Positions 1-64,000 of a stretch of 64,000 bases of DNA are shown piece by piece (positions within the stretch are counted from its first letter, which is position 1; the number at the start of each line of letters is the position of its first letter). This DNA is from Curtobacterium flaccumfaciens pv. betae (lineage in GTDB: Bacteria > Actinomycetota > Actinomycetes > Actinomycetales > Microbacteriaceae): the NCBI RefSeq assembly GCF_026241855.1, contig NZ_JAPJDC010000001.1:1798001-1862000 (forward strand), given 5' to 3'. Position numbers and translations under genes: made by a program. A model generated the notes under the pieces. It saw only the letters and a list, made by a program, of their open reading frames with translations. It searched no databases and had not been told where the DNA came from.

Positions 1-270
1 GACGGTCGCGCGCTCGAAGGGGCCGCGGCCGTCCTTCGTGTACACGGGCTCCTCGAACGCGACGGTCCACGTGCGCTGTGTCCCGCCGATCTGACTCCCG
101 CCGGGAGCCACGATCACCCCGATCGGCTCGTCGGCCCACTGCTCGCCACCCCGATCGGTGTCGATGACCTGCACGAGGGCACCGATGCCGAGACCGGGAG
201 CGTCGTCGGGGCGGGGACTGGGGGAGCGGCGGCGTCCGAACACGCCATCACCGTAGCGGCGCGTGGTCAT
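1..270 (-). CDS. Hypothetical protein, 3' end outside window
   Basis: Ninety codons are open from an ATG at 270 to the window edge with no stop, so the C-terminus is missing. The N-terminus is Arg/Pro-rich and looks disordered (MTTRRYGDGVFGRRRSPSPR). It is followed by alternating hydrophobic stretches that look like beta strands (GIGALVQVIDTD, RTWTVAFEEPVY). No family was recognised and no clear Shine-Dalgarno precedes the ATG. It follows the repeat array downstream of jetC and does not resemble JetD. It is accepted because codon use is typical and the start falls exactly at the array's edge. Confidence 0.55.
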   Translation of the reverse strand, partial: MTTRRYGDGVFGRRRSPSPRPDDAPGLGIGALVQVIDTDRGGEQWADEPIGVIVAPGGSQIGGTQRTWTVAFEEPVYTKDGRGPFERATV

Positions 271-310
271 GGAACGTCTGTGCGGCAGCTGCCGACACGC
301 TGACGGCCTG

Positions 311-1190
311 GCCGCCGGGTGGTCAGGACACCCCGCCTGCGGCGCGTCGAACGGTCGCAGACCGTCGGCGGCAGCGCCGCCAGGCGACGGTTCGTGACCG
401 CTCGGCGAACCTGAGCGGGGTGTTGCGACCGGCGGGACGACGGCCGGGAGGCCCGTGGCGCGCCCGCACCGCGCCTCCAGGCCGCCGGCGGTCGCGCCCA
501 GAGCGCGGGCCGGGTGGTCAGGACACCCCGTCGACACCGCGTCGAGTGGTCACGAAGTGTCGGCTGCGCCGCCGCCAGGCGACGGTTCGTGACCCCTCGG
601 CGAACCTGAGCGGGGTGTTGCGAGCGGCGGGGCAACGGCCGGGAGGCCCGTGGCGGACCCGCACCGCGCCTCCCGACCGCCGACGGTCGTGTCCAGGCCG
701 CGGCCGGGTGGTCAGGACACCCCGCCTGCAGCGCCTCGAGTGGCCACGAACTGTCGGCTGCGCCGCCGCCATCCGACAGTTCGTGACCGCTCGGCGGACC
801 TGAGCGGGGCGTTGCGACCGGCGGGACGACGGCCGGGAGGCCCGTGGCGGGCCCGCACCGCGCCTCCAGGCCGCTGTCGGTCGCGCCCAAAGCGCGGGCC
901 GGGTGGTCAGGACACCCCGCCGACACCGCGCCGAACGGTCACGAACGGTCGGTTGCGCCGCCGCCAGGCGACGGTTCGTGACCGCTCGGCGGACCTGAGC
1001 GGGGTGTTGCGACCGGCGGGACGACGGCCGGGAGGCCCGTGGCGGGCCCGCACCGCGCCTCCAGGCCGCTGGCCGGGTGGTCAGGACACCCCGCCTGCAG
1101 CGCGTCGAACGGTCACGAACGGTCGGCTGCGCCGCCGCCATCCGACAGTTCGTGACCGCTCGGCGAACCTGAGCGGGGTGTCTCGACCAG
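311..1190. repeat. Tandem array of five ~194-bp palindromic repeat units
   Basis: This 950-bp gene-free stretch is filled by near-identical units. The hairpin core recurs at about 347, 541, 735, 930 and 1106, giving spacings of 194, 194, 195 and about 177 bp. Each unit has a hairpin with arms like GGTCACGAACTGTCGG and CCGACAGTTCGTGACC around a GC-rich loop, then a GGGAGGCCCG...GCACCGCGCCTCC inverted module, then GGTGGTCAGGACACCCCGCC. Copy 3 (about 735-790) has a nearly perfect stem. The array begins just after the divergently read edge of the preceding gene and ends about 30 bp short of the jetC stop. Stop-free frames through it are by-products of composition. Related units occur near 57.2 and 59.5-60.1 kb. 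Confidence 0.9.
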
Positions 1191-1222
1191 CCGACACGCG
1201 CGACCACTCACCGCGGCCCGCG

Positions 1223-4200
1223 TCAGACGGCTGCCGGCTCCACCCGGGCGATCTCGGTGATGGACGAGTGGCCCGTCTCGGGGTGCTTGCGCATCGACAG
1301 GAGCCGCTCCATCGACGGCTCGAGCGCAGTGACCTTGTCGAGCGGCGCACTCACGACGAGCTGGAACCCGAGCCGGAGCCACGCGGTGACCGCACGGCCG
1401 GCGAACTCCGAGTCCGCCTTGATGAACGCCTCGTCGAGGAACACCGGCGCGAACCGGGGCCGGGGACGGGTCTCGTCACCGAGTTGGTAGCGCAGCGCGG
1501 CGCCGACGATGAACGCCACGAGTTCCTGCGTCTCGCCACCGGACTTGTCGCCGAGTGACGAGTACACGCCGAGGTCGTTGCCGTCGGTGTCGTACCGGAC
1601 GGCCGTGATCTCCATGTGCCGGCGGACGTCGAGCACCGCGTCGCGCTGGGTGGTGCGGCCCCGGGCAGCGTCCGGGTCGGGCCGGATGACCGCCATGAAG
1701 CGCCGGAGCCGCCGGAACCGCGTCTCGAGCACGTCGTCGGTCAGCTCTGTGTCGACCGAGGCCGACAGGGCGCGGAGCTCACGGCGGAAGGCGGTGACGT
1801 CCTCGCGGGTGACCCGGCGGATCTGGATCTTCAGGCGGTCCCGGTTCGCGCCGAACGGCAGCTCCCGCAGGATCTCGTTGACCGGCTCGAGGCGCTCCTC
1901 GATCTCGACGACGGCGCGGTCGAAGGCGCCGGCGAGCGGAACGAGGTCCTCGCCGCTCCACTGCGACAGGCGTCGACGCCACTCGCTCCGACGCGCGTGC
2001 AGGCCGGTCGCCACGATCTGGTCGAGGATCGCGTGGTAGTCCGGGTACGACGCGACGCCGGTGCCGAGGTTCGGGTCGGGCCAGGCGTCCTGGTACCGCT
2101 GGAACGTCAGCGTCAACGAGGTCGAGGCTGCTGCGGCACCGTCGAGTGCCTGCGTGAGCCGCTCCTCGAGCCGGCGCTTCAGCCGTCGCGTGGCGTCGTC
2201 GAACCCGTCGACGCCGTCCGGGGCGCCGATCTCCTCGAAGGTCTCCTCGAGCAGGCGGGCCTGCTGGTCGTCCGGCAGCGAACCGGGCGAGGACTCGAAG
2301 CGCTCGAGGATCTCGGCGGCGGCGTCCTGGCCGTCGACGAGCACCGCGTGGCGCTCCTCGAGCCGCTCAACGGACAGTCGTGCGGCGGAGCGACGGTCGG
2401 CGGCCTCGTCGAGGGACTTCCGGAGCCGGGCGACCGAGGCCCGCAGCGTCCGGAGGCCGTCGTCGGCGGCGAGCAGCGCCTGCCGTTCCTCGTCGAGCCG
2501 GGCGAGGGACGTTCCCAGGCCGTCGACGTCGATCGCGGCCCACGTGGCGTCGACCACGTGCTGGTGCGCGGCGCGGAGCACGTCGAGCGCGGTGAGGTCC
2601 TGCGCGACGTCGGTGCGGCGGGCCTCGAGCGTGGCGAGGTCCTGCGCGATCGAGGCGAGCTCCTGCTCGACCGCGGCGACGCGGGCCTCGTTCGTGAAGC
2701 CGATGACGTTCGACTGGCGGCGGTCACCGTGCGCGCCACGACGGCCGTCACGCAGCTGCCCGGACTCGGTGACCCGGCGGCCACCACCGCCGAGGTCGGA
2801 CGCCGAGGCGACACAGCGGGCGTCGGTGCGGTCGGACTCGATCCGCTCGCGCACCCAGGTGCTGAACGGCGACGGCTTGATGGCGAGCTTGCCGGACACC
2901 ATCGCCGGGTCGCCGTCGAGGTCCAGGTGCGGGCCGGTCGGCACACCCTCGAACTGCACGCGGACGGGCAGGCGCAGTGCGTCGATCGCCTCGCTGAAGT
3001 CACCGAGGCGATCCTGGTCGACGAGCAGCGTGCGGGCGACGGGCGCCAGGACGGACTCGATGGCCGTGCGCCAGCGCTCCTCGCCGGGCAGCACGTCGAG
3101 CAGTTCCGCCACGAAGGGCAGTTCGGCCGGGTCGATGCCGGCGGCGCGGGCCATCGCGAGCCGGGCTTCGTGCATCGGCAGCGGCATGGCGCCCTGCCGG
3201 TGCTCGAGCGACTGGCGCTCCTGCCGCAGGGACCGTTCGCGGTCGAGGAGCGGGTACTCCTCGCGGGTGAGGGCGTCGCGGCGCTCGTCGAGGGCCGTGC
3301 GCGCGTCGGTGTACGACCCGAGGAACTCGTGCGAGCTGCGCTGTGCGGCGGTGAAGTCGGCCTCGGTCGCGACGGACGTGCCGAGCACCGCGGTGCGCTC
3401 GTCGAAGGTGCCACGGGTGCGGACCACGGCGTCGCGCTCACGGGTGAGCCGTTCGATGCGGTCCTCGAGCTGGGCGAGCGCGTTGCCGCCCTGGTCGCGG
3501 AGCCGGGCCTCGGCGTCGCGCAGCTCGATCTCGACGGCGGCGTGCCGGGCCTCGGCCGCGGCGACCTCGGCGCGCGATGCCGTGCGCTCCCGGGCGTTGC
3601 GCGAGACCTCGGCGTCGAGCAGGTCGCGCTTCCGCGAGGCCGTCCAGTGCGCGAACGGCGACACCTCGGCGCCGGTCGCGATGCCGTCCAGGGCCGCTGC
3701 GGCTTCGGTCGCGCGCGAGATCTCGTCGTGCAGGTCGGTGATGGGGGAGAGGATGCGGACCTTGCGCTCCTCGGTGTCCATCGCCTCGTACGCCTCGTCG
3801 AGGGCGGAGAAGTGTGCGAGGGCCCGGTCGGCCGCCTCGTACGTGCCGGGGGTCTCGAGCACGAGCGACTTGTACAGCGCGTCGACGGTCGGCAGGTGCT
3901 GGCCGGCCTGGATCCGGGCGAGCAGGCGCATCGCCCGGTTGCCGCCGCCGGAGTCACCGATGCCCAGCCGCGTCTGCAGCGTGTACGCGAGCTCCTGGTA
4001 GGTGTCGCGGATGACGAGCCCCGGAACGCGACCGGTCAGCTCGAGGTGGTGGAACCGCGACGGCACGAACTCCTCGAGCCGGCGCAGGTCGAAGGTGTCG
4101 TCGACCGTCGCCATGGTCATCTGGATGTCGCCGACCCCGCGGGCGCGCTTCGGCACGATGTACGCACGCAGCACCGTGAAGCGCCGCTCGTCGTCGTTCC

Positions 4201-4591
4201 GGAACGTGACCGCCGCAGCGCCCCAGGTGGTCTGGTCGTCGCCGCGCAGGTTCACGTCGCGCAGGCTGCCGGTCTCCGGGTCGCGCCGGGTGTCGACCTT
4301 GCCGCGCAGGTACGTGAGCAGGTTGCGCTGGTCGGCGCTGCGGGCGCGGCCGGTGGTGGCGTCGTTGGAGGCGCCGTTGAACGGCACGTCGGACGGCATC
4401 ATCACGGCCAGGTAGGCGTCCATCAGCGTGGACTTGCCCGTGCCCGAGGCGCCGGAGATGAGCGTCGCCGTGCCGGACAGCTCGACCTGCCGGTGGCCGT
4501 GGAACCCACCCCAGTTGACGACCTGCATCGACTCGGCGCGCCACTGCGCGACCGTGTCGAAGAGCGCCGGGATCTCGAACGTGTCGGTCAC
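1223..4591 (-). CDS. jetC: JetC/MksB-like SMC-type ATPase (Wadjet-family)
   Basis: An SMC-like ATPase subunit that in Wadjet/Mks complexes loops DNA and restricts plasmids. At 1,122 aa it has the family's usual length. The N-terminal half of the ATPase has a Walker A, GASGTGKST, at residues 47-55, and a long Arg/Glu/Ala-rich coiled coil fills the middle. The C-terminus carries a signature-like SGGE near residue 1017 and a Walker B, VFLDEAF, near 1050, followed by a switch-type stretch (LVVSAPLDKV). The ATG overlaps the jetB stop as ATGA, so translation is coupled. It is the last gene of the operon, and the repeat array follows instead of the expected jetD nuclease. Family assignment is strong; the Wadjet versus MksB label is inference. 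Confidence 0.85.
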   Translation of the reverse strand: MTDTFEIPALFDTVAQWRAESMQVVNWGGFHGHRQVELSGTATLISGASGTGKSTLMDAYLAVMMPSDVPFNGASNDATTGRARSADQRNLLTYLRGKVDTRRDPETGSLRDVNLRGDDQTTWGAAAVTFRNDDERRFTVLRAYIVPKRARGVGDIQMTMATVDDTFDLRRLEEFVPSRFHHLELTGRVPGLVIRDTYQELAYTLQTRLGIGDSGGGNRAMRLLARIQAGQHLPTVDALYKSLVLETPGTYEAADRALAHFSALDEAYEAMDTEERKVRILSPITDLHDEISRATEAAAALDGIATGAEVSPFAHWTASRKRDLLDAEVSRNARERTASRAEVAAAEARHAAVEIELRDAEARLRDQGGNALAQLEDRIERLTRERDAVVRTRGTFDERTAVLGTSVATEADFTAAQRSSHEFLGSYTDARTALDERRDALTREEYPLLDRERSLRQERQSLEHRQGAMPLPMHEARLAMARAAGIDPAELPFVAELLDVLPGEERWRTAIESVLAPVARTLLVDQDRLGDFSEAIDALRLPVRVQFEGVPTGPHLDLDGDPAMVSGKLAIKPSPFSTWVRERIESDRTDARCVASASDLGGGGRRVTESGQLRDGRRGAHGDRRQSNVIGFTNEARVAAVEQELASIAQDLATLEARRTDVAQDLTALDVLRAAHQHVVDATWAAIDVDGLGTSLARLDEERQALLAADDGLRTLRASVARLRKSLDEAADRRSAARLSVERLEERHAVLVDGQDAAAEILERFESSPGSLPDDQQARLLEETFEEIGAPDGVDGFDDATRRLKRRLEERLTQALDGAAAASTSLTLTFQRYQDAWPDPNLGTGVASYPDYHAILDQIVATGLHARRSEWRRRLSQWSGEDLVPLAGAFDRAVVEIEERLEPVNEILRELPFGANRDRLKIQIRRVTREDVTAFRRELRALSASVDTELTDDVLETRFRRLRRFMAVIRPDPDAARGRTTQRDAVLDVRRHMEITAVRYDTDGNDLGVYSSLGDKSGGETQELVAFIVGAALRYQLGDETRPRPRFAPVFLDEAFIKADSEFAGRAVTAWLRLGFQLVVSAPLDKVTALEPSMERLLSMRKHPETGHSSITEIARVEPAAV

Positions 4592-5376
4592 GCTTCCGTC
4601 TCGCCTTCGTCGTCGGTGTCGGTCTCGGCTTCGCCGTCTGCCGGGAGGCCCGGGTCGTCCCCGTCGGTCGGCTCGCCACCCGGGGCGGTCGCCTCACCCT
4701 GCGCGGTGGTGGTCCGCAGCCAGGCGTCCAGTTCGAGCAGGCGCTCCAGGGGGAGCAGCACCTCGACGACGCTCGCCACCCGGAAACGGTCCGGGTCGGA
4801 GGTGCGGATCAGGATGCGTGCGGTCACGAGACGCTCGATCGCTTTGGCGACCCGGCCCTCGTCGCGGGTGCGGTCGGTCGCGGTCGCCGGACGGAAGCCC
4901 GCCACGTGCCCGAGGATCTCGGACCGGTCGACGACGACCTGGTCCGGGCCCGGTCGGGCGTCGGCGCGCAGGCGCATCCGCAGGTAGACGAGGACGATCG
5001 TCTCCTCGCGGGTGTACGGCAGGTCGCGGAGCAGGGTCGGGAACGTGCGGCGCTGGCTCTCCGACCGGGCCTGGCGCTTCCACGCGACCTCGCGGTCACG
5101 GTCGACGTGCAACTCGAGGAACAGGTCGTTCAGGCGGGACCGCAGCTGGTACTCGGCGTCGAGGACCGCACGCCACTCGTCGGGGTGCGTGCGGGAGCTG
5201 ACGTACGAGTGCCGCAGCAGGGCCACCAGGGCGCGTCGCTGGTGCTCGTCGAGCCGGCCCTCGTCGCCCTCGAAGAGGGCGAAGCTGGACTCGTCACGCT
5301 CGTCGTCCTGCATCACGGATGCGGGGTCGTCGTAGGGGACCGTCTCGTCGACCGGTGCCGGCGTCGTGTCGCTCAC
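4588..5376 (-). CDS. jetB: JetB/MksE-like protein (DUF4194)
   Basis: The small winged-helix (kite-like) subunit that bridges JetA and the JetC ATPase in Wadjet complexes. The product is 262 aa, with an acidic N-terminal tail and an acidic, Gly/Pro-rich C-terminal tail flanking the conserved core (residues about 45-215; RDLPYTREETIVLVYLRMRL and RVAKAIERLVTARIL are visible). The GTG at 5376 was chosen because it overlaps the jetA stop (GTGA) and has AGGAGG just upstream; a longer stop-free extension upstream lies in the jetA antiphase and is spurious. Its stop overlaps the jetC ATG. Identification rests on the core sequence and on its place between jetA-like and jetC-like genes. Confidence 0.8.
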   Translation of the reverse strand: MSDTTPAPVDETVPYDDPASVMQDDERDESSFALFEGDEGRLDEHQRRALVALLRHSYVSSRTHPDEWRAVLDAEYQLRSRLNDLFLELHVDRDREVAWKRQARSESQRRTFPTLLRDLPYTREETIVLVYLRMRLRADARPGPDQVVVDRSEILGHVAGFRPATATDRTRDEGRVAKAIERLVTARILIRTSDPDRFRVASVVEVLLPLERLLELDAWLRTTTAQGEATAPGGEPTDGDDPGLPADGEAETDTDDEGETEA

Positions 5377-6938
5377 CGTGCCTCCTGTGCGTTCTCGTCG
5401 TGTGCGTCGCCGACCGGAGTGCGCTCGTCGTCGAGCGCAGCGGTGGGCATGTGGAAGGTGATCGCGGTGCCGTCGGGGCGCACCGTGCGGTGCTCGGCGA
5501 CGTGGGCGGCCGACTCGAAGTCGTCGCGCCCCGTCAGCAGGTGCGCGAGGCCGAAGAGCTCGACCGGTCGGCGCTGCTCGGGCGGCAGCCCGTGGAACGC
5601 ATCGACGCTGGAGTCGGCCTCGGCGAAGCGGAGTGCCGCGCGCAGCTCGGTCAGGAGCGGCCCACCGTGCTTGCGGAGCATCTCGACGTCGAGGTCCTCG
5701 AAGACGTCGTCGTCGGGCTCCTCGATGGGCGGCGGCACGGACTCGGCGTCCGGGTCGTAGAAGCGCTCGCGCAGCGTGCCGACCTCGGCCGCCGCCGGCA
5801 GGAGCGGCAGCGGGATCCGGTCGCGTGCGCCGCCCTGGTCCATCAGGGTGGCGAGGCCGCGGTTGATCGAGCGGAGCACCGCGTCGAGCTCGCGGTCGCG
5901 CACCACGTCGTGGGCGACGATCTGGTCGCGGAGCGTGGCGGTGAGCTGACGGCGCTGGGCGAGGACGTCCTCGATGCCCTGGCGCAGGATCGTCACGGTG
6001 TTGCGGAAGGCCCGACGCTCGCCGGCTCCGAGGCCCTGCGCGAACGGGTGCGCCAGGATCGTCGCGATGTCGTCGCGGAGCCGCAGGAGCAGGGCGTCGT
6101 CGCGGAGGAGCTCGAAGGCACCCTCGAAGGCACGGCCCTCGGGCGTCGCTTCCATCAGGTTGTCCGTGCGCGCCAGGTAGTCGTCGAGGATCTCGCCGAT
6201 CGGGCGGACCTCTTGCCGGAAGTCCTCGACGATCGAGCGGTGCATCGTCGCGACCGCTTCTTCCACGCGCTTGAAGTCGCTCGGCAGCTGCCGGATCAGG
6301 TCGGAGATGTTCGTGTACCCGTCGCGCATCCGGTCGTCGTCGACGGCCACGACGTCGTCGCCGTGCTCCAGGCGCTCCCGCTCGGCCTGCAGCTCGGCGA
6401 TCTGGGCGTCGATCCGGCGGATCTGCACGTCGGGGTCGGGTTCGGCGCGGGCCGCCCACCGGTGCACCGCGTCCACGATCATCGCCAGCCGGCTCTCGCT
6501 GATCAGGGCGCGGTCGGCCGACAGGGCGTCGACGAGGCTCAGGGCCTCGAGGGCGTGGCTGGTCAGGGAGTACTGCTCGTCGCCGTCGGGGGAGTTCGAG
6601 CGGACGAGCCACTGGGCGCCGACCCACTCGCGGCACAGCGCCCGGCCGTTCGGGCGGGCCTCCTGCTCGCCCCCGGTCGGCTCGCTGTCGGTCTGCGCAC
6701 TGGCTGCCGGCACCGCCTGGTCGCTGGCGGGCACGCGGGCACCCGCCGCCTGCAGGCGCGCGACGTGCTCCTCGACCTGCAGGTGCATGCGGTCGGCGGG
6801 GACGTACTGCACGTCGCGGTCGAAGACCGTGCGGAACACGGCGAGGACCGTGGCGCTGGTCGGCCGGGACATGAGCCGCAGGGTCGGACGGTCGAGGACC
6901 GCTCGGACCCGGGCGAACTCGAGGTCGACGTCGGTCAT
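5373..6938 (-). CDS. jetA: JetA/MksF-like protein (DUF3375)
   Basis: The kleisin-type subunit of a Wadjet/Mks complex; 521 aa. It begins MTDVDLEFARVRAVLDRPTL and contains helical segments of the DUF3375 type, including IDAQIAELQAERERLEHGDD and a long central helix-rich region. The ATG at 6938 has AAGGGG four bases upstream. The frame stays open further upstream, but that would run through a tRNA gene and its terminator, so the ATG is preferred. It is the first gene of the jetABC operon, directly downstream of tRNA-Val on the same strand, a common landing place for defence genes. Function is inferred from family and gene order. Confidence 0.8.
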   Translation of the reverse strand: MTDVDLEFARVRAVLDRPTLRLMSRPTSATVLAVFRTVFDRDVQYVPADRMHLQVEEHVARLQAAGARVPASDQAVPAASAQTDSEPTGGEQEARPNGRALCREWVGAQWLVRSNSPDGDEQYSLTSHALEALSLVDALSADRALISESRLAMIVDAVHRWAARAEPDPDVQIRRIDAQIAELQAERERLEHGDDVVAVDDDRMRDGYTNISDLIRQLPSDFKRVEEAVATMHRSIVEDFRQEVRPIGEILDDYLARTDNLMEATPEGRAFEGAFELLRDDALLLRLRDDIATILAHPFAQGLGAGERRAFRNTVTILRQGIEDVLAQRRQLTATLRDQIVAHDVVRDRELDAVLRSINRGLATLMDQGGARDRIPLPLLPAAAEVGTLRERFYDPDAESVPPPIEEPDDDVFEDLDVEMLRKHGGPLLTELRAALRFAEADSSVDAFHGLPPEQRRPVELFGLAHLLTGRDDFESAAHVAEHRTVRPDGTAITFHMPTAALDDERTPVGDAHDENAQEAR

Positions 6939-6996
6939 GCGCCCCTTCGTCCGATCGTGCTGGTGGTCTGGCCCGCGTGCTGCGGCCTGATGAGAT

Positions 6997-7032
6997 GACA
7001 AGAGCCCGACGCTGCTGCGTCGGGCTCTTGTC
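6997..7032 (-). terminator. Hairpin terminator after tRNA-Val
   Basis: A 15-bp perfect stem, GACAAGAGCCCGACG with CGTCGGGCTCTTGTC, closes a six-base loop. It lies between tRNA-Val and jetA on the minus strand, so it should end the tRNA transcript and insulate jetA. Confidence 0.75.
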
Positions 7033-7053
7033 GGTGGTGTTCGTGTTGCTCTG

Positions 7054-7126
7054 TGGGCGATACCAGACTCGAACTGATGACCTCTTCGGTGTGAACGAAG
7101 CGCGCTACCAACTGCGCCAATCGCCC
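7054..7126 (-). tRNA. tRNA-Val(CAC)
   Basis: A full cloverleaf on the minus strand. The acceptor stem is GGGCGAT/ATCGCCC with discriminator A. The anticodon stem CTTCG/CGAAG closes the loop TTCACAC, giving anticodon CAC, and the T arm contains GTTCGAGTC. No CCA is encoded. A strong hairpin follows before jetA. Confidence 0.95.
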
Positions 7127-7341
7127 CCTGCACTGTTCGTGCGGATCGATACTAGCGGAAGTCCGGCGGTGCATCGAACACATCGCGCGGCCCGGGTGTG
7201 GCGCGCTGCCCACAGGGGGTGTCGAACCGCCCCGATCCGCATGAACTCGGGGGACACGCCCGGTGAACGGGGAGGATTTTGGTGGAAGTGCCCCGGTGCG
7301 TATAGAGTTTACGTCGTCGCCGCGACAGCGGAACGACAAGT

Positions 7342-7413
7342 GCGGATGTGGCGCAGTGGTAGCGCATCACCTTGCCAAGGTGAGGGTCGCGAGTTCGAAT
7401 CTCGTCATCCGCT
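7342..7413 (+). tRNA. tRNA-Gly(GCC), copy 1
   Basis: The acceptor stem is GCGGATG/CATCCGC. The anticodon stem TCACC/GGTGA closes the loop TTGCCAA, giving anticodon GCC, and the T arm contains GTTCGAATC. It is base-for-base identical to the copy at 26211. A TATAGAGT box about 40 bp upstream could be its -10. It is the first of three plus-strand tRNA genes in a row. Confidence 0.95.
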
Positions 7414-7495
7414 CGAGTGTGGGTCTTCTCGAAGGCCCGCGACTCACCAGAGGGTATCCCACCGTTCGGGTACTCACGGAGACGTGAACCTCGAT

Positions 7496-7566
7496 GGTGG
7501 GGTGGCCGAGAGGCTAGGCAGCGGCCTGCAAAGCCGTCCACGCGGGTTCGAATCCCGTCCCCACCT
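7496..7566 (+). tRNA. tRNA-Cys(GCA)
   Basis: The acceptor stem is GGTGGGG/CCCCACC. The anticodon stem GCGGC/GCCGT (one G-T pair) closes the loop CTGCAAA, giving anticodon GCA. The T arm contains GTTCGAATC. It sits between tRNA-Gly and tRNA-Val on the same strand. Confidence 0.95.
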
Positions 7567-7616
7567 CCAGATCCACCCTCCAAGACCTTGATGGACTCCG
7601 GTCCACGCAGGGACTT

Positions 7617-7688
7617 GGGCGATTGGCGCAGCGGTAGCGCGCTTCCCTGACACGGAAGAGGTCACTGGTTCGATCCCAGTATCGCCCA
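7617..7688 (+). tRNA. tRNA-Val(GAC)
   Basis: The acceptor stem is GGGCGAT/ATCGCCC with discriminator A, followed by genomic CCA at 7689-7691. The anticodon stem CTTCC/GGAAG closes the loop CTGACAC, giving anticodon GAC. A strong terminator hairpin follows directly. Confidence 0.95.
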
Positions 7689-7697
7689 CCACCACGA

Positions 7698-7734
7698 AGC
7701 CCCCGGCAGGACCACCAGGTCCGGCCGGGGGCTT
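7698..7734 (+). terminator. Hairpin terminator after the tRNA cluster
   Basis: The arms AGCCCCCGGC and GCCGGGGGCT enclose a smaller internal GGACC/GGTCC hairpin and are followed by TTTCT. It ends the tRNA-Gly-Cys-Val transcript. Confidence 0.75.
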
Positions 7735-7804
7735 TCTGCTTCGTTCCGGTCTGCTCGCCGTTCCTAGTCCGCCAGGACCGCGATGCTCCGTGGACCCCGC
7801 CCGG

Positions 7805-7810
7805 TACGGT
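7805..7810 (+). promoter_or_regulatory. Likely -10 of a leaderless transcript
   Basis: TACGGT lies seven bases before the ATG at 7818 and no Shine-Dalgarno is present. This matches the TAnnnT-plus-6/7-nt pattern seen before several other genes in the window. Confidence 0.4.
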
Positions 7811-7817
7811 GGTGGTC

Positions 7818-8198
7818 ATGCAGATCGGCCGGAGGTGGAAGCGTGCCCGACGCGCGACCACGCCGGTGCTGTTCCACAAGGTCTGCGAGTGGCAGCGGAA
7901 CGATCGGGACCCCGGCGACGTCGTCACCGAACGAGGAGTCTGGCTGGCGTTCACCGCGCGCCGAGTCGCGGTCTACGAGTTCGACGGCCGTGACACCCAC
8001 GCTTCAGTGCATCAACCGGACGAGCTGCTCGACCCGCAGTGGCAGGAGAAGATCGACGAGGCGCCGGCAGCGTGGCTCCTGACGCACCTGGAACGATTCG
8101 CGAGCGGAGTGGACGTCCGCCGGGCGGTGTTGGACGACTACGCCCTCCGGCACGGTGGCGGATCACCGCCGACCATCGAGTGGGCGATCCGGCTGTAG
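7818..8198 (+). CDS. Hypothetical protein, 126 aa
   Basis: A small soluble protein with a basic N-terminus (MQIGRRWKRARR) and a mixed alpha/beta pattern after it (RGVWLAFTARRVAVYEFDG, AAWLLTHLERFASGVDVRRAV). No family was recognised. The ATG at 7818 was preferred to two in-frame GTGs a few codons upstream because a TACGGT -10 lies at the spacing expected for leaderless initiation. It stands alone after the tRNA cluster, at the start of an accessory-looking stretch. Confidence 0.6.
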   Translation: MQIGRRWKRARRATTPVLFHKVCEWQRNDRDPGDVVTERGVWLAFTARRVAVYEFDGRDTHASVHQPDELLDPQWQEKIDEAPAAWLLTHLERFASGVDVRRAVLDDYALRHGGGSPPTIEWAIRL

Positions 8199-8393
8199 CG
8201 ACGGCGTTCCCTCGAGGCCGACCGGGATGGCCCAGACCGAGCCGATTATCCGGCGCCTCAACAGTGCTGAGATCCCGGGGTCGATCGGTTGATCGGTCGG
8301 GTCAGACTCCGTCGGGCGCTGCCTGTGGGGTCTCGCCGGGGCGGACCTGCGAGCCTTTCGTCGTTCCCGTTCCCGTTCCCCGCCCCGCGCCGC

Positions 8394-8700
8394 TCAGCTG
8401 ACCGGGTTCCGGCGCAGCAGGAACGTGCCTGCCTCGACGGCCGCACGGACCGCGGTGAGTGTCTCCGAGGGTGCGTGTCCCGTCGTGTCGATCACGTGGT
8501 GTTCGAGCGGCCGGAGCGCGGAGAACTGCTCCCGCATCGCGAGGATCGGCGCCTCGTCGACGAGGGCGTCCGGAAGTGGTGCAGCATCCACGGCCCGACG
8601 ATGCCGTCGACGACGACCACGAACCCGGGAACGAAGCAGCGGCCGCCGCAGCGTCCATGAGCTCGGAGGCGAGCCGCTGCCACGAGCCCGCACACGGGGT
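8394..8700 (-). pseudogene. Relic of a P-loop (AAA-type) small-molecule kinase
   Basis: Three minus-strand frames together spell a familiar order but are broken by at least two frameshifts: an N-proximal piece (QRLASELMDAAAAAASF, about 8640-8700), a middle piece (FVVVVDGIVGPWMLHHF, about 8571-8637) and a C-terminal piece (LEHHVIDTTGHAPSETLTAV..., 8397-8570). The last two resemble the VVDGIVGPW and HVLDTTG parts of shikimate-kinase-like or phosphotransferase-like AAA proteins. No Walker A was found upstream. It is interpreted as a decayed gene whose 5' part is lost; sequencing error could explain one shift but hardly all. Confidence 0.45.
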
Positions 8701-8723
8701 CGTCGGAGGTCGGACACGCGCGA

Positions 8724-8760
8724 CGTTGGCGGTGCAGCCCGTGGTCGGCCAGGGTGGGCA
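8724..8760. repeat. 37-bp element, copy A
   Basis: It matches 13242-13278 at 33 of 37 positions. Both contain TTGGCGGT near the left end and TCGGCCA before GGTGGGCA, giving an imperfect inverted repeat TTGGC...GGCCA. In copy B the right end supplies the ribosome-binding site of the MFS gene. Here it lies at the broken end of the kinase relic. Confidence 0.6.
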
Positions 8761-8781
8761 ACGGCGTGCCTGTGCCCTCCG

Positions 8782-8964
8782 ATGGCCGACTCCACCGCAG
8801 CAGAAGCGGCCAGCATCCGCATCGCCACCGAGCAGGCGACCACCGGCCGGCCCCACCGCGTCGTCACCGACTGCCGCACAGTGCTGGCGCTCCTGCACGT
8901 CGCCGCCCGCGACGACGTGCAACGCGGTCCCCGCCTGATCCCGCTGCATCTGGCGGTACCGTGA
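8782..8964 (+). CDS. Possible small protein, 60 aa
   Basis: An ATG-started frame (MADSTAAEAASIRIATEQAT...) with normal codon bias and an evenly mixed composition, ending at 8964. It has no recognised domain and no clear Shine-Dalgarno. It lies between the decayed kinase and the small membrane protein at 8991, so it may itself be a gene remnant. Confidence 0.3.
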   Translation: MADSTAAEAASIRIATEQATTGRPHRVVTDCRTVLALLHVAARDDVQRGPRLIPLHLAVP

Positions 8965-8990
8965 GCGCAGAGCACTCTCGGGGGAGCAGC

Positions 8991-9122
8991 ATGAGCACGT
9001 ACCGTCCACACCGACACCGTCCGTCCGCCGGTGTCCTCACCGGTGCAGATGCCGTCGCATCGTTCGTCGGCGGGGCGGTCATCGGCGTCGTCTCGTCTCT
9101 CACGCTCGGTCCCCGCCGTTGA
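8991..9122 (+). CDS. Small membrane protein, 43 aa
   Basis: A short protein with a basic N-terminus (MSTYRPHRHRPSAG) and one hydrophobic segment (AVASFVGGAVIGVVSSLTL), so probably a single-pass membrane peptide. The ATG is preceded by GGGGGAG at good spacing. Its TGA overlaps a TTG that could start the next gene. No family was recognised. Confidence 0.5.
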   Translation: MSTYRPHRHRPSAGVLTGADAVASFVGGAVIGVVSSLTLGPRR

Positions 9123-9130
9123 CAGCGGAC

Positions 9131-10264
9131 ATGCCGGCGGACGTCATCGTCGACACCAGCGCCGCTGCCGCGGTGCGCACCCCGCCGGGGCTGCAGGTGT
9201 TCGGCGCCGTCTACACGCTCGTGTACACGTTCGGCGTCATCGCCTACATCGCCATCTCCGTTTACTACGACGCGTTCGACTACCGCAGTCAGAGGGAGTC
9301 GTCCCTCCTCGCGGCCGCGTGGGTGCTCCCGTTCCCCATCGTCGCGCACCTGCTCCATCTCGTCCTGTACCGGAGCGGCCGCCAGCGCCGGCAGGCGACT
9401 GCTCGGCGAACCGCAACCCGAGTCGTCGCCGAGGCAACTGCCGCCGGTTACCCACCCCTGGACGCCTGGCAGGTCGAGCGGATGCTCCTTGCGGAGGACA
9501 ACGGTCCTGCCCCGTTCACCGGGACAGGGAAGGAGCCGTACCGGTCCCTCCTGCGATGGGACCTCCCGACCGACGATCCGTCGTTCGTCGTGACCGCCGT
9601 CCGCAGCGGCACGCCGGAGAGCATCCGCCTCAGCGCGGCGTCCTCGTCAACCCGGGGTCATGGCGCTGCCGCAGCGCACCGAGCCCGAGCCGGTCTTCGG
9701 CTCCTCGGCGCGTACCGGTCGGACCTCACCGCGCCGTTGGTGTCCTCGCGGCTCGGCGGGCTGCCCGCCGTTCACGATGGATTCGACTGGCCGACCTGCG
9801 CTGAACACGACGAGCCGATGCAGTTCACCGCGCAGCTCGAGTACGACGGCAGCCTCATCCTCGTCTTCATCTGCCAGGCAGACCCGGGCTCGTGCCCGTC
9901 CTGGGACCCGGACGCCGGGTCCAACGCTGCCATCGTCGTCGGTGGACGCGAGCTGCACCCGGCCGGACGACCGGCATCACCGTCCGGCACCGCCGTGCTC
10001 ACCGGTGAACCATGGCTCCTCGGCGTGCACCAGGCAGGGGCGGATGACTACTCCGACGCGTTGATCGAAGCGCGCGCCGACGGTGTCACCGTCGCCGGCC
10101 AGTGGGGCGGGAACCCGGCGTGGATCCAGAACGACGAGACGCCGGACGGATACCGGTTCGTCGCGATGCTCGACGAGGACCCCCTCGGCTCGAACTTCGG
10201 CGGAGGGTCCGCGTACGTCTTCGCCGACGGCCACGGTCACGCGAAGGTCCTCACGCAGACGTAG
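9131..10264 (+). CDS. Two-part protein: membrane N-terminus plus DUF1963/YwqG-like C-terminus
   Basis: The N-terminal third has two hydrophobic segments (near residues 20-45 and 60-80) and a soluble stretch. The C-terminal half, from about residue 195, carries GGLPAVHDGFDWPTC and PMQFTAQLEY, followed by LILVFICQADPG, the pattern of DUF1963/YwqG proteins that usually stand alone. Between them an Ala/Arg-rich stretch of about 30 residues looks out of frame: another frame starting with ATG at 9660 reads MALPQRTEPEPVFG, a plausible N-terminus for the second domain. The present open frame may therefore be two genes joined by a frameshift. ATG 9131 is used; a TTG at 9119 overlapping the previous stop is an alternative. 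Confidence 0.5.
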   Translation: MPADVIVDTSAAAAVRTPPGLQVFGAVYTLVYTFGVIAYIAISVYYDAFDYRSQRESSLLAAAWVLPFPIVAHLLHLVLYRSGRQRRQATARRTATRVVAEATAAGYPPLDAWQVERMLLAEDNGPAPFTGTGKEPYRSLLRWDLPTDDPSFVVTAVRSGTPESIRLSAASSSTRGHGAAAAHRARAGLRLLGAYRSDLTAPLVSSRLGGLPAVHDGFDWPTCAEHDEPMQFTAQLEYDGSLILVFICQADPGSCPSWDPDAGSNAAIVVGGRELHPAGRPASPSGTAVLTGEPWLLGVHQAGADDYSDALIEARADGVTVAGQWGGNPAWIQNDETPDGYRFVAMLDEDPLGSNFGGGSAYVFADGHGHAKVLTQT

Positions 10265-10407
10265 GCCGCGATCCGCACGGTTCCGCGAGCATCCTCGTCT
10301 GCCTGAGCCCGCCGTGGTCCGCGTCCTGCCGGCGCAGGACCTCGAACTGCTGCACCACCACACGCCCGGACCGGTACGCGTCCGGGCGGCGTGACACCGT
10401 CGCCGCA

Positions 10408-10413
10408 TAGGAT
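10408..10413 (+). promoter_or_regulatory. Likely -10 of a leaderless transcript
   Basis: TAGGAT ends six bases before the GTG at 10420, with no Shine-Dalgarno. Confidence 0.4.
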
Positions 10414-10419
10414 CCGTCC

Positions 10420-11394
10420 GTGGGGATCTTCGACAGGTGGCGGCGGCGGAAGCCGGACGACAGCATCGACCAGACCGAGTACGACATCCTCGACGAGGTT
10501 GCACCCGACGAGCAGATGATCGACGAAACGGTCACCGAGCAGATGCTGCCCGGGTTCCGCCGCTTCGACGACATCGTCGAAACAGTCATCGAATGGTACG
10601 AGGACGACGCACCGGACCTTGACGAGCTCCGCCGCACTGTCCTCGAGCGCACCCGACTCATGTGGGATGCACGCCGGACAGAGGAAGCAAACTGGGACTG
10701 GCGCAGCAGCCAGTACGACCGTCTCCGGTTCGCCTTCGCGGAGCTCGCCCGCGACGGCTTCGTCACCGGTATGAACCTCGGCGTCGACCAGAGCGACGGG
10801 TTCCTGGAAGCACGTGACCGGAGGACCCCGGACGAGACAGCACCCGACGGACACCGAGAGTGGGCGTACGTCTACTTCCACGAGCAGGACACGGACGGGC
10901 TCGCCCTGCACCGGTGCGTTCTCCGCCTCGCGTACGGGTCGTTCCGCCCAGCACCTGACATCGATCCCGACCTGGTCGCGAAGTCGATGCTCTCCACCCG
11001 AGGTGAAGCAGCCGTCAACGAACGGTCCCAGCTGACCGCCGGTGAGCGGGTCGCCAGCGTCCTCACCGACCGAGGGTTCGACATCGACTGGGACGGCACC
11101 CCCAGCAAGCGCATCGGCGTCGTCATCGACCAGTGGCGGAAACCACTGCCGTTCACCGACCTGGACGAAGCCCGCGCGGTGGTCGCCAACGAACGCCTGC
11201 GCGTCCTCTGGCCCGGCGAGCGGGGGACCGCCGACGCGGCAGCGCTTGACGAAGAGGACGGCCGCTGGCACGTCTGGGCAACCGACGAGAAAGCCGGCGC
11301 CTGGTCCGACGGCTCCTGGCACGACGACGTCGGCGACGCACTCGACCGGTTCATCAGCACCGCCCGGTTGAACCAGCGACGTCCGCTGCGCTAG
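10420..11394 (+). CDS. Hypothetical protein, possibly DUF6891-like
   Basis: A 324-aa acidic cytoplasmic protein. Residues about 30-160 (FDDIVETVIEWYEDDAPDLD..., QYDRLRFAFAELARDGFVTG) resemble the actinobacterial DUF6891 domain as I remember it, but the paired Cys often seen after the RDGF segment is absent. The C-terminal third has two Trp-rich stretches (RWHVWATDEKAGAW). The GTG start was chosen because a TAGGAT box lies six bases upstream. It faces the minus-strand gene at 11391, and their 3' ends overlap by four bases. Function unknown. Confidence 0.6.
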   Translation: MGIFDRWRRRKPDDSIDQTEYDILDEVAPDEQMIDETVTEQMLPGFRRFDDIVETVIEWYEDDAPDLDELRRTVLERTRLMWDARRTEEANWDWRSSQYDRLRFAFAELARDGFVTGMNLGVDQSDGFLEARDRRTPDETAPDGHREWAYVYFHEQDTDGLALHRCVLRLAYGSFRPAPDIDPDLVAKSMLSTRGEAAVNERSQLTAGERVASVLTDRGFDIDWDGTPSKRIGVVIDQWRKPLPFTDLDEARAVVANERLRVLWPGERGTADAAALDEEDGRWHVWATDEKAGAWSDGSWHDDVGDALDRFISTARLNQRRPLR

Positions 11395-12368
11395 CTTCGG
11401 CGTGCTCGCGCTGCAGCGCGACCCCACAGCGCAGCAACGCTGACGAGGACGACTCCTCCGGCGACGGTTGCCCACGGCATGCTGTCGGAGAACATGCCGA
11501 CGATGAGCCACGTCACGACTGCGAACGTCACCGCGATCGCTACTGCCCAGTGCCACGGCCACACGTTCGCCTGCGCTCGGGCTTTCCGAGCTGCGACCTG
11601 CCAGAGGTCCTCACCACGGGTCCCGTAGCGGCCGGCCCACTGCCGCTCGTTGATCCACGAAGGTCTCGGCACCCGAGGCGTCTCCGCCTGACGGTCGACG
11701 CGTGCATCGTGCGGCGCAGATGGTGCCGCCCGGCTCGGAGCCGGCAACGGCACCGGTTCGTCACGCGGCAACGAAGACCCGCCGTACATCCATTCACCAC
11801 CGAGCAGGAACGACCGGCCTGGCTCGTCTGCTGCCGCTGCCCGGTGGAAGTCGGACACCCGACCCTCAGCGGTCCGTCGAGGGTCGTCCCATTGGTCCGC
11901 GTCAGCGAGGACGTCGGCGACGTACCGGCTGAGTTCCGTTTCATCGCCCCACGACGCCGTGACCAGCTCATCGAGCTGCAGTCGGATGACGGGGTTCGTT
12001 GTCCGCTCCGCCACCGAGGTGACATCCGAGAGGAACCGATTCGCGGGCTCAGCGAACTCCGGCCACACGGCGACCACCGCTGGCAGCCGCGTTCGGAACG
12101 CCTCAGCAGCGGTGGACCAGGGCACGACGGCATCGGTGAGGCCCGGGCTCTCGTCTTCACCAGCTGCAAGCGCTGCGAGGAGCCGGTCAGCGTGCGCTGC
12201 GAACCAGGGTTCGGGGACGAACCCCATCCACAGGAACGGCAGGAGCCACTGCACTTCCCACTCACCGGTGACCGCGTCCAGGTCGACCTCCCCGGCGTGA
12301 ACAGCCGGGTCGGCTCCCACCATCGGCGACGAAGCGGCCAGCACGTTCAGCATCACGGAGTTCCCCAC
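11391..12368 (-). CDS. Hypothetical protein with C-terminal membrane anchor
   Basis: A 325-aa protein. The first 190 residues are soluble and Trp-rich (EVQWLLPFLWMGFVPEPWF). A Pro/Ala/Arg linker with low complexity follows, and two hydrophobic segments near the C-terminus (VAIAVTFAVVTWLIVG, TVAGGVVLVSVAALWG) would anchor it with both ends inside. GTG 12368 is favoured because a TAGGGT box lies six bases upstream. No family was recognised. It may belong with the preceding gene as an unknown pair, though they are convergent. Confidence 0.6.
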   Translation of the reverse strand: MGNSVMLNVLAASSPMVGADPAVHAGEVDLDAVTGEWEVQWLLPFLWMGFVPEPWFAAHADRLLAALAAGEDESPGLTDAVVPWSTAAEAFRTRLPAVVAVWPEFAEPANRFLSDVTSVAERTTNPVIRLQLDELVTASWGDETELSRYVADVLADADQWDDPRRTAEGRVSDFHRAAAADEPGRSFLLGGEWMYGGSSLPRDEPVPLPAPSRAAPSAPHDARVDRQAETPRVPRPSWINERQWAGRYGTRGEDLWQVAARKARAQANVWPWHWAVAIAVTFAVVTWLIVGMFSDSMPWATVAGGVVLVSVAALWGRAAARARRS

Positions 12369-12374
12369 GAACCG

Positions 12375-12380
12375 ACCCTA
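12375..12380 (-). promoter_or_regulatory. Likely -10 of a leaderless transcript
   Basis: TAGGGT on the minus strand, six bases before the GTG at 12368, with no Shine-Dalgarno. Confidence 0.4.
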
Positions 12381-12494
12381 TCGACCGGTCGGAAGTGGCC
12401 GTCGCCACCTCAGACGAACTCGAGTTCACCCACCGGAAAGACGTGTGCCACCTGCAGGGCGTTACCGACGCCAGTCGATCGGGACTTCCGAGCG

Positions 12495-12640
12495 GCGGGT
12501 CCACGACGGGAGCCGCCCGGGCGAGCACCGTGTGCTGTCCGAGCATGTCCTGTACGAGCCGCACCTGTACGCCAGCGGACATGGTCAGGTTCGCCGCCGT
12601 GTGGCGCAGGTCGTGCGGCCGTCGCTCCCTGTGCCGCCGA
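12495..12640 (-). pseudogene. Tyrosine-recombinase (integrase) C-terminal relic
   Basis: On the minus strand the bases around 12535-12625 encode HDLRHTAANLTMSAG and then VQDMLGQHT. This is the box II region of phage-type integrases: the catalytic HxLR, the SAG turn, and the helix before the catalytic His. After GQHT the sequence no longer matches the expected segment leading to the active-site Tyr, and no catalytic core lies upstream. A fragment of a degraded integrase is the simplest reading. It fills the otherwise gene-free gap between 12369 and 12668. Confidence 0.6.
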
Positions 12641-12668
12641 GTTCCGACGGGCGCTGGTCGTGGTCCGG

Positions 12669-13175
12669 CTATGCCCCGGCGTCTTCGACGGCGTCCGCCG
12701 GTGTCGGCTCTGCCGTCATCCTGGTGCGGTCGAGCCGCCACCGCGCGATCGCTGCGGCGATGCCGGCGGCTGCGGAGGCGATGAGCGGCCACGTCCAGAT
12801 GTCGTCCCCATCGTTCATGACGAGGAAGAGCGCGAAGGATGCCGCCGCGAGTGCGCCGGCGAGCAGTGAGTGTGCGACGGCGTGGACGAGGCGGCTCCGG
12901 ACTCGCATCAGCGCTCGGCTGAGTCCGTGGGAGAAGGGGATGGAGGCGATGCCGCCGATGGCCGCTCCGATGCCGGTGAAGACGAGCGAGGCCGGAACGA
13001 AGAGGGAGAGGGCGATGGGGTTCCACCACGCAACGGCGATGACGGTGGCGACCGGCGCGGTGATGAGCGTCATCCACAACCAGCTCTTGACGATGAGCTC
13101 GGTGGTCTCGGCCACAGTCCACGGTTTCATGCCACCCATGATGCGTCGCGGTCGCTGACGATTCGTCAACGACAT
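12669..13175 (-). CDS. Small integral membrane protein, 168 aa
   Basis: Four hydrophobic segments are visible (SWLWMTLITAPVATVIAV; LFVPASLVFTGIGAAIGG; LLAGALAAASFALFLV; WPLIASAAAGIAAAI), with a basic N-terminus and an acidic tail. An internal ATG 16 codons in (MKPWTVAETTELI), with GGGTGG upstream, is an alternative start because the first ATG lacks a ribosome-binding site. No family was recognised. It lies beside the integrase relic and diverges from the MFS gene. Confidence 0.6.
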   Translation of the reverse strand: MSLTNRQRPRRIMGGMKPWTVAETTELIVKSWLWMTLITAPVATVIAVAWWNPIALSLFVPASLVFTGIGAAIGGIASIPFSHGLSRALMRVRSRLVHAVAHSLLAGALAAASFALFLVMNDGDDIWTWPLIASAAAGIAAAIARWRLDRTRMTAEPTPADAVEDAGA

Positions 13176-13241
13176 GTCGATCGAGACCGAACAGTGAGGG
13201 TTCCGGCAGGCTTGCTCCGCGTCGCGACGAATGAGCGTGAT

Positions 13242-13278
13242 CGTTGGCGGTCCGGCCCGTGATCGGCCAAGGTGGGCA
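13242..13278. repeat. 37-bp element, copy B, in the MFS leader
   Basis: It matches 8724-8760 with four mismatches. Its right end (AAGGTGGGCA) provides the ribosome-binding site of the GTG at 13280. The inverted TTGGC...GCCAA within it could be an operator or a leader hairpin. Confidence 0.6.
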
Positions 13279-13279
13279 C

Positions 13280-14464
13280 GTGACCGCCCCGTCGACGACC
13301 ACCGCCCCTCGGCTCGCTCCGCTGTACGCCGCGGGGTTCGTGACCGCCTTCGGGGCGAACGGCATCGCCGCGGCGGTCGGTGGCGAGCACCTCGAACTCG
13401 GCCTGACGCTCGCGTGGCTGGGGCTCTTCCTGGCGCTCTACGACGTCGCCGAACTCGTCCTCAAGCCGGTCTTCGGCGCACTGTCCGACCGCATCGGCCC
13501 GCGACCGGTGATCGTCGGCGGACTCGTCATCTTCGCGGCAGCTTCACTGATCGGCGTGTTCGGGACCGGACCGTTCTGGCTCGGCCTCGCGCGTCTGCTG
13601 CAGGGTGCCGGCGCCTCCGCGTTCTCGCCGGCATCGTCCGCCGCGGTCGCCCGCCTCGTTCCGGCGCACCGTCGCGGGACGTACTTCGGTCGGTACGGCT
13701 CGTGGAAGGGTCTCGGCTACGCCGGGGGACCGGTCATCGGTGCACTCGTGGTGCAGTTCGGCAGCACGCAGTGGCTCTTCGGGATCCTCGTCGTGATGGC
13801 TCTCGCGACGGCGGTGGCGGTGCTCGTCGCCGTCGAGCCGATCGTGCCCCTGCCCCGGCAGCGGGCCACGCTCGCCGTGATGGTCCGAGCGGCCACGGAG
13901 CGCCAGTTCCTGATCCCGGTCGTCGTCCTGGCAGTCGGCAGCGCTGCGATCGGCGCGCTGACCGGGATGCTCCCGGCGCTCGGTACCGAGGTCGGCATCC
14001 CGCTCCTGGTGTCGACGCTCGCGGTCGCCGTCCTCGCGGTGACGTCGTCGCTCGTGCAGCCCGTCGCCGGTCGACTGCACGACGCCGGGCGTCTCGGCAC
14101 CGGGGTGGCGGGTGTGGCCGGGACGGCCGCGGTGGCCGCTGCGTTCCTGGTGGTCGCCGTCGCACCCTCGGCGGTGGCCGTCTTCATCGCGGCCCTGCTC
14201 GCCGGAGCCGGTGTCGCCACGCTGACACCCGTCGCGTTCGCGCACCTCGCCGGCACGACACCGCCCGAGCGGCTCGGGCGGACCATGGGCTCAGCGGAGC
14301 TCGGGCGTGAGACCGGGGACGCCGTCGGACCACTCGTCGTCGGTGGTGTCGGCAGCGCGATCGGGCTGCCGTTCGGGTTCGCGGCCTTCGCGGTGGTGGC
14401 GCTCGTCGGGACGCTCGTGGCATCGCGGTTACCGTCGAAGGCGGCCGCAGCACGGGACGCGTAG
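13280..14464 (+). CDS. MFS efflux transporter
   Basis: A 394-aa major-facilitator protein with about 12 hydrophobic segments. The MFS motif A is seen as GALSDRIGPRPV after segment 2, and RLLQGAGASAFSPASSA is the segment 4-5 region typical of DHA1 drug exporters. The GTG at 13280 has AAGGTGGG five bases upstream; an in-frame TTG at 13244 is a weaker choice because the intervening sequence matches a duplicated non-coding element. Substrate unknown. It is monocistronic and convergent with the gene at 14489. Confidence 0.8.
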   Translation: MTAPSTTTAPRLAPLYAAGFVTAFGANGIAAAVGGEHLELGLTLAWLGLFLALYDVAELVLKPVFGALSDRIGPRPVIVGGLVIFAAASLIGVFGTGPFWLGLARLLQGAGASAFSPASSAAVARLVPAHRRGTYFGRYGSWKGLGYAGGPVIGALVVQFGSTQWLFGILVVMALATAVAVLVAVEPIVPLPRQRATLAVMVRAATERQFLIPVVVLAVGSAAIGALTGMLPALGTEVGIPLLVSTLAVAVLAVTSSLVQPVAGRLHDAGRLGTGVAGVAGTAAVAAAFLVVAVAPSAVAVFIAALLAGAGVATLTPVAFAHLAGTTPPERLGRTMGSAELGRETGDAVGPLVVGGVGSAIGLPFGFAAFAVVALVGTLVASRLPSKAAAARDA

Positions 14465-14488
14465 GGCACAGACGAACCCCATCGGGCG

Positions 14489-14956
14489 CTACGCGTACGG
14501 GTCAGCGGACACCGTCCCGTAGGCATTCGTCCGACGTCGACGATCGCGGCGCGCAGCGACCCAGCGAGCCACCGCGAGCGCGAGCAGCGCGGCGGACACC
14601 CCGGCGAGCAGCCACAACCACCCGTCGTCGTCCTCGATGAGCAGCCGCAGGGCCAGCACTCCGAGCGGTGCTGCCACCAGGATCCGTCGGAGCTCGCGCC
14701 ACGACGGCTTCCACAGCGTGGTCAGGCCCTTCTTCCACCGGCCGACCACGACGTACGCGATCACACATCCTGGGATGCAGAGGGCGAGCCAGTTCGCGAC
14801 CGCCCGCACCCCTTCGTCGTAGAACGGATGCGCCACTTCGCGGAGGACGCCGCCAGCAGCAGCCGCAACGAGCAGCCCCCACATCCGCGCCTCCCAGCGG
14901 CGAGGGTGCCACCAGGGTGTGCGCCACAACGGCACTCGCTCACGGACCACCGGCAT
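14489..14956 (-). CDS. Integral membrane protein, 155 aa
   Basis: Four hydrophobic segments (MWGLLVAAAAGGVL; LALCIPGCVIAYVVVG; ILVAAPLGVLALRLLI; WLWLLAGVSAALLALAVA) with a basic C-terminal half (ARRDRRRRTN). The start is ATG 14956, with GGGGAGGAG six bases upstream; the much longer open frame beyond it is not coding. No family was recognised. Confidence 0.65.
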   Translation of the reverse strand: MPVVRERVPLWRTPWWHPRRWEARMWGLLVAAAAGGVLREVAHPFYDEGVRAVANWLALCIPGCVIAYVVVGRWKKGLTTLWKPSWRELRRILVAAPLGVLALRLLIEDDDGWLWLLAGVSAALLALAVARWVAARRDRRRRTNAYGTVSADPYA

Positions 14957-15109
14957 CGCGACTCCTCCCCGGTCGGGCGTCCAGCCTATGCGCGACGTCG
15001 ATCGACGACGGAACCGAGAGTCTGCCGTCCCTGGCGGGAATCCGGCTGTTCCGCGTACGGTGTGACGGGACGAGGCCGACACCGAGGGTCGGTCCGACGA
15101 GGGGGCACC

Positions 15110-15256
15110 ATGAAGATCTTGAGCATCGTGGCACGGGGACTCGGAGCGTTGCTCACGACGGTCGCCAAGACGATTGGCGGGATGCTGGGCGCGAAGCCGT
15201 ACATCGATTCCCACGCGGCGGAGCTCCTGCCGCGTCGCGAGGACTACCGCCCCTAA
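15110..15256 (+). CDS. Small protein, 48 aa
   Basis: A short frame, MKILSIVARGLGALLTTVAK..., with a GAGGGGGC ribosome-binding site before the ATG. The N-terminal 30 residues would form an amphipathic or weakly hydrophobic helix, and the tail (AAELLPRREDYRP) is charged. No homologue was recognised. It stands between two membrane-protein genes and may be a membrane-associated peptide. Confidence 0.5.
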   Translation: MKILSIVARGLGALLTTVAKTIGGMLGAKPYIDSHAAELLPRREDYRP

Positions 15257-15332
15257 GCAGCGAGACCGTGGCTCCGCTCCGTCACCGTAGGATCGTCGAG
15301 CCGCATGCAGCGGAACGACGGGGGAGCACCTG

Positions 15333-15827
15333 ATGGAACAGCACACTGAACAGCGCACGCGACCGCGGGTCGTCACGATCGCCGTGGCCCTCTGGTGGGC
15401 GTCCGTCATCATCAGCCTCGTGGCCGCTGCGCCCGGCATGGTCGTGTCCATGCGCGAAGCCGGCGGCGCGATCATCGGGGCGTCGCTCGGGCTCGTCCTC
15501 GTCCTCGCCTGGTCGGCACTGTTCGTGTGGCTGGCGACGCGGATGGGACGAGGCTCCGGGAACGCGCGACTCTGGCTCGCCATCATCGCCGGGCTGACTG
15601 CCTGCAGCGAAGTGATCACCATCGCCACCGACGGCGTGGGCTGGAACCTCGTCGACACCGTTTGCGTCGTCGTCGCCGCGGTGCTCAGCTACCTGCCCAG
15701 TGCCCGTCCGTTCTTCCCGCGCGAGGAACGACGCTCGCGAGCAACGGAACCCCGCACCATCGGGTGGGACCCGACGACGGGCGAGCGCATCGTCGAGGCG
15801 CCCCCGTCGGCCGACCGCGCGCACTGA
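15333..15827 (+). CDS. Integral membrane protein, 164 aa
   Basis: Four hydrophobic segments (TIAVALWWASVIISLVAAAP; IIGASLGLVLVLAWSALFVW; LWLAIIAGLTACSEVITIA; VDTVCVVVAAVLSYLP) with cytoplasmic termini. The C-terminal tail (IGWDPTTGERIVEAPP) resembles tails of small actinobacterial membrane proteins of unknown role. GGGGGAG lies six bases before the ATG. Confidence 0.65.
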   Translation: MEQHTEQRTRPRVVTIAVALWWASVIISLVAAAPGMVVSMREAGGAIIGASLGLVLVLAWSALFVWLATRMGRGSGNARLWLAIIAGLTACSEVITIATDGVGWNLVDTVCVVVAAVLSYLPSARPFFPREERRSRATEPRTIGWDPTTGERIVEAPPSADRAH

Positions 15828-16073
15828 CGCTCGCCCCGGAAAGCGGCCGGAGAACGTGCGTTCCCCGTAGTGGGGGTACCGCCGGACGCTGCCGGATGGT
15901 TCCATTCAGAGGTCGGCATCCTCCGGGTGCCGCTCAGCCACGGACCGTCTTGCGTCGCAGTGAAGGTGGTCACCGCTGGTTACGGTGGCCACGAGGTGCC
16001 GTCGAGTCGATTCGGGTTCGACACGGCGGCGCCTCCCACACACCGGGGGACCGTCCGACCAGGAAGCAGCACC

Positions 16074-17126
16074 ATGCGATCGCTCGTCTACACCAGCACC
16101 CAGACCCGTCCGATCACGGATTCCGAACTCGCCCAGATCCTGGCGGTCGGTCGCGAGAAGAACACCCGGCTCGGCGTCACCGGCATGCTCGCGCACCGCG
16201 ACGACAACTGCATCGGGATCATCGAGGGCGAGGACGACGTCGTCCGGGAGCGCTTCGACCAGGTCCGAGCCGACCCGCGACACACGAACGTCCGGGTGCT
16301 GCTCGACGAGCCGATCACACAGCGCTCGTTCCCGGACTGGTCGATGGCGTTCCAGTCCCTCGACCCGCTGATGCACGACGTTCCGGGGTTCAGCGACCTG
16401 TTCAGCCCGGGTCGCCCGACCGACCTGGCGTTCGGGGCCTCCCGCGCTCGCGCACTCCTGGACTGGTTCCGCAAGCACCCGCTGGCACCACTGACGAACC
16501 AGAACGCCGCGGACGAGGAAGTCCCGCGCACGCGGGCGATCAACGGTGCGATCGCCGTCCTCCACGACGGCGGACTCTCACGCTTCTCGCTCGAGGGCGT
16601 CGCGTCCCGGTCGGGGATGCGGCAGGCCGAGATCCTCGAGCTCTTCCCCTCCGAGCACGCACTGCTGGCCGCCGCGGTGATGCGGTGGACCCGCGCGGTG
16701 TCGGCACCGCTGCTGCCGCTCGCCGGTGAGAAGGGCACGGTCGCGTTCCTGCACGCGCTGCTCTCCGCCCACGCCGAGGACCCGTCCCTCATGCGCCTGA
16801 TCGCCGCGACTCTCGCCATCTCGACCGACCCGTCGACGGACGGCGCCGACTACTACCGGTCCGCGTACCTGCAGTTCCGCGAGACCGTGCGCACCGCGCT
16901 GCAGGAGGACGTGCGCTCCGGCCGCGAACCGGCGACGATGGACCCGATCCGCGGGGCGCAGCAGCTGCTCGCCCTCTACGACGGCATCCGCCTGCAGGCG
17001 CTGCTGACGCCGGACACCGACGTCGTCGACGCGTTCGACCGTGCCGCCGCACGAATGCGCCGCGGCTGGTCCGAGCAGTACGAGGAGACCACCGTGTGGG
17101 ACATCTCCGCGCCGGTGGGGGACTGA
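16074..17126 (+). CDS. BLUF-domain protein fused to a TetR-type HTH
   Basis: A 350-aa fusion. Residues 1 to about 95 form a BLUF flavin domain: Tyr6 in LVYTS, Asn30 in REKNTRLGVTG, ADPRH and FPDWSMAF are at the expected places. The Gln that hydrogen-bonds the flavin (…FxQVLEG in the family) is Gly48 here (CIGIIEG), so normal BLUF photochemistry is doubtful. Residues about 150-200 form a TetR-like helix-turn-helix (AINGAIAVLHDGGLSRFSLE, then VASRSGMRQAEILELFPSEH), followed by an all-helical ligand/dimer domain. It is probably a light- or redox-responsive DNA-binding regulator. ATG 16074 has GGAAG upstream; a TTACGGT box about 90 bp upstream may be its -10. It is monocistronic, so its target is not obvious. 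Confidence 0.8.
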   Translation: MRSLVYTSTQTRPITDSELAQILAVGREKNTRLGVTGMLAHRDDNCIGIIEGEDDVVRERFDQVRADPRHTNVRVLLDEPITQRSFPDWSMAFQSLDPLMHDVPGFSDLFSPGRPTDLAFGASRARALLDWFRKHPLAPLTNQNAADEEVPRTRAINGAIAVLHDGGLSRFSLEGVASRSGMRQAEILELFPSEHALLAAAVMRWTRAVSAPLLPLAGEKGTVAFLHALLSAHAEDPSLMRLIAATLAISTDPSTDGADYYRSAYLQFRETVRTALQEDVRSGREPATMDPIRGAQQLLALYDGIRLQALLTPDTDVVDAFDRAAARMRRGWSEQYEETTVWDISAPVGD

Positions 17127-17129
17127 CCC

Positions 17130-17630
17130 TCAACGCACCAGACGCACGGTCCGGGGGATCGGTCCGAACGCCGACTCGGCACCGTCGGGTGCGAACCCGT
17201 TCCGCCGGTAGAAGGCGTGCGCCCGCGGGTTGTCCGCGGCCACCCACAGCGACGCCGGACGATCGGCGAGCACGGTGTCGAGGAGTGTCTGGCCTGCTCC
17301 GGTCCCGTGCGCACGGGCCAGGACGTAGAGCGTCGTCAGCTCCTCGGGGCGGACGGCATCCGGCTCGGGAGTCGACTGCGCCGCGGCGAACCCCACGACA
17401 CCGGTGCTGTCCAGGGCGACCTGGACGACTCCTCGGGCGCCAGGAATCGCGAGCGTCGACCGCCACATGTCGACCCGGCGACCCGCGTCGAACCACGGGC
17501 TCGTGTCCGGGTCGTCGACGAACCGACCGTACGTCTCTCGCCACGACACCGTGTGCACGTGGGCGATCGCATCCGCATCGGCGGGCGTCGCCGGCCGGAT
17601 CAGCGTCGAGACGTCGTCATCGTTCCCCAC
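17130..17630 (-). CDS. GNAT-family N-acetyltransferase
   Basis: A 166-aa acetyl-CoA-dependent acyltransferase. The acetyl-CoA loop is seen as ARAHGTGAGQTLLDTVL (the family's R/Q-x-x-G-x-G/A), preceded by LTTLYV. NPRAHAFYRRNGF is motif B, the usual C-terminal signature. GTG 17630 has a TACCCT box six bases upstream, so the transcript may be leaderless. The acceptor substrate cannot be told. It converges on the BLUF-TetR gene, leaving a three-base gap. Confidence 0.8.
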   Translation of the reverse strand: MGNDDDVSTLIRPATPADADAIAHVHTVSWRETYGRFVDDPDTSPWFDAGRRVDMWRSTLAIPGARGVVQVALDSTGVVGFAAAQSTPEPDAVRPEELTTLYVLARAHGTGAGQTLLDTVLADRPASLWVAADNPRAHAFYRRNGFAPDGAESAFGPIPRTVRLVR

Positions 17631-17636
17631 TCGGTC

Positions 17637-17642
17637 AGGGTA
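17637..17642 (-). promoter_or_regulatory. Likely -10 of a leaderless transcript
   Basis: TACCCT on the minus strand, six bases before the GTG at 17630. Confidence 0.4.
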
Positions 17643-17660
17643 GCGACCGGCGACCGGTGC

Positions 17661-17933
17661 TCAGAGCTGGAGGTCCAGGTCGAAGAACCCCGCACCGCCG
17701 AGGAACAGCGGCACGATGATCCCGAACATCGTCAGCGTCGCCCCGATCAGGATCGCCGCGAACGCGATGCCGTCGCCCCGCTCACCGGTCAGTCGCACGT
17801 CGCGCCGCACGATGAACCCGACGACGAGACCGCCGATCGGTGCCACGAACGCGGGGGCGCTCGGCGCGGTCTGGTCAGGAGCGAGGTCGGTCACGCCGGT
17901 CAGCCTCGGGGCGACGAGGATCCCTCCGCTCAC
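17661..17933 (-). CDS. Small membrane protein, 90 aa
   Basis: Two hydrophobic segments (FVAPIGGLVVGFIV and AFAAILIGATLTMFGIIVPLFLGG) with a charged loop between them. The GTG at 17933 overlaps the stop of the upstream DUF1345 gene (GTGA), so the two are translationally coupled. This supports the GTG and suggests the pair acts together in the membrane. No family was recognised. Confidence 0.6.
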   Translation of the reverse strand: MSGGILVAPRLTGVTDLAPDQTAPSAPAFVAPIGGLVVGFIVRRDVRLTGERGDGIAFAAILIGATLTMFGIIVPLFLGGAGFFDLDLQL

Positions 17934-18568
17934 CCCTGACCGAGGTTCGTCACGAGGTTGATGGCGACCGCGATCAGCACCGTCCCGAAGAAGTACGACA
18001 GCAGCGCGTGCGGCAACGCCTTCCGCCGGGTCTCGCTGTCATCCGGCTCGACCTCTGGTGCCGCGTACGACATGCCGATCGTGAAGGCGAAGTAGGCGAA
18101 GTCGCTGTAGGTCGGCCGCCCGTCCTGCTTGACGTCGAACCCACCGCCCCGGTGGTCGAGGAAGAACATCCGGGCGTACTTCAAGGCGTAGACCGTGTTG
18201 ACCAGCGCCCACGCCACCATCGTGCCGAGCACACCCAGGATGACCGCCGCGACCGAGGCCGGATCTCGCGCCTGGCTGGCTTCGCTCAGCGCCAGGACGA
18301 CGGCGGCGAGACTCGCGAAACAGGCCACGATGAGCGCGTTGTCACTGACCCGTGTCTCGGACTCCTCGCGTGCGAGACGCTCGGTGCCGTCGGCGTCCTG
18401 GCGCCAGCACTTGTGCCAGACCTGGACCAGCGCGATCAGGCCCGCCGTGCACCAGGCCGCGAGCGGCCCGAGGGACGGAGCCCCGGTGAAGGTCAACGCG
18501 ACCCCGACCAGGACCCCGATCCCCGCGATGACGAGCGCCCGGCGCGTGGAGAGTATCCGGTCGTTCAT
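17930..18568 (-). CDS. DUF1345 membrane protein
   Basis: A 212-aa membrane protein with about five hydrophobic segments. It shows the DUF1345 hallmark YSDFAYFAFTIGMSYA followed by a hydrophobic C-terminal segment (LLSYFFGTVLIAVAINLV). Function is unknown in the family. It is coupled to the small membrane protein at 17661. ATG 18568 has AAGG seven bases upstream, and the alcohol dehydrogenase gene ends about 50 bp before it on the same strand, so co-transcription is likely. Confidence 0.75.
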   Translation of the reverse strand: MNDRILSTRRALVIAGIGVLVGVALTFTGAPSLGPLAAWCTAGLIALVQVWHKCWRQDADGTERLAREESETRVSDNALIVACFASLAAVVLALSEASQARDPASVAAVILGVLGTMVAWALVNTVYALKYARMFFLDHRGGGFDVKQDGRPTYSDFAYFAFTIGMSYAAPEVEPDDSETRRKALPHALLSYFFGTVLIAVAINLVTNLGQG

Positions 18569-18619
18569 CGTCGTGCCTTCATGGTCGTTCCTTCCTCCTG
18601 TCCGCTGCGTGGTCGGTCG

Positions 18620-19795
18620 TCACACGCCGGGGGTGAAGACGGCGCGGACGCAGCCGTCGTCCTTGTTCTTGAACATCTCGTACCCGCGCGGCCCTTGCGA
18701 CAGTGGCATCACGTGCGTGGCGAGGTGCTCGGTGCTGATCTCTCCCGCGGCGATGCGGTCGAGGATCATCGGGATGTAGCGGTGCCCGTGCTGCTGCGCA
18801 CCGCGGACCGTCATGCCCTTGTTCATGATCGCGCCGAACGGGAACTTGTCGACGAGCCCACCGAAGACCCCGAGCGAGAACAGGCTGCCGCCCTTCCGGC
18901 ACGCGTAGATCGCCTCGCGCAGGGCGGTCGGCCGGTCGGTCTGCAACCGCAGCTGCTGCTTGGCCTGGTCGTACAGGTACAGCGGTCCGGTGCCGTGCGC
19001 TTCCATGCCGACGGCCTCGATGCAGATGTCGGGACCCCGACCGCCGGTGCGTTCCTTGAGTTCCGGGAGCACGGCGTCGCTCGTGTAGTCGAGCGTCTCG
19101 GCACCGATGTGCTCGCGCACCTGTCGCAGCCGTTCGGGCAGACGGTCGATCACGATCACCTGCTCGGCGCCGAGCAGCATCGCCGCACGAGCGGCCATCT
19201 GGCCCACACCACCGGCGCCCCACACTGCGACGGTGTCACCCGGTGTGATCCCGGCCAGGTCGGCTCCGGTCCACCCCGTGGGTGCGGCGTCGGAGGCGAA
19301 CAGGGCGGCCGTGTCGGACACGCCGTCGGGGACCGTGAACGCCCCCTGGTCGGCGTAGGGCACGCGGACGTACTCGGCGTGGCTGCCCGCGAACCCGCCG
19401 AGCGCGTGGCTGTAGGCGAAGCAGCCGCCGATCGACGACCCCCACATCGCCTCGGTCAAGCCCGGGTTCGGGTTGCCGTTGTCGCAGAGTGAGAACTGCC
19501 CGTGGGTGCAGTACCAGCACTGCCCGCAGGCGATGAACGAGCAGACGACGACCCGGTCGCCCACCTTGTGCTTCGTGACGGCCGATCCCGTCTCGACGAC
19601 CTCGCCCATGAACTCGTGCCCCAGGACGTCACCGGATCGCATGGTCGGGATGTACCCGCCGAGCAGGTGCAGGTCCGAGCCGCAGGTGGTGCTCAGACGC
19701 ACCTTCAGGATCACGTCGTGATCGTTGAGGATCTTCGGGTCCTCCACCGTCTCCACCGCGGTCTCGTTGACCCCGGTCCAACAGAGCGCCTTCAC
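18620..19795 (-). CDS. Zinc-dependent alcohol/formaldehyde dehydrogenase
   Basis: A 391-aa NAD(P)-dependent medium-chain dehydrogenase. Catalytic zinc ligands are seen in STTCGSDLH (Cys) and GHEFMGEVV (His-Glu), and the structural zinc Cys cluster is CGQCWYC...LC. The Rossmann motif is GAGGVG near residue 200. The long loops and the VEAVGMEAHG stretch resemble the glutathione-independent formaldehyde dehydrogenase-like subgroup. The GTG start overlaps the stop of the upstream gene (GTGA). It probably acts on short-chain aldehydes or alcohols; substrate not proven. Confidence 0.85.
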   Translation of the reverse strand: MKALCWTGVNETAVETVEDPKILNDHDVILKVRLSTTCGSDLHLLGGYIPTMRSGDVLGHEFMGEVVETGSAVTKHKVGDRVVVCSFIACGQCWYCTHGQFSLCDNGNPNPGLTEAMWGSSIGGCFAYSHALGGFAGSHAEYVRVPYADQGAFTVPDGVSDTAALFASDAAPTGWTGADLAGITPGDTVAVWGAGGVGQMAARAAMLLGAEQVIVIDRLPERLRQVREHIGAETLDYTSDAVLPELKERTGGRGPDICIEAVGMEAHGTGPLYLYDQAKQQLRLQTDRPTALREAIYACRKGGSLFSLGVFGGLVDKFPFGAIMNKGMTVRGAQQHGHRYIPMILDRIAAGEISTEHLATHVMPLSQGPRGYEMFKNKDDGCVRAVFTPGV

Positions 19796-20244
19796 AGCAC
19801 ACCCTCCTCGTTGCTCCGTTTCGTCGCCACGTCCACCAACGCGCCGGTGGGTGTGGCCTTCCGTCGGCCGTGGGGGACCGGATCCACCCGGAGCACCTCG
19901 CCGACCTCGATGAGTTGCTTCGCCTCACGCAGAGCGGCCCGCAGCCGACCCCGTGGGTCCGGGCCGCCGCCTCGGAACCGGGCACGGAGCTCGGTGCCAC
20001 GATCGCCGGGCGCGGGACGGGCCTCCACCTCGACGTCCTGCCCGAACGCCGTGAGCGGCGCGGGGATCCGCCCGCCTGGCAGCACCGCGTCCTGCCCGCG
20101 GTTCACCGTGACCGCGTGCCAGCCGGAACGCGGTTCGGCCAGCACCTTCCGTGCGGGCCCGGGTGCGCCGCGTCGGCGGCGCGAGACGACGACGCCGACG
20201 GCAGCCGTGACCATCGCAGCGGCGGCAAGGTTCCGGGCCCTCAT
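19792..20244 (-). CDS. Hypothetical protein coupled to the alcohol dehydrogenase
   Basis: A 150-aa protein with an N-terminal hydrophobic segment (ARNLAAAAMVTAAVGVVVSRRRR), probably a membrane anchor. The soluble domain that follows (GWHAVTVNR..., TELRARFRGGGPDPRGRLRAALREAKQLIEVGEVLRVD) loosely recalls SRPBCC/cyclase-type proteins that sit beside such dehydrogenases. ATG 20244 was chosen because the frame upstream enters the intergenic region. Its stop overlaps the dehydrogenase GTG, so the two are made together. Confidence 0.6.
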   Translation of the reverse strand: MRARNLAAAAMVTAAVGVVVSRRRRGAPGPARKVLAEPRSGWHAVTVNRGQDAVLPGGRIPAPLTAFGQDVEVEARPAPGDRGTELRARFRGGGPDPRGRLRAALREAKQLIEVGEVLRVDPVPHGRRKATPTGALVDVATKRSNEEGVL

Positions 20245-20486
20245 CGTGGTGTCCCAGCGAGGAGTCGGTGGGCAGCGGACGCGTTCGCGCCACACCGCCG
20301 GGGATTCGTGTGTTCCATCGCGGCCTCCATGAGTCGCATCGGTGCGGATCAACGGGACGGGAGCGACGACCACGCGATCGTGCCGGTCGGGACCACGGAG
20401 TCGCTCCTGTCGATCCACGATGAGCGTGGCCTCCATGGCGCCGTCCCGGGTTGTCCGCGACGCGCTGCGGCAGGTGACGGCAGCGA

Positions 20487-20534
20487 GACGGACGGGAGGC
20501 CCGGTGCCAGCTGGCACCGGGCCTCCCGTCCGTC
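20487..20534. terminator. Perfect 48-bp palindrome, bidirectional terminator
   Basis: The arms read outward from CCAGCTGG and include GGGAGGCCCGGTGCC and its exact complement. It stands 14 bp after the katA stop and upstream of the minus-strand gene at 20244. Between 20245 and 20486 no gene was seen; that stretch should hold the promoter of the 20244 gene. It is a sister of the palindrome at 37507. Confidence 0.8.
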
Positions 20535-20547
20535 CTGGGGTCGCGTC

Positions 20548-22203
20548 TCAGACGCGCACGGCGCGTTCGTCGGGGACGCAGTGCGTCATCATCAGGCCCT
20601 CGACGTCGCGGGAGCCGTTGTGGCCGAGGTTCGCCAGGCGGGCGAGCTCGTCGTCGCTGAGCGTCTGTGACTGCAGCGGGGGCAGGTCCTTGACCTCGTC
20701 GAGGGTGATGCCGAGCCCTTCGCCGACACGACGACCCAGGTCGTCCTCGACCATGTAGAAGTGCCAGAGCATGCGCTCCTGCACCGGACGGGCCGCCTGC
20801 GAGATGAGGTCGACGAAGTTCGCGACGAGGTCGTCGCGCTCCCAGTCCTGCAGGAGCAGGTACCGCTGGCCGGCCTGGGTGTAGTCGTTCGTCCGGGGGA
20901 TCCGCTTGCGGGTGAGCCGCCCGACGATCTCCGGTCCCTGGTCGTCGTGGGTCGGGTACTCCGCCTCGCGCAGGCCGCCGGTGATCGACGGCTCGTAGTT
21001 GACGTGCGGGTTCTCGCCGCCGTGGTCCTGGTGGTACGCCATCTGTCCGTCGCGCTGGTTGGTCGCGACGGCGCCGTTCTTCGGGGCGTTCACCGGCAGC
21101 TGCAGGTAGTTCGGGCCGACGCGGTAGCGCTGCGTGTCCGAGTACGAGAACGTGCGGCCGACGAGCATCTTGTCGTCGGAGAAGTCCAGGCCGTCGACGA
21201 GCACGCCGGTGCCGAAGGACAGCTGCTCGTTCTCGGCGAAGTGGTTCGTGACGTTGCGGTTCAGGACCATCTTGCCGACGGGCTTCGGCGGGAACTCGTT
21301 CTCCGGCCACACCTTCGTGTCGTCGAGCGGGTCGAAGTCGAGCTCCGGGTGCTCGTGGTCGTCCATGAGCTGCACACGGAGCTCCCACTCGGGGTACTCA
21401 CCACGCTCGATCGCCTCGTACAGGTCCTTCGACGCGTGCCCGAGGTCGCCGGCCTGCACGGCTGCGGCGTCGGCCTCGGTCATCGACGACACACCCACCG
21501 ACGGGATCCAGTGGTACTTGACGAGCTTGGTGTCACCGTCTGCGTTCACCCACTTGTAGGTGTTCACGCCGAAGCCCTGCTGGGTGCGGTAGTTCGCGGG
21601 GATGCCGCGTGGGCTGAACAGGTTGACGAGCATGTGCATCGACTCGGGGGTCTGCGACATGAAGTCGAAGATGCGCGCCGGCTCCTGCCGGAAGGTCACG
21701 GGGTCGGGCTTGAGGGAGTGGATGACGTCGGGGAACTTGATGGCGTCGCGGATGAAGAAGACGCCGAGGTTGTTGCCGACGAGGTCCCAGTTGCCGTCCT
21801 CGGTGTAGAACTTCACGGCGAAGCCGCGCGGGTCGCGGGCGGCCTCGGAGGAGTCACGGCCGCCGATCACGGTGGAGAACCGGATCGCCAGGTCGGTGCG
21901 CTTGCCCGGCTCCTGGAACAGCTTCGCGCGGGTGTACTGCGCGATTGGTTCGTCACCCCACGCGCCGGTGGCCTCGAAGTACCCGAAGGCGACCGCACCG
22001 CGGGCGTGCACGACCCGCTCCGGGATCCGTTCGCGGTCGAAGTGGCTGATCTTCTCGAGGAACTGGTAGTTCTCGAGCGTCGCCGGGCCACGGGCTCCGA
22101 CGGTGCGCTGGTTCTGGTTGTCGTACACGGGGTGGCCCTGGCGGTTCGTCAGGATGCGGCGGTCGTCGCCCTCGGCGGGCGGTTGGCTGGAGACGTCGGT
22201 CAT
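20548..22203 (-). CDS. katA: Monofunctional haem catalase
   Basis: Disproportionates hydrogen peroxide in the cytoplasm; 551 aa, slightly longer than small-subunit catalases because of an added C-terminus. The distal His is His66 (VVHARG) and the distal Asn is Asn144 in [10 protein letters not shown]. The proximal haem ligand Tyr is in [13 protein letters not shown] 22203 has AGAGAGGACGAG upstream. A 25-bp tandem repeat lies about 125-245 bp upstream and may be its regulatory region. A strong palindrome terminates the gene. Confidence 0.95.
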
Positions 22204-22328
22204 GTCTCGTCCTCTCTGCGGTCGCGGTCGGCTCGGGTTCTCGACCGAGTGTGGACCGGGGCGCGGGCACGCCCTCCCAGCGGCCTCGAGGACGCGGACG
22301 AGGGCCGGTCGCCGGTGCGTTCGCCGAT

Positions 22329-22446
22329 GACGGCCCAGCAGTGCTTCGCCGCGGACGGTCCGTCAGTACTTCGCCGCGGACGGTCCGTCAGTACTTCGCC
22401 GCGGACGGCCCAGCAGTACTCCGCCGCTGACGGCCCGTCAGTACGA
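22329..22446. repeat. 25-bp direct repeat, 4.7 copies, upstream of katA
   Basis: The units start at 22329, 22354, 22379, 22404 and 22429 (partial). Copies 2 and 3 are identical and contain GACGGTCCGTC, an 11-bp palindrome, followed by AGTACT. Copies 1 and 4 have CCCAGC in place of TCCGTC. The last partial copy overlaps the 3' end of the aldolase gene, whose TGA lies within it. The remaining 125 bp up to katA show nothing else clear. Confidence 0.85.
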
Positions 22447-23181
22447 GGTGCGACCGGTGGCTGCGGCACCGAGCACCGCGGCCGCACCGTGGGCGAGCAG
22501 GGTCCCGTCGGTGACGACGGCGACGCGGTCGAACCCGAGCGCGCGGAGCCGTTCGGCGCGGGCCAGGTCGCCGGCGAAGGCGCCGGTGTGCTTGCCCGCG
22601 CGGCGGGCTGCGGCGACGATCGCGGGGAGTGCGCCGTCGCCGTGCAGCAGTGCGTCCAACTCGATGCCCAGTCCGATCGACAGGTCGAAGGGGCCGACGA
22701 ACACCGCCGAGACGCTCGGGACCGCCACGATCTCCTCGGCGGCACCGAGACCCTCGGGTGTCTCGAGCATCACCCACACCTCGGGGTCGGCAGCGGCGGC
22801 GGACGGTGCCACGCCGCCCCAGAGTCCCGCCATCGGCCCCCAGCTCCGTCGGCCCCGCGGTGGGTAGTGCGCGGCACGGACGGCGTGCTCAGCCTGCTCG
22901 ACGGTCTCGATCATCGGGACGACCACGATGTCGGCGCCGAGGTCGAGCGCACGGCCGATCGCCGCGTTCGAGCCCTCGGCGACCCGGACGGCGACGGGGA
23001 CCTGCGGTGCGACCGCGGCGAGCGCCGGCATCGTCGCCAGGAGCGTGGCGTCGTCGAAGGCGCCGTGCTGGGCGTCGAGGCCGAGCCAGGCGAACCCGTT
23101 CTGCGCGATCTGCGCGGTGGTGCGGGGTTCGCCGAGGGTGCACCACACACCGTCGGCGCGGCCGTCTCCGAGTGCTGGCAC
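22438..23181 (-). CDS. HpcH/HpaI-family class II aldolase
   Basis: A 247-aa divalent-metal pyruvate-type aldolase that cleaves or forms 2-keto-3-deoxy acids. The expected sites are visible: GLDAQHGAFDD (catalytic His), the metal ligand Glu in MLETPEGL, and the metal ligand Asp in VGPFDLSIGLG. GTG 23181 has GGAGG six bases upstream. The physiological substrate is unknown because no linked catabolic genes are present. The 3' end runs into the 25-bp repeat array, which could have added or changed the last residues (GRTSY). Confidence 0.85.
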   Translation of the reverse strand: MPALGDGRADGVWCTLGEPRTTAQIAQNGFAWLGLDAQHGAFDDATLLATMPALAAVAPQVPVAVRVAEGSNAAIGRALDLGADIVVVPMIETVEQAEHAVRAAHYPPRGRRSWGPMAGLWGGVAPSAAAADPEVWVMLETPEGLGAAEEIVAVPSVSAVFVGPFDLSIGLGIELDALLHGDGALPAIVAAARRAGKHTGAFAGDLARAERLRALGFDRVAVVTDGTLLAHGAAAVLGAAATGRTSY

Positions 23182-23388
23182 CGTGGTCCTCCGTCTCGTC
23201 TGCGATCGCGAGCGCCGATGGTTCGGCGTCCGGCGCGCCAGGCTACCGCCCACGGGGACCTCGACCCTCACACGGCGGCGGTGCCGGGGACAGCCCGCGC
23301 CCCGATGCGCACGCATGGGACATGGACAACTACTCACCTCCGGGTGTAGTCCTGTGCGCAGGACGCACTGCACGGGCGGTCACAGGTC

Positions 23389-23430
23389 GCCAGCACCAAC
23401 CAGCACCACAGCACCACAGCACCAGTCAGG
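23389..23430 (+). repeat. Short GCACCA repeats in a leader
   Basis: AGCACCA occurs four times within about 40 bases, just upstream of the ribosome-binding site of the HdeD-like gene. The rest of the 23182-23453 interval shows only a possible promoter near 23342 (GTGTAGTCCTG). Confidence 0.5.
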
Positions 23431-23453
23431 ACCTGCAGGGAGGTCGGACGGAC

Positions 23454-24047
23454 ATGCATGACGAAGGTGGCGTCGATCTGCGGACGGGATCGCGCCCGCC
23501 AGGCGGCGACGGAATCCGGTGGGCGTTCGGGATCGTCGGCGCGGTGGGCGTGCTCGCCGGACTGGCTGCGATCGTCCTGCCCCACGCGACGCTGTTCGCT
23601 GTGTCGTGGGTCTTCGGGATCTACCTGGTCGTGTCGGGAGCGGCGCTGGTCGTCCGGGGGTTCCAGGTGCACCCTCGGGTCTGGTGGCGTCAGGCCGGGC
23701 TGGTGGTCTTCGGGGCGCTCGTGGTCGCCGGCGGCGTCGTCGCGATCGTGTTCCCGCCGATCGGGGCGCGGTGGGTGGCGCTGCTGCTCGGGTTCGCCTG
23801 GATCCTCGAGGGCATCGCGCTCGTCTACGCCCCGTGGGTGGGCCGCCGGCCGTTGACCGTGGTGCTCGCCGTGCTCAGTGTGCTGAGCGGCATCCTGGTG
23901 ATGAACCTGCCAGGTCTCGGCGCCCTGGTGACGGTGGCCGCGGTGGGGAGCGTGCTCATCGTGTTCGGTGTCGTCCAGCTCGTCGTCGCGTTCAGCTGGC
24001 CGCGTCCGGAGGAGGAGCGGGCCGGCGTTCCGATCCCCAGCCCCTGA
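23454..24047 (+). CDS. HdeD-family (DUF308) membrane protein
   Basis: A 197-aa protein with six hydrophobic segments in the repeated DUF308 pattern, including VGVLAGLAAIVLPHATLFAVSW and VLSGILVMNLPGLGALV. The short repeated motif of a helix ending near Pro is visible in both halves. In enteric bacteria HdeD relates to acid resistance; here the role is unknown. GGGAGG lies ten bases before the ATG. The next gene overlaps its stop. Confidence 0.8.
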   Translation: MHDEGGVDLRTGSRPPGGDGIRWAFGIVGAVGVLAGLAAIVLPHATLFAVSWVFGIYLVVSGAALVVRGFQVHPRVWWRQAGLVVFGALVVAGGVVAIVFPPIGARWVALLLGFAWILEGIALVYAPWVGRRPLTVVLAVLSVLSGILVMNLPGLGALVTVAAVGSVLIVFGVVQLVVAFSWPRPEEERAGVPIPSP

Positions 24048-24337
24048 TGCTCGCCGTCCGCTGGGAGCAACAGGGACCGAAGTCGTGGGTGGCGCGCGAC
24101 CACGGGACCAGCCTGGGGCTCGTGCTGCACGTCCGTGAGCGGTTCCTGGCGTTCGACCAGGACGACCGGCCGCTCGGGAGCGCAGCGTCCCTGGCGGCGG
24201 CTCAGCAGCTCGTCGCCGGTGCCGTCCGCTCGAGTGCCCCGGCGCGGCGGGACACCGTCGCGGTGGTGCTGTCGGTGCTCGCGGCACTGACCGTCGGGGG
24301 AGCGGCCGTCGTGCTCGCCGCTCGCGCGCTGATCTGA
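24047..24337 (+). CDS. Small membrane-anchored protein, 96 aa
   Basis: The start overlaps the HdeD-like stop (TGATG), so translation is coupled. The first 65 residues form a small soluble domain (LAVRWEQQGPKSWVARDHG). The C-terminus is one hydrophobic segment (VAVVLSVLAALTVGGAAVVLAARAL). No family was recognised. Confidence 0.6.
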   Translation: MLAVRWEQQGPKSWVARDHGTSLGLVLHVRERFLAFDQDDRPLGSAASLAAAQQLVAGAVRSSAPARRDTVAVVLSVLAALTVGGAAVVLAARALI

Positions 24338-24390
24338 ACGGCGATCATCGGCGGCGAGGCGGACCGGCGCACGCACGGCGGGTGCACCGG

Positions 24391-24396
24391 TACCGT
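24391..24396 (+). promoter_or_regulatory. Likely -10 of a leaderless transcript
   Basis: TACCGT, seven bases before the GTG at 24404, with no Shine-Dalgarno. Confidence 0.45.
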
Positions 24397-24403
24397 TGCG
24401 TCC

Positions 24404-25786
24404 GTGAACGACGACCCCGATGCCGCCATCGCCCAGCACGTCCACGACGCCTGGGACGGTTCCCTGCGCCTGGTGCACATCACGATCTCGGACGAGGACG
24501 GTGACGCCTACCCCGGGCAGGACGTCGACCGGTGGGTGATCGACGTCCGCGTCCCGATCACCGACGAAGACGAGACCGAGGCGGTCTCCGTCGCCGAGGT
24601 CACCGCGTTCACGAGCCGTGCACCCGAGTCGCTCGAGGCACTGGTGCTCGGCTACCAGGTCTCCGACGTCGCCGGGTCCTTCGCGTCCGCCGTCGCCGCG
24701 CAGGACGCGACGGAGGAGACGTTCTTCTCGCTGCAGACCCACGCCGCCGAGATGCTCGGCAAGCCCGACCTGCTCGCCGTCGACCGGCTCACGGTCCGTC
24801 CCGCGTACCGGGGGCTGCCCGGACTGGTGCCGGCGATCGTCGACGCCGTCCGCCACGGACCGGCCGGGCGCACCGCTTCGTGGGTGCTCACGGACCCGAC
24901 GGTGTGGGACGTGCCGTTCGGTGAGGACGACCGGTCAGCCGGCGCGTTCGTGCAGTGGGCCGACACCGCGGTGCTCACCTCGATGAACGCCGCGCCGGAC
25001 GACCTGGAACGCCTGTCGCTCGTGCCGCCGGCCGGTGGCATCGTGATGGGGTCCCGGTCGGACGAGGTGCACCTCGGCGACGCGATCGACCACGCGATGA
25101 CGCAACCGGCGATCGCGGTGCCGTTCGACCTGCCGCCGAAGCTCCCCGCCAGCATCTGGGCCGCCGCGCCCGAGGACGTCCACGGCGTGCACCCGGACGA
25201 GACCACGGGGTCGATCACGGTGGAGACGCACGACGAACAGCTCGAGGTCGTCGGTTCGCCCGGCACCGCACCGCAGCTCGTGGGGATCTCGGCCTCGGCC
25301 GACGCCGCGACCCAGGAGTGGCTCCGCACCGTGCACCAGCGCTGGTGGCAGTACGAGCCGGACCTGCACGCCCGCATCCACGACGTCGTCGACGAGTACC
25401 TGTCCACCGGGCACATCGAGTCGGCGTCGGACGAGCTCGCCGGGCACCTGCACGCCCCCGACCTGCCGCCGTACCGGACGGAGTGGCCGGGCACCGGCAC
25501 CGTCCTGCTCGAGGAGCTCGGCGAGGACACCGAGCCCATCGTCTTCGACGCCGTGCTCGAGGACGGCACCCGGCACGAGCACATCGGCGTGGTCGTCGTG
25601 CACGAGTCCGGACACGTCCGTGCGTTCCTGCACGACGAGTGGGAGCCCGGGTTCCCGGCCGCGGAGGCCGCGGTCGCGCACCTCATCGGCCTGGGTGCCG
25701 GCGAGTTCTTCGCGGACGCCCTGCACGACGAGCTGTCCGCGGGTGTCGAGCACGCGATCCTGACGGGTGACGTCCGCGGCCACTGA
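24404..25786 (+). CDS. Hypothetical acidic protein, 460 aa
   Basis: A soluble, strongly acidic protein without signal peptide or membrane segment. It has several regular alpha/beta stretches (LRLVHITISDEDGDAY, AFVQWADTAVLTSMN, TVHQRWWQYEPDLHARIHDV) and a C-terminal region with VVVVHESGHVRAFLHDEW. No family was recognised; HESGH recalls half of a metalloprotease HExxH motif but does not match it. The GTG start follows a TACCGT box at leaderless spacing. Monocistronic. Confidence 0.65.
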   Translation: MNDDPDAAIAQHVHDAWDGSLRLVHITISDEDGDAYPGQDVDRWVIDVRVPITDEDETEAVSVAEVTAFTSRAPESLEALVLGYQVSDVAGSFASAVAAQDATEETFFSLQTHAAEMLGKPDLLAVDRLTVRPAYRGLPGLVPAIVDAVRHGPAGRTASWVLTDPTVWDVPFGEDDRSAGAFVQWADTAVLTSMNAAPDDLERLSLVPPAGGIVMGSRSDEVHLGDAIDHAMTQPAIAVPFDLPPKLPASIWAAAPEDVHGVHPDETTGSITVETHDEQLEVVGSPGTAPQLVGISASADAATQEWLRTVHQRWWQYEPDLHARIHDVVDEYLSTGHIESASDELAGHLHAPDLPPYRTEWPGTGTVLLEELGEDTEPIVFDAVLEDGTRHEHIGVVVVHESGHVRAFLHDEWEPGFPAAEAAVAHLIGLGAGEFFADALHDELSAGVEHAILTGDVRGH

Positions 25787-25870
25787 CGGCCCGGCGCACC
25801 CGGCACACGGCCCAGCGCACTCGGCCAACCCGGCGCACCCGGATCGGTCAGCCCAGCCGGACCCGCCGGT

Positions 25871-26077
25871 TCAGACCGGGCGGTAGATCGCGATCGGCGG
25901 GGTGCCGTCGTCGCCCGCGTCGTGGGCGTCGCCCGTCGCGAGCCAGGTGCGGCCCTCGTGCTCGATCGTGGTCGGCAGGTCGCCGTGCACCAGGATCCGG
26001 ATCGCGGGGGCGTCGCCGTCGACCAGGTCGACGCCGTGGGCCTCGGTCCCGCCGGGATTGTCGTGCACGTAGCTCAT
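25871..26077 (-). CDS. Small hypothetical protein, 68 aa
   Basis: A short acidic protein (MSYVHDNPGGTEAHGVDLVD...) with beta-type hydrophobic spacing (AIRILVHGDLPTTIEHEGRTWLAT). No family was recognised. The ATG at 26077 has no convincing ribosome-binding site. It is accepted because codon bias is good and the termini fall neatly between neighbouring genes. Confidence 0.5.
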   Translation of the reverse strand: MSYVHDNPGGTEAHGVDLVDGDAPAIRILVHGDLPTTIEHEGRTWLATGDAHDAGDDGTPPIAIYRPV

Positions 26078-26210
26078 GGTCCGATCGAACTCCGTCGACC
26101 TGACGGACGGCCCGCGCCGCGCCGGACACGCCCGGAACCTTCACCGGAACCGGTGATGCCGCCCGTCATCGGGTAGAGTCATCTCCGCACGGCCAGCACG
26201 GCCTGTGAAT

Positions 26211-26282
26211 GCGGATGTGGCGCAGTGGTAGCGCATCACCTTGCCAAGGTGAGGGTCGCGAGTTCGAATCTCGTCATCCGCT
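26211..26282 (+). tRNA. tRNA-Gly(GCC), copy 2
   Basis: Identical over 72 bases to the gene at 7342. TAGAGT at 26174-26179 is a likely -10, about 32 bp upstream. Confidence 0.95.
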
Positions 26283-26297
26283 CAGAACAGGAAGACC

Positions 26298-26333
26298 GGA
26301 ACCCCCGTCGCTCGGAAGAGCGGTGGGGGTTCC
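26298..26333 (+). terminator. Hairpin terminator after tRNA-Gly
   Basis: GGAACCCCCGTCGCTC pairs with GAGCGGTGGGGGTTCC around a short loop. Between it and 26566 no gene was seen. Confidence 0.75.
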
Positions 26334-26566
26334 GTCGTTGCGGGGCGTCGGAGCACCGAAGGCGTGGGAGCCCAGCGGGCGCAGGCTTCGGGTACCCGCG
26401 CCCACCGGGCGCGGAGGCGACCCTGCCCCCACTGGCACGCGCCGGGTGGGTGGCCCGGCGCAGTTCCGAGGATGTATCCGGAGCCGTCCCCCGTTCGGGT
26501 GGGAACCGGATCCAGGGTTGCGGGAACCCGCAAGGAACCCGCACGACCCGCCGTTGGAGCCTTGCG

Positions 26567-26836
26567 CTACTCGATGCCGTCCGGTATCGACGCCGACATC
26601 GTGCGGGCGCCGGGCAACCCCACCCACCGCCGGGCTCCGGACTCGACGACCGTGACGAGCACCGTGTCGCACCCTCGGCAGCGCGCCACCGACCCCATCG
26701 CGGAGCGGTGGACGGTGGTCTGCCCGAGCACCCCGAGCGAACCGCACCCGGCGCAGCGCAGGGCGACCACGGTCGGTTCGGGTCCCAGGCTGTCGGCCAG
26801 CGTCCCCGCCAGCGCGTTGCCGTCCACGACGACCAT
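26567..26836 (-). CDS. DUF6510-like zinc-ribbon protein
   Basis: An 89-aa protein with two Cys pairs, CAGCGSLG and CRGCDTVL, spaced like a zinc ribbon. It matches the small actinobacterial family that accompanies ferredoxin-reductase-like genes (DUF6510, from memory). Its ATG overlaps the stop of the reductase gene (TGATG), making it the third gene of a coupled redox operon. Role unknown. Confidence 0.7.
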   Translation of the reverse strand: MVVVDGNALAGTLADSLGPEPTVVALRCAGCGSLGVLGQTTVHRSAMGSVARCRGCDTVLVTVVESGARRWVGLPGARTMSASIPDGIE

Positions 26837-27627
26837 CAGTTGCCCCCGAACCGTTCGGCACGGACGTCACTCGTGTCGTGCCCGAGCTCGGTGAGCCAGC
26901 GCAGCACCTGCTCGACGAACGGCGTCGACCCGCACACGTAGACCAGGGCACCCGCGTCCGGCGGGAACACCGCGGCAGCGAGCGCGTCCCGCGTCAGCCG
27001 ACCGGCCGGCACGGACGAGCCTGGAGGCGCGGTGCGGCTGTACACGTGGGTCACCTCGAGCGGTGCGCGGCTCGCGAGCGCCTGGTCGAGTTCCGCACGG
27101 AAGAACACGTCGTCCGGTGTGCGGACGGCCGCGAGGAGCCGGAAGGGCGCCAGGTCGTCCGCCTCGGCGTGGGCGGTCACCATCGCGACGAGCGGCACGA
27201 TGCCGGAGCCGCCGGCGATGAGCTGCACCGGACGGGTGGACTCACCCGGCCGCCAGACGAACCAGCCGCCCAAGGGGCCGTGGACCTCGAGCGCATCGCC
27301 GACCTCGACGGCGTCGACGAGGAACGGGGAGACCTCGCCGCCGTCCACCCGGTCGACCGCGAGCACGACGTCGGTCGCGGGGCCGGCCGACGCGATGGAG
27401 TACGAGCGCTGTGCCTGGTAGCCGTCCTCGGCGGTCAGCCGCAGGTCCAGGTGCTGCCCGGGGTCGTTGCCCGGCCAGGTGGGGACGTCGAGGACGATCC
27501 GGCGCGCGTTCGTCGTCTCGCGGCCGACGGACGCGACGGTGGCGGCGTGCCAGGCCGGCCGCCTGCGCGTGGCGGGACGAGCGACGGGGGTGATCCGTGC
27601 CTCCAGGCCGGTGTCGGGGAGCGTCAC
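26836..27627 (-). CDS. FAD/NAD(P)H ferredoxin-reductase-type oxidoreductase
   Basis: A 263-aa flavoprotein reductase. The FAD-binding barrel shows QRSYSIAS, the RxYS motif, near residue 85. The nicotinamide domain shows LIAGGSGIVPLVAM and, near the C-terminus, YVCGSTPFVEQVL. No 2Fe-2S domain is present. GTG 27627 overlaps the stop of the sulfite-oxidase-like gene (GTGA), so it probably supplies electrons to that molybdoenzyme. Confidence 0.85.
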   Translation of the reverse strand: MTLPDTGLEARITPVARPATRRRPAWHAATVASVGRETTNARRIVLDVPTWPGNDPGQHLDLRLTAEDGYQAQRSYSIASAGPATDVVLAVDRVDGGEVSPFLVDAVEVGDALEVHGPLGGWFVWRPGESTRPVQLIAGGSGIVPLVAMVTAHAEADDLAPFRLLAAVRTPDDVFFRAELDQALASRAPLEVTHVYSRTAPPGSSVPAGRLTRDALAAAVFPPDAGALVYVCGSTPFVEQVLRWLTELGHDTSDVRAERFGGN

Positions 27628-28217
27628 CAGTACCGCTCTTCCTTCCACGGGTCGCCGTGCAGGTTGTAGCCCGCGTTCTCCCAGAAGCCGGGTTCGTCGT
27701 CGGACTGCATGACGATGCCGCGCACCCACTTGGCGCTCTTCCAGAAGTACAGGTGGGGCACCAGCAGGCGGGCGGGCCCGCCGTGCTCGGGCGTCAGGGG
27801 CTCGCCGTCGGCCTCGAACGCGATCCAGGACTTGCCGTCGAGCAGCTCGTCGAGCGGGACGTTGGTCGTGTACCCGCCGTAGCTGTGCACCATGCAGTAG
27901 TCGAGTTCGGTCTCGACGTCCTCGAACAGGCGGTCGAGCGGGACACCCCGCCACGGCATGTCGAGCTTGGTCCAGTGCGTGACGCAGTGGATGTCGACGG
28001 TGACGTCCTCGACGCCGAGCGCGTGCACCTCGTCCCAGGTCCACTGGTGCAGGCCGGACTCGGTGCGGATCGAGAAGGCCCAGTCGGTCGGCTCGATGTC
28101 GGGCGTCGCTCCGGCGGACAGGACGGGCCAGTCGCGGACCAGGGTCTGACCGGGCGGGATGCGGGTGTCGTCGCGGTCGTCGCGTCGACCGCCGAACCCG
28201 CGGGTGAACGTGGCCAT
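27624..28217 (-). CDS. Sulfite-oxidase-like molybdopterin oxidoreductase
   Basis: A 197-aa single-domain protein of the oxidoreductase molybdopterin-binding family, related to the MsrP catalytic subunit and YuiH-type proteins. The Mo-ligand Cys lies in VDIHCVTHWTKLD, and DYCMVHSYGGYTTNVPL and GGPARLLVPHLYFWKSAKW are typical. No Tat or Sec signal is seen, so it is probably cytoplasmic. ATG 28217 has GAGGAGG upstream. It is first of three coupled genes (oxidase, reductase, zinc ribbon). Confidence 0.85.
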   Translation of the reverse strand: MATFTRGFGGRRDDRDDTRIPPGQTLVRDWPVLSAGATPDIEPTDWAFSIRTESGLHQWTWDEVHALGVEDVTVDIHCVTHWTKLDMPWRGVPLDRLFEDVETELDYCMVHSYGGYTTNVPLDELLDGKSWIAFEADGEPLTPEHGGPARLLVPHLYFWKSAKWVRGIVMQSDDEPGFWENAGYNLHGDPWKEERYW

Positions 28218-28390
28218 GGTCCTCCTCGGGGACGTCGGTGCGTTCCCGATCATGCCGCGAACCGGGCGCGCCCGTGTAACGGGTTGGTAAACGTTCCACG
28301 TGTGGACGGAACGGTCGTGCGCGGCGGCGGATCGGCGCGGGCTCGCCGATCGGGTCGGACGCGGTGGTGACCCGCGCGGCGGGAGCGGGC

Positions 28391-28432
28391 TTGGGGGATC
28401 GGCCCGGGACCTCTATCGTTCACCGGAACGAT
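28391..28432 (+). promoter_or_regulatory. Promoter with perfect palindromic operator for the ABC/hydrolase operon
   Basis: TTGGGG at 28391 and TATCGT at 28414 are 17 bp apart and form a plausible -35/-10 pair. The perfect inverted repeat ATCGTTC-ACCG-GAACGAT (28415-28432) overlaps the -10 and start region. The last gene of the operon encodes a TetR regulator, its most likely ligand. Confidence 0.6.
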
Positions 28433-28452
28433 TACAGGAGGGGTCACCCCGA

Positions 28453-30054
28453 ATGCAGCCCATCGTCCCCGAACCCCGAGGCGCCCACGGTCCGAGCCGT
28501 CGGGCGCTCATCACCGGCGCCGCCGGTCTGGCCGGCCTCGGCCTGCTCACCTTCGCCGGATGCAGCTCCGGCGCGTCCGCCGGCACCCCCACGATCCCCG
28601 AGGCGGCGGCCACCGGCGTCGCCCGTCGGGGCGGACGCCTGCGCATCGCGCGGCCCGCCGCCTCCGCCGCCGAGACCCTCGACTCCGCGAGCTCGCTGTC
28701 GGCCTACGAGTACCTCGGCGCGCTGTACAACCGGCTCGTCAAGCTCGACCAGCAGGGCACCCCGGTGCCGGACCTGGCTGAGGAGTGGTCCGCGAACGCC
28801 GACGGCACCGAGTGGACCTTCGCGCTCCGCCGGGGCGTGGTCTTCCACGACGGGTCCCGGTTCACCGCCGACGACGCCATCGCCAGCATCCGGCACATCC
28901 TCGACGAGAAGACCGGCAGCCCGCAGGCCGGGGTGCTCGGCGAGGTCATGGACGCCGACTCGATGCGCGCCGTCGACCCGTACACGCTGCGCTTCTCGCT
29001 GACGAAGCCGAACGCCGAGTTCCCGTCGCTGCTCACCGCCTACCAGTGCTACATCGTGCCGGCCGACGCCATCGCCGACATCGGCCGCACCGGGATCGGG
29101 ACGGGGCCGTTCCGGCTGTCGTCGTTCACCCCCGCCGGTGCGGGCAGCGTCGAGGCGTTCCCGGACCACTTCGCCGGCCACCCGGCGCTCGACGGCATCG
29201 ACTTCTACTCGATCCAGGACACCACCGCGCGGGTGAACGCCCTGCTCGCCGGGCAGATCGACCTCATCTCGCAGACGAACCTGGACTTCGCGACCGCCCG
29301 GGTGGTGTCGGCGTCCGACCACGCCACCGTCGCCCGGTCGAAGAACGCCCAGTGGTACACGATCCCGATGCTCGCCACGAGCGACGAGTTCAGCGACCCG
29401 CGGGTGCGCCAGGCGATGAAGCTCGCCTACGACCCCCGGAAGATCGTCGACACGGCGCTGCAGGGCACCGGTTCGGCAGGCTGGGACAACCCCGTGCCGC
29501 CGCAGCTCGCCGCGTTCGTCGACGACCACCGCGAGTACGACCCGGACAAGGCCCGGGCGCTGCTCAAGCAGGCCGGGCGTGCGGACTTCCGCGCCGCGAT
29601 CTACACGTCGAGCTACGAGTCGGTGTTCACCCCGATGGCCGTCGCCTACCGGGACGCCGTCGCCGATGCGGGCATCCGTCTGACCGTCCGCAACGCCAGC
29701 TCGGACTCGTACTACACGCAGATCTGGATGCAGAAGCCGCTCATGGTGAGCTACTGGTTCACGGGGCGGCCGATCGACCAGCTGCTCAACCAGATCTTCC
29801 GCTCGGGGTCGTCGTACAACGAGAGCGCCTGGTCGAACGAGACCTTCGACGGGCTGCTCGACGACGCCCGCGCCGAGATGGACGACGCCAAGCGGCTCAC
29901 CCTGTACCAGGACGCCCAGCGGCTCGTCGTCGAGGACGGTGCCGACATGACGCCGATGTTCGGCGACCGGCTCGTGGGGTTGTCCCGCGACGTCGTGAAC
30001 TACTCGGAGTACGGCTTCGAGTTCGACTACCTGCGGATCGGACTGCGCCGATGA
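28453..30054 (+). CDS. ABC transporter substrate-binding lipoprotein (peptide/nickel type)
   Basis: A 533-aa extracellular binding protein of the DppA/OppA class (SBP family 5). The N-terminus has Arg-Arg and a hydrophobic core ending in LLTFAGCSS, a lipobox whose Cys would be lipidated; SRRALITGAAG suggests Tat export. The family pattern LAEEWSANADGTEWTFALRRGVVFHDG follows. ATG 28453 has AGGAGGGG nine bases upstream. It is first in a coupled operon with two permeases, a double ATPase, a hydrolase and a TetR regulator, so it captures a substrate that the hydrolase then cleaves. Confidence 0.9.
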   Translation: MQPIVPEPRGAHGPSRRALITGAAGLAGLGLLTFAGCSSGASAGTPTIPEAAATGVARRGGRLRIARPAASAAETLDSASSLSAYEYLGALYNRLVKLDQQGTPVPDLAEEWSANADGTEWTFALRRGVVFHDGSRFTADDAIASIRHILDEKTGSPQAGVLGEVMDADSMRAVDPYTLRFSLTKPNAEFPSLLTAYQCYIVPADAIADIGRTGIGTGPFRLSSFTPAGAGSVEAFPDHFAGHPALDGIDFYSIQDTTARVNALLAGQIDLISQTNLDFATARVVSASDHATVARSKNAQWYTIPMLATSDEFSDPRVRQAMKLAYDPRKIVDTALQGTGSAGWDNPVPPQLAAFVDDHREYDPDKARALLKQAGRADFRAAIYTSSYESVFTPMAVAYRDAVADAGIRLTVRNASSDSYYTQIWMQKPLMVSYWFTGRPIDQLLNQIFRSGSSYNESAWSNETFDGLLDDARAEMDDAKRLTLYQDAQRLVVEDGADMTPMFGDRLVGLSRDVVNYSEYGFEFDYLRIGLRR

Positions 30055-31079
30055 CGACCACGAACACGCCGTCGGACGTCCTCGTCCCCGTCCTCCGCCG
30101 CGTCGGCATCGCCGTGCTGACCGTGGTGCTCGCCTCGCTCTTCGTGTTCCTCGCGGTGCAGGCGCTCCCCGGCGACGTCGCCCAGCAGCTGCTCGGGCAG
30201 AACGCCACCCCCGACGCCGTCAAGCAGCTGCGCGAGACCCTCGGCCTCGACCAGAACGTCTGGCTCCGCTACCTGCAGTGGCTCGGCGGCGCGGTGCACG
30301 GCGACTTCGGCACCTCGCTCGTCAGCGGCGAACCGGTCGCCCCGACGCTGTTCACGGCCTTCCGGAACAGCATGCTCATCGCCGTGCCCGCGATGCTCGT
30401 CGGCGTCACGGTGTCCCTGACGCTCGGGGTCGTCGCCGGTGTCCGCCGCGGCCGTCCGAGCGACAAGGTGATCTCGATCGTCAGCCTGGTCGTGATGAGC
30501 GTGCCGGAGTTCATGGTCGCCACCGTCCTGGTGCTGCTGTTCGCGATCGGCCTGCCGGTCTTCCCCGCCGTCGTGCTGCGGGGGAGCGACGCCACCGTCG
30601 CCGAGCTGCTGCCCACCATCTGGCTGCCGATCATCGTGCTGACCCTCGCGATGGCCGCCTACATCGTGCGGACGGCCCGCTCGTCGACCATCGACGTGAT
30701 GGCGTCGGAGTTCGTCACGACAGCCGAGCTCAAGGGCCTGACGATGCGCCGGGTGGTGTGGAAGCACGCGGTCCCGAGCGCCCTGCTCCCGACGCTGAAC
30801 GTCGTCGCGCTCAACGTCGCGTGGCTGCTCGGCGGTGTCGTGGTGGTCGAGAACGTCTTCAACTACCCGGGGATGGGCAAGCTCATGCTCGAGTCGGTCT
30901 TCAACCGCGACCTGCCCACCATCGAGGCGATCGCCCTGCTGAGCGCCCTGATCTACGTCGTGTGCAACCTGGCCGCCGACCTCGTCGCGCTCGCACTCGA
31001 CCCGAAGCTGCGGACCCGCCAGCGACGACCGCGCACGCGCACCCGCAGCGCCCGCAGCACCAGGAAGGCCGCCGCATGA
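30051..31079 (+). CDS. ABC permease, DppB type
   Basis: A 342-aa inner-membrane permease with six hydrophobic segments. The family's N-terminal signature (ALPGDVAQQLLGQNATPDAV... then LGLDQNVWLRYLQWL) and the EAA-loop region (AELKGLTMRRVVWKHAVPSA) are present. The ATG overlaps the lipoprotein stop (ATGA). The C-terminus is unusually basic (RTRQRRPRTRTRSARST). It pairs with the next permease. Confidence 0.9.
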   Translation: MTTTNTPSDVLVPVLRRVGIAVLTVVLASLFVFLAVQALPGDVAQQLLGQNATPDAVKQLRETLGLDQNVWLRYLQWLGGAVHGDFGTSLVSGEPVAPTLFTAFRNSMLIAVPAMLVGVTVSLTLGVVAGVRRGRPSDKVISIVSLVVMSVPEFMVATVLVLLFAIGLPVFPAVVLRGSDATVAELLPTIWLPIIVLTLAMAAYIVRTARSSTIDVMASEFVTTAELKGLTMRRVVWKHAVPSALLPTLNVVALNVAWLLGGVVVVENVFNYPGMGKLMLESVFNRDLPTIEAIALLSALIYVVCNLAADLVALALDPKLRTRQRRPRTRTRSARSTRKAAA

Positions 31080-31963
31080 CCGCCACCGCACCCCGCCGCC
31101 GCGTCGGACGCGACGTGCTCGCCGGCGCGCTCGCACCCCTGCGCGGGTCGACGGCGCTGAGCATCGGCCTCGGCCTCATCGCCCTGCACGTCGTCCTCGC
31201 CCTGCTCGCGCCGGTCATCGCCGGGCACGACCCGGTCGCCACGAACGCCGGCGACGTGCTCGCCGGTCCGACGTGGACGCACTGGCTCGGCACCGACCAG
31301 TACGGGCGTGACGTCCTCTCCCGCACCCTGAACGGCGGCCGGTACGCGCTTTCCGTGACCTTCCTCGCCACCACGATCGCCGTGGCGGTCGGCACCGTGC
31401 TCGGGTGCGTCACGGCCTACGCCGACAACTGGTTCGACGAGGTCGTCATGCGCGTCGTCGACGCCCTGCTCAGCGTGCCGTCGATCCTCGCGCTCCTGGT
31501 CGTCGTGACGGTCTTCGACGCCGGCCTCTGGGTCATCGTCCTCGCCGTCACGGTCGTCTACGCCCCTGCGGTGACCCGTGTCGTCAGCGGCGCCGCCCGC
31601 ACCGTGATCACGCAGGACTACGTCACCGCGGCCCGCGCCCGGGGCGAGCGGCCGCTGTCGATCGTGTTCCGCGAGATCCTGCCGAACGTGCTCGACGTCG
31701 TGCTCGTCGAGTACGCGATGCGGGCCTCGTGGATCGTGCTGCTCGTCGCGTCGCTGTCCTTCCTGGGCTTCGGCGCGAACCCACCGACCCCGGACTGGGG
31801 CCTGATGGTGCAGGAGAACCGCACCGCGCTCACCGTGGTGCCGCTCGGCACACTCGCCCCGATCGTGGCACTCGCCACGCTGGTGATCGGACTGAACCTC
31901 GCGGCCGACGGCCTGAGCAAGTCGCTCGGTGTCGACCGTGCGAAGCAGGGAGTCAGCGCATGA
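31076..31963 (+). CDS. ABC permease, DppC type
   Basis: A 295-aa permease. GTDQYGRDVLSRTLNGGR is the DppC/OppC hallmark, and AARARGERPLSIVFREILPN is the EAA loop that contacts the ATPase. About six hydrophobic segments are visible. The start overlaps the previous stop by ATGA, and its own stop overlaps the ATPase start. Confidence 0.9.
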   Translation: MTATAPRRRVGRDVLAGALAPLRGSTALSIGLGLIALHVVLALLAPVIAGHDPVATNAGDVLAGPTWTHWLGTDQYGRDVLSRTLNGGRYALSVTFLATTIAVAVGTVLGCVTAYADNWFDEVVMRVVDALLSVPSILALLVVVTVFDAGLWVIVLAVTVVYAPAVTRVVSGAARTVITQDYVTAARARGERPLSIVFREILPNVLDVVLVEYAMRASWIVLLVASLSFLGFGANPPTPDWGLMVQENRTALTVVPLGTLAPIVALATLVIGLNLAADGLSKSLGVDRAKQGVSA

Positions 31964-33747
31964 CCCGCACCGACACCGGCACGACGTCCGCCGCGACGAC
32001 GACCGTGCCCGACGCGATCGTCCGCGTCGACGACCTGTCCATCTCGTACGCCGCCGGCAAGCGGCGCGTCCCCGTCGTCCGGGGCGTCTCGTTCGCGATC
32101 GAGGCCGGTCGCACCCTGGGCCTGGTCGGCGAGTCCGGCAGCGGCAAGTCGACCGTCGCGCGGACGCTCCTCGCACACCTACGGGCCGGGTCGGCGATCG
32201 ACGGCGGGACGGTCCGCGTCGACGGCGCCGACGTCTTCGCCCTGTCGCCGGCCGGCCGCCGGGCGCTCCGCGGCGGCACCGCCTCGGTCGTCGCCCAGAA
32301 CGCCGGGCAGGCACTCACCCCGTCGATGCGCGTCGGCGAGCAGATCCGCGAGGCCCTCCGCGCCCACGGCGAGCCCGACGGCCCCGAACGCGTCGCCGAG
32401 CTGGTCCGGCTGGTCCGGCTGCCGGACCCCGACGCGATCGTCCGTCGGTACCCGCACCAGTTGTCCGGCGGCCAGCAGCAGCGCATCGCCATCGCGATGG
32501 CCGTCGCCGCCCGGCCGCGCGTGCTCGTCCTCGACGAACCGACCACCGCCCTCGACGTCGTCACCCAGGCCGCGGTCCTCGACCTGGTCGCCGACCTCGG
32601 TCGGCAGCTCGGCATGGCCGTCCTGCTCGTCAGCCACGACCTCGGGGTGGTGTCCGCCATGGCGGACGAGATCGCCGTGATGCGCGACGGCGAGGTCGTC
32701 GAGCACGCCGCCACGGCGGCGCTCTTCGCCGCTCCGCAGCACGAGTACACGCGCGCCCTGCTGGCCGCGGTGCCGGACGGGCGACGGCCTGGAGGGACGG
32801 ATCGCGACGCCCTGGACGCGACCGTCCCCGGGACGGTCGGCTCCCCGGCGACCCGCACCGCGCCTCCCGAGCGTGCAGCCCGCCCCGTGGTGGCCGCTGA
32901 CGACCTGGTGATCCGCTACGGCCGCGGCCTGCCGGCCGCCGTCGACGGCGTCTCGTTCACGATCGCCGCGCACGAGACGCTCGCCGTCGTCGGCGAGTCC
33001 GGCAGCGGCAAGTCGACGCTCGCGACGGCGCTGGCCGGCCTGGTGCCGGCCGAGTCGGGGACGTTCACGTACGACGACGGCACGACCCGCGGCGACCTGC
33101 GCGAGCCGATCGCCGGTCGCGCGCCCGACCTGCGGCGCGCCGTGCAGCTCGTGTTCCAGAACGCGGACACGTCGCTCAACCCGCGGCGCACCGTGGGTGC
33201 AGCCGTCGCGCGGCCGCTCCGGCTGTTCAGCGGCTCGTCCTCGCGCGAGCGCGTGGGCGCCCTGCTCAGCCAGGTCGGGCTCGGGCCGGAGTTCGCCGAC
33301 CGCCTGCCCGCGCAGCTGTCCGGTGGGCAGCGCCAGCGCGTCGGGATCGCGCGCGCACTCGCGGCCGAGCCGTCGCTCGTGATCGCCGACGAGATCACCA
33401 CCGCGCTCGACGTGCAGGTGCAGGCGGGGATCCTCGCCCTGCTGGCCGACCTGCAGCGCGAGCGCGGCCTCGCCTGCCTGTTCATCAGCCACGACCTCGC
33501 CGTGGTGCGGGGCGTGGCGGACCGGGTCGCGGTGATGACCGGTGGCCGGATCGTCGAGATCGGACCGACCGAGCGGGTGTTCACCGGCCCGAACCACCCG
33601 TACACGTCGACGCTGCTCGCGGCGACCCTCGAACCCGGCAGCACGACCCTGCCCGACGTCGGTGACGGGGTGCCGCGCTGGCGGCACGCCGACGGCTGGA
33701 CCGACCACGGCGACGGACACCGCACCCGCAACTGGGAGGACGCATGA
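31960..33747 (+). CDS. Fused double ABC ATPase (DppD-DppF type)
   Basis: A 595-aa protein with two complete nucleotide-binding domains in one chain. Domain 1 has GESGSGKST, LSGGQQQR and VLVLDEPTTALD; domain 2 has GESGSGKST, LSGGQRQR and LVIADEITTALD. Each has the switch His in SHDL. The linker (about residues 275-305) is low-complexity. Its DNA contains a perfect 19-bp palindrome and a 21-bp piece identical to the intergenic repeat at 656-676. It energises uptake through the two permeases. Confidence 0.9.
   Translation: MTRTDTGTTSAATTTVPDAIVRVDDLSISYAAGKRRVPVVRGVSFAIEAGRTLGLVGESGSGKSTVARTLLAHLRAGSAIDGGTVRVDGADVFALSPAGRRALRGGTASVVAQNAGQALTPSMRVGEQIREALRAHGEPDGPERVAELVRLVRLPDPDAIVRRYPHQLSGGQQQRIAIAMAVAARPRVLVLDEPTTALDVVTQAAVLDLVADLGRQLGMAVLLVSHDLGVVSAMADEIAVMRDGEVVEHAATAALFAAPQHEYTRALLAAVPDGRRPGGTDRDALDATVPGTVGSPATRTAPPERAARPVVAADDLVIRYGRGLPAAVDGVSFTIAAHETLAVVGESGSGKSTLATALAGLVPAESGTFTYDDGTTRGDLREPIAGRAPDLRRAVQLVFQNADTSLNPRRTVGAAVARPLRLFSGSSSRERVGALLSQVGLGPEFADRLPAQLSGGQRQRVGIARALAAEPSLVIADEITTALDVQVQAGILALLADLQRERGLACLFISHDLAVVRGVADRVAVMTGGRIVEIGPTERVFTGPNHPYTSTLLAATLEPGSTTLPDVGDGVPRWRHADGWTDHGDGHRTRNWEDA
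32820..32870. repeat. Repeat-family fragment inside the ATPase linker
   Basis: 32820-32838 is a perfect palindrome with nine-base arms GACCGTCCC/GGGACGGTC. 32850-32870 is identical over 21 bases to 656-676 in the first array (core CCCGCACCGCGCCTCCC). The reading frame is kept. Confidence 0.65.
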
Positions 33748-35840
33748 CGACCGACGACGGCACCGACCACGGCACCGCCGCCGCCACCTTCACCGCCATC
33801 GGCGACCCCGGCTCGCTGCCCGCGGGCGTGTCGGTCCGCGACGAGTGGATCCCGATGCCCGACGGTGTGCGGCTGCACGCCCGGATCTGGGCACCGTCGC
33901 AGTCGCCGACGCAGTCGGGTGACCCCGGCGGTCCGACGCCGGTGCTGCTCGAGTACCTGCCGTACCGGCTCGACGACTGGACCGCACCACGCGACTCGGA
34001 GCGGCACCCCTGGTACGCCCAGCACGGGTACGCCTCGGTGCGGGTCGACATCCGCGGCACCGGTTCGTCCGACGGGTTCTTCGACGACGAGTACAGCGAG
34101 CAGGAGCTGCTCGACGGTGAGGCCGTGATCGCCTGGCTCGCCGAGCAACCGTGGTCGACGGGCGCCGTCGGCATGTTCGGCATCTCGTGGGGCGGCTTCA
34201 ACGCGCTGCAGCTCGCGGCCCGGGCACCCGCCGCACTCAAGGCCATCGTGACGGTCTGCTCGACGGACGACCGGTACGACAACGACGTGCACTACGTCGG
34301 CGGCGCCGTGCTCGGCATCGACATGGCGGCCTGGGGCGCGACCATGTTCGCCTTCAACTCCCGGCCGCCCAGGCCCGAGGTCGTCGGCGCCGGGTGGACC
34401 GACCGCTGGCGGGAACGCCTCGAGGCGAACCGCCCGATGACGCCCGTGTGGCTGGCGCACCAGGAACGTGACGACTACTGGCGGCACGGCAGCGCGGCCG
34501 AGGACTACGACGGCATCCGCGCCGCGGTGCTCGCGGTCGGTGGCTGGGCGGACCCGTACCGGGACGCCGTGCTCCGGCTCGTCGACCACGTCAGCGCCCC
34601 CGTGAAGGGCATCGTCGGCCCGTGGTCGCACCAGTACCCGGACCGTGGACTCGCGCCGGGTCCGTCGATCGGGTTCCTGCAGGAGACCCTGCGGTGGTGG
34701 GACCGCTGGCTGCTCGGGGTGGACACCGGCGTCGAGGACGACCCCGCACTGCGGGCCTGGATCAACGAGGGCGAAGCCCCCGCGCCGTACTACGCCGGTC
34801 GCCGCGGTCGCTGGATCGGTGCCGAGGCGTGGCCCTCCGCCGCGACCCACGAGCGCGTCCTGCCCCTCGCCGCCCTGCGGGGCGGTGACCTCGGACCGGT
34901 CGTGGTGCGGTCACCGCAGCACACCGGGGTGGACGCCGGTCGGTTCTTCCCGTTCGGCAACGCCACCGACCTGCCGCCGGACCAGCGCGCCGAGGACGGC
35001 CGGTCGGTGACCTTCGACCTGCCGGTCGGCAAGGCGTTCGACCTGCTCGGCAACGTGCTCGTGCGGTTGTCCGTCACGAGCGATGCGCCCCGGGCCACCC
35101 TGACCGTCCGGCTCTGTGACGTCGCACCGGACGGCTCGTCGACGCTCGTCACACGCGGGGTGCTGAACGCCGCGAAGCGCGACGGCATGGACCGCGACGA
35201 CGTGCTCGTGCCCGGGACGCCCGCCGAACTACCCGTGCGCCTGGTCTCGACCGGACACCGGTTCGCCGCCGGACACCGGCTGCGCATCGCGGTCTCGTCG
35301 TCCTACTGGCCGTGGGTGTGGCCGCACGGCGTCGAGGCCACGGTGACGATCGACCCGACCGCCTCGAGCGTCACCCTGCCCACCTGGACCCGGTCGACCG
35401 ACGACGGGGTGGTCTTCGCCGAGCCCGAACGGTCCGAGCCCCTCGTGATCGAGCGCGTCGCGCCGGCCGACCCGCTGCCGCAGCGCACGGTGACGCACGA
35501 CGTCGAGACGGGGGAGTGGACGCTCGACGTCGACCCCGGGTACGGCGGCGGGCGCATCTACCCGGACGGCCTCGTGTTCACCGAGGACGCCCGCGAGACG
35601 TACCGGATCCGCTCCGACGACCCGACCAGCGCACGGGCGAGTTCCCGTTGGGCCATCGGGCTGGCGAAGCCGGAGTGGGCCGCGCGCCTCGAGACGTCGT
35701 CCGAGGTCACCGCCGACGCCGACACCTTCCACGTCGTCAACACCGTGCGCGCCTGGGCCCGCGATGGCGGACCCGAAGAACCCGAGGTGCTGGTCACCGA
35801 GCGGACCTTCGTCGACGACGTCCCACGGACGTCGGCGTGA
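33744..35840 (+). CDS. CocE/NonD-family serine hydrolase (X-Pro dipeptidyl-peptidase-like)
   Basis: A 698-aa alpha/beta hydrolase with a C-terminal jelly-roll domain. The nucleophile Ser lies in GISWGG and the acid is probably the Asp of VGGWADPY. The His is in GPWSHQYP, and DIRGTGSSDG contributes the oxyanion region. From about residue 390 to 560 the beta-sandwich of the X-Pro peptidase C-terminal family is recognisable. No signal peptide is seen, so it should act on imported substrate. The ATG overlaps the ATPase stop. Natural substrate (acyl ester, peptide or amide) unknown. Confidence 0.85.
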   Translation: MTTDDGTDHGTAAATFTAIGDPGSLPAGVSVRDEWIPMPDGVRLHARIWAPSQSPTQSGDPGGPTPVLLEYLPYRLDDWTAPRDSERHPWYAQHGYASVRVDIRGTGSSDGFFDDEYSEQELLDGEAVIAWLAEQPWSTGAVGMFGISWGGFNALQLAARAPAALKAIVTVCSTDDRYDNDVHYVGGAVLGIDMAAWGATMFAFNSRPPRPEVVGAGWTDRWRERLEANRPMTPVWLAHQERDDYWRHGSAAEDYDGIRAAVLAVGGWADPYRDAVLRLVDHVSAPVKGIVGPWSHQYPDRGLAPGPSIGFLQETLRWWDRWLLGVDTGVEDDPALRAWINEGEAPAPYYAGRRGRWIGAEAWPSAATHERVLPLAALRGGDLGPVVVRSPQHTGVDAGRFFPFGNATDLPPDQRAEDGRSVTFDLPVGKAFDLLGNVLVRLSVTSDAPRATLTVRLCDVAPDGSSTLVTRGVLNAAKRDGMDRDDVLVPGTPAELPVRLVSTGHRFAAGHRLRIAVSSSYWPWVWPHGVEATVTIDPTASSVTLPTWTRSTDDGVVFAEPERSEPLVIERVAPADPLPQRTVTHDVETGEWTLDVDPGYGGGRIYPDGLVFTEDARETYRIRSDDPTSARASSRWAIGLAKPEWAARLETSSEVTADADTFHVVNTVRAWARDGGPEEPEVLVTERTFVDDVPRTSA

Positions 35841-36481
35841 CCGCGGCGGCACGGGTCCGGCAGCGGCCGGAGGTCCGACGCGCGATGATCGTCGAGGCCG
35901 CCCGCGCGGTGATCGTCCGGAACGGCGTCGGTGCCACCGGGTTGCGCGACATCGCGGCCGAGGCCGGCGTCTCCGTCGGAACCGTCACGTACCACTTCGG
36001 CAGTGTCGCGGAGATCCTCAACGAGGTCGTGGTGCTCGAGACGGAGCGCTTCTACGGCGCCATCGTCGCGGCCGTCGACGCCGAACCCGACGTGCTGGTG
36101 GGGCTGCGGATGCTCGTCGCCCCGCTGTTCGGCGACACCGAGCAGGTCCGGCAGCACTGGCGGATCTGGTCCGACTACTGGACCGCGGTGGTGCGACGGC
36201 CCGAGGTGGCCGCCGAGTACGCCGAACGCATCCGCGTCTGGGAGGCGTGCCTGGTGCGGGTCATCCGGCGCGGGGTGGAGGCCGGGGTGTTCGTCGACGT
36301 CGACGCCGACACCGTCGCGCTGCAGCTCGCCGCGTACAGCGACGGCGTCGCGACGCAGATCGCCCAGGGCGTCCCGGGACTGACGAACACGGTCGCCCTG
36401 TCCTGGATGTGGCGGTTCCTGTCGCACGAACTCGGTGTGCCCGCTGTGGACATCGCCGGAACCGGTCGTTCCCCCTTGTGA
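35837..36481 (+). CDS. TetR-family regulator of the ABC/hydrolase operon
   Basis: A 214-aa regulator. The N-terminal helix-turn-helix is clear (GLRDIAAEAGVSVGTVTYHF), followed by a helical ligand-binding domain with several Trp (HWRIWSDYWTAVV). GTG 35837 overlaps the hydrolase stop (GTGA), so it is made in step with the enzymes, as expected for an autoregulated repressor. The perfect palindrome at 28415 is its likely operator. The inducer is presumably the transported compound or its product. Confidence 0.85.
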   Translation: MTAAARVRQRPEVRRAMIVEAARAVIVRNGVGATGLRDIAAEAGVSVGTVTYHFGSVAEILNEVVVLETERFYGAIVAAVDAEPDVLVGLRMLVAPLFGDTEQVRQHWRIWSDYWTAVVRRPEVAAEYAERIRVWEACLVRVIRRGVEAGVFVDVDADTVALQLAAYSDGVATQIAQGVPGLTNTVALSWMWRFLSHELGVPAVDIAGTGRSPL

Positions 36482-36504
36482 TGAGGTAAGGCTTCCCTTA
36501 CCGT
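36476..36504 (+). promoter_or_regulatory. Leaderless promoter with iron-box-like operator
   Basis: TTGTGA (36476) and TACCGT (36499) are 17 bp apart, and the ATG follows six bases after the -10. GGTAAGG-cttc-CCTTACC (36485-36502) is a perfect inverted repeat that resembles DtxR/IdeR iron boxes and overlaps the -10. Confidence 0.65.
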
Positions 36505-36510
36505 TGCCAC

Positions 36511-36933
36511 ATGGCACGGACCCGGCGACAGCCCAGCGAACGCATCCTCATCGCGGGCGGTGCCGAGGACCTCGTCGAGATCCACCGCCAGCTCGAGGAA
36601 CTCCCCGAGAACGCGTACGGGCAGGTCTTCGTCGAGGTCGCCCTCGACGAGCAGATCCGCATCCTGCCGGCTCCGCCGCGCGTCACCGTGACCTGGCTGG
36701 TCCGGAGCACCCGCAGCTCGGCCGTCGCCCCGCTGGTCTTCGCGGACCACGGCGAAGCCCTCGCACACGCCCTGACCGGCTGGGCCGCCGAGTGGTGCGT
36801 GACGGGCTGCGAGCCCCGCACCTCGGTCTGGATCGGGTGCGCGGACAGCCCGTGGATCGAGCGCGCACGGTCCATGGTGCAGCTCGAACTCACCGACGCC
36901 GGCCAGCAGGTCCAGGTCGAGTACGGCGGGTAA
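36511..36933 (+). CDS. Stand-alone SIP-domain protein (siderophore-interacting)
   Basis: A 140-aa protein equal to the C-terminal NAD(P)H-binding SIP domain of siderophore-interacting flavoproteins: ILIAGGAEDLVEIHRQLEEL opens the nucleotide-binding fold. The N-terminal FAD-binding half is absent. Iron-box overlap of the promoter supports a role in siderophore-iron release or its control. It may work with a separate FAD protein. A Dps gene follows on the same strand from its own promoter. Confidence 0.75.
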   Translation: MARTRRQPSERILIAGGAEDLVEIHRQLEELPENAYGQVFVEVALDEQIRILPAPPRVTVTWLVRSTRSSAVAPLVFADHGEALAHALTGWAAEWCVTGCEPRTSVWIGCADSPWIERARSMVQLELTDAGQQVQVEYGG

Positions 36934-36950
36934 GGGCAGCCTGCTCTTCC

Positions 36951-36979
36951 TTGCAATGTGCAAAAGACGGGGGCATGGT
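36951..36979 (+). promoter_or_regulatory. dps promoter with TTGCA-atg-TGCAA palindrome
   Basis: TTGCAA (36951) and CATGGT (36974) are 17 bp apart, and the ATG lies six bases after the -10-like box. The 13-base palindrome TTGCAATGTGCAA overlaps the -35 and could bind a regulator. Confidence 0.5.
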
Positions 36980-36985
36980 TGTGTC

Positions 36986-37489
36986 ATGACCACGCAGAGC
37001 AGCACCACCACCCCGAGCACCACGTCCCCGTTCTCGACCACGCCGGAGCTCGCAGCCGGGGTCGCGCAGTTCCTCGCCCCCGTCGTCATCGACCTCGAGG
37101 CGCTCGTCGTCAACGGCAAGCAGGCCCACTGGCACGTCCGTGGCCGCAACTTCGTCGGCGTGCACGAGCTCCTCGACGAGATCGTCGAGCACGCGCAGGA
37201 CTACGCGGACAAGGCTGCGGAGCGCATCGTCGCCCTCGGCCTGCCGGTCGACTCGCGCATCGCGACCGTCGCCGCGAACACCACCCTGCCGCCGCTGTCG
37301 CAGGGCTTCCAGAACTCGGACGTCACCATCACCGAGGTGATCGCCCAGATCGACGCCGCACTGCTGCAGGTCCGCCGTGCGGTCGACGGCCTCGACGAGG
37401 TCGACCTCAACAGCCAGGACGTCGCGATCGAGATCGAGCGCGCGCTGACCAAGGACCGCTGGTTCCTGCAGGCGCACCTCGCCGCCTGA
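36986..37489 (+). CDS. dps: Dps-family ferritin-like DNA-protection protein
   Basis: A 167-aa miniferritin that oxidises and stores iron and shields DNA under stress. The ferroxidase ligands are visible in GKQAHWHVRGRNFVGVHELL and DEIVEHAQDYADKAAERI (His, Asp, Glu at Dps spacing). A Ser/Thr-rich N-terminal tail of about 20 residues precedes the core. It lies next to an iron-controlled SIP gene, which fits an iron/oxidative-stress role. It ends 17 bp before a palindromic terminator. Confidence 0.9.
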   Translation: MTTQSSTTTPSTTSPFSTTPELAAGVAQFLAPVVIDLEALVVNGKQAHWHVRGRNFVGVHELLDEIVEHAQDYADKAAERIVALGLPVDSRIATVAANTTLPPLSQGFQNSDVTITEVIAQIDAALLQVRRAVDGLDEVDLNSQDVAIEIERALTKDRWFLQAHLAA

Positions 37490-37506
37490 GTCGCGACCAC
37501 ACCTCT

Positions 37507-37546
37507 GACAGGAGGCCCGGTGCCAGCTGGCACCGGGCCTCCTGTC
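37507..37546. terminator. Perfect 40-bp palindrome between convergent genes
   Basis: GACAGGAGGCCCGGTGCCAG is followed by its exact complement. It lies between dps (plus) and the response regulator (minus) and can stop both. It differs from the 20487 palindrome by one compensated base pair (A-T for G-C), so structure has been conserved. Confidence 0.85.
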
Positions 37547-37575
37547 CGTCTGCGGTCACGTCTCGGGCCCGCACC

Positions 37576-38238
37576 TCACACGGACGGCGTGACCAGCCCG
37601 CTCTCGTAGGCCAGCACGACGGCGTGCACCCGGTCCCGCAGCTGCAGCTTCGCCAGGACCCGGCCGACGTGGGTCTTCACGGTCTGCTCCGCGATGAACA
37701 GCTCCGCCGCGATCTCACCGTTCGACCGCCCCCGCGCCATCAGCAGGAACACGTCGCGCTCCCGGTCCGTCAGCACGTCGAGCACCTCGGTCCGCGGGGC
37801 CGTCGGCTGCGGACCGGCGACGAAGGCCTCGACGAGGTGCCGGGTCACCCTCGGTGCGAGCAGGGAGTCGCCGGCTGCGACGGTCCGCACGGCCTGCACG
37901 AGCTCCTCGGCGCTCGCGTCCTTGAGCAGGAACCCGCTCGCCCCGGCACGGAGCGCGTCGAACACGTAGTCGTCGATGTCGAACGTCGTGAGCATCACCA
38001 CGCGGACGGGCGACTCCGCGGGCGCCGCGGTGATCCGCCGGGTCGCCTCGATCCCGTCGAGCTCCGGCATCCGGACGTCCATCAGGATCACGTCCGGCCG
38101 GAGCCGGATCGCCATGACGACCGCCTCGGCCCCGTTCGCTGCCTCGCCGACGACCTCGACGTCGTCCTGGGCCTGGAGGATCGCCCGCAGTCCGACACGG
38201 AACATCTGCTGGTCGTCGACCACCATCACCCGCGTCAT
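37576..38238 (-). CDS. NarL/LuxR-type response regulator
   Basis: A 220-aa two-component regulator. The receiver has VVDDQQMFR (acidic pair), the phosphoacceptor Asp in ILMDVRMPELDG, TTF and the Lys of LLKDAS. The C-terminal LuxR helix-turn-helix is LTDRERDVFLLMARGRSNGE and then AEQTVKTHVGRVLAKL. The ATG overlaps the histidine kinase stop (ATGA). It probably regulates envelope genes given the coupled DedA gene. Confidence 0.9.
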   Translation of the reverse strand: MTRVMVVDDQQMFRVGLRAILQAQDDVEVVGEAANGAEAVVMAIRLRPDVILMDVRMPELDGIEATRRITAAPAESPVRVVMLTTFDIDDYVFDALRAGASGFLLKDASAEELVQAVRTVAAGDSLLAPRVTRHLVEAFVAGPQPTAPRTEVLDVLTDRERDVFLLMARGRSNGEIAAELFIAEQTVKTHVGRVLAKLQLRDRVHAVVLAYESGLVTPSV

Positions 38239-39482
38239 CGGCTTGCCCCGTCGGCCGTCGGCTGCGACGTGGTCGCGGTGGGCCGGGTGGGCAGACTGAC
38301 GGCGACGCGGAAGCCGCCGTCCGGGTCCGGCCCGTGGTCGATGGTGCCGCGGAGCGCGGCGACGCGCTCCCGCATGCCCGCCAGACCGAAGCCGCCGTCG
38401 TCCGGCGGCGCACCGGGCACGCTGCCGACCGGTGGCGCGGTGTTGGCGACCTCGACCGTGAGGGCCGACCCGTGCCTCCCGACCGTCACGACGGTGGTCG
38501 CACCGGGCGCGTGCCGGGCCACGTTGCCGAGCGCCTCCTGCACGACCCGGTACACGGTGAGCTGCGCGAGCCGGTCGACGTCGTCGAGGTCGGGGTCGAG
38601 CCCCTCGTCGAGTCGGAGTTCGACGGGGATGCCGGCCGCGCGGGTGGCCTGCACGAGCGCGTGCAGGTCGGCGAGCCGCGGCTGCGGTGCGCGCTCGGCG
38701 GCGGCGTCGCCACGCAGGGTGCCGAGCAGCTGCCGCATCTCCCGCAGGGCCGTGCGCGAGGTCTCGGCGATCGCGGCGAACTCGGTTCGGGCCTCCGGCG
38801 GCAGGTCCGCGACGCGGTACGGGGCGGACTCGGCCTGCATGTGCACGACGGACATGCTGTGGGCGACGACGTCGTGGAGCTCACGGGCTATCCGGGAGCG
38901 CTCCTCGACCGTCCGGCGTCGGGCCTGCTCGAGCTCGGTGTCGCGGCGGGCGGCGGCGAGCTCCTCGCGCACGGTCCGGCGCTGCCCGATGACCACCGCA
39001 GCGGCCGCCACGACGAGGGTGTCGCCGGCACTCACCACGAAGCTCGTCGCCCAGACGTCGACCTGCCCCCACCGGTCGGGCGTCACGCCGATGAGCAGCA
39101 GGGTGAGCAGCGTCGCCGCGACCCAGACCACCGCGGTGAGCCGCCAGGTGGTGCGGACGCCCAGCACGACGAGCAGCACACTCAGGCCGATGATGCTCGT
39201 GACCGAGACCGGCCAGGGCCCGACGGTGCCGGGTGCCGTCAGGATGCCGAGGCCGGCGAGGGCGACGAGGTGCGCGACCGACGCCGTGCGGGGGACGAGC
39301 GGTGCGAGGCCGATGCTCGCCGACAGCACGGCGGTCGCGAGCATCGCGAGCGGCACGGGGACGCCGTAGAACACCGCGGTCACGGGTGCGGCGACGGCGA
39401 ACAGGGACACCACGACGACGACGAAGCCGATCTGCACGGCAGGCCGGACCCAGGTGGGTCGGGGCTTCGGGACGACGGTCAC
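38235..39482 (-). CDS. Sensor histidine kinase, DesK/NarX-like (HisKA_3)
   Basis: A 415-aa kinase with about six hydrophobic segments in the first 170 residues and no large extracellular domain, so it probably senses within the membrane. The phospho-acceptor His is in ARELHDVVAHSMSVV. The ATP-binding region shows VQEALGNVARHAPG and GFGLAGMRERV. GTG 39482 overlaps the DedA stop, and its stop overlaps the regulator start, giving a DedA-kinase-regulator unit. Confidence 0.9.
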   Translation of the reverse strand: MTVVPKPRPTWVRPAVQIGFVVVVVSLFAVAAPVTAVFYGVPVPLAMLATAVLSASIGLAPLVPRTASVAHLVALAGLGILTAPGTVGPWPVSVTSIIGLSVLLVVLGVRTTWRLTAVVWVAATLLTLLLIGVTPDRWGQVDVWATSFVVSAGDTLVVAAAAVVIGQRRTVREELAAARRDTELEQARRRTVEERSRIARELHDVVAHSMSVVHMQAESAPYRVADLPPEARTEFAAIAETSRTALREMRQLLGTLRGDAAAERAPQPRLADLHALVQATRAAGIPVELRLDEGLDPDLDDVDRLAQLTVYRVVQEALGNVARHAPGATTVVTVGRHGSALTVEVANTAPPVGSVPGAPPDDGGFGLAGMRERVAALRGTIDHGPDPDGGFRVAVSLPTRPTATTSQPTADGASR

Positions 39483-40189
39483 GGGCGGGCGGTCTCTCCG
39501 GTTCGGACGAGGCAGGGCTCGGGGGCGGTGGCGGGGGCGGGTGTGGCAGCGGCAGCGGCAGCGGCAGCGGCGGCAGCGCGGGCCTCGCGGGCTTCGCGCC
39601 TGCGGCTGATGGTACCGAGCACCCGGTCGACCGCGATCCCGAGCCCGGCGGCGACCACCATCGACACCAGGGCCGCGACGATCGGTTCGTGCAGCACGCT
39701 CGACGCGGCCAGGGCGATCCCGATCGACACCGCCGACCACGCCACACCCGCGATCGCGCTGATCGCGAGGAACCGGCGGTAGGGCAGGCCGGTCGCGCCG
39801 GCGGTCATGTTGACCGCGACCCGGCCGACCGGAATGAAGCGCCCGGTCAGGATGAGGCTGGCCGAGCGGCGCTGCATCTGCCGCTCAGCGAACGCGAAGG
39901 CCGCTGCGATCCGTGGTCGCTTCGACCGGGCCAGCCGGGCGAACCCGATCCGGCGACCGATCGAGTACGCGATCGAGTCGCCGGCGATCGCTCCGAGGGC
40001 GGCGGCGGCGAGCACCACGGCGAGCACGGGCTGCCCGGACGTCGCGGCGACGGCGGCGATCGCGACCAGGGCGGACTCGCTCGGCACCGGCGGGAAGAAG
40101 CCGTCCACCAGGCACAGGGCGAAGAGGACGACGTAGACGAGCGGACTCGCGGCCAGCTCGACGACGAGCGGGGTGATCTGGTCGAACAC
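39479..40189 (-). CDS. DedA-family membrane protein (SNARE-associated/VTT)
   Basis: A 236-aa protein of the family linked to undecaprenyl-phosphate or phospholipid flipping. FFPPVPSESAL (the family's F-P-PE/S motif), then LGAIAGDSIAYSIGRRIG and GRFIPVGRVAVNMTAG, carry the conserved Gly and Arg residues. The C-terminus has a run of 12 Ala encoded by GGCAGC hexamers. GTG 40189 has GGGAGGGAG six bases upstream. Coupling to a histidine kinase suggests envelope-stress sensing. Confidence 0.85.
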   Translation of the reverse strand: MFDQITPLVVELAASPLVYVVLFALCLVDGFFPPVPSESALVAIAAVAATSGQPVLAVVLAAAALGAIAGDSIAYSIGRRIGFARLARSKRPRIAAAFAFAERQMQRRSASLILTGRFIPVGRVAVNMTAGATGLPYRRFLAISAIAGVAWSAVSIGIALAASSVLHEPIVAALVSMVVAAGLGIAVDRVLGTISRRREAREARAAAAAAAAAAATPAPATAPEPCLVRTGETARP

Positions 40190-40282
40190 GGGGTGCTCCC
40201 TCCCGCCGACGGAACTCGTCGACGAGGACGACGCTACGGAACCGGCGCGCGCCGGCCATCCCGCGGTGGTCTCGACCACCCC

Positions 40283-41167
40283 CTACCGCGGTATGACGTT
40301 CCCGTCCGCGAAGACCACGTCGGGCGCGTCCACCCGGCGGTCGACGACGGTGGTCGGGGCCTCCAGGTGCACGGCACCCGAGGGCATGATGCCCGCACCG
40401 CCGAACCGTTCCATCACCCGCCACTGCGCGACGACGTCCTCGCCGGCGTGCTCGGGCGGCAGGGTGTCCCAGAACCGGAAGCCCCCGACCTCCTCGAGCG
40501 CACGACGGTCGTACAGCGCGCAGGCGCCGACCCACGCGACGCGGTAGGGCACCCACTCGCCGGGGTGCAGGTCGAGGTCAGCGGCGACGTGCGTCGGGTT
40601 CGCGGCGTTGTGCAGCGACCAGCGGTCGAAGCCGGGGGTCCCGCGGCGCACCACCTCGGGCACGACCGGGCCGTCCCACCGCTCGAACACCGAGGTCTCG
40701 TGGGGGCGTCGGTCCTGCAGGTACGACAGGCCCTGCACCGCGCTGCCGACGAACCCGCAGCCCAGGGTGCGCAGCGCGTCGAGCATCCGCGCGATCGACC
40801 CCGGCTCGAGCCAGACGTCGTCGTCGAGGAACAGCACCGCGGCGGCCTCGGCGTGGTCGAGCAGGAACTGCCGGTGCTCTGCCAGGCCACGCCGTTCCGG
40901 GTGGGTGAGGAGCGTGACGGGCCGGCCCTGCGCCTCCAGGACGCGGACCATCGCCGCGACCGCCGGCGCGCTGGCGGCGTCTCCGTCCGCGGACTGGTCG
41001 CTGAGCACGACGCGCAGGTCGACGTCGGTCTGGGCGGCGAGGCCGGCGAGCGTCGTGGCGAGCTCGGCCGGCCTGCCGACGGTCGGGATGAGCCCGTCGA
41101 CGTCGACCGTGCTCGTGTCCGCTGGATCGGGGGCCTTCGCCCAGGACCCGGACCAGCGGGCGGTCAC
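40283..41167 (-). CDS. Family 2 glycosyltransferase
   Basis: A 294-aa GT-A fold enzyme. Near the N-terminus is VDGLIPTVGRPAELATTLAG, the nucleotide-sugar site is LFLDDDVWLEPG (DxD), and EHAGEDVVAQWRVM is the usual acceptor-side ED motif. No membrane segment is seen. GTG 41167 overlaps the stop of the HldE-like gene, placing it in an operon with a heptose activator; it probably adds a sugar to a surface glycan. Confidence 0.85.
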   Translation of the reverse strand: MTARWSGSWAKAPDPADTSTVDVDGLIPTVGRPAELATTLAGLAAQTDVDLRVVLSDQSADGDAASAPAVAAMVRVLEAQGRPVTLLTHPERRGLAEHRQFLLDHAEAAAVLFLDDDVWLEPGSIARMLDALRTLGCGFVGSAVQGLSYLQDRRPHETSVFERWDGPVVPEVVRRGTPGFDRWSLHNAANPTHVAADLDLHPGEWVPYRVAWVGACALYDRRALEEVGGFRFWDTLPPEHAGEDVVAQWRVMERFGGAGIMPSGAVHLEAPTTVVDRRVDAPDVVFADGNVIPR

Positions 41168-42657
41168 GGTGCCGGGTCCGGTTCGGGCCGCGCAGCGGCT
41201 TCGCGGATCCGGCGCACGACGGCGCTGGTGGAGTGCTCGGGCACGTAGTCGACCATGACGACCTCGCCGCCGTAGCCGCGTACGACCTCGGTCTCGGTCA
41301 GCATCTCGGGGGAGTAGTCCCCGCCCTTGACGTAGACCTCGGGGCGCAGCCGCTCGATGAGCGGGATGGGGGTGTCCGTCGCGAACACCGTGACCAGGTC
41401 GACGCAGGCCAGCGCGGCGAGCACGCCGGCGCGGTCCTCGGCCGGGTTGATCGGCCGCTCCGGGCCCTTCAGCCGGCGCACCGAGTCGTCGTCGTTCAGT
41501 GCGACGACGAGCAGGTCGCCCAGGTCACGGGCCTGGCGCAGGTAGGTGGTGTGGCCGCGGTGCACGACGTCGAAGCAGCCGTTCGTGAAGACCACGCGAC
41601 GGCCGGCCTGCCGTGCGGCCTCGACCGCGGTGGCGAGCTCGTCGTGGTCGACGACCGTCGCCGCCGGCGCGGTCACCGAGTCGAGCAGGGCGGCGGCGGT
41701 GCAGACGGACGTGCCGGCCTCGCGGACGACGACGTCGGCAGCGGCCTGGGCGACCGCGACGGCGTCGCGCAGGGGTGCCTGCACGGCGAGGGCGACGGTC
41801 GCGGCGGCGCAGAATGTGTCACCGGCGCCGGAGGCCTGCTGCTCCGAGGCGGGCGTCGCACGCGTGCGGAACCCCTGGTCGGAGCCGGGCTCGAGCAGCA
41901 CGGTGCCGTCGCGGTCGAGCGTGACCACCGCGGCACGGGCGCCGCTGCGGGCGAGCACGTCGGCACGGGCTGCGACGACGGTGCCGACGCGGTCGGCACC
42001 GGTGCCGAGCTCCGTGCCGAGCAGTGCGGCGGTCTCACCGGCGTTCGGCGTGACGAGGTCGGGGTGCAGCGCGGCCCAGCGGGTCAGGTCGTGCGCGTCG
42101 ACCACGACGGCGCCGGGGCGGTCACGGTCGAGCATCGGCAGGACGTCCTCGGCGCGGACGCCCAGGCCGTAGTCGCACACGACGGCGGCGTCGGCGCACC
42201 GGATGGCGCGGGCCACCGAGCGGGCGAGGCGTTCGCCGTGCTCGGCGGTCGGGGTCGCGGCCAGCTCGTCGACCCGGACCACGACGCGGTCACCGCCGAC
42301 CACGCGCGACTTCGTCGTGGTGCGGGTGCCGGGGATCTCGACCAGGAACGACGTGTCGACGCCGGCTGCCTCGAGCCGCTGGCGCAGGACGTCACCGGCC
42401 TCGTCGTCACCGATGAGCCCCACCATGCGGACCCGGGCGCCCAGGGCACGGGCGTTCACGGCCGTGTTCGCCGCGCCGCCCGGCACCGCGATGGTCTCGG
42501 TGACGCGGACGACGGGGGCCGGGGCCTCACGGGAAACCCGCTCGGCCTCGCCGACGGTCCAGCGGTCGAGGATGCAGTCGCCGATGACGACGACGAGGGG
42601 CTCGCGGTCGTCGATCGTGGCGACGAGGTCACGGACCAGTCGGACGTCGGCGGTCAT
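41164..42657 (-). CDS. hldE: Bifunctional heptose kinase/nucleotidyltransferase, paralogue 1
   Basis: A 497-aa HldE/RfaE-type enzyme. Residues 1 to about 330 form a PfkB kinase (IGDCILDRWTVG, GGAANTAVNARALGA, catalytic ASGAGDTFCAA). Residues about 350-497 form a cytidylyltransferase-like domain (FTNGCFDVVHRGH, LKGPERPINP, YVKGGDYSPE). Expected to phosphorylate heptose-7-phosphate at C1 and then activate it as a nucleotide-heptose. The ATG overlaps the aldehyde dehydrogenase stop. A second full-length paralogue lies at 46960. Confidence 0.85.
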   Translation of the reverse strand: MTADVRLVRDLVATIDDREPLVVVIGDCILDRWTVGEAERVSREAPAPVVRVTETIAVPGGAANTAVNARALGARVRMVGLIGDDEAGDVLRQRLEAAGVDTSFLVEIPGTRTTTKSRVVGGDRVVVRVDELAATPTAEHGERLARSVARAIRCADAAVVCDYGLGVRAEDVLPMLDRDRPGAVVVDAHDLTRWAALHPDLVTPNAGETAALLGTELGTGADRVGTVVAARADVLARSGARAAVVTLDRDGTVLLEPGSDQGFRTRATPASEQQASGAGDTFCAAATVALAVQAPLRDAVAVAQAAADVVVREAGTSVCTAAALLDSVTAPAATVVDHDELATAVEAARQAGRRVVFTNGCFDVVHRGHTTYLRQARDLGDLLVVALNDDDSVRRLKGPERPINPAEDRAGVLAALACVDLVTVFATDTPIPLIERLRPEVYVKGGDYSPEMLTETEVVRGYGGEVVMVDYVPEHSTSAVVRRIREAAARPEPDPAP

Positions 42658-44192
42658 CGGGTGCCTCCCACGGTGTCGGCGCTGCCGGCGGTGGCGCCGG
42701 CAGCGGCTGCGGCTGCGGCTGCGGGGCCGGTGGTGCCCGCTGCGGCACCGGTGCTGCTGGTGGCTACGGTGCTGCCGGCGGCTGCGGTCGACGGCTCGAC
42801 GGTGCGGCGCGGCGGTGCGGCCTCGAGGTGCACCACGGTCGTGGTCGTCATCTCGTCGAGCAGGTGCGGGCCGTACCCGAACCCGGCGCCCGAGGCACCG
42901 CGGGGCTGGGCGCTGCCGCCCGGAGCGCCACCGAACACGGCGTTCACCTTGACGGTGCCGACGGGCAGCTCGGCCGCTGCACGGAGCGCGTGTGCGGTGT
43001 CGTTCGTCAGCACCGTGGCTGCGAGGCCGTAGCGGTCGGCCGCGGCGAGCCGGAGGCCCTCCTCGAAGTCCGACACGACGCGCACCGGGGCGATCGGGCC
43101 GAAGGTCTCCTCGGTCAGCACGAGCGTGTCGTCCGTGCAGTCGGTCAGGACGGTCGCCGGGTAGAACGATCCGAGCCCGCCGGGCGTGACGCCACCGGTC
43201 CGAGCGACGGCGCCGCGGGCGATCGCGTCGTCGACGTGGTGCTGCACCAGCTCGCGCAGCCGGTCGTCCACGAGGGGTCCGAACTCGGCGGCGGGTGCGG
43301 CCGTGCGGCGCTCCGCCTCGGCGACCAGCGCGGCGATGAAGGGCTCGGCGACGTCCTGGTGCACGTACACCCGCTCGACGCTGGTGCAGATCTGGCCGGT
43401 GTTCGCGAAGGCGCCGAGGGCGACCTGTGCGGCGGCCCACTCCGGGTCGACGTCGGCGTCGACGACGACGGGGTCGTTGCCGCCGTTCTCGCGGATGACG
43501 TGGGCGCGGGTGGTCACGGCCACCTCGCTCAGGCGGTCACCGGTCGCGGTCGACCCGACGTGCGCGTAGACGTCGATGCCCTCCTGCGCCAGGAGCTGCT
43601 CGCCGGTGGTCGCGTCGCCGTCGACACCGATGAGCACACCGTCCGGCAGGACCTCGGCGAGCAGCGCGTTGAGCCGGGCGAAGGTCGCGGGGCACCGTTC
43701 GCTGCCCTTGTGCACCACCGTGTTGCCCGTGACGATCGCTGCTCCGAGGATCCCGCAGGCCACGGCGACCGGGTCGTTCCACGGCGTCAGGGCGAGCACC
43801 ACGCCGCGCGGGTGCGGCACTGACCAGTCGGCGGCACCGAACTGCCCGCGCAGGGCCTCACCCCGGTGCACCGGCCCGAGCTCGGCGTACTGCACGAGCG
43901 TGCCGATGCCGGCCTCGACCCCACCGATGGCGTCGCCGGGCACCTTGCCGGTCTCGCGGGTGTTCAGGTCCGCCAGCTCCTGCGCGTGCGCACGGAGGTG
44001 CTCGGCCGCGGCGTGCAGCAGTGCACCGCGCTCGGCCGGCGCGGTCCGGGCCCAGGCACCGGCAGCGGCACGGGCACGGGCGACGGCGTTGCGGACGTCG
44101 TCCTCGGTCGAGCGGCGCACGGTGGACGCGATCGATCCGTTCACGGGGTCGGTCACCACGAGGTCGTCGGCGGCGGGGGGTGCGATCGTCAT
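42654..44192 (-). CDS. Aldehyde dehydrogenase with low-complexity tail
   Basis: A 512-aa NAD(P)+-dependent enzyme. The catalytic Cys is in FANTGQICTSVERV and the general-base Glu in VIRENGGNDP. The cofactor site includes LTPWNDPVAVA and VGSTATGDRL. The last 55 or so residues are an Ala/Thr/Ser/Gly-rich extension (STAAAGSTVATSSTGAAAG...) not found in the family and encoded by G/C-rich triplet repeats. It is coupled to hldE, so it may oxidise a sugar-derived aldehyde; the substrate is unknown. Confidence 0.85.
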   Translation of the reverse strand: MTIAPPAADDLVVTDPVNGSIASTVRRSTEDDVRNAVARARAAAGAWARTAPAERGALLHAAAEHLRAHAQELADLNTRETGKVPGDAIGGVEAGIGTLVQYAELGPVHRGEALRGQFGAADWSVPHPRGVVLALTPWNDPVAVACGILGAAIVTGNTVVHKGSERCPATFARLNALLAEVLPDGVLIGVDGDATTGEQLLAQEGIDVYAHVGSTATGDRLSEVAVTTRAHVIRENGGNDPVVVDADVDPEWAAAQVALGAFANTGQICTSVERVYVHQDVAEPFIAALVAEAERRTAAPAAEFGPLVDDRLRELVQHHVDDAIARGAVARTGGVTPGGLGSFYPATVLTDCTDDTLVLTEETFGPIAPVRVVSDFEEGLRLAAADRYGLAATVLTNDTAHALRAAAELPVGTVKVNAVFGGAPGGSAQPRGASGAGFGYGPHLLDEMTTTTVVHLEAAPPRRTVEPSTAAAGSTVATSSTGAAAGTTGPAAAAAAAAGATAGSADTVGGTR

Positions 44193-44313
44193 GGGGTCCT
44201 TCCGGAGGCGGGCGGGGCCTCACACGGTGCTCGGGCTCCGCTGTGTGCGGTCACGGCATCGCGCTTCTCGTCCATCCGGGTCCGCTGCTGGGCGTCCGGA
44301 CGGGTCCGACCGG

Positions 44314-44319
44314 TAGACG
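44314..44319 (+). promoter_or_regulatory. Possible -10 before a GT9 gene
   Basis: TAGACG, seven bases before the GTG at 44327, with no strong Shine-Dalgarno. The region between the divergent aldehyde dehydrogenase start and this gene is about 130 bp. Confidence 0.3.
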
Positions 44320-44326
44320 TGGAGCT

Positions 44327-45415
44327 GTGCAACAGATCGGTGTGGGCGGAGAACGGTTCGACGGTGTCGGCGAGATCGCGGTGCTCCGCGGTGGGGGACT
44401 GGGCGACCTGATGTTCGCCCTCCCGGCGGTCGAGGCCCTGGCCGCCGCGTACCCCGGAGCCCGGATCACGCTGCTCGGGGCACCGTCAGCGCGGCCGGTG
44501 CTCGAGGGCCGGAGCGAGGCCGTGCACGCCTTCGAGGAGCTCCCCGTCGTGCCCGGGGTCCGGGACTCCGGCGAGGGCGCACCGACCGAGCAGGACTTCT
44601 TCGAGCGGCTGCACGGGCGCTTCGACCTCGCGGTGCAGGTGCACGGCGGTGGCCGCAACTCGAACCCGTTCCTGCTCCGGCTCGGCGCCCGTCACACCGT
44701 GGGCACGGCCACCGAGGACGCCGAGGTCCTGGAACGCTGGGTCCGCTACGTCTACTACCAGCACGAGGTCGTCCGGGCGCTCGAGGTGGCCTCGCTCGCC
44801 GGCGCCGAACCGGTCACCCTCGACCCCCGACTGCACGTTCCCGAGGCCGCGCGGGCCGGGGTCCGGCAGCGCCTCGGCGTCCGGGGACGACTCGTCGCGA
44901 TCCACCCCGGCGCCACCGACCCGCGTCGCCGCTGGAGCCCCTCGCGCTTCGCCGAGGTCGCCCGTGCACGGCTCGCCGCCGGGGACGACGTGGTGCTCGT
45001 CGGTGACGACTCGGACGTGCCGGCGTCGTCCGCCATCGTCGCGTCGCTGCCGCCCGAGCTGCGGGAGCGCGTCCACGACCTCACCGGGTCACTGCCGCTG
45101 CGTGAACTGCCCGACGTCCTCGCCGCCGCCGACGTCGTGGTCGGCGACGACTCCGGCCCACGGCACCTCGCCGTCGCCGTGGGCACGCCGACCGTCGGGG
45201 TGTTCTGGTTCGGCAACGTGATCAACGCCGGGCCGTTCGACCGCGGTCGGCACCGCGTGCACCTGTCCTTCGTGACGCAGTGCCCGGTGTGCGGCGCGGA
45301 CGTGACCCAGGTCGGCTGGACCGCCGAGCGGTGTGAGCACGACCCGTCCTACGTCGACCAGGTCGAGCCGGAGGCCGTCCTCGCCGACGTCGAGGACCTG
45401 CTCCGCACGGTCTGA
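44327..45415 (+). CDS. Family 9 glycosyltransferase (heptosyltransferase-like) A
   Basis: A 362-aa GT-B enzyme. The N-terminal domain has LRGGGLGDLMFALPAVEAL, the GT9 G-x-GD acceptor loop. The C-terminal domain has AIHPGATDPRRRWSPSRFAE and VGDDSGPRHLAVAVGTPTVGV, the donor-site signature. A CPVCGA...C cluster near the end could bind metal. GTG 44327 is used. It is separate from the minus-strand operon and ends at the second repeat array. Confidence 0.85.
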   Translation: MQQIGVGGERFDGVGEIAVLRGGGLGDLMFALPAVEALAAAYPGARITLLGAPSARPVLEGRSEAVHAFEELPVVPGVRDSGEGAPTEQDFFERLHGRFDLAVQVHGGGRNSNPFLLRLGARHTVGTATEDAEVLERWVRYVYYQHEVVRALEVASLAGAEPVTLDPRLHVPEAARAGVRQRLGVRGRLVAIHPGATDPRRRWSPSRFAEVARARLAAGDDVVLVGDDSDVPASSAIVASLPPELRERVHDLTGSLPLRELPDVLAAADVVVGDDSGPRHLAVAVGTPTVGVFWFGNVINAGPFDRGRHRVHLSFVTQCPVCGADVTQVGWTAERCEHDPSYVDQVEPEAVLADVEDLLRTV

Positions 45416-45437
45416 CGCTGCACGCGGCGCCACGAGC

Positions 45438-46175
45438 GCCCGGTGCGAGGTTCCACATTCTGTGGGACGCTCCGGCCCTCGCACGGAGTGCGGAAGCGCG
45501 CACCGAGCGGTGGACGGATCGTCGGACGGCCCGGAGGCGCGGTGCCAGCCCGGCACGCGCCTCCAGGCAGCGCCGTGGCGCGTCACGACCGCCCGGTGCG
45601 AGGTTCCACACTCCGTGGGACGCTCCGGCCCTCGCACGGAGTGCGGAAGCGCGCACCGAGCGGTGGACGGACCGTCGGACGGCCGGGAGGCGCGGTGCCA
45701 GCCCGGCACGCGCCTCCAGGCCGCCCCATGTGGCGTCACGACCGCCCGGTGCGAGGTTCCACACTCCGTGGGACGCCCCGGCCCTCGCACGGAGTGCGGA
45801 AGCGCGCACCGAACGGTGGACGCGCGCGACTGACGGCCGGGAGGCGCGGTGCGAGCCCGGCACGCGCCTCCAGGCCGCCCCATGTGGCGTCACGAGCGCC
45901 CGGTGCGAGGTTCCACATTCCGTGGGACGCCCCGGGCCTCGCACGGGGTGCGGAAGCGCGCACCATGCGGTGGACAGACCGGCGGACGGCCGGGAGGCGC
46001 GGTGCCAGCCCGGCACGCGCCTCCAGGCCGCGCCGGGGCGCGCCACGACCGCCCGGTGCGAGGTTCCACGCTCCGTGGGACGCTCCGGCCCTCGCACGGG
46101 TTGCGGAAGCTCGCACCAGCGCCCGGCACACGGACACACGGGAGGCGCGGTGCCAGCCGGCACCGCGCCTCCCGT
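45438..46175. repeat. Tandem array of five ~153-bp palindromic units
   Basis: The units begin at about 45438, 45591, 45744, 45898 and 46051 (spacings 153, 153, 154, 153). Each has a hairpin GTGCGAG...CTCGCAC enclosing TTCCACA/TGTGGGA, then AGTGCGGAAGCGCGCACC, then GGAGGCGCGGTGCCAGCCC with GGCACGCGCCTCC. The last copy ends in a tighter terminator at 46138-46175. The array fills the 777-bp gap between convergent genes; no coding sequence is believed here. Confidence 0.9.
46138..46175. terminator. Terminal hairpin of the second array
   Basis: ACGGGAGGCGCGGTGCC pairs with GGCACCGCGCCTCCCGT around four bases. It lies 18 bp beyond the SDR stop on its downstream side. Confidence 0.75.
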
Positions 46176-46192
46176 CCGTCAGCGGCGAGCGG

Positions 46193-46897
46193 CTACGGCC
46201 AGCTCGGCTCCGTCTCCGGCATGATCGACAGCTCGCGGATCTCGCAGCCGGCCGGCTGCGACAGCGCGAAGATGATCGAGTTCGCGACGTACTCCGGCTC
46301 GATGAGCTGCGCGTCCGGGCCCGGCTTGTACTGCTCGGTCCGGTCGGCGAAGAAGTTCGTGCGCATCCCGGCGGGGATGATGTTGGTCACGCCGATGCGA
46401 CCGGCGGTCTCGGCGGCCAGCGCCTGCGAGAACCCGCGGACACCGAACTTCGACGCCGAGTACGCGGTGCCGTCGCCGACGCCGCGCAGGGCGAGCGACG
46501 AGGAGATGGTGACGACGCGGCCGTGCGTGGCCTCGAGGGCGGGCAGGGCGGCGCGCACGGTCGAGGCGGTGCCGATCAGGTTGACGCCGACGATCTGCTC
46601 CCACTTGCCGGACGAGATCGCGTCGATCGGGGCGGGGGTGTCGATGCCGGCGGCGGTGACGACGGCGTCGAGGCCACCGTGCCGCTCGGCGGCGTCACGG
46701 ACCGCCTGCTCGACGGCGTCGGTGTCCGAGACGTCCACGGCGACGGCGTCGACGCCCTCGGGGACGGCGTCGATCCGCAGGTCCAGGACGATCGGGGTGC
46801 CGCCGGCCTCGGTGACGGCGGCCACGACGGCGGCTCCGAGGCCGGAGGCGCCGCCGGTGACGAGGACGCGGCCGATGGGGGTGGTGGGGACGGGCAT
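46193..46897 (-). CDS. Short-chain dehydrogenase/reductase
   Basis: A 234-aa Rossmann oxidoreductase. TGGASGLGAAVV is the cofactor glycine motif, VVTAAGI replaces the NNAG strand, and the catalytic Ser and YxxxK are in TISSSLALRG and AYSASKFG. NIIPAGMRTNFF is the typical post-catalytic loop. ATG 46897 has AAAGGA upstream. It is the last gene of the heptose operon, 62 bp after hldE paralogue 2, and may modify the nucleotide-sugar. Confidence 0.85.
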   Translation of the reverse strand: MPVPTTPIGRVLVTGGASGLGAAVVAAVTEAGGTPIVLDLRIDAVPEGVDAVAVDVSDTDAVEQAVRDAAERHGGLDAVVTAAGIDTPAPIDAISSGKWEQIVGVNLIGTASTVRAALPALEATHGRVVTISSSLALRGVGDGTAYSASKFGVRGFSQALAAETAGRIGVTNIIPAGMRTNFFADRTEQYKPGPDAQLIEPEYVANSIIFALSQPAGCEIRELSIMPETEPSWP

Positions 46898-46959
46898 GGA
46901 TGTCCTTTGCGTAGTGGTGCGGGAAGTGGTCGAGCTGGTGTGGAACGGCGAGCGGACGC

Positions 46960-48393
46960 TCAGCCGACGCGTTCGATCGCGGCGGCGAGCCGGGTGGTCG
47001 AGCGGCCCGGGTGGAACGGCACGGTGACGACGCGGCCACCCCACTCGGCGAGGGTCGCCGTCTCGGGCAGTTCGCTCGCGGTGTAGTCGCCGCCCTTCGC
47101 CCAGACGTCCGGTCGGAAGCGGCGCAGGGCCTCGTCGGGGGTGGACTCGTCGAACACCACGACGGCGTCGACGCAGTCGAGTGCCAGGAGCAGCTCGACC
47201 CGGTCGTCCTGGGTCATGATCGGCCGGTCCGGGCCCTTCAGCGCGCGGACCGACGAGTCCGAGTTGAGGCACACGACCAGGCAGTCGCCGAGTGCACGGG
47301 CGGCCGACAGGGTGCGGGCGTGCCCGGCGTGCAGCAGGTCGAAGCAGCCTCCGGTCGCGACGACGGTGCCGCCGGCGCTCCGGACGTCGTGCACCAGGCG
47401 CATGGCGTCCCGGTCGGCCCCGGGCACGGCGAGCGGCGCGGGGCCGTCGTCGGCGAAGAGCGCGGTGACGCCACCGGCGGCCAGGTACTCGGACGCGGCG
47501 ACCACGCCGGCGGAGACGGCCTCGGGGACGTCCGCGCCGGACGCCAGTGCGACGGCGACGCCCGCGGCGAGCCGGTCGCCGGCACCGCAGGGGTCCCCGG
47601 CGCTGACGGACGGAGCCGGCACGAAGCGGCTGTCGCCCTGGGCGTCGGCGAGCAGCGCACCGCGGTCGCCCATCGTCACCGCGACGGCGCCGGCCTGCCA
47701 CTGCTCGACGAGCCGGGCGGCGGCGACGGTCGCGAAGGGCACACCGTGTCCCTCGACGTCGGTGAAGCGTCGCGCCTCGGCAGCGTTCGGGGTGGCGACG
47801 GTGGTGCCGGGGACGGGGGCGGCGCCCTTGGGGTGCGGGTCCCAGACCACCGGCAGGCGCTCGGCCGCACGGGTGAGGGCGTCACGGAGTGCCGGGGCAG
47901 CGGCGACCCCGCGGCCGTAGTCGGCGACGACGATCGCGTCGACGCCGTCGAGGGCGGCGGTCATCGCGTCGGTGGCCTCGGGCACGGGCGGGGTCGCGCA
48001 GCCCTCGTCGATCCGGACGAGGGCGTGGTCGACGACGCGCACGCGGGTCTTCACGGGCGTGGGGACGCCGGAGGGCCCGGCGACGATCGTGACGTCGGGC
48101 AGCAGGTCACGGATCTCCTGGGCACGGCCGTCGTCGCTCAGGACGGTGACCAGGGTGACGTCGTGGCCGTCGCGGGCGAGCATCGTCGCGACGAGTCCGG
48201 CGCCACCGGCACGGCGGTCGTCGGTGGCGACGTCCACCACGGGGACGGGGGCGTCCGGGCTCAGCCGCTCGCTCGTGCCCGACACGTCGACGTCGAGCAG
48301 GGTGTCCCCGACGACGGCGATGCGGAAGCGCGGTCCGGCGGTACGGCCACCGGCGGCGCCGGAACGCGGTGCGACGGCAGCGGGCCCGCTCAT
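46960..48393 (-). CDS. hldE2: Bifunctional heptose kinase/nucleotidyltransferase, paralogue 2
   Basis: A 477-aa HldE-type enzyme. The PfkB part has VVGDTLLDVDVSG, GGAGLVATMLARDG and GAGDRLAAGVA. The transferase part has GGCFDLLHAGH, LKGPDRPIMT and WAKGGDYTAS. It shares only part of its sequence with the paralogue at 41164, so the two are not a recent duplication. The ATG overlaps the GmhA stop, tying it to the heptose-phosphate isomerase. Symbol is descriptive. Confidence 0.85.
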   Translation of the reverse strand: MSGPAAVAPRSGAAGGRTAGPRFRIAVVGDTLLDVDVSGTSERLSPDAPVPVVDVATDDRRAGGAGLVATMLARDGHDVTLVTVLSDDGRAQEIRDLLPDVTIVAGPSGVPTPVKTRVRVVDHALVRIDEGCATPPVPEATDAMTAALDGVDAIVVADYGRGVAAAPALRDALTRAAERLPVVWDPHPKGAAPVPGTTVATPNAAEARRFTDVEGHGVPFATVAAARLVEQWQAGAVAVTMGDRGALLADAQGDSRFVPAPSVSAGDPCGAGDRLAAGVAVALASGADVPEAVSAGVVAASEYLAAGGVTALFADDGPAPLAVPGADRDAMRLVHDVRSAGGTVVATGGCFDLLHAGHARTLSAARALGDCLVVCLNSDSSVRALKGPDRPIMTQDDRVELLLALDCVDAVVVFDESTPDEALRRFRPDVWAKGGDYTASELPETATLAEWGGRVVTVPFHPGRSTTRLAAAIERVG

Positions 48394-49013
48394 CGACGGC
48401 CCCCGCGACGCAGCGTCGGCTCCATCGCCTTGCAGAGCGCGTGCACCAGGACGAGCTGCGCCTCCTGCACGTTGGCGGACGGCCCCTTGATGCAGATCGC
48501 GTCGTCGACCAGGTCGGCGAGCGGGTTCGGTCCGGACCCGGTCAGCGCGAGGGAGCGGGCGCCCACGGCACGTGCGGCCTCGGCGGCCCGCAGCAGGTTC
48601 GGGCTCTTGCCGCTCGTCGACAGCAGCACGAGGACGTCACCGGCACGGGCGTGCGCCGACACCTGCCGCGCGAACACCTGGTCGTAGCCGTAGTCGTTCC
48701 CGATGGCGGTCACCGCCGAGGTCTCGGCGTGCAGCGAGATGGCCGAGTACGCCGGTCGGTCGCCCTCGAAACGGCCGGTGAGCTCGGACGTCAGGTGCTG
48801 CGCCTCGGCAGCCGAGCCGCCGTTGCCCGCGGCGAGCAGCCGACGTCCGGCGACGAGCCGCCCGGCGATGTCGTCCGCCCACTCGGCGATGTGGTCCCGG
48901 TGGTCGACGAGGGAGGCGATCACGGGGACCGACGCCGCGACGTGGTCGACGACGACGCGGGCACTGTCGGTGACGGCGCGGTCCTCGAGCCCGGTCTGCT
49001 GGTCGATGGTCAT
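48390..49013 (-). CDS. gmhA: Phosphoheptose isomerase (GmhA-like SIS protein)
   Basis: A 207-aa SIS-domain enzyme that would convert sedoheptulose-7-phosphate to glycero-manno-heptose-7-phosphate. [20 protein letters not shown] and [15 protein letters not shown] carry the sugar-phosphate binding Ser/Thr, and the His of VLVHALC is the expected C-terminal active-site residue. The ATG overlaps the upstream glycosyltransferase stop, and its stop overlaps hldE2. Confidence 0.85.
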
Positions 49014-50338
49014 CGTGCGGTCCTCTCCGTCGACTGCGCGGCGCGGGTGGCCCGGCCGGCGTGGGTGGTGCGCGAGCGGCCGGCGGCGGGCCCGGTGGTG
49101 CTGGCGGACGAGGTCGCGCCGGCGAGCAGGCGCTCGTAGACGCGTTCGCTGTCGGCGGCGACCTTCTGCCAGGTGTAGCGGGACTCGGCGCGCTGTCGAC
49201 CGGCACGGCCGTACGCCTCGCGGCGCTCCGGGTCGTCGAGCAGTGCGCCGACGGCCTCGGCGACCGCGGTCTCGTCGCGCGGCGGCACGTGCAGGCCGGT
49301 GGCGTCCTCGACGACGGTGTCGATGAGCCCGCCGACGCTCGACGCGACCACCGGGCGACCGCAGGCCATCGCCTCGAGCGGCACGATGCCGAACGGCTCG
49401 TACCAGGGGGCGCAGACGACGACGTCGGCGCTGCGGTAGACGGCGGGCATGTCGTGCTGCCCGAGCTGCCCGCGGAAGGTCACGTGCTCGCGCACGCCGA
49501 GTGACCGGGCGAGGGTGTCGAGGCGCTGGTACTCGGGGTCGTCCACCAGGTCGGCACCGGCGACACCGGCACCGCCCACGACGACGAGCTCGACGTCGCG
49601 GCCCTGTTCGACCAGCGCGGCGAGAGCGGCGATCGTCGTCCCGACGCCCTTCCGCTGCACGAGTCGTGAGGCGGTGAGCACCCGGAGCGGACGGTCGCGC
49701 TCTTCGACGGGGCCGTCCGGACGGAAGAGCGAGACGTCGACCCCGCACGGCACGACGGAGATGCGGTGCAGCGGGACGCCGAGGGCCTTGAGCTCGAACG
49801 CCTCGTCCGAGCACGTCGCGACGACCTGGTCGACGCTCCGGCCGACGGCGGGTTCGACCCACTCGCGCTCGGCCGGGCTGGTGTCCGCGGCACCCTGGTG
49901 CCGGCGCTTCACGACACCCAGGGCGTGGAAGGTCTGCACCACCGGGATCCGCACCCCACCGGTCCGGGCCTGCACCTGCGTCACCGCGTCGAGGGCGGCG
50001 TGCCCGGACATCCAGAAGTGCGCGTGCACCACGTCGGGACGGTCGAGGAACCACTCGGCGGCGAGCACCGACGCGAACGTCCCCATGAACGGGAACAGCT
50101 CGTCCTTCGGCACGGCACGCGCCGGACCGGCGTCGACGTGCACGACGTCCACACCGGGGCGCAGGGGCACACGGACGGGCTGCGACGCGTCGTCGCGCCG
50201 CGTGTAGACGGTCACGTGGTGGCCGCGGTCGGCCAGCGCACCGGACAGTTCGGCGACGTGGACGTTCTGCCCACCGGCGTCGACCCCGCCGAGCACGGCG
50301 AGCGGACTCGCGTGCTCGGACACCATGGCGATCTTCAT
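49010..50338 (-). CDS. Family 4 glycosyltransferase A
   Basis: A 442-aa GT-B enzyme. [20 protein letters not shown] is the N-terminal Gly-rich acceptor loop. [15 protein letters not shown] and [18 protein letters not shown] (the E-x7-E donor motif) mark the C-terminal domain. A basic low-complexity tail follows residue 405. It resembles sucrose-phosphate-synthase-like or mannosyltransferase-type GT4 enzymes. Coupled to gmhA and to the next GT4; donor unknown, a nucleotide-heptose being possible. Confidence 0.85.
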
Positions 50339-51336
50339 CCGAGGCTCCCTTCGAGCGCGGCTCCCGCCGCACGGTTCCGTCGCACACCGCGCGCGACGGC
50401 GTCGCCGAGCAGGTCGTCCCAGTCGGCCAGGAACCGACCGAGCGCGTGCCGTGCGAGCACGGCCTCCCGCGCCACGAGTCCCCGTCGACGCGCCTCGTCC
50501 GGGTCCTCCAGCAGCAGCCTGGAGGCCCGCACCAGCTCCTCGACGTCGGTCGCGATCGCCCCGGCCTCACCCGGGACCGTGCGGGCCGCGTCCGTCGTCG
50601 CGAGCACCAGGACCGGCATGGCCATGTGCATCGACTCGATGAGCGACAGGCCGAGCGAGGTCCAGCGGTTCGGGTGCACGTAGGCCCGCCGTTCGGCCAG
50701 CGCCGCGTGCATGGGGTCGGCCTTCACGTCGCCCTGCGCGACCACGCGGTCGCCGAAGCCGAGCTCCGGCAGCCGTTCGGTGCCGATGCCCCAGACGTCG
50801 ACCGGCGCGACCTCGGCGAAGCGGGGGAGCAGGTCGGTGCCGACGACACGGTTGCGCCGGACGGGTTCGTTGATGACGACGCCGAGACGTTCGAGCGCAC
50901 CGGTGTACAGCGGGCCGGGGTCGACGACGCCGTGCTCGACGACGGTGGTCCTGGTGGTGCCGCAGTCCCACATCAGGGCGTTCCAGTGCGTCACGTGCGC
51001 GATCGTCAGGTCGTCGCGGTCGCGCATCGGGTGCAGGCTGTTCGGCACGTCGACCCGGGGCGCGTTGTGCTCCACGAAGACGATCGGTACGTCACGGCCA
51101 CCGAGCAGACGGCGGGCTTCCTCGAGCTCCTCGGTGCGCTGCAGGACGACCACGTCGACCTCGGCCTCGGCGACGTCGGCCGGGTCGATCTCGATCGCGG
51201 AGTCCGGCCAGTCGCGCCCACCGCGGCCGAGTCCCCAGGCGTCGCGCGCCGGGGTGGTCGGGATGAGGTACTCGTGGGGGCCGCGGACGAAGGCGTCCAT
51301 CCAGCCGCCGTGCACGTGCCACACGAGGATCCGCAT
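50335..51336 (-). CDS. Family 4-like glycosyltransferase B
   Basis: A 333-aa GT-B type protein. The N-terminus [16 protein letters not shown], the central [13 protein letters not shown] and [19 protein letters not shown] (the E-rich donor loop) fit small actinobacterial GT4 relatives. The ATG lies 87 bp after the GT9 gene upstream, and its stop overlaps the next GT4 start. It probably extends the same glycan. Confidence 0.8.
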
Positions 51337-51423
51337 GCAGGGCCTTCCGGTCGGTGTCGATGGGCTCGCTCCCCGCCGCTGCCGGAGCAGCAGGAGAAGG
51401 AGCAGGAGAAGCAGTGGCGCACG

Positions 51424-52503
51424 CTACGCAGCGCCTTCTGGGCCGCCCCGCAGACTTCTCGGATCAGTCCGCGAAACGCGGTCGAGGAGCCGTTCGTGGG
51501 CCTCCAGGACCTCCGCGATGCGCACTCCGGACAGGCACGGGTGGCCGGGGACCGGGCACTCGCGAGCGCGGCTGAGACGGCACGGTGCGGCCTGGTCGCC
51601 GAGCAGTTCGACGAGCGGGGCGTACGGCGCCCACTTCACGGCGGGGACGACGGGCGAGAACAGGCTCACGATGGGCGCTCCGACGGCCGCGGCGAGGTGG
51701 GCCGGACCGGTGTTCCCGACGACGACGACCTCGGCGCCGGCGAGGACGGCCGCGAGTTCGGCGGGGCTGGTGCGGCCGCCGAGGTCGATGCCGGTGTCGC
51801 CCGCCACGGCGGCGGTCAGTGCGCGTTCGCCGGGGGAGCCGGTGACGACGACGGGGACGCCGCGCTCGGCGTAGGCGGCGACGAGCGCACGGTGGTGGGA
51901 CTCCGGCCACGACCGTGCCGGGACGCTGGCTCCGGGGTGGACGACCACGTAGCGGTCGAGGCCGGCCACGGGCGGGGGCAGGACGGCGTCGTGACGCACC
52001 GCGAGCCTCCCGTCGTCGTCCGGCGGCAGCCGGAACCCGGCCGCCTCGGCGATCCGCAGCGCGCGCTCGGGCTCGGGGAGGTCCTCGGGCAGGTCCTCGC
52101 CGGGGCACAGCCGTACGTCGAGCAGTGACCCGGGGTGGTCGACCGAGGCCCCGGAGACCCGGGGGACCCCGGCCAGGCGCAGGAGCAGCGCGAGGGGCAG
52201 GGGCGACTGGTGGAAGGACGTCAGGACGACGGCCTCGTCGGGCTGTTCCTCGGCGACCAGCGCGCGGAACTCGGCGAGCAGGGCGTCATCGATCGGGCGT
52301 GCGGTCTCGGTGACCCACGGTGCCGCCCACACCCGCACCCGGTCGATGCCGGGCAGCAGGTCGGCGGCCGGCGCCCCCTGCGGTCCGCACAGCATCGTCA
52401 CGTGCGCGGCACCGGCGGTGACCGCGCGGACCGCGGGCCCGGCGACCAGGACGTCGCCGAAGGAGTCGAGTCGGGCGACGAGGACGCGCCGACCAGCGCT
52501 CAC
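51424..52503 (-). CDS. Family 9 glycosyltransferase (heptosyltransferase-like) B
   Basis: A 359-aa GT9 protein: VARLDSFGDVLVAGPAVRAV is the N-terminal acceptor loop, VVVHPGASVPARSWPESHH and VVGNTGPAHLAAAVGAPIVSLFSP the C-terminal donor site. GTG 52503 overlaps the GmhB stop. Placement directly after a heptose phosphatase gene supports heptose as the transferred sugar. Confidence 0.85.
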   Translation of the reverse strand: MSAGRRVLVARLDSFGDVLVAGPAVRAVTAGAAHVTMLCGPQGAPAADLLPGIDRVRVWAAPWVTETARPIDDALLAEFRALVAEEQPDEAVVLTSFHQSPLPLALLLRLAGVPRVSGASVDHPGSLLDVRLCPGEDLPEDLPEPERALRIAEAAGFRLPPDDDGRLAVRHDAVLPPPVAGLDRYVVVHPGASVPARSWPESHHRALVAAYAERGVPVVVTGSPGERALTAAVAGDTGIDLGGRTSPAELAAVLAGAEVVVVGNTGPAHLAAAVGAPIVSLFSPVVPAVKWAPYAPLVELLGDQAAPCRLSRARECPVPGHPCLSGVRIAEVLEAHERLLDRVSRTDPRSLRGGPEGAA

Positions 52504-53057
52504 GCCCGGTCCGCCACGCTGCCGACGTGCTCGAGCACCAGGGTGACGGCCTCGTCCAGGCCCGCGGCGACGGTGTCGGCCTCGTCGGCCTCCTGACGGC
52601 GGGTGCGCGGGGTGGGCACGAGGATCCCCTGCGCGCCGGCGTTCCGGGCGGCCTGCACGTCGGCACCGATGTCACCGACGACGACGATCGACTCCGGCGG
52701 GATGCCGAGCCGCTCGGCGGCGTCGAGGACCATCCCGGGCCGGGGCTTCCGGCACGCGCAGTCGTCGCCGGCGTCGTGTGGGCAGACGCACCACACGTCG
52801 AACGGGCCGACGAGCTCGTCGACCCGGGCGTTGGTGGCATCGACCTGTTCGCGCGTGGCCATGCCCTTCGCGATCACCGACTGGTTCGTGACGACGCCGA
52901 GCTGCAACCCGGCGGCACGTGCCCGTTCGACGGCGCGCCGGGCACCGGGGACGGGGACGACCAGGTGCGGGTCGGCGTTGTACGGGACGTCCACCACGAG
53001 GGTGTCGTCGCGGTCGAGGAGCAGGCCGCGGATGACGCGGTCCGGTGCGAGGGCCAT
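52500..53057 (-). CDS. gmhB: Heptose-1,7-bisphosphate phosphatase (GmhB-like HAD)
   Basis: A 185-aa HAD hydrolase. LLLDRDDTLVVDVPYN holds the nucleophile and acid Asp, VVTNQSVIAKG the Ser/Thr motif, and VVGDIGADVQAA the Mg-binding Asp. A Cys/His zinc loop characteristic of GmhB (WCVCPHDAGDDCACRKPRPG) is intact. It would remove the C7 phosphate between the kinase and nucleotidyl steps of HldE. It is first in the seven-gene minus-strand heptose operon (53057 to 46193). Confidence 0.85.
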   Translation of the reverse strand: MALAPDRVIRGLLLDRDDTLVVDVPYNADPHLVVPVPGARRAVERARAAGLQLGVVTNQSVIAKGMATREQVDATNARVDELVGPFDVWCVCPHDAGDDCACRKPRPGMVLDAAERLGIPPESIVVVGDIGADVQAARNAGAQGILVPTPRTRRQEADEADTVAAGLDEAVTLVLEHVGSVADRA

Positions 53058-53144
53058 GCTCCGTGACTACCGGTCGACGGCCGGGGGCCGCCCCAGGAAG
53101 AGCCGCGGAGCGCGGTCCCGGCAAGACCGTCAGCGTGTCGGGTC

Positions 53145-53150
53145 TACCGT
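53145..53150 (+). promoter_or_regulatory. Likely -10 of a leaderless transcript
   Basis: TACCGT, seven bases before the GTG at 53158. The 100-bp gap to gmhB must also hold the divergent heptose operon promoter. Confidence 0.45.
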
Positions 53151-53157
53151 CGCCGCG

Positions 53158-54141
53158 GTGACCGCCCTCGAGAACCTGCCCGACCCCGACGGACGCCCGG
53201 AACTGCTCGTCCTCCGTGCCATCAAGCTCGGCGACCTGCTCGTCGCCGTCCCCGCGCTGCACGCGCTCCGTCGCGCGTTCCCCGACCACCGCATCACCCT
53301 GGCCACCACGGCCTGGCTGGCGCCGGTCGTCGAACTCGTGCCGGCGGTGGACGTCCACCTGGCCCAGCACGGTCTCGACCACCCCATCGCGGTGCCGCAC
53401 GGTGCCGTCGACATCGCCGTCAACCTGCACGGCGCAGGCCCGGAGTCCTCGGACCTCGTCGCCGCGCTCGCCCCGCGCCGGGTCATCGGGCACGCCGACC
53501 CGACCCACGAGTACGAGGGTCCGGAGTGGCCGGACGACGTGCACGAGCGCGACCGCTGGGCGGACCTGCTCACGTGGCACGGCATCCCCGCGGACGCGAC
53601 CGAGGTGCACATCGACCGCCCCGCCGAGCCGCCGGTGGTCGCCGACGCGGCCGTCGTGCACGTGGGTGCCTTCCACGGTGCACGGCACTGGCCGACGGAC
53701 CGCTTCGCCGACGTGGTGCGCGGGCTCCGGGCGCGCGGTGCCGACGTGGTCCTGACAGGAGGCTCGGACGACGTCGTGCGCGCCCGTGCCGTCGCCGACG
53801 CGGCCGGCCTGGCGCCGGAGGCGGTCCTGGTCGGCACCCTGGACCTGCAGGCCTTCGCCGCGGTGATCGCCGCGGCGCGACTCGTCGTCACGGTCGACAC
53901 GGGCGCTGCGCACCTGGCGTCCGCCTACGGGGTGCCCTCGGTCGTGCTGTTCGGCCCGGCACCGCCCGAGGCGTGGGGCCCGCCGTCGACCGGCCCGCAC
54001 ATCGTGCTCACCGACGCCTCGGTCCGTCGCGGCGACGTCTTCGCCGAGGACCCGGACCCGGCGATCCTGGCCGTGACCGCGGACGACGTGCTGGCCGCGG
54101 TGGACCGGCTCCGGGTGACCGCTCAGGCGGCCGGGCGGTAG
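53158..54141 (+). CDS. Family 9 glycosyltransferase (heptosyltransferase-like) C
   Basis: A 327-aa GT9 enzyme: LRAIKLGDLLVAVPALHALR, then VHVGAFHGARHWPTDRFAD and VTVDTGAAHLASAYGVPSVV. It is divergent from the gmhB operon and shares its intergenic region, so co-regulation is possible. GTG 53158 was chosen because of the TACCGT box; a Shine-Dalgarno is lacking. Confidence 0.85.
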   Translation: MTALENLPDPDGRPELLVLRAIKLGDLLVAVPALHALRRAFPDHRITLATTAWLAPVVELVPAVDVHLAQHGLDHPIAVPHGAVDIAVNLHGAGPESSDLVAALAPRRVIGHADPTHEYEGPEWPDDVHERDRWADLLTWHGIPADATEVHIDRPAEPPVVADAAVVHVGAFHGARHWPTDRFADVVRGLRARGADVVLTGGSDDVVRARAVADAAGLAPEAVLVGTLDLQAFAAVIAAARLVVTVDTGAAHLASAYGVPSVVLFGPAPPEAWGPPSTGPHIVLTDASVRRGDVFAEDPDPAILAVTADDVLAAVDRLRVTAQAAGR

Positions 54142-54191
54142 CGTCGACCGAGAGCCACCCGGACCTGCCGGACGCTCGGAGGGAGTCCTTC

Positions 54192-54548
54192 GTGTTCGAA
54201 GCCGCGAACATCCGTGACTGGATCGGTCTGCCGGTCGTCGACGAGGCCGACGACAAGGTCGGCACGCTCGAGAGCATCTACTACGACACCGCCACGTCCG
54301 AGCCGGCGTTCGGTGCCCTGACCACCGGCATGGTCGGGTTCCAGAAGCTCGTCTTCGTCCCGCTGTTCGGCGCCACCGTCGCCCCGAAGCACCTGCGTGT
54401 GACGTTCCCGAAGAAGCTCGTCAAGGACGCCCCGTCGATCTCGACCGACGGCGAGCTCGACGCTGCGACCGAGCCCGAGCTGTTCCAGCACTACGGGCTG
54501 GAGTACCGCACCGGCAGCGGTGGCGAACGCCGACTCGGACGCCGCTGA
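54192..54548 (+). CDS. PRC-barrel domain protein
   Basis: A 118-aa protein with a PRC-barrel fold (ANIRDWIGLPVVDEADDKVG, then VFVPLFGATVAPKHLRV). These small beta-barrels are found in RNA processing, photosynthesis and stress proteins; the role here is unknown. GTG 54192 has GGAGGGAG six bases upstream. Confidence 0.8.
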   Translation: MFEAANIRDWIGLPVVDEADDKVGTLESIYYDTATSEPAFGALTTGMVGFQKLVFVPLFGATVAPKHLRVTFPKKLVKDAPSISTDGELDAATEPELFQHYGLEYRTGSGGERRLGRR

Positions 54549-54616
54549 GCCCGTCCCGCCCCACCGACCGATCCCACCCGACCGACCGATCCGCCGCACC
54601 CGCCCGGAGGCCGCAA

Positions 54617-55690
54617 CTGCTCCGCACCGCCCGTACGACGCTGCTCGCCGCCCTGGCGGCGGTCGCCGTCGTCGGGCTGGTGGTGGCCGGGGTCGCGGCA
54701 CCGGGGCCGGTGGAACGGGCGTCGGCCGCGCCGATGTGGCCCGTCCCGCAGCCCTACCCGGTGCCGGACGACCCGACCGAGCCGCTCGCCGACCTCCCGC
54801 CCGGCAGCGAGTACGTCGCCCTCGGTGACTCGTACTCCGCCGGCTACGGCCTGGGCGACCGGACCCGGCTGCCCACGAGCGCGTGCGTGCAGTCGGCCCG
54901 TGACTACCCGCACCGGCTCGCGGCGCGGTTCGGCCTCGACCTGACCGACGCCACGTGCGCGGGCGCCACCAGCGAGGACGTCACGACCGGACACCAGTTC
55001 AAGGGCGTCCCCCCGCAGATCGAGTCGCTGTCCTCGCGCACCCGGCTCGTGACCCTGACCATCGGCGGCAACGACGCGGACCTGTTCGGCACGGCCGCGT
55101 CGTGCCTGGCGATCTCGGCCGACGGCCCGGTGTTCTCCGGACGTGACGCGCCGTCGTGCAAGAGCACGCTCGTGCAGGACGGTGAGGACCAGCTCAGCCT
55201 GAAGATCCAGTCGCGGGTCGCGCTCGGGATCGCCGACACCCTGGCAGCGGTGCAACGGGCCGCGCCGAACGCCGTCGTCGTGTTCCTCGGGTACCCGGCG
55301 ATCTTCCCGGACGCCGAGCACACCCCCGCGAAGGGCTGCTTCCGCTCGGCGCTCGACCTCGGCACGCTCGCGGGGTCGTTCCCCGCGGACACCTTCCCGT
55401 TCACCGATGACGACGTGGCGTACCTGCACGGTGTGCAGGAGGAGCTCGACGCCGTGTCCGCATCCGCCGCCGACGCTGCCGGGGTGCGGTTCGTCGACGT
55501 CCTCGAACGCACCGAGGCCCACTCGGCCTGCGCCCCGCGGGACGAGCGCTACGTCGCGGGTGTCAGCCTGACCGGCTCGAGCGACCTGCGACGCATCGAC
55601 CTGCGGGCCGGCGCCCTGCACCCGAACGGCCGCGGAGTCGCGTACCTCACCGACCAGATGGCCGACGCGATCCGGGAACTCGCCGGCTGA
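54617..55690 (+). CDS. Secreted SGNH/GDSL hydrolase, probable CTG start
   Basis: A 357-aa esterase/lipase-type protein. SGNH blocks: VALGDSYSAGYG (nucleophile Ser), TCAGATSEDV (Gly), LTIGGNDADLF (Asn) and LHPNGRG (His). The usual Asp three residues before the His is absent (GALH), as in some dyad SGNH enzymes. Six Cys suggest disulfides. Codons from CTG 54617 encode a good signal peptide (LRTARTTLLAALAAVAVVG...AS-A), and GGAGG lies six bases before that CTG; the first GTG in frame (54680) would cut the signal in half. Hence CTG is the likely start. Confidence 0.8.
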   Translation: MLRTARTTLLAALAAVAVVGLVVAGVAAPGPVERASAAPMWPVPQPYPVPDDPTEPLADLPPGSEYVALGDSYSAGYGLGDRTRLPTSACVQSARDYPHRLAARFGLDLTDATCAGATSEDVTTGHQFKGVPPQIESLSSRTRLVTLTIGGNDADLFGTAASCLAISADGPVFSGRDAPSCKSTLVQDGEDQLSLKIQSRVALGIADTLAAVQRAAPNAVVVFLGYPAIFPDAEHTPAKGCFRSALDLGTLAGSFPADTFPFTDDDVAYLHGVQEELDAVSASAADAAGVRFVDVLERTEAHSACAPRDERYVAGVSLTGSSDLRRIDLRAGALHPNGRGVAYLTDQMADAIRELAG

Positions 55691-56516
55691 CCCGTCCGGA
55701 CCCCGCGCTGTCCGTGTGGGCCGCCGGTGGGACGACGCAGACCGGTGCCGCCGTCTCACGGACGACGTCGTGGAGCAGTGCGCCGGACAGCACCCGCACG
55801 TGGCCCCGTCCGAGCACCACGAGCGACGCCCGCCGGGTGCGCGATGCGATGGCGTGCCCCGGGTGTCCCTCGACGAGCAGCGGCCGGATCCGCACCGCCG
55901 GGAACCGCGCGGTCAGGTCCTCGGTGACCCGCTGCAGCAGTTCGGCGTTCCGGGCGCGCCACCGCAGGGGGTCCTCGGCGAAGTCGGTGAGTCCGGTCCG
56001 GGTCAGCACGGGCATCTCCCACGCCCGGAGCAGCGTCAGTCGTCGGTGCAGCCGGACGGCCTCGGCCACGGCGATCGAGACGGCCCGCTCGTCGATCGGT
56101 TCCTCGACCGCCAGCACCACGTCGCCGTCGATCGGGTGCGGACCCTCAGGGACGATCACGGTCGGTACGGCCGCGCGGACCGCGACCCGCGCCGGGTCGC
56201 CGCCGGCGGTCGAACCCCGTCGGCTCCGGAAGGTCCCGATCACCAGGAGGTCACCGCCGTCGGACTCCTCGACCAGGGCACTGGCGAACGGCCCGGCGTG
56301 CCGGTGCACCTCGACGGTGGCTCCGGGCAGGGCGGCACGAGCGGCCTCGGCCAGGCGGTCGGCGACCGGTCCGGGGCCCTCGATCGCCGGGTCGGCACCG
56401 ATGATCCGGATCCGCTCGATCCCGCTGTCCGCGCGGGCGGCGATCCACCGCAGCGCCTCGTCGTGCGGCATCGCGGCGTCCGCGGCCAGCGTCACCGTCG
56501 TCCATCGTTCGTCCAT
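55647..56516 (-). CDS. Tandem universal-stress-protein-like protein
   Basis: A 289-aa protein with two Usp-type alpha/beta halves. The second half ends ASLVVLGRGHVRVLSGALLHDVVRETAAPVCVVPP, close to the Usp nucleotide motif G-x2-G-x9-GS/T-V-x-V. The first has LLVIGTFRSRRGSTAGG. ATG 56516 has GGAGGAGG nine bases upstream. Its last 44 bases overlap the convergent SGNH gene. Role: stress adaptation by family only. Confidence 0.75.
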   Translation of the reverse strand: MDERWTTVTLAADAAMPHDEALRWIAARADSGIERIRIIGADPAIEGPGPVADRLAEAARAALPGATVEVHRHAGPFASALVEESDGGDLLVIGTFRSRRGSTAGGDPARVAVRAAVPTVIVPEGPHPIDGDVVLAVEEPIDERAVSIAVAEAVRLHRRLTLLRAWEMPVLTRTGLTDFAEDPLRWRARNAELLQRVTEDLTARFPAVRIRPLLVEGHPGHAIASRTRRASLVVLGRGHVRVLSGALLHDVVRETAAPVCVVPPAAHTDSAGSGRVSRRVPGSRRPSGR

Positions 56517-56680
56517 CCCGATCGGCCTCCTCCATCGCAGGTCCTCCGGGGGCGTCACACGGCGCTCCGTGCGCCACACGGTACTCCCGGCGCGGGCGTG
56601 GGGAACCGGCGGTGGGACCGGGCACGTCGGGTGGTGCGCGGCGCGTGTGTGGTGATCCGGGCCTCCCGTCCGGGTCTGCG

Positions 56681-56686
56681 TAGTCT
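56681..56686 (+). promoter_or_regulatory. Likely -10 of a leaderless transcript
   Basis: TAGTCT, six bases before the GTG at 56693. Confidence 0.45.
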
Positions 56687-56692
56687 CGGGGC

Positions 56693-57172
56693 GTGGTCGT
56701 GAGCGCCGGACTGTTGCTGCACCGGACCGGTCCGTCCGGGCCCGAGGTCTTCCTCGCGCACATGGGCGGGCCGTTCTGGCGAAACCGGCCGCGTGCCTGG
56801 TCGATCCCGAAGGGGCTGGTCGAGGCGGGGGAGGAGCCGCTCGGCACCGCGCTGCGCGAGTTCGCCGAGGAGATCGGCGTGCCCGCCCCGGTGAGCGCCG
56901 CGGACCTGACCGACCTGGGGGAGTTCCGGCAGGCGTCGGGCAAGCGCGTGCGGGTCTTCACGGCACGGGCGTCGGGGTTCTCGGTCGACACCGTGCGGAG
57001 CAACACCGTGCGGCTCGAGCTGCCGCGCGGGTCGGGGCGGTTCGTGGAGGTGCCCGAGGTGGACGACGCCCGGTGGGTCGGCCTCGACGAGGCGCGGGAG
57101 CTGGTGGTGGCCGGGCAGGTCGCAGCGCTCGACGCCCTGGTCGCGCTCGGTTGGGGTGCTGGCGGTTCCTGA
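56693..57172 (+). CDS. Nudix hydrolase
   Basis: A 159-aa pyrophosphohydrolase. The complete Nudix box is present at residues about 41-63: Gly in KGLVEAGEE, then ALREFAEEIG with the metal-binding Glu residues. The GTG start follows TAGTCT at leaderless spacing. Substrate unknown. The sequence SIPKGLVEAGE resembles bis-phosphate or NUDT2-like members of the family. Confidence 0.85.
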   Translation: MVVSAGLLLHRTGPSGPEVFLAHMGGPFWRNRPRAWSIPKGLVEAGEEPLGTALREFAEEIGVPAPVSAADLTDLGEFRQASGKRVRVFTARASGFSVDTVRSNTVRLELPRGSGRFVEVPEVDDARWVGLDEARELVVAGQVAALDALVALGWGAGGS

Positions 57173-57191
57173 CGCGCCGCTCGTGTCGGTC

Positions 57192-57285
57192 GAGCGGTCA
57201 CGAACTGTCGTCCGGCGGGCCTCCAGGCGACACTTCTCGGCCGCTCGGCGATCGGCGTGCGGCAGGTCGTGACCGCTCGGCGGGA
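57192..57285. repeat. Single degenerate copy of the GGTCACGAAC repeat
   Basis: GAGCGGTCACGAACTGTCG and the partner GCAGGTCGTGACCGCTCGG match the hairpin core of the first array, but the middle is diverged. It lies between the Nudix gene and the surface-protein gene; the rest of the gap (57286-57380) holds the promoter. Confidence 0.6.
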
Positions 57286-57380
57286 CCTTCTTGCTCGTGT
57301 CGTGCCCCGGACACGAGCCAAGCCCGCTGGATAGTCTGAGGGGGTGTCGGGTTCTCCGGCGCCACACCAGGGGAGTACGC

Positions 57381-59462
57381 ATGCGGCGCTGGCGCGCGAT
57401 CACGGCTGGGCTGACGGCCCTCGCACTCGGAGCAGGACTCTCGATCGGCGGCGCGACCAGTGCGTCGGCGGAGCCGGTCGGCAACTGGGGGGCCTTCACC
57501 CTCAGCGGAGCGAGCCGGGCCTACACCGGCACGATGACGCTCGCCGGGTTCCCCGAGACGACCTTCACGTCGGACTCCCGGCAGTCGACCGTCGTCAGCG
57601 GGGCATCGACCTGGCAGTCGGCGTCGACCCCGTCGGGCGCGGTCTACGGGACGAGCCGCGGCCAGACCTACATGAACCAGCGGCCGAACGTCGACTCGCC
57701 CACGTCCGGCGCATCGACGACCACCTACACGTTCGCCGAGCCGACACCGGGCGCCCAGAGCTGGTCGTTCGTGCTCGGCGACGTCGACGCCGATCGTGCG
57801 ACCATCTCGGCCACCGTCTCCGGGGGCGGCGCCGCGACCGCGGAGCAGCTCGGCTACGTGAGCTCCTACAACTCGTGCTCGGCCGCCGTCGCCGGAGGAC
57901 CGTCGTGCACCGCCGACCCCGACGGCACGACCGGGCGGGACCTGCCCTCCTGGGACCCCGCCACCCGGACCCTGACGTGCAACACCGGCGCGGTCGACAC
58001 CGCCGGCGCCACGGCGTGGTTCACGCCGACCGTCTCGCTCACCAGCCTGACGATCACGTACCAGCAGCGCAGCGGTTTCCCGGTGTACCAGACCTGGTTC
58101 GCCAACCGCACCGCCGCGATCACCGGCACGGCGACCCTCGACGGAGCGCCGATCCCCGGGGCGATCGTCCGCGTCACCGCTCCGCGCGGCACCGTGTACA
58201 CGACGACGACCAACGCCGACGGCACCTACGCGTTCCCGCAGCTGCCGGTCATCGCGAACTACCGCGTCGAGATCACCCCGCCGGACGGTGCCGAGGGCCC
58301 TGACCAGCCCACGAGGGTCTCCCTCGCGCAGACCGGCTCGCCGGGCGGCGTGGACCAGCAGGCCGACTTCGCGTTCACGTCGCCGGAGGACACCGTGTCG
58401 GTCATCGGCACCGTGGTCGACGAGGACGGCCGACCGGTCTCGAACCTCGAGGTCGTCATCACCGACCCGGACTCCGGGGACGTCCTCGTCGACACGACGA
58501 CGAACAGCGAAGGCGTCTACACCGGCTCGGACCTGCCGGCGGACACCAACCTCGACGTGTCCGTCGCCGACGAGCCGCCCGTGACCATCACCACCGGCGA
58601 CGACGACGCGGCACCGGCAGTCCCCGACGAGGTCGAAGCCCCGGCCGCCGTCGTCGCGACGGTCGCCGGTGTGGTCTCGCTCGACGGTTCACCCGTGCCC
58701 GCTGGAGCGGTGGTCGAACTCGTCGACGGCACGGGCGCCGTGGTCGCATCGACGGAGACCGACGCTGACGGTCGGTACGTCTTCGCCACCGCGGCGGGCA
58801 CGTACACCGTCCGGACCGAACGACCCGAGCCAGGGGCGACCGGGGCGACGTCGAACACCGGTGTGCCGGCCGTCGCTGGCGAGCGTGCTTCGTCCGACCT
58901 GCCGTTCGCCTCCGCAGCCCCCGCCGCCGAGGTCACCACCGACCAGCCCGGCACGGTCGTCGACACGAACGGCGAACCCGTTCCCGACGTCGAGGTCGTC
59001 GCGACTCCGACGGACCCGCAGTCCGGCGATCCCGTGTCGGTCGTCACGGACGACGACGGTGCGTTCGACCTGACCGGACTGGAGCCCACGACGGAGTACG
59101 CCGTCTCGGTCGACGTCGAGGGGGCAGAGACGGCGACCGTCGTCACCCCGGAGTCCGGGGCTGCGACGCCGCTGGCGTTCGTGGTGCGGGCTGCGGCGGC
59201 TCCGGCTCCCGCACCGTCGCCGTCGGAGTCGCCGAGCGGTTCTCCTTCGGCGGCCCCGACCGGCCCCGCCGCCGGGTCGGGCTCCGGCTCCGCGCCGGTC
59301 TCGGGCCAGGGCGATGCGGGGGACGGTGGACCGCTCGCCTACACGGGCGCGGACCTCGGCCCGGGACTCATCGCCGCCGGGGTGCTCGTGCTGCTCGGTG
59401 CGGCGCTGCTGACCTACCGCGCGGTGCGCAACCGCCGCCGCACGGACCACCTGCAGGACTGA
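57381..59462 (+). CDS. Cell-wall-anchored surface protein, LAYTG type, with Ig-like repeats
   Basis: A 693-aa secreted protein. A Sec signal (ITAGLTALALGAGLSIGGATSASA) is followed by a beta-rich N-terminal domain (to about residue 245). Four carboxypeptidase-regulatory-like/SdrB-like repeats follow (e.g. GAPIPGAIVRVTAPRGTVYTTTTNA-type strands, DADGRYVF, DDDGAFDL). A Pro/Ser/Gly linker precedes LAYTG, a hydrophobic helix (LIAAGVLVLLGAALLTY) and RNRRR. LAxTG is the motif of class E sortases in high-GC Gram-positives; no sortase is in the window. ATG 57381 has GGGGAG upstream. Probably an adhesin or stalk-type protein. Confidence 0.85.
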   Translation: MRRWRAITAGLTALALGAGLSIGGATSASAEPVGNWGAFTLSGASRAYTGTMTLAGFPETTFTSDSRQSTVVSGASTWQSASTPSGAVYGTSRGQTYMNQRPNVDSPTSGASTTTYTFAEPTPGAQSWSFVLGDVDADRATISATVSGGGAATAEQLGYVSSYNSCSAAVAGGPSCTADPDGTTGRDLPSWDPATRTLTCNTGAVDTAGATAWFTPTVSLTSLTITYQQRSGFPVYQTWFANRTAAITGTATLDGAPIPGAIVRVTAPRGTVYTTTTNADGTYAFPQLPVIANYRVEITPPDGAEGPDQPTRVSLAQTGSPGGVDQQADFAFTSPEDTVSVIGTVVDEDGRPVSNLEVVITDPDSGDVLVDTTTNSEGVYTGSDLPADTNLDVSVADEPPVTITTGDDDAAPAVPDEVEAPAAVVATVAGVVSLDGSPVPAGAVVELVDGTGAVVASTETDADGRYVFATAAGTYTVRTERPEPGATGATSNTGVPAVAGERASSDLPFASAAPAAEVTTDQPGTVVDTNGEPVPDVEVVATPTDPQSGDPVSVVTDDDGAFDLTGLEPTTEYAVSVDVEGAETATVVTPESGAATPLAFVVRAAAAPAPAPSPSESPSGSPSAAPTGPAAGSGSGSAPVSGQGDAGDGGPLAYTGADLGPGLIAAGVLVLLGAALLTYRAVRNRRRTDHLQD

Positions 59463-59494
59463 CCGCGCGGCGGGCGCAGGACACGCCGCCCGGG

Positions 59495-60105
59495 TCCGCC
59501 GAGGGGTCACGAACCGTCGCCCGCCGCCCCCGCGTCCGCCGAGTGGTCGCAAACCGTCGCCCGCCGACCCCGGCAGACGACAGTTCGAGCACCCCCGACG
59601 CCCCGCCAACGGCAAGTCGTGACCACTCGAGGCCCGGGCACTGCGCGCGTCCGCCGCAGCCGCGCAACACGCCGCCGCGGGGACGCTGAGGGGTCACGAA
59701 CCGTCGCCCGCCGCCCCGTGAGACGACAGTTCAAGCACCCCGGACGCCCCGCCGACGGCATGCCGTGACCACTCGGGGCCCGGGCACCGCGCGTGTCCCC
59801 GCAGCCGCACAACACGCCCCCCCGCGTCCGCCGCAGCCGCACAACACGCCCCCCGCGTCCGCTGAGGGGTCACGAACCGTCGCCCGCCGCCCCCGTAGGC
59901 GACAGTTCGAGCGCCCCCGACGCCTCACCAACGGCAAGTCGTGACCACTCGAGGCCCGGGCACCGCGCGCGTCCCCGCCGCCGCACAACACGCCGCCGCG
60001 GGGACGCCGAGGGGTCGCAAACCGTCGCCCGCCGCCCCCGCAGACAACAGTTCGAGCACCCCCGACGCCCCGCCGACGGCAAGTCGTGACCGGTCGACGC
60101 GCCGA
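59495..60105. repeat. Third palindromic array, four to five diverged units
   Basis: Cores GGGGTCACGAACCGTCGCC occur at about 59503, 59691, 59868 and 60010, with a partial at about 59543. Each is followed by GACGACAGTTCGAGCACCCC-like and AAGTCGTGACCACTCG segments, then CCCGGGCACCGCGCG and GCCGCACAACACGCC. The GGTCACGAAC/GTTCG/GTCGTGACC core is shared with the array at 311. It fills the 656-bp gap between convergent genes; frames open through it are not coding. Confidence 0.85.
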
Positions 60106-60118
60106 CCGCCGCCGGCTC

Positions 60119-61480
60119 CTAGCGCGTCCGCGGCCGCCGCACCGAACCCGTGGCGACGCCGATCGACCCCGTGACCGTCTGGATCGCCCGCCCGACGACC
60201 GGCACCGACGTGGTGACGACAGCGAGCGAGGACGTGATGGCCTCGATGGACGAGGTCGACAGGTGCTCCTGCGTGTGCGTGTGCACCGGGAACCCACGGC
60301 GCGCCAGCACGACGACCCCGAGTGCGCCGACCAGCACCGCGGCACCGGCGAACGGCAGGTACTGCAGCCCGACGATCCCGAGGGCCTGCCCGCCGAACGC
60401 CGCACCACCGGCGATGCCGATGTTCGACGCGCCGTTGACCAGCGCGCCGGCGATGTCGGGGGAGACGCCTCCGGCACGGATCGCCGCAGCCATGAAGAGC
60501 GTGCCGGTCGTGCCGTTCGCGGCCATCCAGACCCCGGCGACGACCATCGTCCCCATCAGGGAGCCGTGCACGAACGGCATCGTCGCGAAGGCCACGACCA
60601 TCACGGCGACCGAGGCGATCAGCGTCTGCCGGGGCGCACGGTCGACGAACATGCCGGCGAGCCAGAGCCCGACGACACCGGTGCCACCGAGCACGAGCAG
60701 CGCCCCGCTCACCATGCCGGCGTCGAGCCCGGCGTCGATCGCGTACGGCCCGATGTAGGTGTAGACGACGTAGTGCCCGCCGAACAGCAGCATGTCGGCG
60801 ATCACGACGGACAGCAGTCCGGTACGTGCCCAGGCCTTCGGCGAACCGATGTGCGGCGACGAGGCACCGCGGACGGCGGGCAGGAACAGCAGGGCGACGA
60901 CCGCGAGTGCCGCTGCGGCGACACCGACGGAGAACACGGCCTGGCGCCAGCCGATGTGCTGCGCGACCCAGGTCGCGACGGGCACGCCGAGCACGAACCC
61001 GAGTGAGCTGCCCGAGTACACGAACGCGATCGCCCGTCCCGCCAGCCGAGGCGGGACGATCCGGGTGGCGTACGCCGAGGCGACCGAGAAGAACAGTGCG
61101 TGCGCGATGCCGCCGACCACGCGTCCGGCGCAGACCACGGCGAAGGACGGTGCGAGCGCGACCATCAGGTTCGACACGGTGTAGCCGACGAGCGTGGCGA
61201 CGAGCACGGTCTTGCGGGGCAGCTTCGCGGTGAACGCGGTGAGCGGCAGCGCGAGGAGCGCGACGGCCGCGGCGTACACGGTGATGACGATGCCCATGGT
61301 GGCCTCGGTCACGCCGAGGTCGGCGCTCATCGTGCCGAGCAGCCCGACGGGCATGAGCTCGGTGGTGATGGCGAAGAACGTGGCCAGTCCGAGCACGGCG
61401 ATGCCGACGATCGACTGGCTGGTGACGGTGATCGGCCGCGTGTGGGTCGACACGGCCGAGGTGGTGGTGTTGGTGGACAC
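60119..61480 (-). CDS. MFS transporter (DHA1, arabinose-efflux-like)
   Basis: A 453-aa 12-segment exporter. Segments are clear from about residue 25 (GIAVLGLATFFAITTELMPVG, the family's start) to 400. GRVVGGIAHALFFSVASAYA is the segment 4-5 region, and GMFVDRAPRQTL is the second motif A-like loop. A hydrophilic C-terminal tail of about 55 residues is unusual. GTG 61480 has GGAGG eight bases upstream. The 61481-61709 interval upstream contains no gene and should hold its promoter. Substrate unknown. Confidence 0.85.
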   Translation of the reverse strand: MSTNTTTSAVSTHTRPITVTSQSIVGIAVLGLATFFAITTELMPVGLLGTMSADLGVTEATMGIVITVYAAAVALLALPLTAFTAKLPRKTVLVATLVGYTVSNLMVALAPSFAVVCAGRVVGGIAHALFFSVASAYATRIVPPRLAGRAIAFVYSGSSLGFVLGVPVATWVAQHIGWRQAVFSVGVAAAALAVVALLFLPAVRGASSPHIGSPKAWARTGLLSVVIADMLLFGGHYVVYTYIGPYAIDAGLDAGMVSGALLVLGGTGVVGLWLAGMFVDRAPRQTLIASVAVMVVAFATMPFVHGSLMGTMVVAGVWMAANGTTGTLFMAAAIRAGGVSPDIAGALVNGASNIGIAGGAAFGGQALGIVGLQYLPFAGAAVLVGALGVVVLARRGFPVHTHTQEHLSTSSIEAITSSLAVVTTSVPVVGRAIQTVTGSIGVATGSVRRPRTR

Positions 61481-61709
61481 GCTGCTGACCTCCTCCGAGG
61501 CACGGTGGAGCGCGCGACGATGCCGATCGTTCTGACGGCGGTGACCGGGAGGGTCTGCGGGGCGCGCTCGCTGGCGGATGTGGATGATGTGGGTACGACT
61601 CCACGACGAGTGCGCTCATCCAGTGTTGCACGACGGAACGGCTCTCGCGAGGGCATCCAGCAAATACATCGGAGCGCTCCAACGAAACACTCAGCTGCCG
61701 GTCGCTCCC

Positions 61710-62624
61710 TCAGTACTCGTTCGTCACCCGGCCCTGGACCCCGCCGCCGCGCAGCTCGATCGTCAACGTGCCGCTCCTGGACTGCGCGGACATCGACACC
61801 GATCCGTGCAGCGCCGCCTGCCGCGGGAAGCACGCCGTCGACGACTCGATGCGGTCCGCCGTCGCCACCAGGCAGATCGTCGACCGGTCCGTCCCGATGC
61901 CGGCCCAGACGTTCCAGGGCGTCTCGGCGGTCCCGCCGTCGAGCGCCCGGTTCGTGAAGACCAGTCGCGTCGTGTGGAGACTCACCGGCGCAGCGACCGG
62001 CCCCGGCAGCTGGTCGGCGTACGTCTGCGGGACGTCGAGCAGCTGCTCGAGCGTGATCGTCCCCGCGGTCGGCGTGACGCTCGGCGCTGCGGCAACGTCC
62101 GGTCGCGCCGTCCCGACGAGCGTCCCGGCGGCGAACGCGACGCCCACCGCCGCTGCCGCGCCGCCCGCGATCCAGGCGCGTGGTCGTTCCGTCCACAACC
62201 ACCGCCGCCACCGGGTCAGTCCGGTCGGCTCGGCCTGGAGGCCCGGCTCGTCCCCGCCAGAGCCCCTCGCGTCGTCGACGTGGTCGCCCCCACCGCCGTC
62301 GGTCGCCTCCGACCCGTCGGCTCCGGCAGGCACCGCCGCCGCGCCGGCGGGCGAGGACACCGGACCGGGCGCGGGCGCCTGCGCGGTCACGGACGCGTGC
62401 CCTGGACCCGATCGCGTCGCGGACGGGACGGACGTGCGGACCGGATCCGGGCCTCCCGGCAGTGGATACCGCGCCGTCGCGTCCGCACGCGCACGGGGTC
62501 GCCGTCCGCGTTCCAGGTCCTGCAGGGCGATCCGGGCGCGCGCCGCGTCCGCCGGGCTCGATCCTGCTCCCCAGGCGACGGCCTCGAGCCATGCCCGTTC
62601 CGCTGCCACGTCGTCGTGGGCCAT
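61710..62624 (-). CDS. Single-pass membrane protein with extracytoplasmic domain
   Basis: A 304-aa protein. Residues 1-150 are cytoplasmic, with a short helical N-terminus (MAHDDVAAERAWLEAVAWG) and a Pro/Gly/Ala-rich linker. One hydrophobic segment (AWIAGGAAAAVGVAFAAGTLVG) leads to an outer domain with two Cys (STICLVATADRIESSTACF) that may form a disulfide. The layout recalls anti-sigma or sensor proteins, but no zinc motif is seen. ATG 62624 has GGGAG upstream. Confidence 0.65.
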   Translation of the reverse strand: MAHDDVAAERAWLEAVAWGAGSSPADAARARIALQDLERGRRPRARADATARYPLPGGPDPVRTSVPSATRSGPGHASVTAQAPAPGPVSSPAGAAAVPAGADGSEATDGGGGDHVDDARGSGGDEPGLQAEPTGLTRWRRWLWTERPRAWIAGGAAAAVGVAFAAGTLVGTARPDVAAAPSVTPTAGTITLEQLLDVPQTYADQLPGPVAAPVSLHTTRLVFTNRALDGGTAETPWNVWAGIGTDRSTICLVATADRIESSTACFPRQAALHGSVSMSAQSRSGTLTIELRGGGVQGRVTNEY

Positions 62625-62717
62625 GCGCACTCCCGCTCTGCCGGTCGCGTGGACAGGTCCATCGTGGCACCGCGCAGCCGTGCGCGCGCACCCAGAACGA
62701 GGGAGTAGGCGTGGTGC

Positions 62718-62933
62718 ATGAGCACCGACCCCATGCCGCAGCACGACGCCGACGCCGAGACCCTCGAGCCGCTGAGCCACGACACGCAGTCCGGCGAGGC
62801 CGACTACGTCGCGACCAGCCCCGGCGGCGCCGGCACGGAACGTCACGTGCCGACCGCCGACGAGGAGCAGGGCCGCGGCACCGAGTACGACCCGGTCGAC
62901 CAGGGACCGCAGCAGGAGGGCCAGGGCGGCTAG
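62718..62933 (+). CDS. Small acidic, probably disordered protein, 71 aa
   Basis: Composition is rich in Asp, Glu, Gln and Gly with no hydrophobic core (DADAETLEPLSHDTQSGEAD...). TAGGCG lies six bases before the ATG, hinting at leaderless expression. Its stop overlaps by four bases the convergent YidC-like gene. No family was recognised. Confidence 0.5.
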   Translation: MSTDPMPQHDADAETLEPLSHDTQSGEADYVATSPGGAGTERHVPTADEEQGRGTEYDPVDQGPQQEGQGG

Positions 62934-63667
62934 CGGACCACCCGTCGCAGCACGGCGCGTTCGCCGTAGGTCCAGGCCGCACTCGTCACGACGTAGAGCG
63001 CGGCGGCGAGTGGTGCGATCGCCGCGAAGACGACCGTGATGAACGGCACGTACCGCCCCACGGCGGCGGTCGCGGCGGCCCCGGGGACCCCCGGTTCCGG
63101 CGCCGGCACCGGGTTCCAGTGGGCGTTCGACCGGCGGCTGAGCTCGACGACGACCGCCAGCACCGCCAGCAGGACCAGCACCACCCAGGCGTGCACCCAC
63201 AGCGGCGACGTGAGCGTGACGACGAGCGAGTGGCCGAGCGGGACCCCGACGAGCGTCGCCTCCAACAGGGCGTTCGCGGTGCCGTCGATCGAGGCGTGCG
63301 TGAACAGCGCGTAGACGAGCGACACCACGGGTGCCTGCGCCAGGACGGGCAGGCAGCCGGCCAGCGGCGAGACCTTCTCGTCGGTGTACAGCTGCTGCAC
63401 CGCTCGCTGCAGCCGCTGGGTGTCGCGGCCGTGGCGCTTCCGGAGCGCCGCGAGCCGGGGCGCGAGGCGCCGGCGGTCCCGTTCGGCCCGCACCTGCAGC
63501 ACGGACAGCGGGACGAGCACCAGGCGGACGGCCAGGGTGAGGAGCACGACGGCGATCGACGCGGCGAACGAGCCGGCGACGGGGGAGAGCGCCGCGGTGA
63601 GGGCGGTGACGAGGTCCGCGCCGCCGTGCAGCAGCGGGCCGACGAGGGGCAGGGTGGACAGGTCCAT
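62930..63667 (-). CDS. yidC2: YidC/Oxa1-family membrane insertase paralogue
   Basis: A 245-aa five-segment insertase that helps membrane proteins fold. The first segments carry the conserved groove Arg (VVLLTLAVRLVLVPLSV), followed by the charged cytoplasmic hairpin (RAERDRRRLAPRLAALRKRH) and NPLAG-like VSPLAGCLPVLAQAPV. It is shorter than the housekeeping YidC and not next to rpmH or rnpA, so it is a second copy. An in-frame GTG at 63718 is an alternative start. A DUF6412-like gene precedes it on the same strand, an arrangement I recall in related genera. Confidence 0.8.
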   Translation of the reverse strand: MDLSTLPLVGPLLHGGADLVTALTAALSPVAGSFAASIAVVLLTLAVRLVLVPLSVLQVRAERDRRRLAPRLAALRKRHGRDTQRLQRAVQQLYTDEKVSPLAGCLPVLAQAPVVSLVYALFTHASIDGTANALLEATLVGVPLGHSLVVTLTSPLWVHAWVVLVLLAVLAVVVELSRRSNAHWNPVPAPEPGVPGAAATAAVGRYVPFITVVFAAIAPLAAALYVVTSAAWTYGERAVLRRVVR

Positions 63668-63728
63668 GACGGTTCCGATCAGTGGTGGGTCAGCGGGGTG
63701 CGCGAGCGGCCCGGCCACCGGTCGGTGG

Positions 63729-64000
63729 TCAGGCCGGGGTCGCGACCCCCGGTGCCCGTGAGCGGACGTGGCCGTCGGCGTCGGGGTGGCTCCACCCGAT
63801 CCGGGTGACCAGGTCGGGCACCGCCGACCGATCCGACACGGATGCCGATCCGACCCCGAGGACGGCCGCGAGCACCGCGACGAGCAGTCGGGCGACGACG
63901 ACGGTCACGGCGACCGCGGTCAGCCCGAGTGCCGCCACGGCCAGCAGGGGCAGCACCCCGGCGGCCGGGTCGCCGAGCACCAGCGCGGCGGTGGCGCGGA
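63729..64000 (-). CDS. DUF6412-like small membrane protein, 5' end outside window
   Basis: The open frame continues to the window edge, so the start is missing or is the GTG at 63980. A long hydrophobic stretch (LPLLAVAALGLTAVAVTVVVARLLVAVLAAVLG) is followed by a polar tail, IGWSHPDADGHVRSRAPG. The PDADGxxRxRAPG ending is what I recall for DUF6412 proteins found beside YidC paralogues. Function unknown. Confidence 0.55.
   Translation of the reverse strand, partial: RATAALVLGDPAAGVLPLLAVAALGLTAVAVTVVVARLLVAVLAAVLGVGSASVSDRSAVPDLVTRIGWSHPDADGHVRSRAPGVATPA

What the first reader, a model, noticed from the sequence alone, without database searches (positions are those of the whole stretch)
16074..17126. 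BLUF photoreceptor domain fused to a TetR-type DNA-binding protein, with the key flavin Gln replaced by Gly
The sequence shows an N-terminal BLUF domain (Tyr6, Asn30, ADPRH, FPDWSM) joined to a TetR-like helix-turn-helix and helical domain. BLUF signalling in known proteins depends on a Gln next to the flavin; here the aligned residue is Gly48 (CIGIIEG). One-chain BLUF-TetR regulators are, to my knowledge, not a standard architecture. It could be a direct light-controlled repressor with altered chemistry, a redox sensor, or a domain reused for dimer control.
Basis: partly seen in the sequence, partly recalled or inferred. Interest (0 to 1): 0.75.

Follow-up and report, generated by a model that had tools for sequence, protein, structure and literature searches.

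The report
BLUF-TetR regulators with rebuilt flavin pocket
A family of bacterial gene regulators joins a blue-light-sensor-type domain to a TetR-type DNA-binding protein, but has swapped the amino acid thought essential for sensing light, so it probably reads its flavin in a different way.

Summary
Window 16074-17126 (+) encodes a 350-aa BLUF-TetR fusion. The BLUF part and the TetR C-terminal part pass Pfam cut-offs; the TetR_N helix-turn-helix is weak here (E 0.0033) but better in some relatives, and both folds appear in the model. Gly48 sits ungapped at the flavin Gln of BlrB and OaPAC.

It is a family. 26 of 36 Curtobacterium genomes searched carry full-length fusions; a Frigoribacterium plasmid carries one. 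Gly48 is in 56 of 56 fusions compared; Gln is in 69 of 69 unfused BLUFs, the fusions' nearest one included. The fusions form one clade, joined at the natural end of a short BLUF. Phe46, on the same face of the same strand, is Cys in 48 of 56 fusions, exactly those keeping the photoactive Tyr6.

Both halves are under purifying selection. Best reading: a one-component flavin-dependent regulator whose Gln-based photoswitch is gone, reporting a flavin state in another way. Whether light is still the signal cannot be told from sequence.

The parts
16074..17126 (+). BLUF-TetR fusion gene, 350 aa, ATG start, TGA stop
   Evidence: the N-terminus starting at this Met is shared by close relatives
16077..16349 (+). 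BLUF domain, residues 2-92
16089..16091 (+). Tyr6, the electron and proton donor of BLUF photochemistry
   Evidence: TAC; Tyr in 48 of 56 fusions, Phe in 8
16161..16163 (+). Asn30, flavin-binding Asn
   Evidence: 56 of 56 fusions
16209..16211 (+). Cys46, in place of Phe of most canonical BLUFs, two residues before Gly48 on the same strand
   Evidence: Cys in 48 of 56 fusions; Phe 60 and Ile 9 of 69 unfused BLUFs
16215..16217 (+). Gly48 (GGG), at the column of the flavin Gln
   Evidence: Gly in 56 of 56 fusions, Gln in 69 of 69 unfused BLUFs
16338..16346 (+). Trp89-Ser90-Met91, the beta5 signal-output strand
   Evidence: Trp 56 of 56, Met 52 of 56 fusions
16425..16475 (+). helix 118-134, the C-terminal helix also found at the end of short BLUFs
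   Evidence: DSSP of model; comparison with BLUF-only C-termini
16482..16520 (+). flexible joint, residues 137-149, pLDDT under 50
16524..16676 (+). TetR helix-turn-helix region, residues 151-201 (helices 151-166, 173-180, 184-190)
   Evidence: TetR_N 17.6 bits, below cut-off; model helices; fold matches
16689..17093 (+). TetR C-terminal dimer and ligand domain, residues 206-340
   Evidence: TetR_C_6 E 8.7e-9 over residues 224-316
15966..15992 (.). candidate operator: 27-bp dyad GTGGTCACCG-7-CGGTGGCCAC upstream of the gene
   Evidence: arms 8 to 10 of 10 complementary in the 7 close relatives compared, with paired changes in F05; best site in the genome, 1 mismatch, the other 10 places have 3
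16006..16022 (.). second, weaker dyad GTCGA-7-TCGAC
   Evidence: not tested further

Best explanation
It is a one-component transcription regulator made by joining a short BLUF protein, at its natural C-terminal helix, to a BetI-like TetR protein. Shown: the architecture, one clade of fusions, fixed Gly48, and purifying selection on both halves. Inferred: the BLUF part still binds flavin, because Asn30 and Trp89 always, and Met91 and Tyr6 mostly, are kept; the canonical Gln hydrogen-bond photoswitch is absent; the rebuilt pocket (Tyr6, Cys46, Gly48) instead reports a flavin state, such as a reduced or radical form produced by light or by cell redox, or its occupancy; the change passes through beta5 and helix 118-134 to the TetR dimer and alters operator binding. 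The kept TetR C-terminal domain may add a second, small-molecule input. The likeliest target of this copy is its own promoter (dyad at 15966-15992). In some related copies a SpoIIE-type phosphatase gene lies next door, so stress signalling is a plausible output there.
For: Profiles and folds for both domains. Gly48, Asn30 and Trp89 in 56 of 56 fusions, Met91 in 52 of 56. Codon 48 uses all four Gly codons (GGC 28, GGG 25, GGA 1, GGT 1 of 55), so Gly is kept while the third base drifts. Median dN/dS over five groups (F48-F49, F14 and the Frigoribacterium copy left out): BLUF 0.08-0.26, HTH 0.12-0.44, C-terminal domain 0.09-0.25. Fusions one clade, 100/98; the next branch, 85/94, is a Gln-bearing BLUF-only protein of the genus (midpoint root). 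Literature: removing the Gln stops formation of the signalling state but Slr1694 Q50A still forms a short-lived neutral flavin semiquinone (PMC3915823, passages); Q50A and Q63E are described as locked pseudo-lit (PMC6695109, passages).
Against: No flavin binding, DNA binding or light effect has been measured. The HTH evolves fastest of the parts and scores below the TetR_N cut-off in this copy. Eight fusions lost Tyr6 and have no Cys46 but keep Gly48, so part of the family works without either. In BlsA the Gln mutant Q51A was insoluble on overexpression, which the authors link to flavin binding (PMC6695109, passages), so a BLUF without Gln might bind flavin poorly. Natural LOV receptors without their Gln still signal light (PMC9098866, abstract and passages), so loss of Gln need not mean loss of light sensing. 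The SpoIIE neighbour is seen in 11 of 55 fusions and not here.
Confidence: 0.5

Rival explanations
1. It is still a direct blue-light repressor: Tyr6 transfers an electron and proton to the excited flavin, and a water or backbone group in the space left by Gln carries the signal to beta5 and the TetR part.
For: Tyr6 kept in 48 of 56 fusions, Trp89 in 56 and Met91 in 52. LOV receptors without their Gln, a natural one included, keep light signalling, with water proposed to stand in (PMC9098866, abstract and passages). The genus lives on sunlit surfaces (recalled).
Against: In BLUF proteins removal of the Gln prevents the signalling state (PMC3915823, passages). Eight fusions have Phe6, and Tyr to Phe also abolishes the red-shifted state (same paper).
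Confidence: 0.25
2. The BLUF part is light-blind and frozen; it serves only as a dimer or scaffold element, and the TetR ligand domain is the sole sensor.
For: The TetR C-terminal domain is conserved (dN/dS 0.09-0.25, as low as the BLUF or slightly lower in three of five groups) and shared with unfused paralogues. Gln mutants of known BLUFs are described as locked (PMC6695109, passages). The Phe6 fusions fall in two lineages.
Against: Most fusions keep the other known flavin-pocket residues over large divergence, and the BLUF half has the highest mean identity of the four parts in all five groups; a mere scaffold would not need that (inference).
Confidence: 0.2
3. Artefact: a frame-joining error, or a chance HTH-like stretch.
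For: TetR_N is under its cut-off in this copy.
Against: 55 distinct fusions from many assemblies, selection on the whole reading frame, full TetR fold.
Confidence: 0.01

Closest known systems
Short BLUF proteins and BLUF domains (BlrB, Slr1694, Tll0078, AppA, OaPAC)
   Same: Fold, Tyr6, Asn30, Trp89, Met91
   Different: Gln to Gly and Phe to Cys on the flavin-facing strand; fused to TetR
   Same: 56% identical, next branch to all fusions
   Different: Keeps Gln48 and Phe46; 137 aa, ends after the C-terminal helix
BetI/TetR-type regulators and the unfused TetR paralogues of this genome (e.g. G000:C1:549838)
   Same: TetR fold, TetR_C_6; 36-43% identity for the three closest in this genome
   Different: No BLUF; own recognition-helix sequences
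Engineered TetR-LOV repressors (pLITR, pLATR)
   Same: A flavin photoreceptor domain on a TetR protein (PMC9614035, passages)
   Different: Man-made, LOV not BLUF, fused at the C-terminus of truncated TetR; here natural and N-terminal
[quoted passage not shown]
   Same: A flavin photoreceptor fold without its Gln, occurring in nature (PMC9098866, abstract and passages)
   Different: Replacements there are mostly Leu or Ile; LOV chemistry rests on a Cys adduct; no such BLUF set was seen in the searches made
EL222 (LOV-HTH)
   Same: One-component flavin regulator with an HTH (PMC4844311, passages)
   Different: LOV domain and another HTH type (type recalled)

Membership tests
BLUF photoreceptors | BLUF profile and fold | tested here: met
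BLUF photoreceptors | conserved Tyr donor | tested here: met
   Tyr6; 48 of 56 fusions
BLUF photoreceptors | conserved flavin Asn | tested here: met
   Asn30; 56 of 56
BLUF photoreceptors | conserved Gln of the hydrogen-bond switch | tested here: not met
   Gly48; 56 of 56 fusions
BLUF photoreceptors | flavin bound and reversible red-shift in blue light | not testable with these tools
   needs purified protein
TetR family | TetR_N helix-turn-helix profile | tested here: inconclusive
   17.6 bits against cut-off 24 in this copy; 27 of 46 fusions at E 0.01 or better
TetR family | TetR C-terminal domain and overall TetR fold | tested here: met
TetR family | binds a palindromic operator | not testable with these tools
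   candidate dyad at 15966-15992 only
LOV-like cysteinyl-flavin photoreceptors (works-like question) | Cys in reach of flavin C4a | not testable with these tools
   Cys46 has the parity of residue 48 on model strand 45-52; no coordinates were available

The most novel reading that the evidence does not exclude
The fusions use a new flavin chemistry inside the BLUF fold: Tyr6 and Cys46, paired in 48 of 56 proteins and both absent in the other 8, act on the flavin in the space opened by Gln48 to Gly, giving a thiol-flavin adduct or thiol-coupled radical switch (light- or redox-driven) that controls a TetR repressor.
Probability: 0.18. Interest if true: 0.87.

Novelty: new variant of a known kind. 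Interest (0 to 1): 0.63.

Why it matters
The role of the flavin Gln is the central debate of BLUF photochemistry. A natural clade that has lost it, kept the rest of the known pocket under selection, and is wired to an easily assayed repressor, with a Gln-bearing near relative in the same genus, makes the question directly testable. It would also be a natural counterpart of the engineered light-controlled TetR repressors.

Tried and rejected
Conserved neighbourhood as a guide to function: rejected for this copy. In the window and 50 loci compared, only close relatives share neighbours and no gene is shared across the family, fitting a gene that moves or is duplicated, up to five copies in one genome (G001). 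SpoIIE link: seen for 11 of 55 fusions (F50-F55, F45-F47, F16, F30) and not for this one; 13 of the 44 misses had under 2 kb of flank on a side, of which this genome's copy is cleared by a whole-genome search.

Another Gln taking over: Gln94 is in 48 of 48 Tyr6 fusions but sits on the opposite parity of beta5 from Trp89 and Met91; a register shift cannot be excluded. Gln10 is not kept in F42-F47.

A shared regulon by the 27-bp dyad: not supported. Ten other places in the genome match it, all with 3 mismatches; but the reversed control had none, so some could be real sites, and they were not examined. The core has one further site at 2 mismatches, reversed control none. The repeat finder did not report the dyad at the settings used; it was seen by eye and checked. 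The CCCG(AA/TT) promoter element was found by looking and then counted on the same data, and is not upstream of this gene; a related pattern searched in this genome gave nothing.

Restriction to Curtobacterium: first concluded, then corrected by the Frigoribacterium plasmid. The count of unfused BLUFs was corrected from 70 sequences to 69 genes, two being pieces of one.

Papers: no description of a natural BLUF-TetR or of a Gln-less BLUF was seen in the searches (listings and starts of abstracts; open-access library only; one search listed 20 of 21). PMC4630285, PMC10634658 and PMC8591293 were searched for terms without a useful passage.

Full report

The Gln column. The alignment to OaPAC starts at residue 1 and has no gap up to residue 79; FFQILEG of OaPAC lies over CIGIIEG. 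So Gly48 is at the Gln, Tyr6 at the Tyr and Asn30 at the Asn (their roles in OaPAC are recalled).

A family. A scan of genome contigs (84,980 species) with short peptide patterns of this protein, which reaches close relatives only, a search of 59 related genomes and 20 further stretches gave 55 distinct fusions. In the genus, 26 of 36 genomes, the window's own included, have a near full-length match (E 2e-87 or better); the best match of the other 10 is the TetR part alone, and two of those 10 are only 65% and 73% complete. Of 299 genomes drawn from the family, a full-length match is listed for 3 of the 7 genus members listed and for no other genus (the list of matches is cut at about E 2e-18); of 394 drawn from the class, only for the window's own. 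But among 72,556 plasmids, 8 records carry it over 80% or more of its length: 7 Curtobacterium and one Frigoribacterium, 65% identical. The latter's annotated gene starts at about residue 91 and so leaves out nearly all of the BLUF domain; read from the conserved Met it has Tyr6, Asn30, Cys46, Gly48 and Trp89. Named loci identify the genus as Curtobacterium.

Fusion and Gly go together. Of 56 fusions compared (55 plus Frigoribacterium), 56 have Gly48. Of 69 distinct unfused BLUFs (22 from loci of the family, the rest from other Actinomycetota, Verrucomicrobiota, Bacteroidota and Pseudomonadota), 69 have Gln. These 69 were found by similarity to this protein or by sampling its phylum (BLUF in 8 of 296 genomes), so they are not an even sample of all BLUFs. 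In a tree of 83 BLUF domains (26 of the 55 fusions, 57 others), the 26 form one clade (100/98), and the next branch is an unfused, Gln-bearing BLUF from the same genus (85/94); the root is at the midpoint and the tool warns of few columns. That protein ends just after the helix that precedes the joint in the fusions. The simplest account is that a short BLUF and a TetR gene were joined once and that Gln was replaced on the same branch; the order of the two events is unknown.

More of the pocket changed. On strand 45-52, position 46 has the same parity as 48. It is Phe in 60 and Ile in 9 of 69 unfused BLUFs and Cys in 48 of 56 fusions; the 8 without Cys (6 Val, 2 Ala) are the same 8 in which Tyr6 is Phe. 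On the full-length tree (55 rows, F14 left out as incomplete) these 8 fall in two groups, F48-F49 and F50-F55, each on a long stem, and none of 200 bootstrap trees puts them in one. With only two events the Tyr6-Cys46 pairing is suggestive, not proven. Position 40 is Ala in 48 of 48 Tyr6 fusions against mostly Leu or Val in the unfused, probably on the other face of the sheet (inference).

Selection. Median pairwise dN/dS in five groups is 0.08-0.26 for the BLUF, 0.12-0.44 for the HTH and 0.09-0.25 for the C-terminal part (simple Nei-Gojobori on high-G+C genes, so approximate). The BLUF has the highest mean identity of four parts in all five groups, and the HTH the lowest identity and highest dN/dS. 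Codon 48 varies in its third base but always reads Gly. Both halves look like working parts, and the DNA-reading part changes fastest, as expected if copies have gained different operators; weaker constraint is the other reading. The recognition region is variable, and the unfused TetR paralogues also lack the usual TetR signature there (by eye; usual signature recalled).

Surroundings. This copy lies between a small hypothetical gene (15333-15827, no Pfam match) and, converging on it, genes for a GNAT acetyltransferase, a DUF4190-like protein (below cut-off), a DUF1345 protein, a zinc alcohol dehydrogenase and, 3.4 kb on, a catalase. Only close relatives share neighbours. Eleven of 55 fusions have a SpoIIE-type phosphatase gene within 2 kb: F50-F55 directly upstream on the same strand, F45-F47 divergently, F16 upstream, F30 downstream (four of these genes checked by Pfam). 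Five genomes searched have 3 to 6 such genes over the cut-off. An unfused TetR paralogue of this genome also has one beside it. A 27-bp dyad ends 81 bases before the start codon; its arms pair in 8 to 10 of 10 places in the seven close relatives compared, with two paired changes in F05. It is the best site in the genome, with 1 mismatch; ten others have 3, against none for the reversed control. This suggests control of its own gene; more targets are not excluded.

How it may work. In known BLUFs, light moves an electron and proton from Tyr to flavin and the Gln then turns or tautomerises; without Gln the signalling state does not form, though Slr1694 Q50A makes a semiquinone for nanoseconds (PMC3915823, passages). 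Gln mutants are described as pseudo-lit, and one, BlsA Q51A, became insoluble (PMC6695109, passages). So the canonical switch is very probably gone. Since the rest of the known pocket is kept, I think flavin is still bound and read in another way. The natural Gln-less LOV receptors (PMC9098866, abstract and passages) warn that light may still be the signal.

Verdict. Real, coherent and not described in the papers found by the searches made; a new variant of a known kind (flavin-domain one-component regulators). The architecture alone is a modest surprise; a fixed, Gln-less, mostly Cys-bearing BLUF clade is the stronger part. Function rests on inference.

Noticed in passing
G000:C1, 15 sites (loci L175-L189): CCCGTTCNGGGG occurs 15 times in this genome and its reversed control never. 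Sites lie before a TetR paralogue of this family, an unfused BLUF, a MarR and an AraC-type gene; at least three look to be inside genes. A possible shared regulator site.
   Followed up: partly
upstream of BLUF genes in related loci: CCCG(AA or TT)N2-4GGG within 130 bases upstream of 19 of 55 fusions and 11 of 22 unfused BLUF genes of the family, against 12 of 619 control genes; pattern chosen after looking.
   Followed up: partly
L067 5204-7002, L118, L128, L130, L048 and others: SpoIIE-type phosphatase genes beside 11 of 55 fusions, in F50-F55 directly upstream.
   Followed up: yes
L126 (G009:C1:832105-832512): A 65% match to residues 195-330 only, looking like the remnant of a fusion gene.
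   Followed up: no
L123 and L127: Fusions F48/F49 are followed at once by an overlapping TetR-like gene on the same strand.
   Followed up: no
L201 4971-6059: The Frigoribacterium plasmid annotation starts the gene at 5271, leaving out nearly all of the BLUF domain.
   Followed up: yes
G000:C1:2974867-2976468: Two unfused Gln-bearing BLUF genes lie about 1 kb apart on opposite strands.
   Followed up: no
window 17130-22203: GNAT, DUF4190-like, DUF1345, zinc alcohol dehydrogenase and catalase genes on the minus strand beside the fusion.
   Followed up: no
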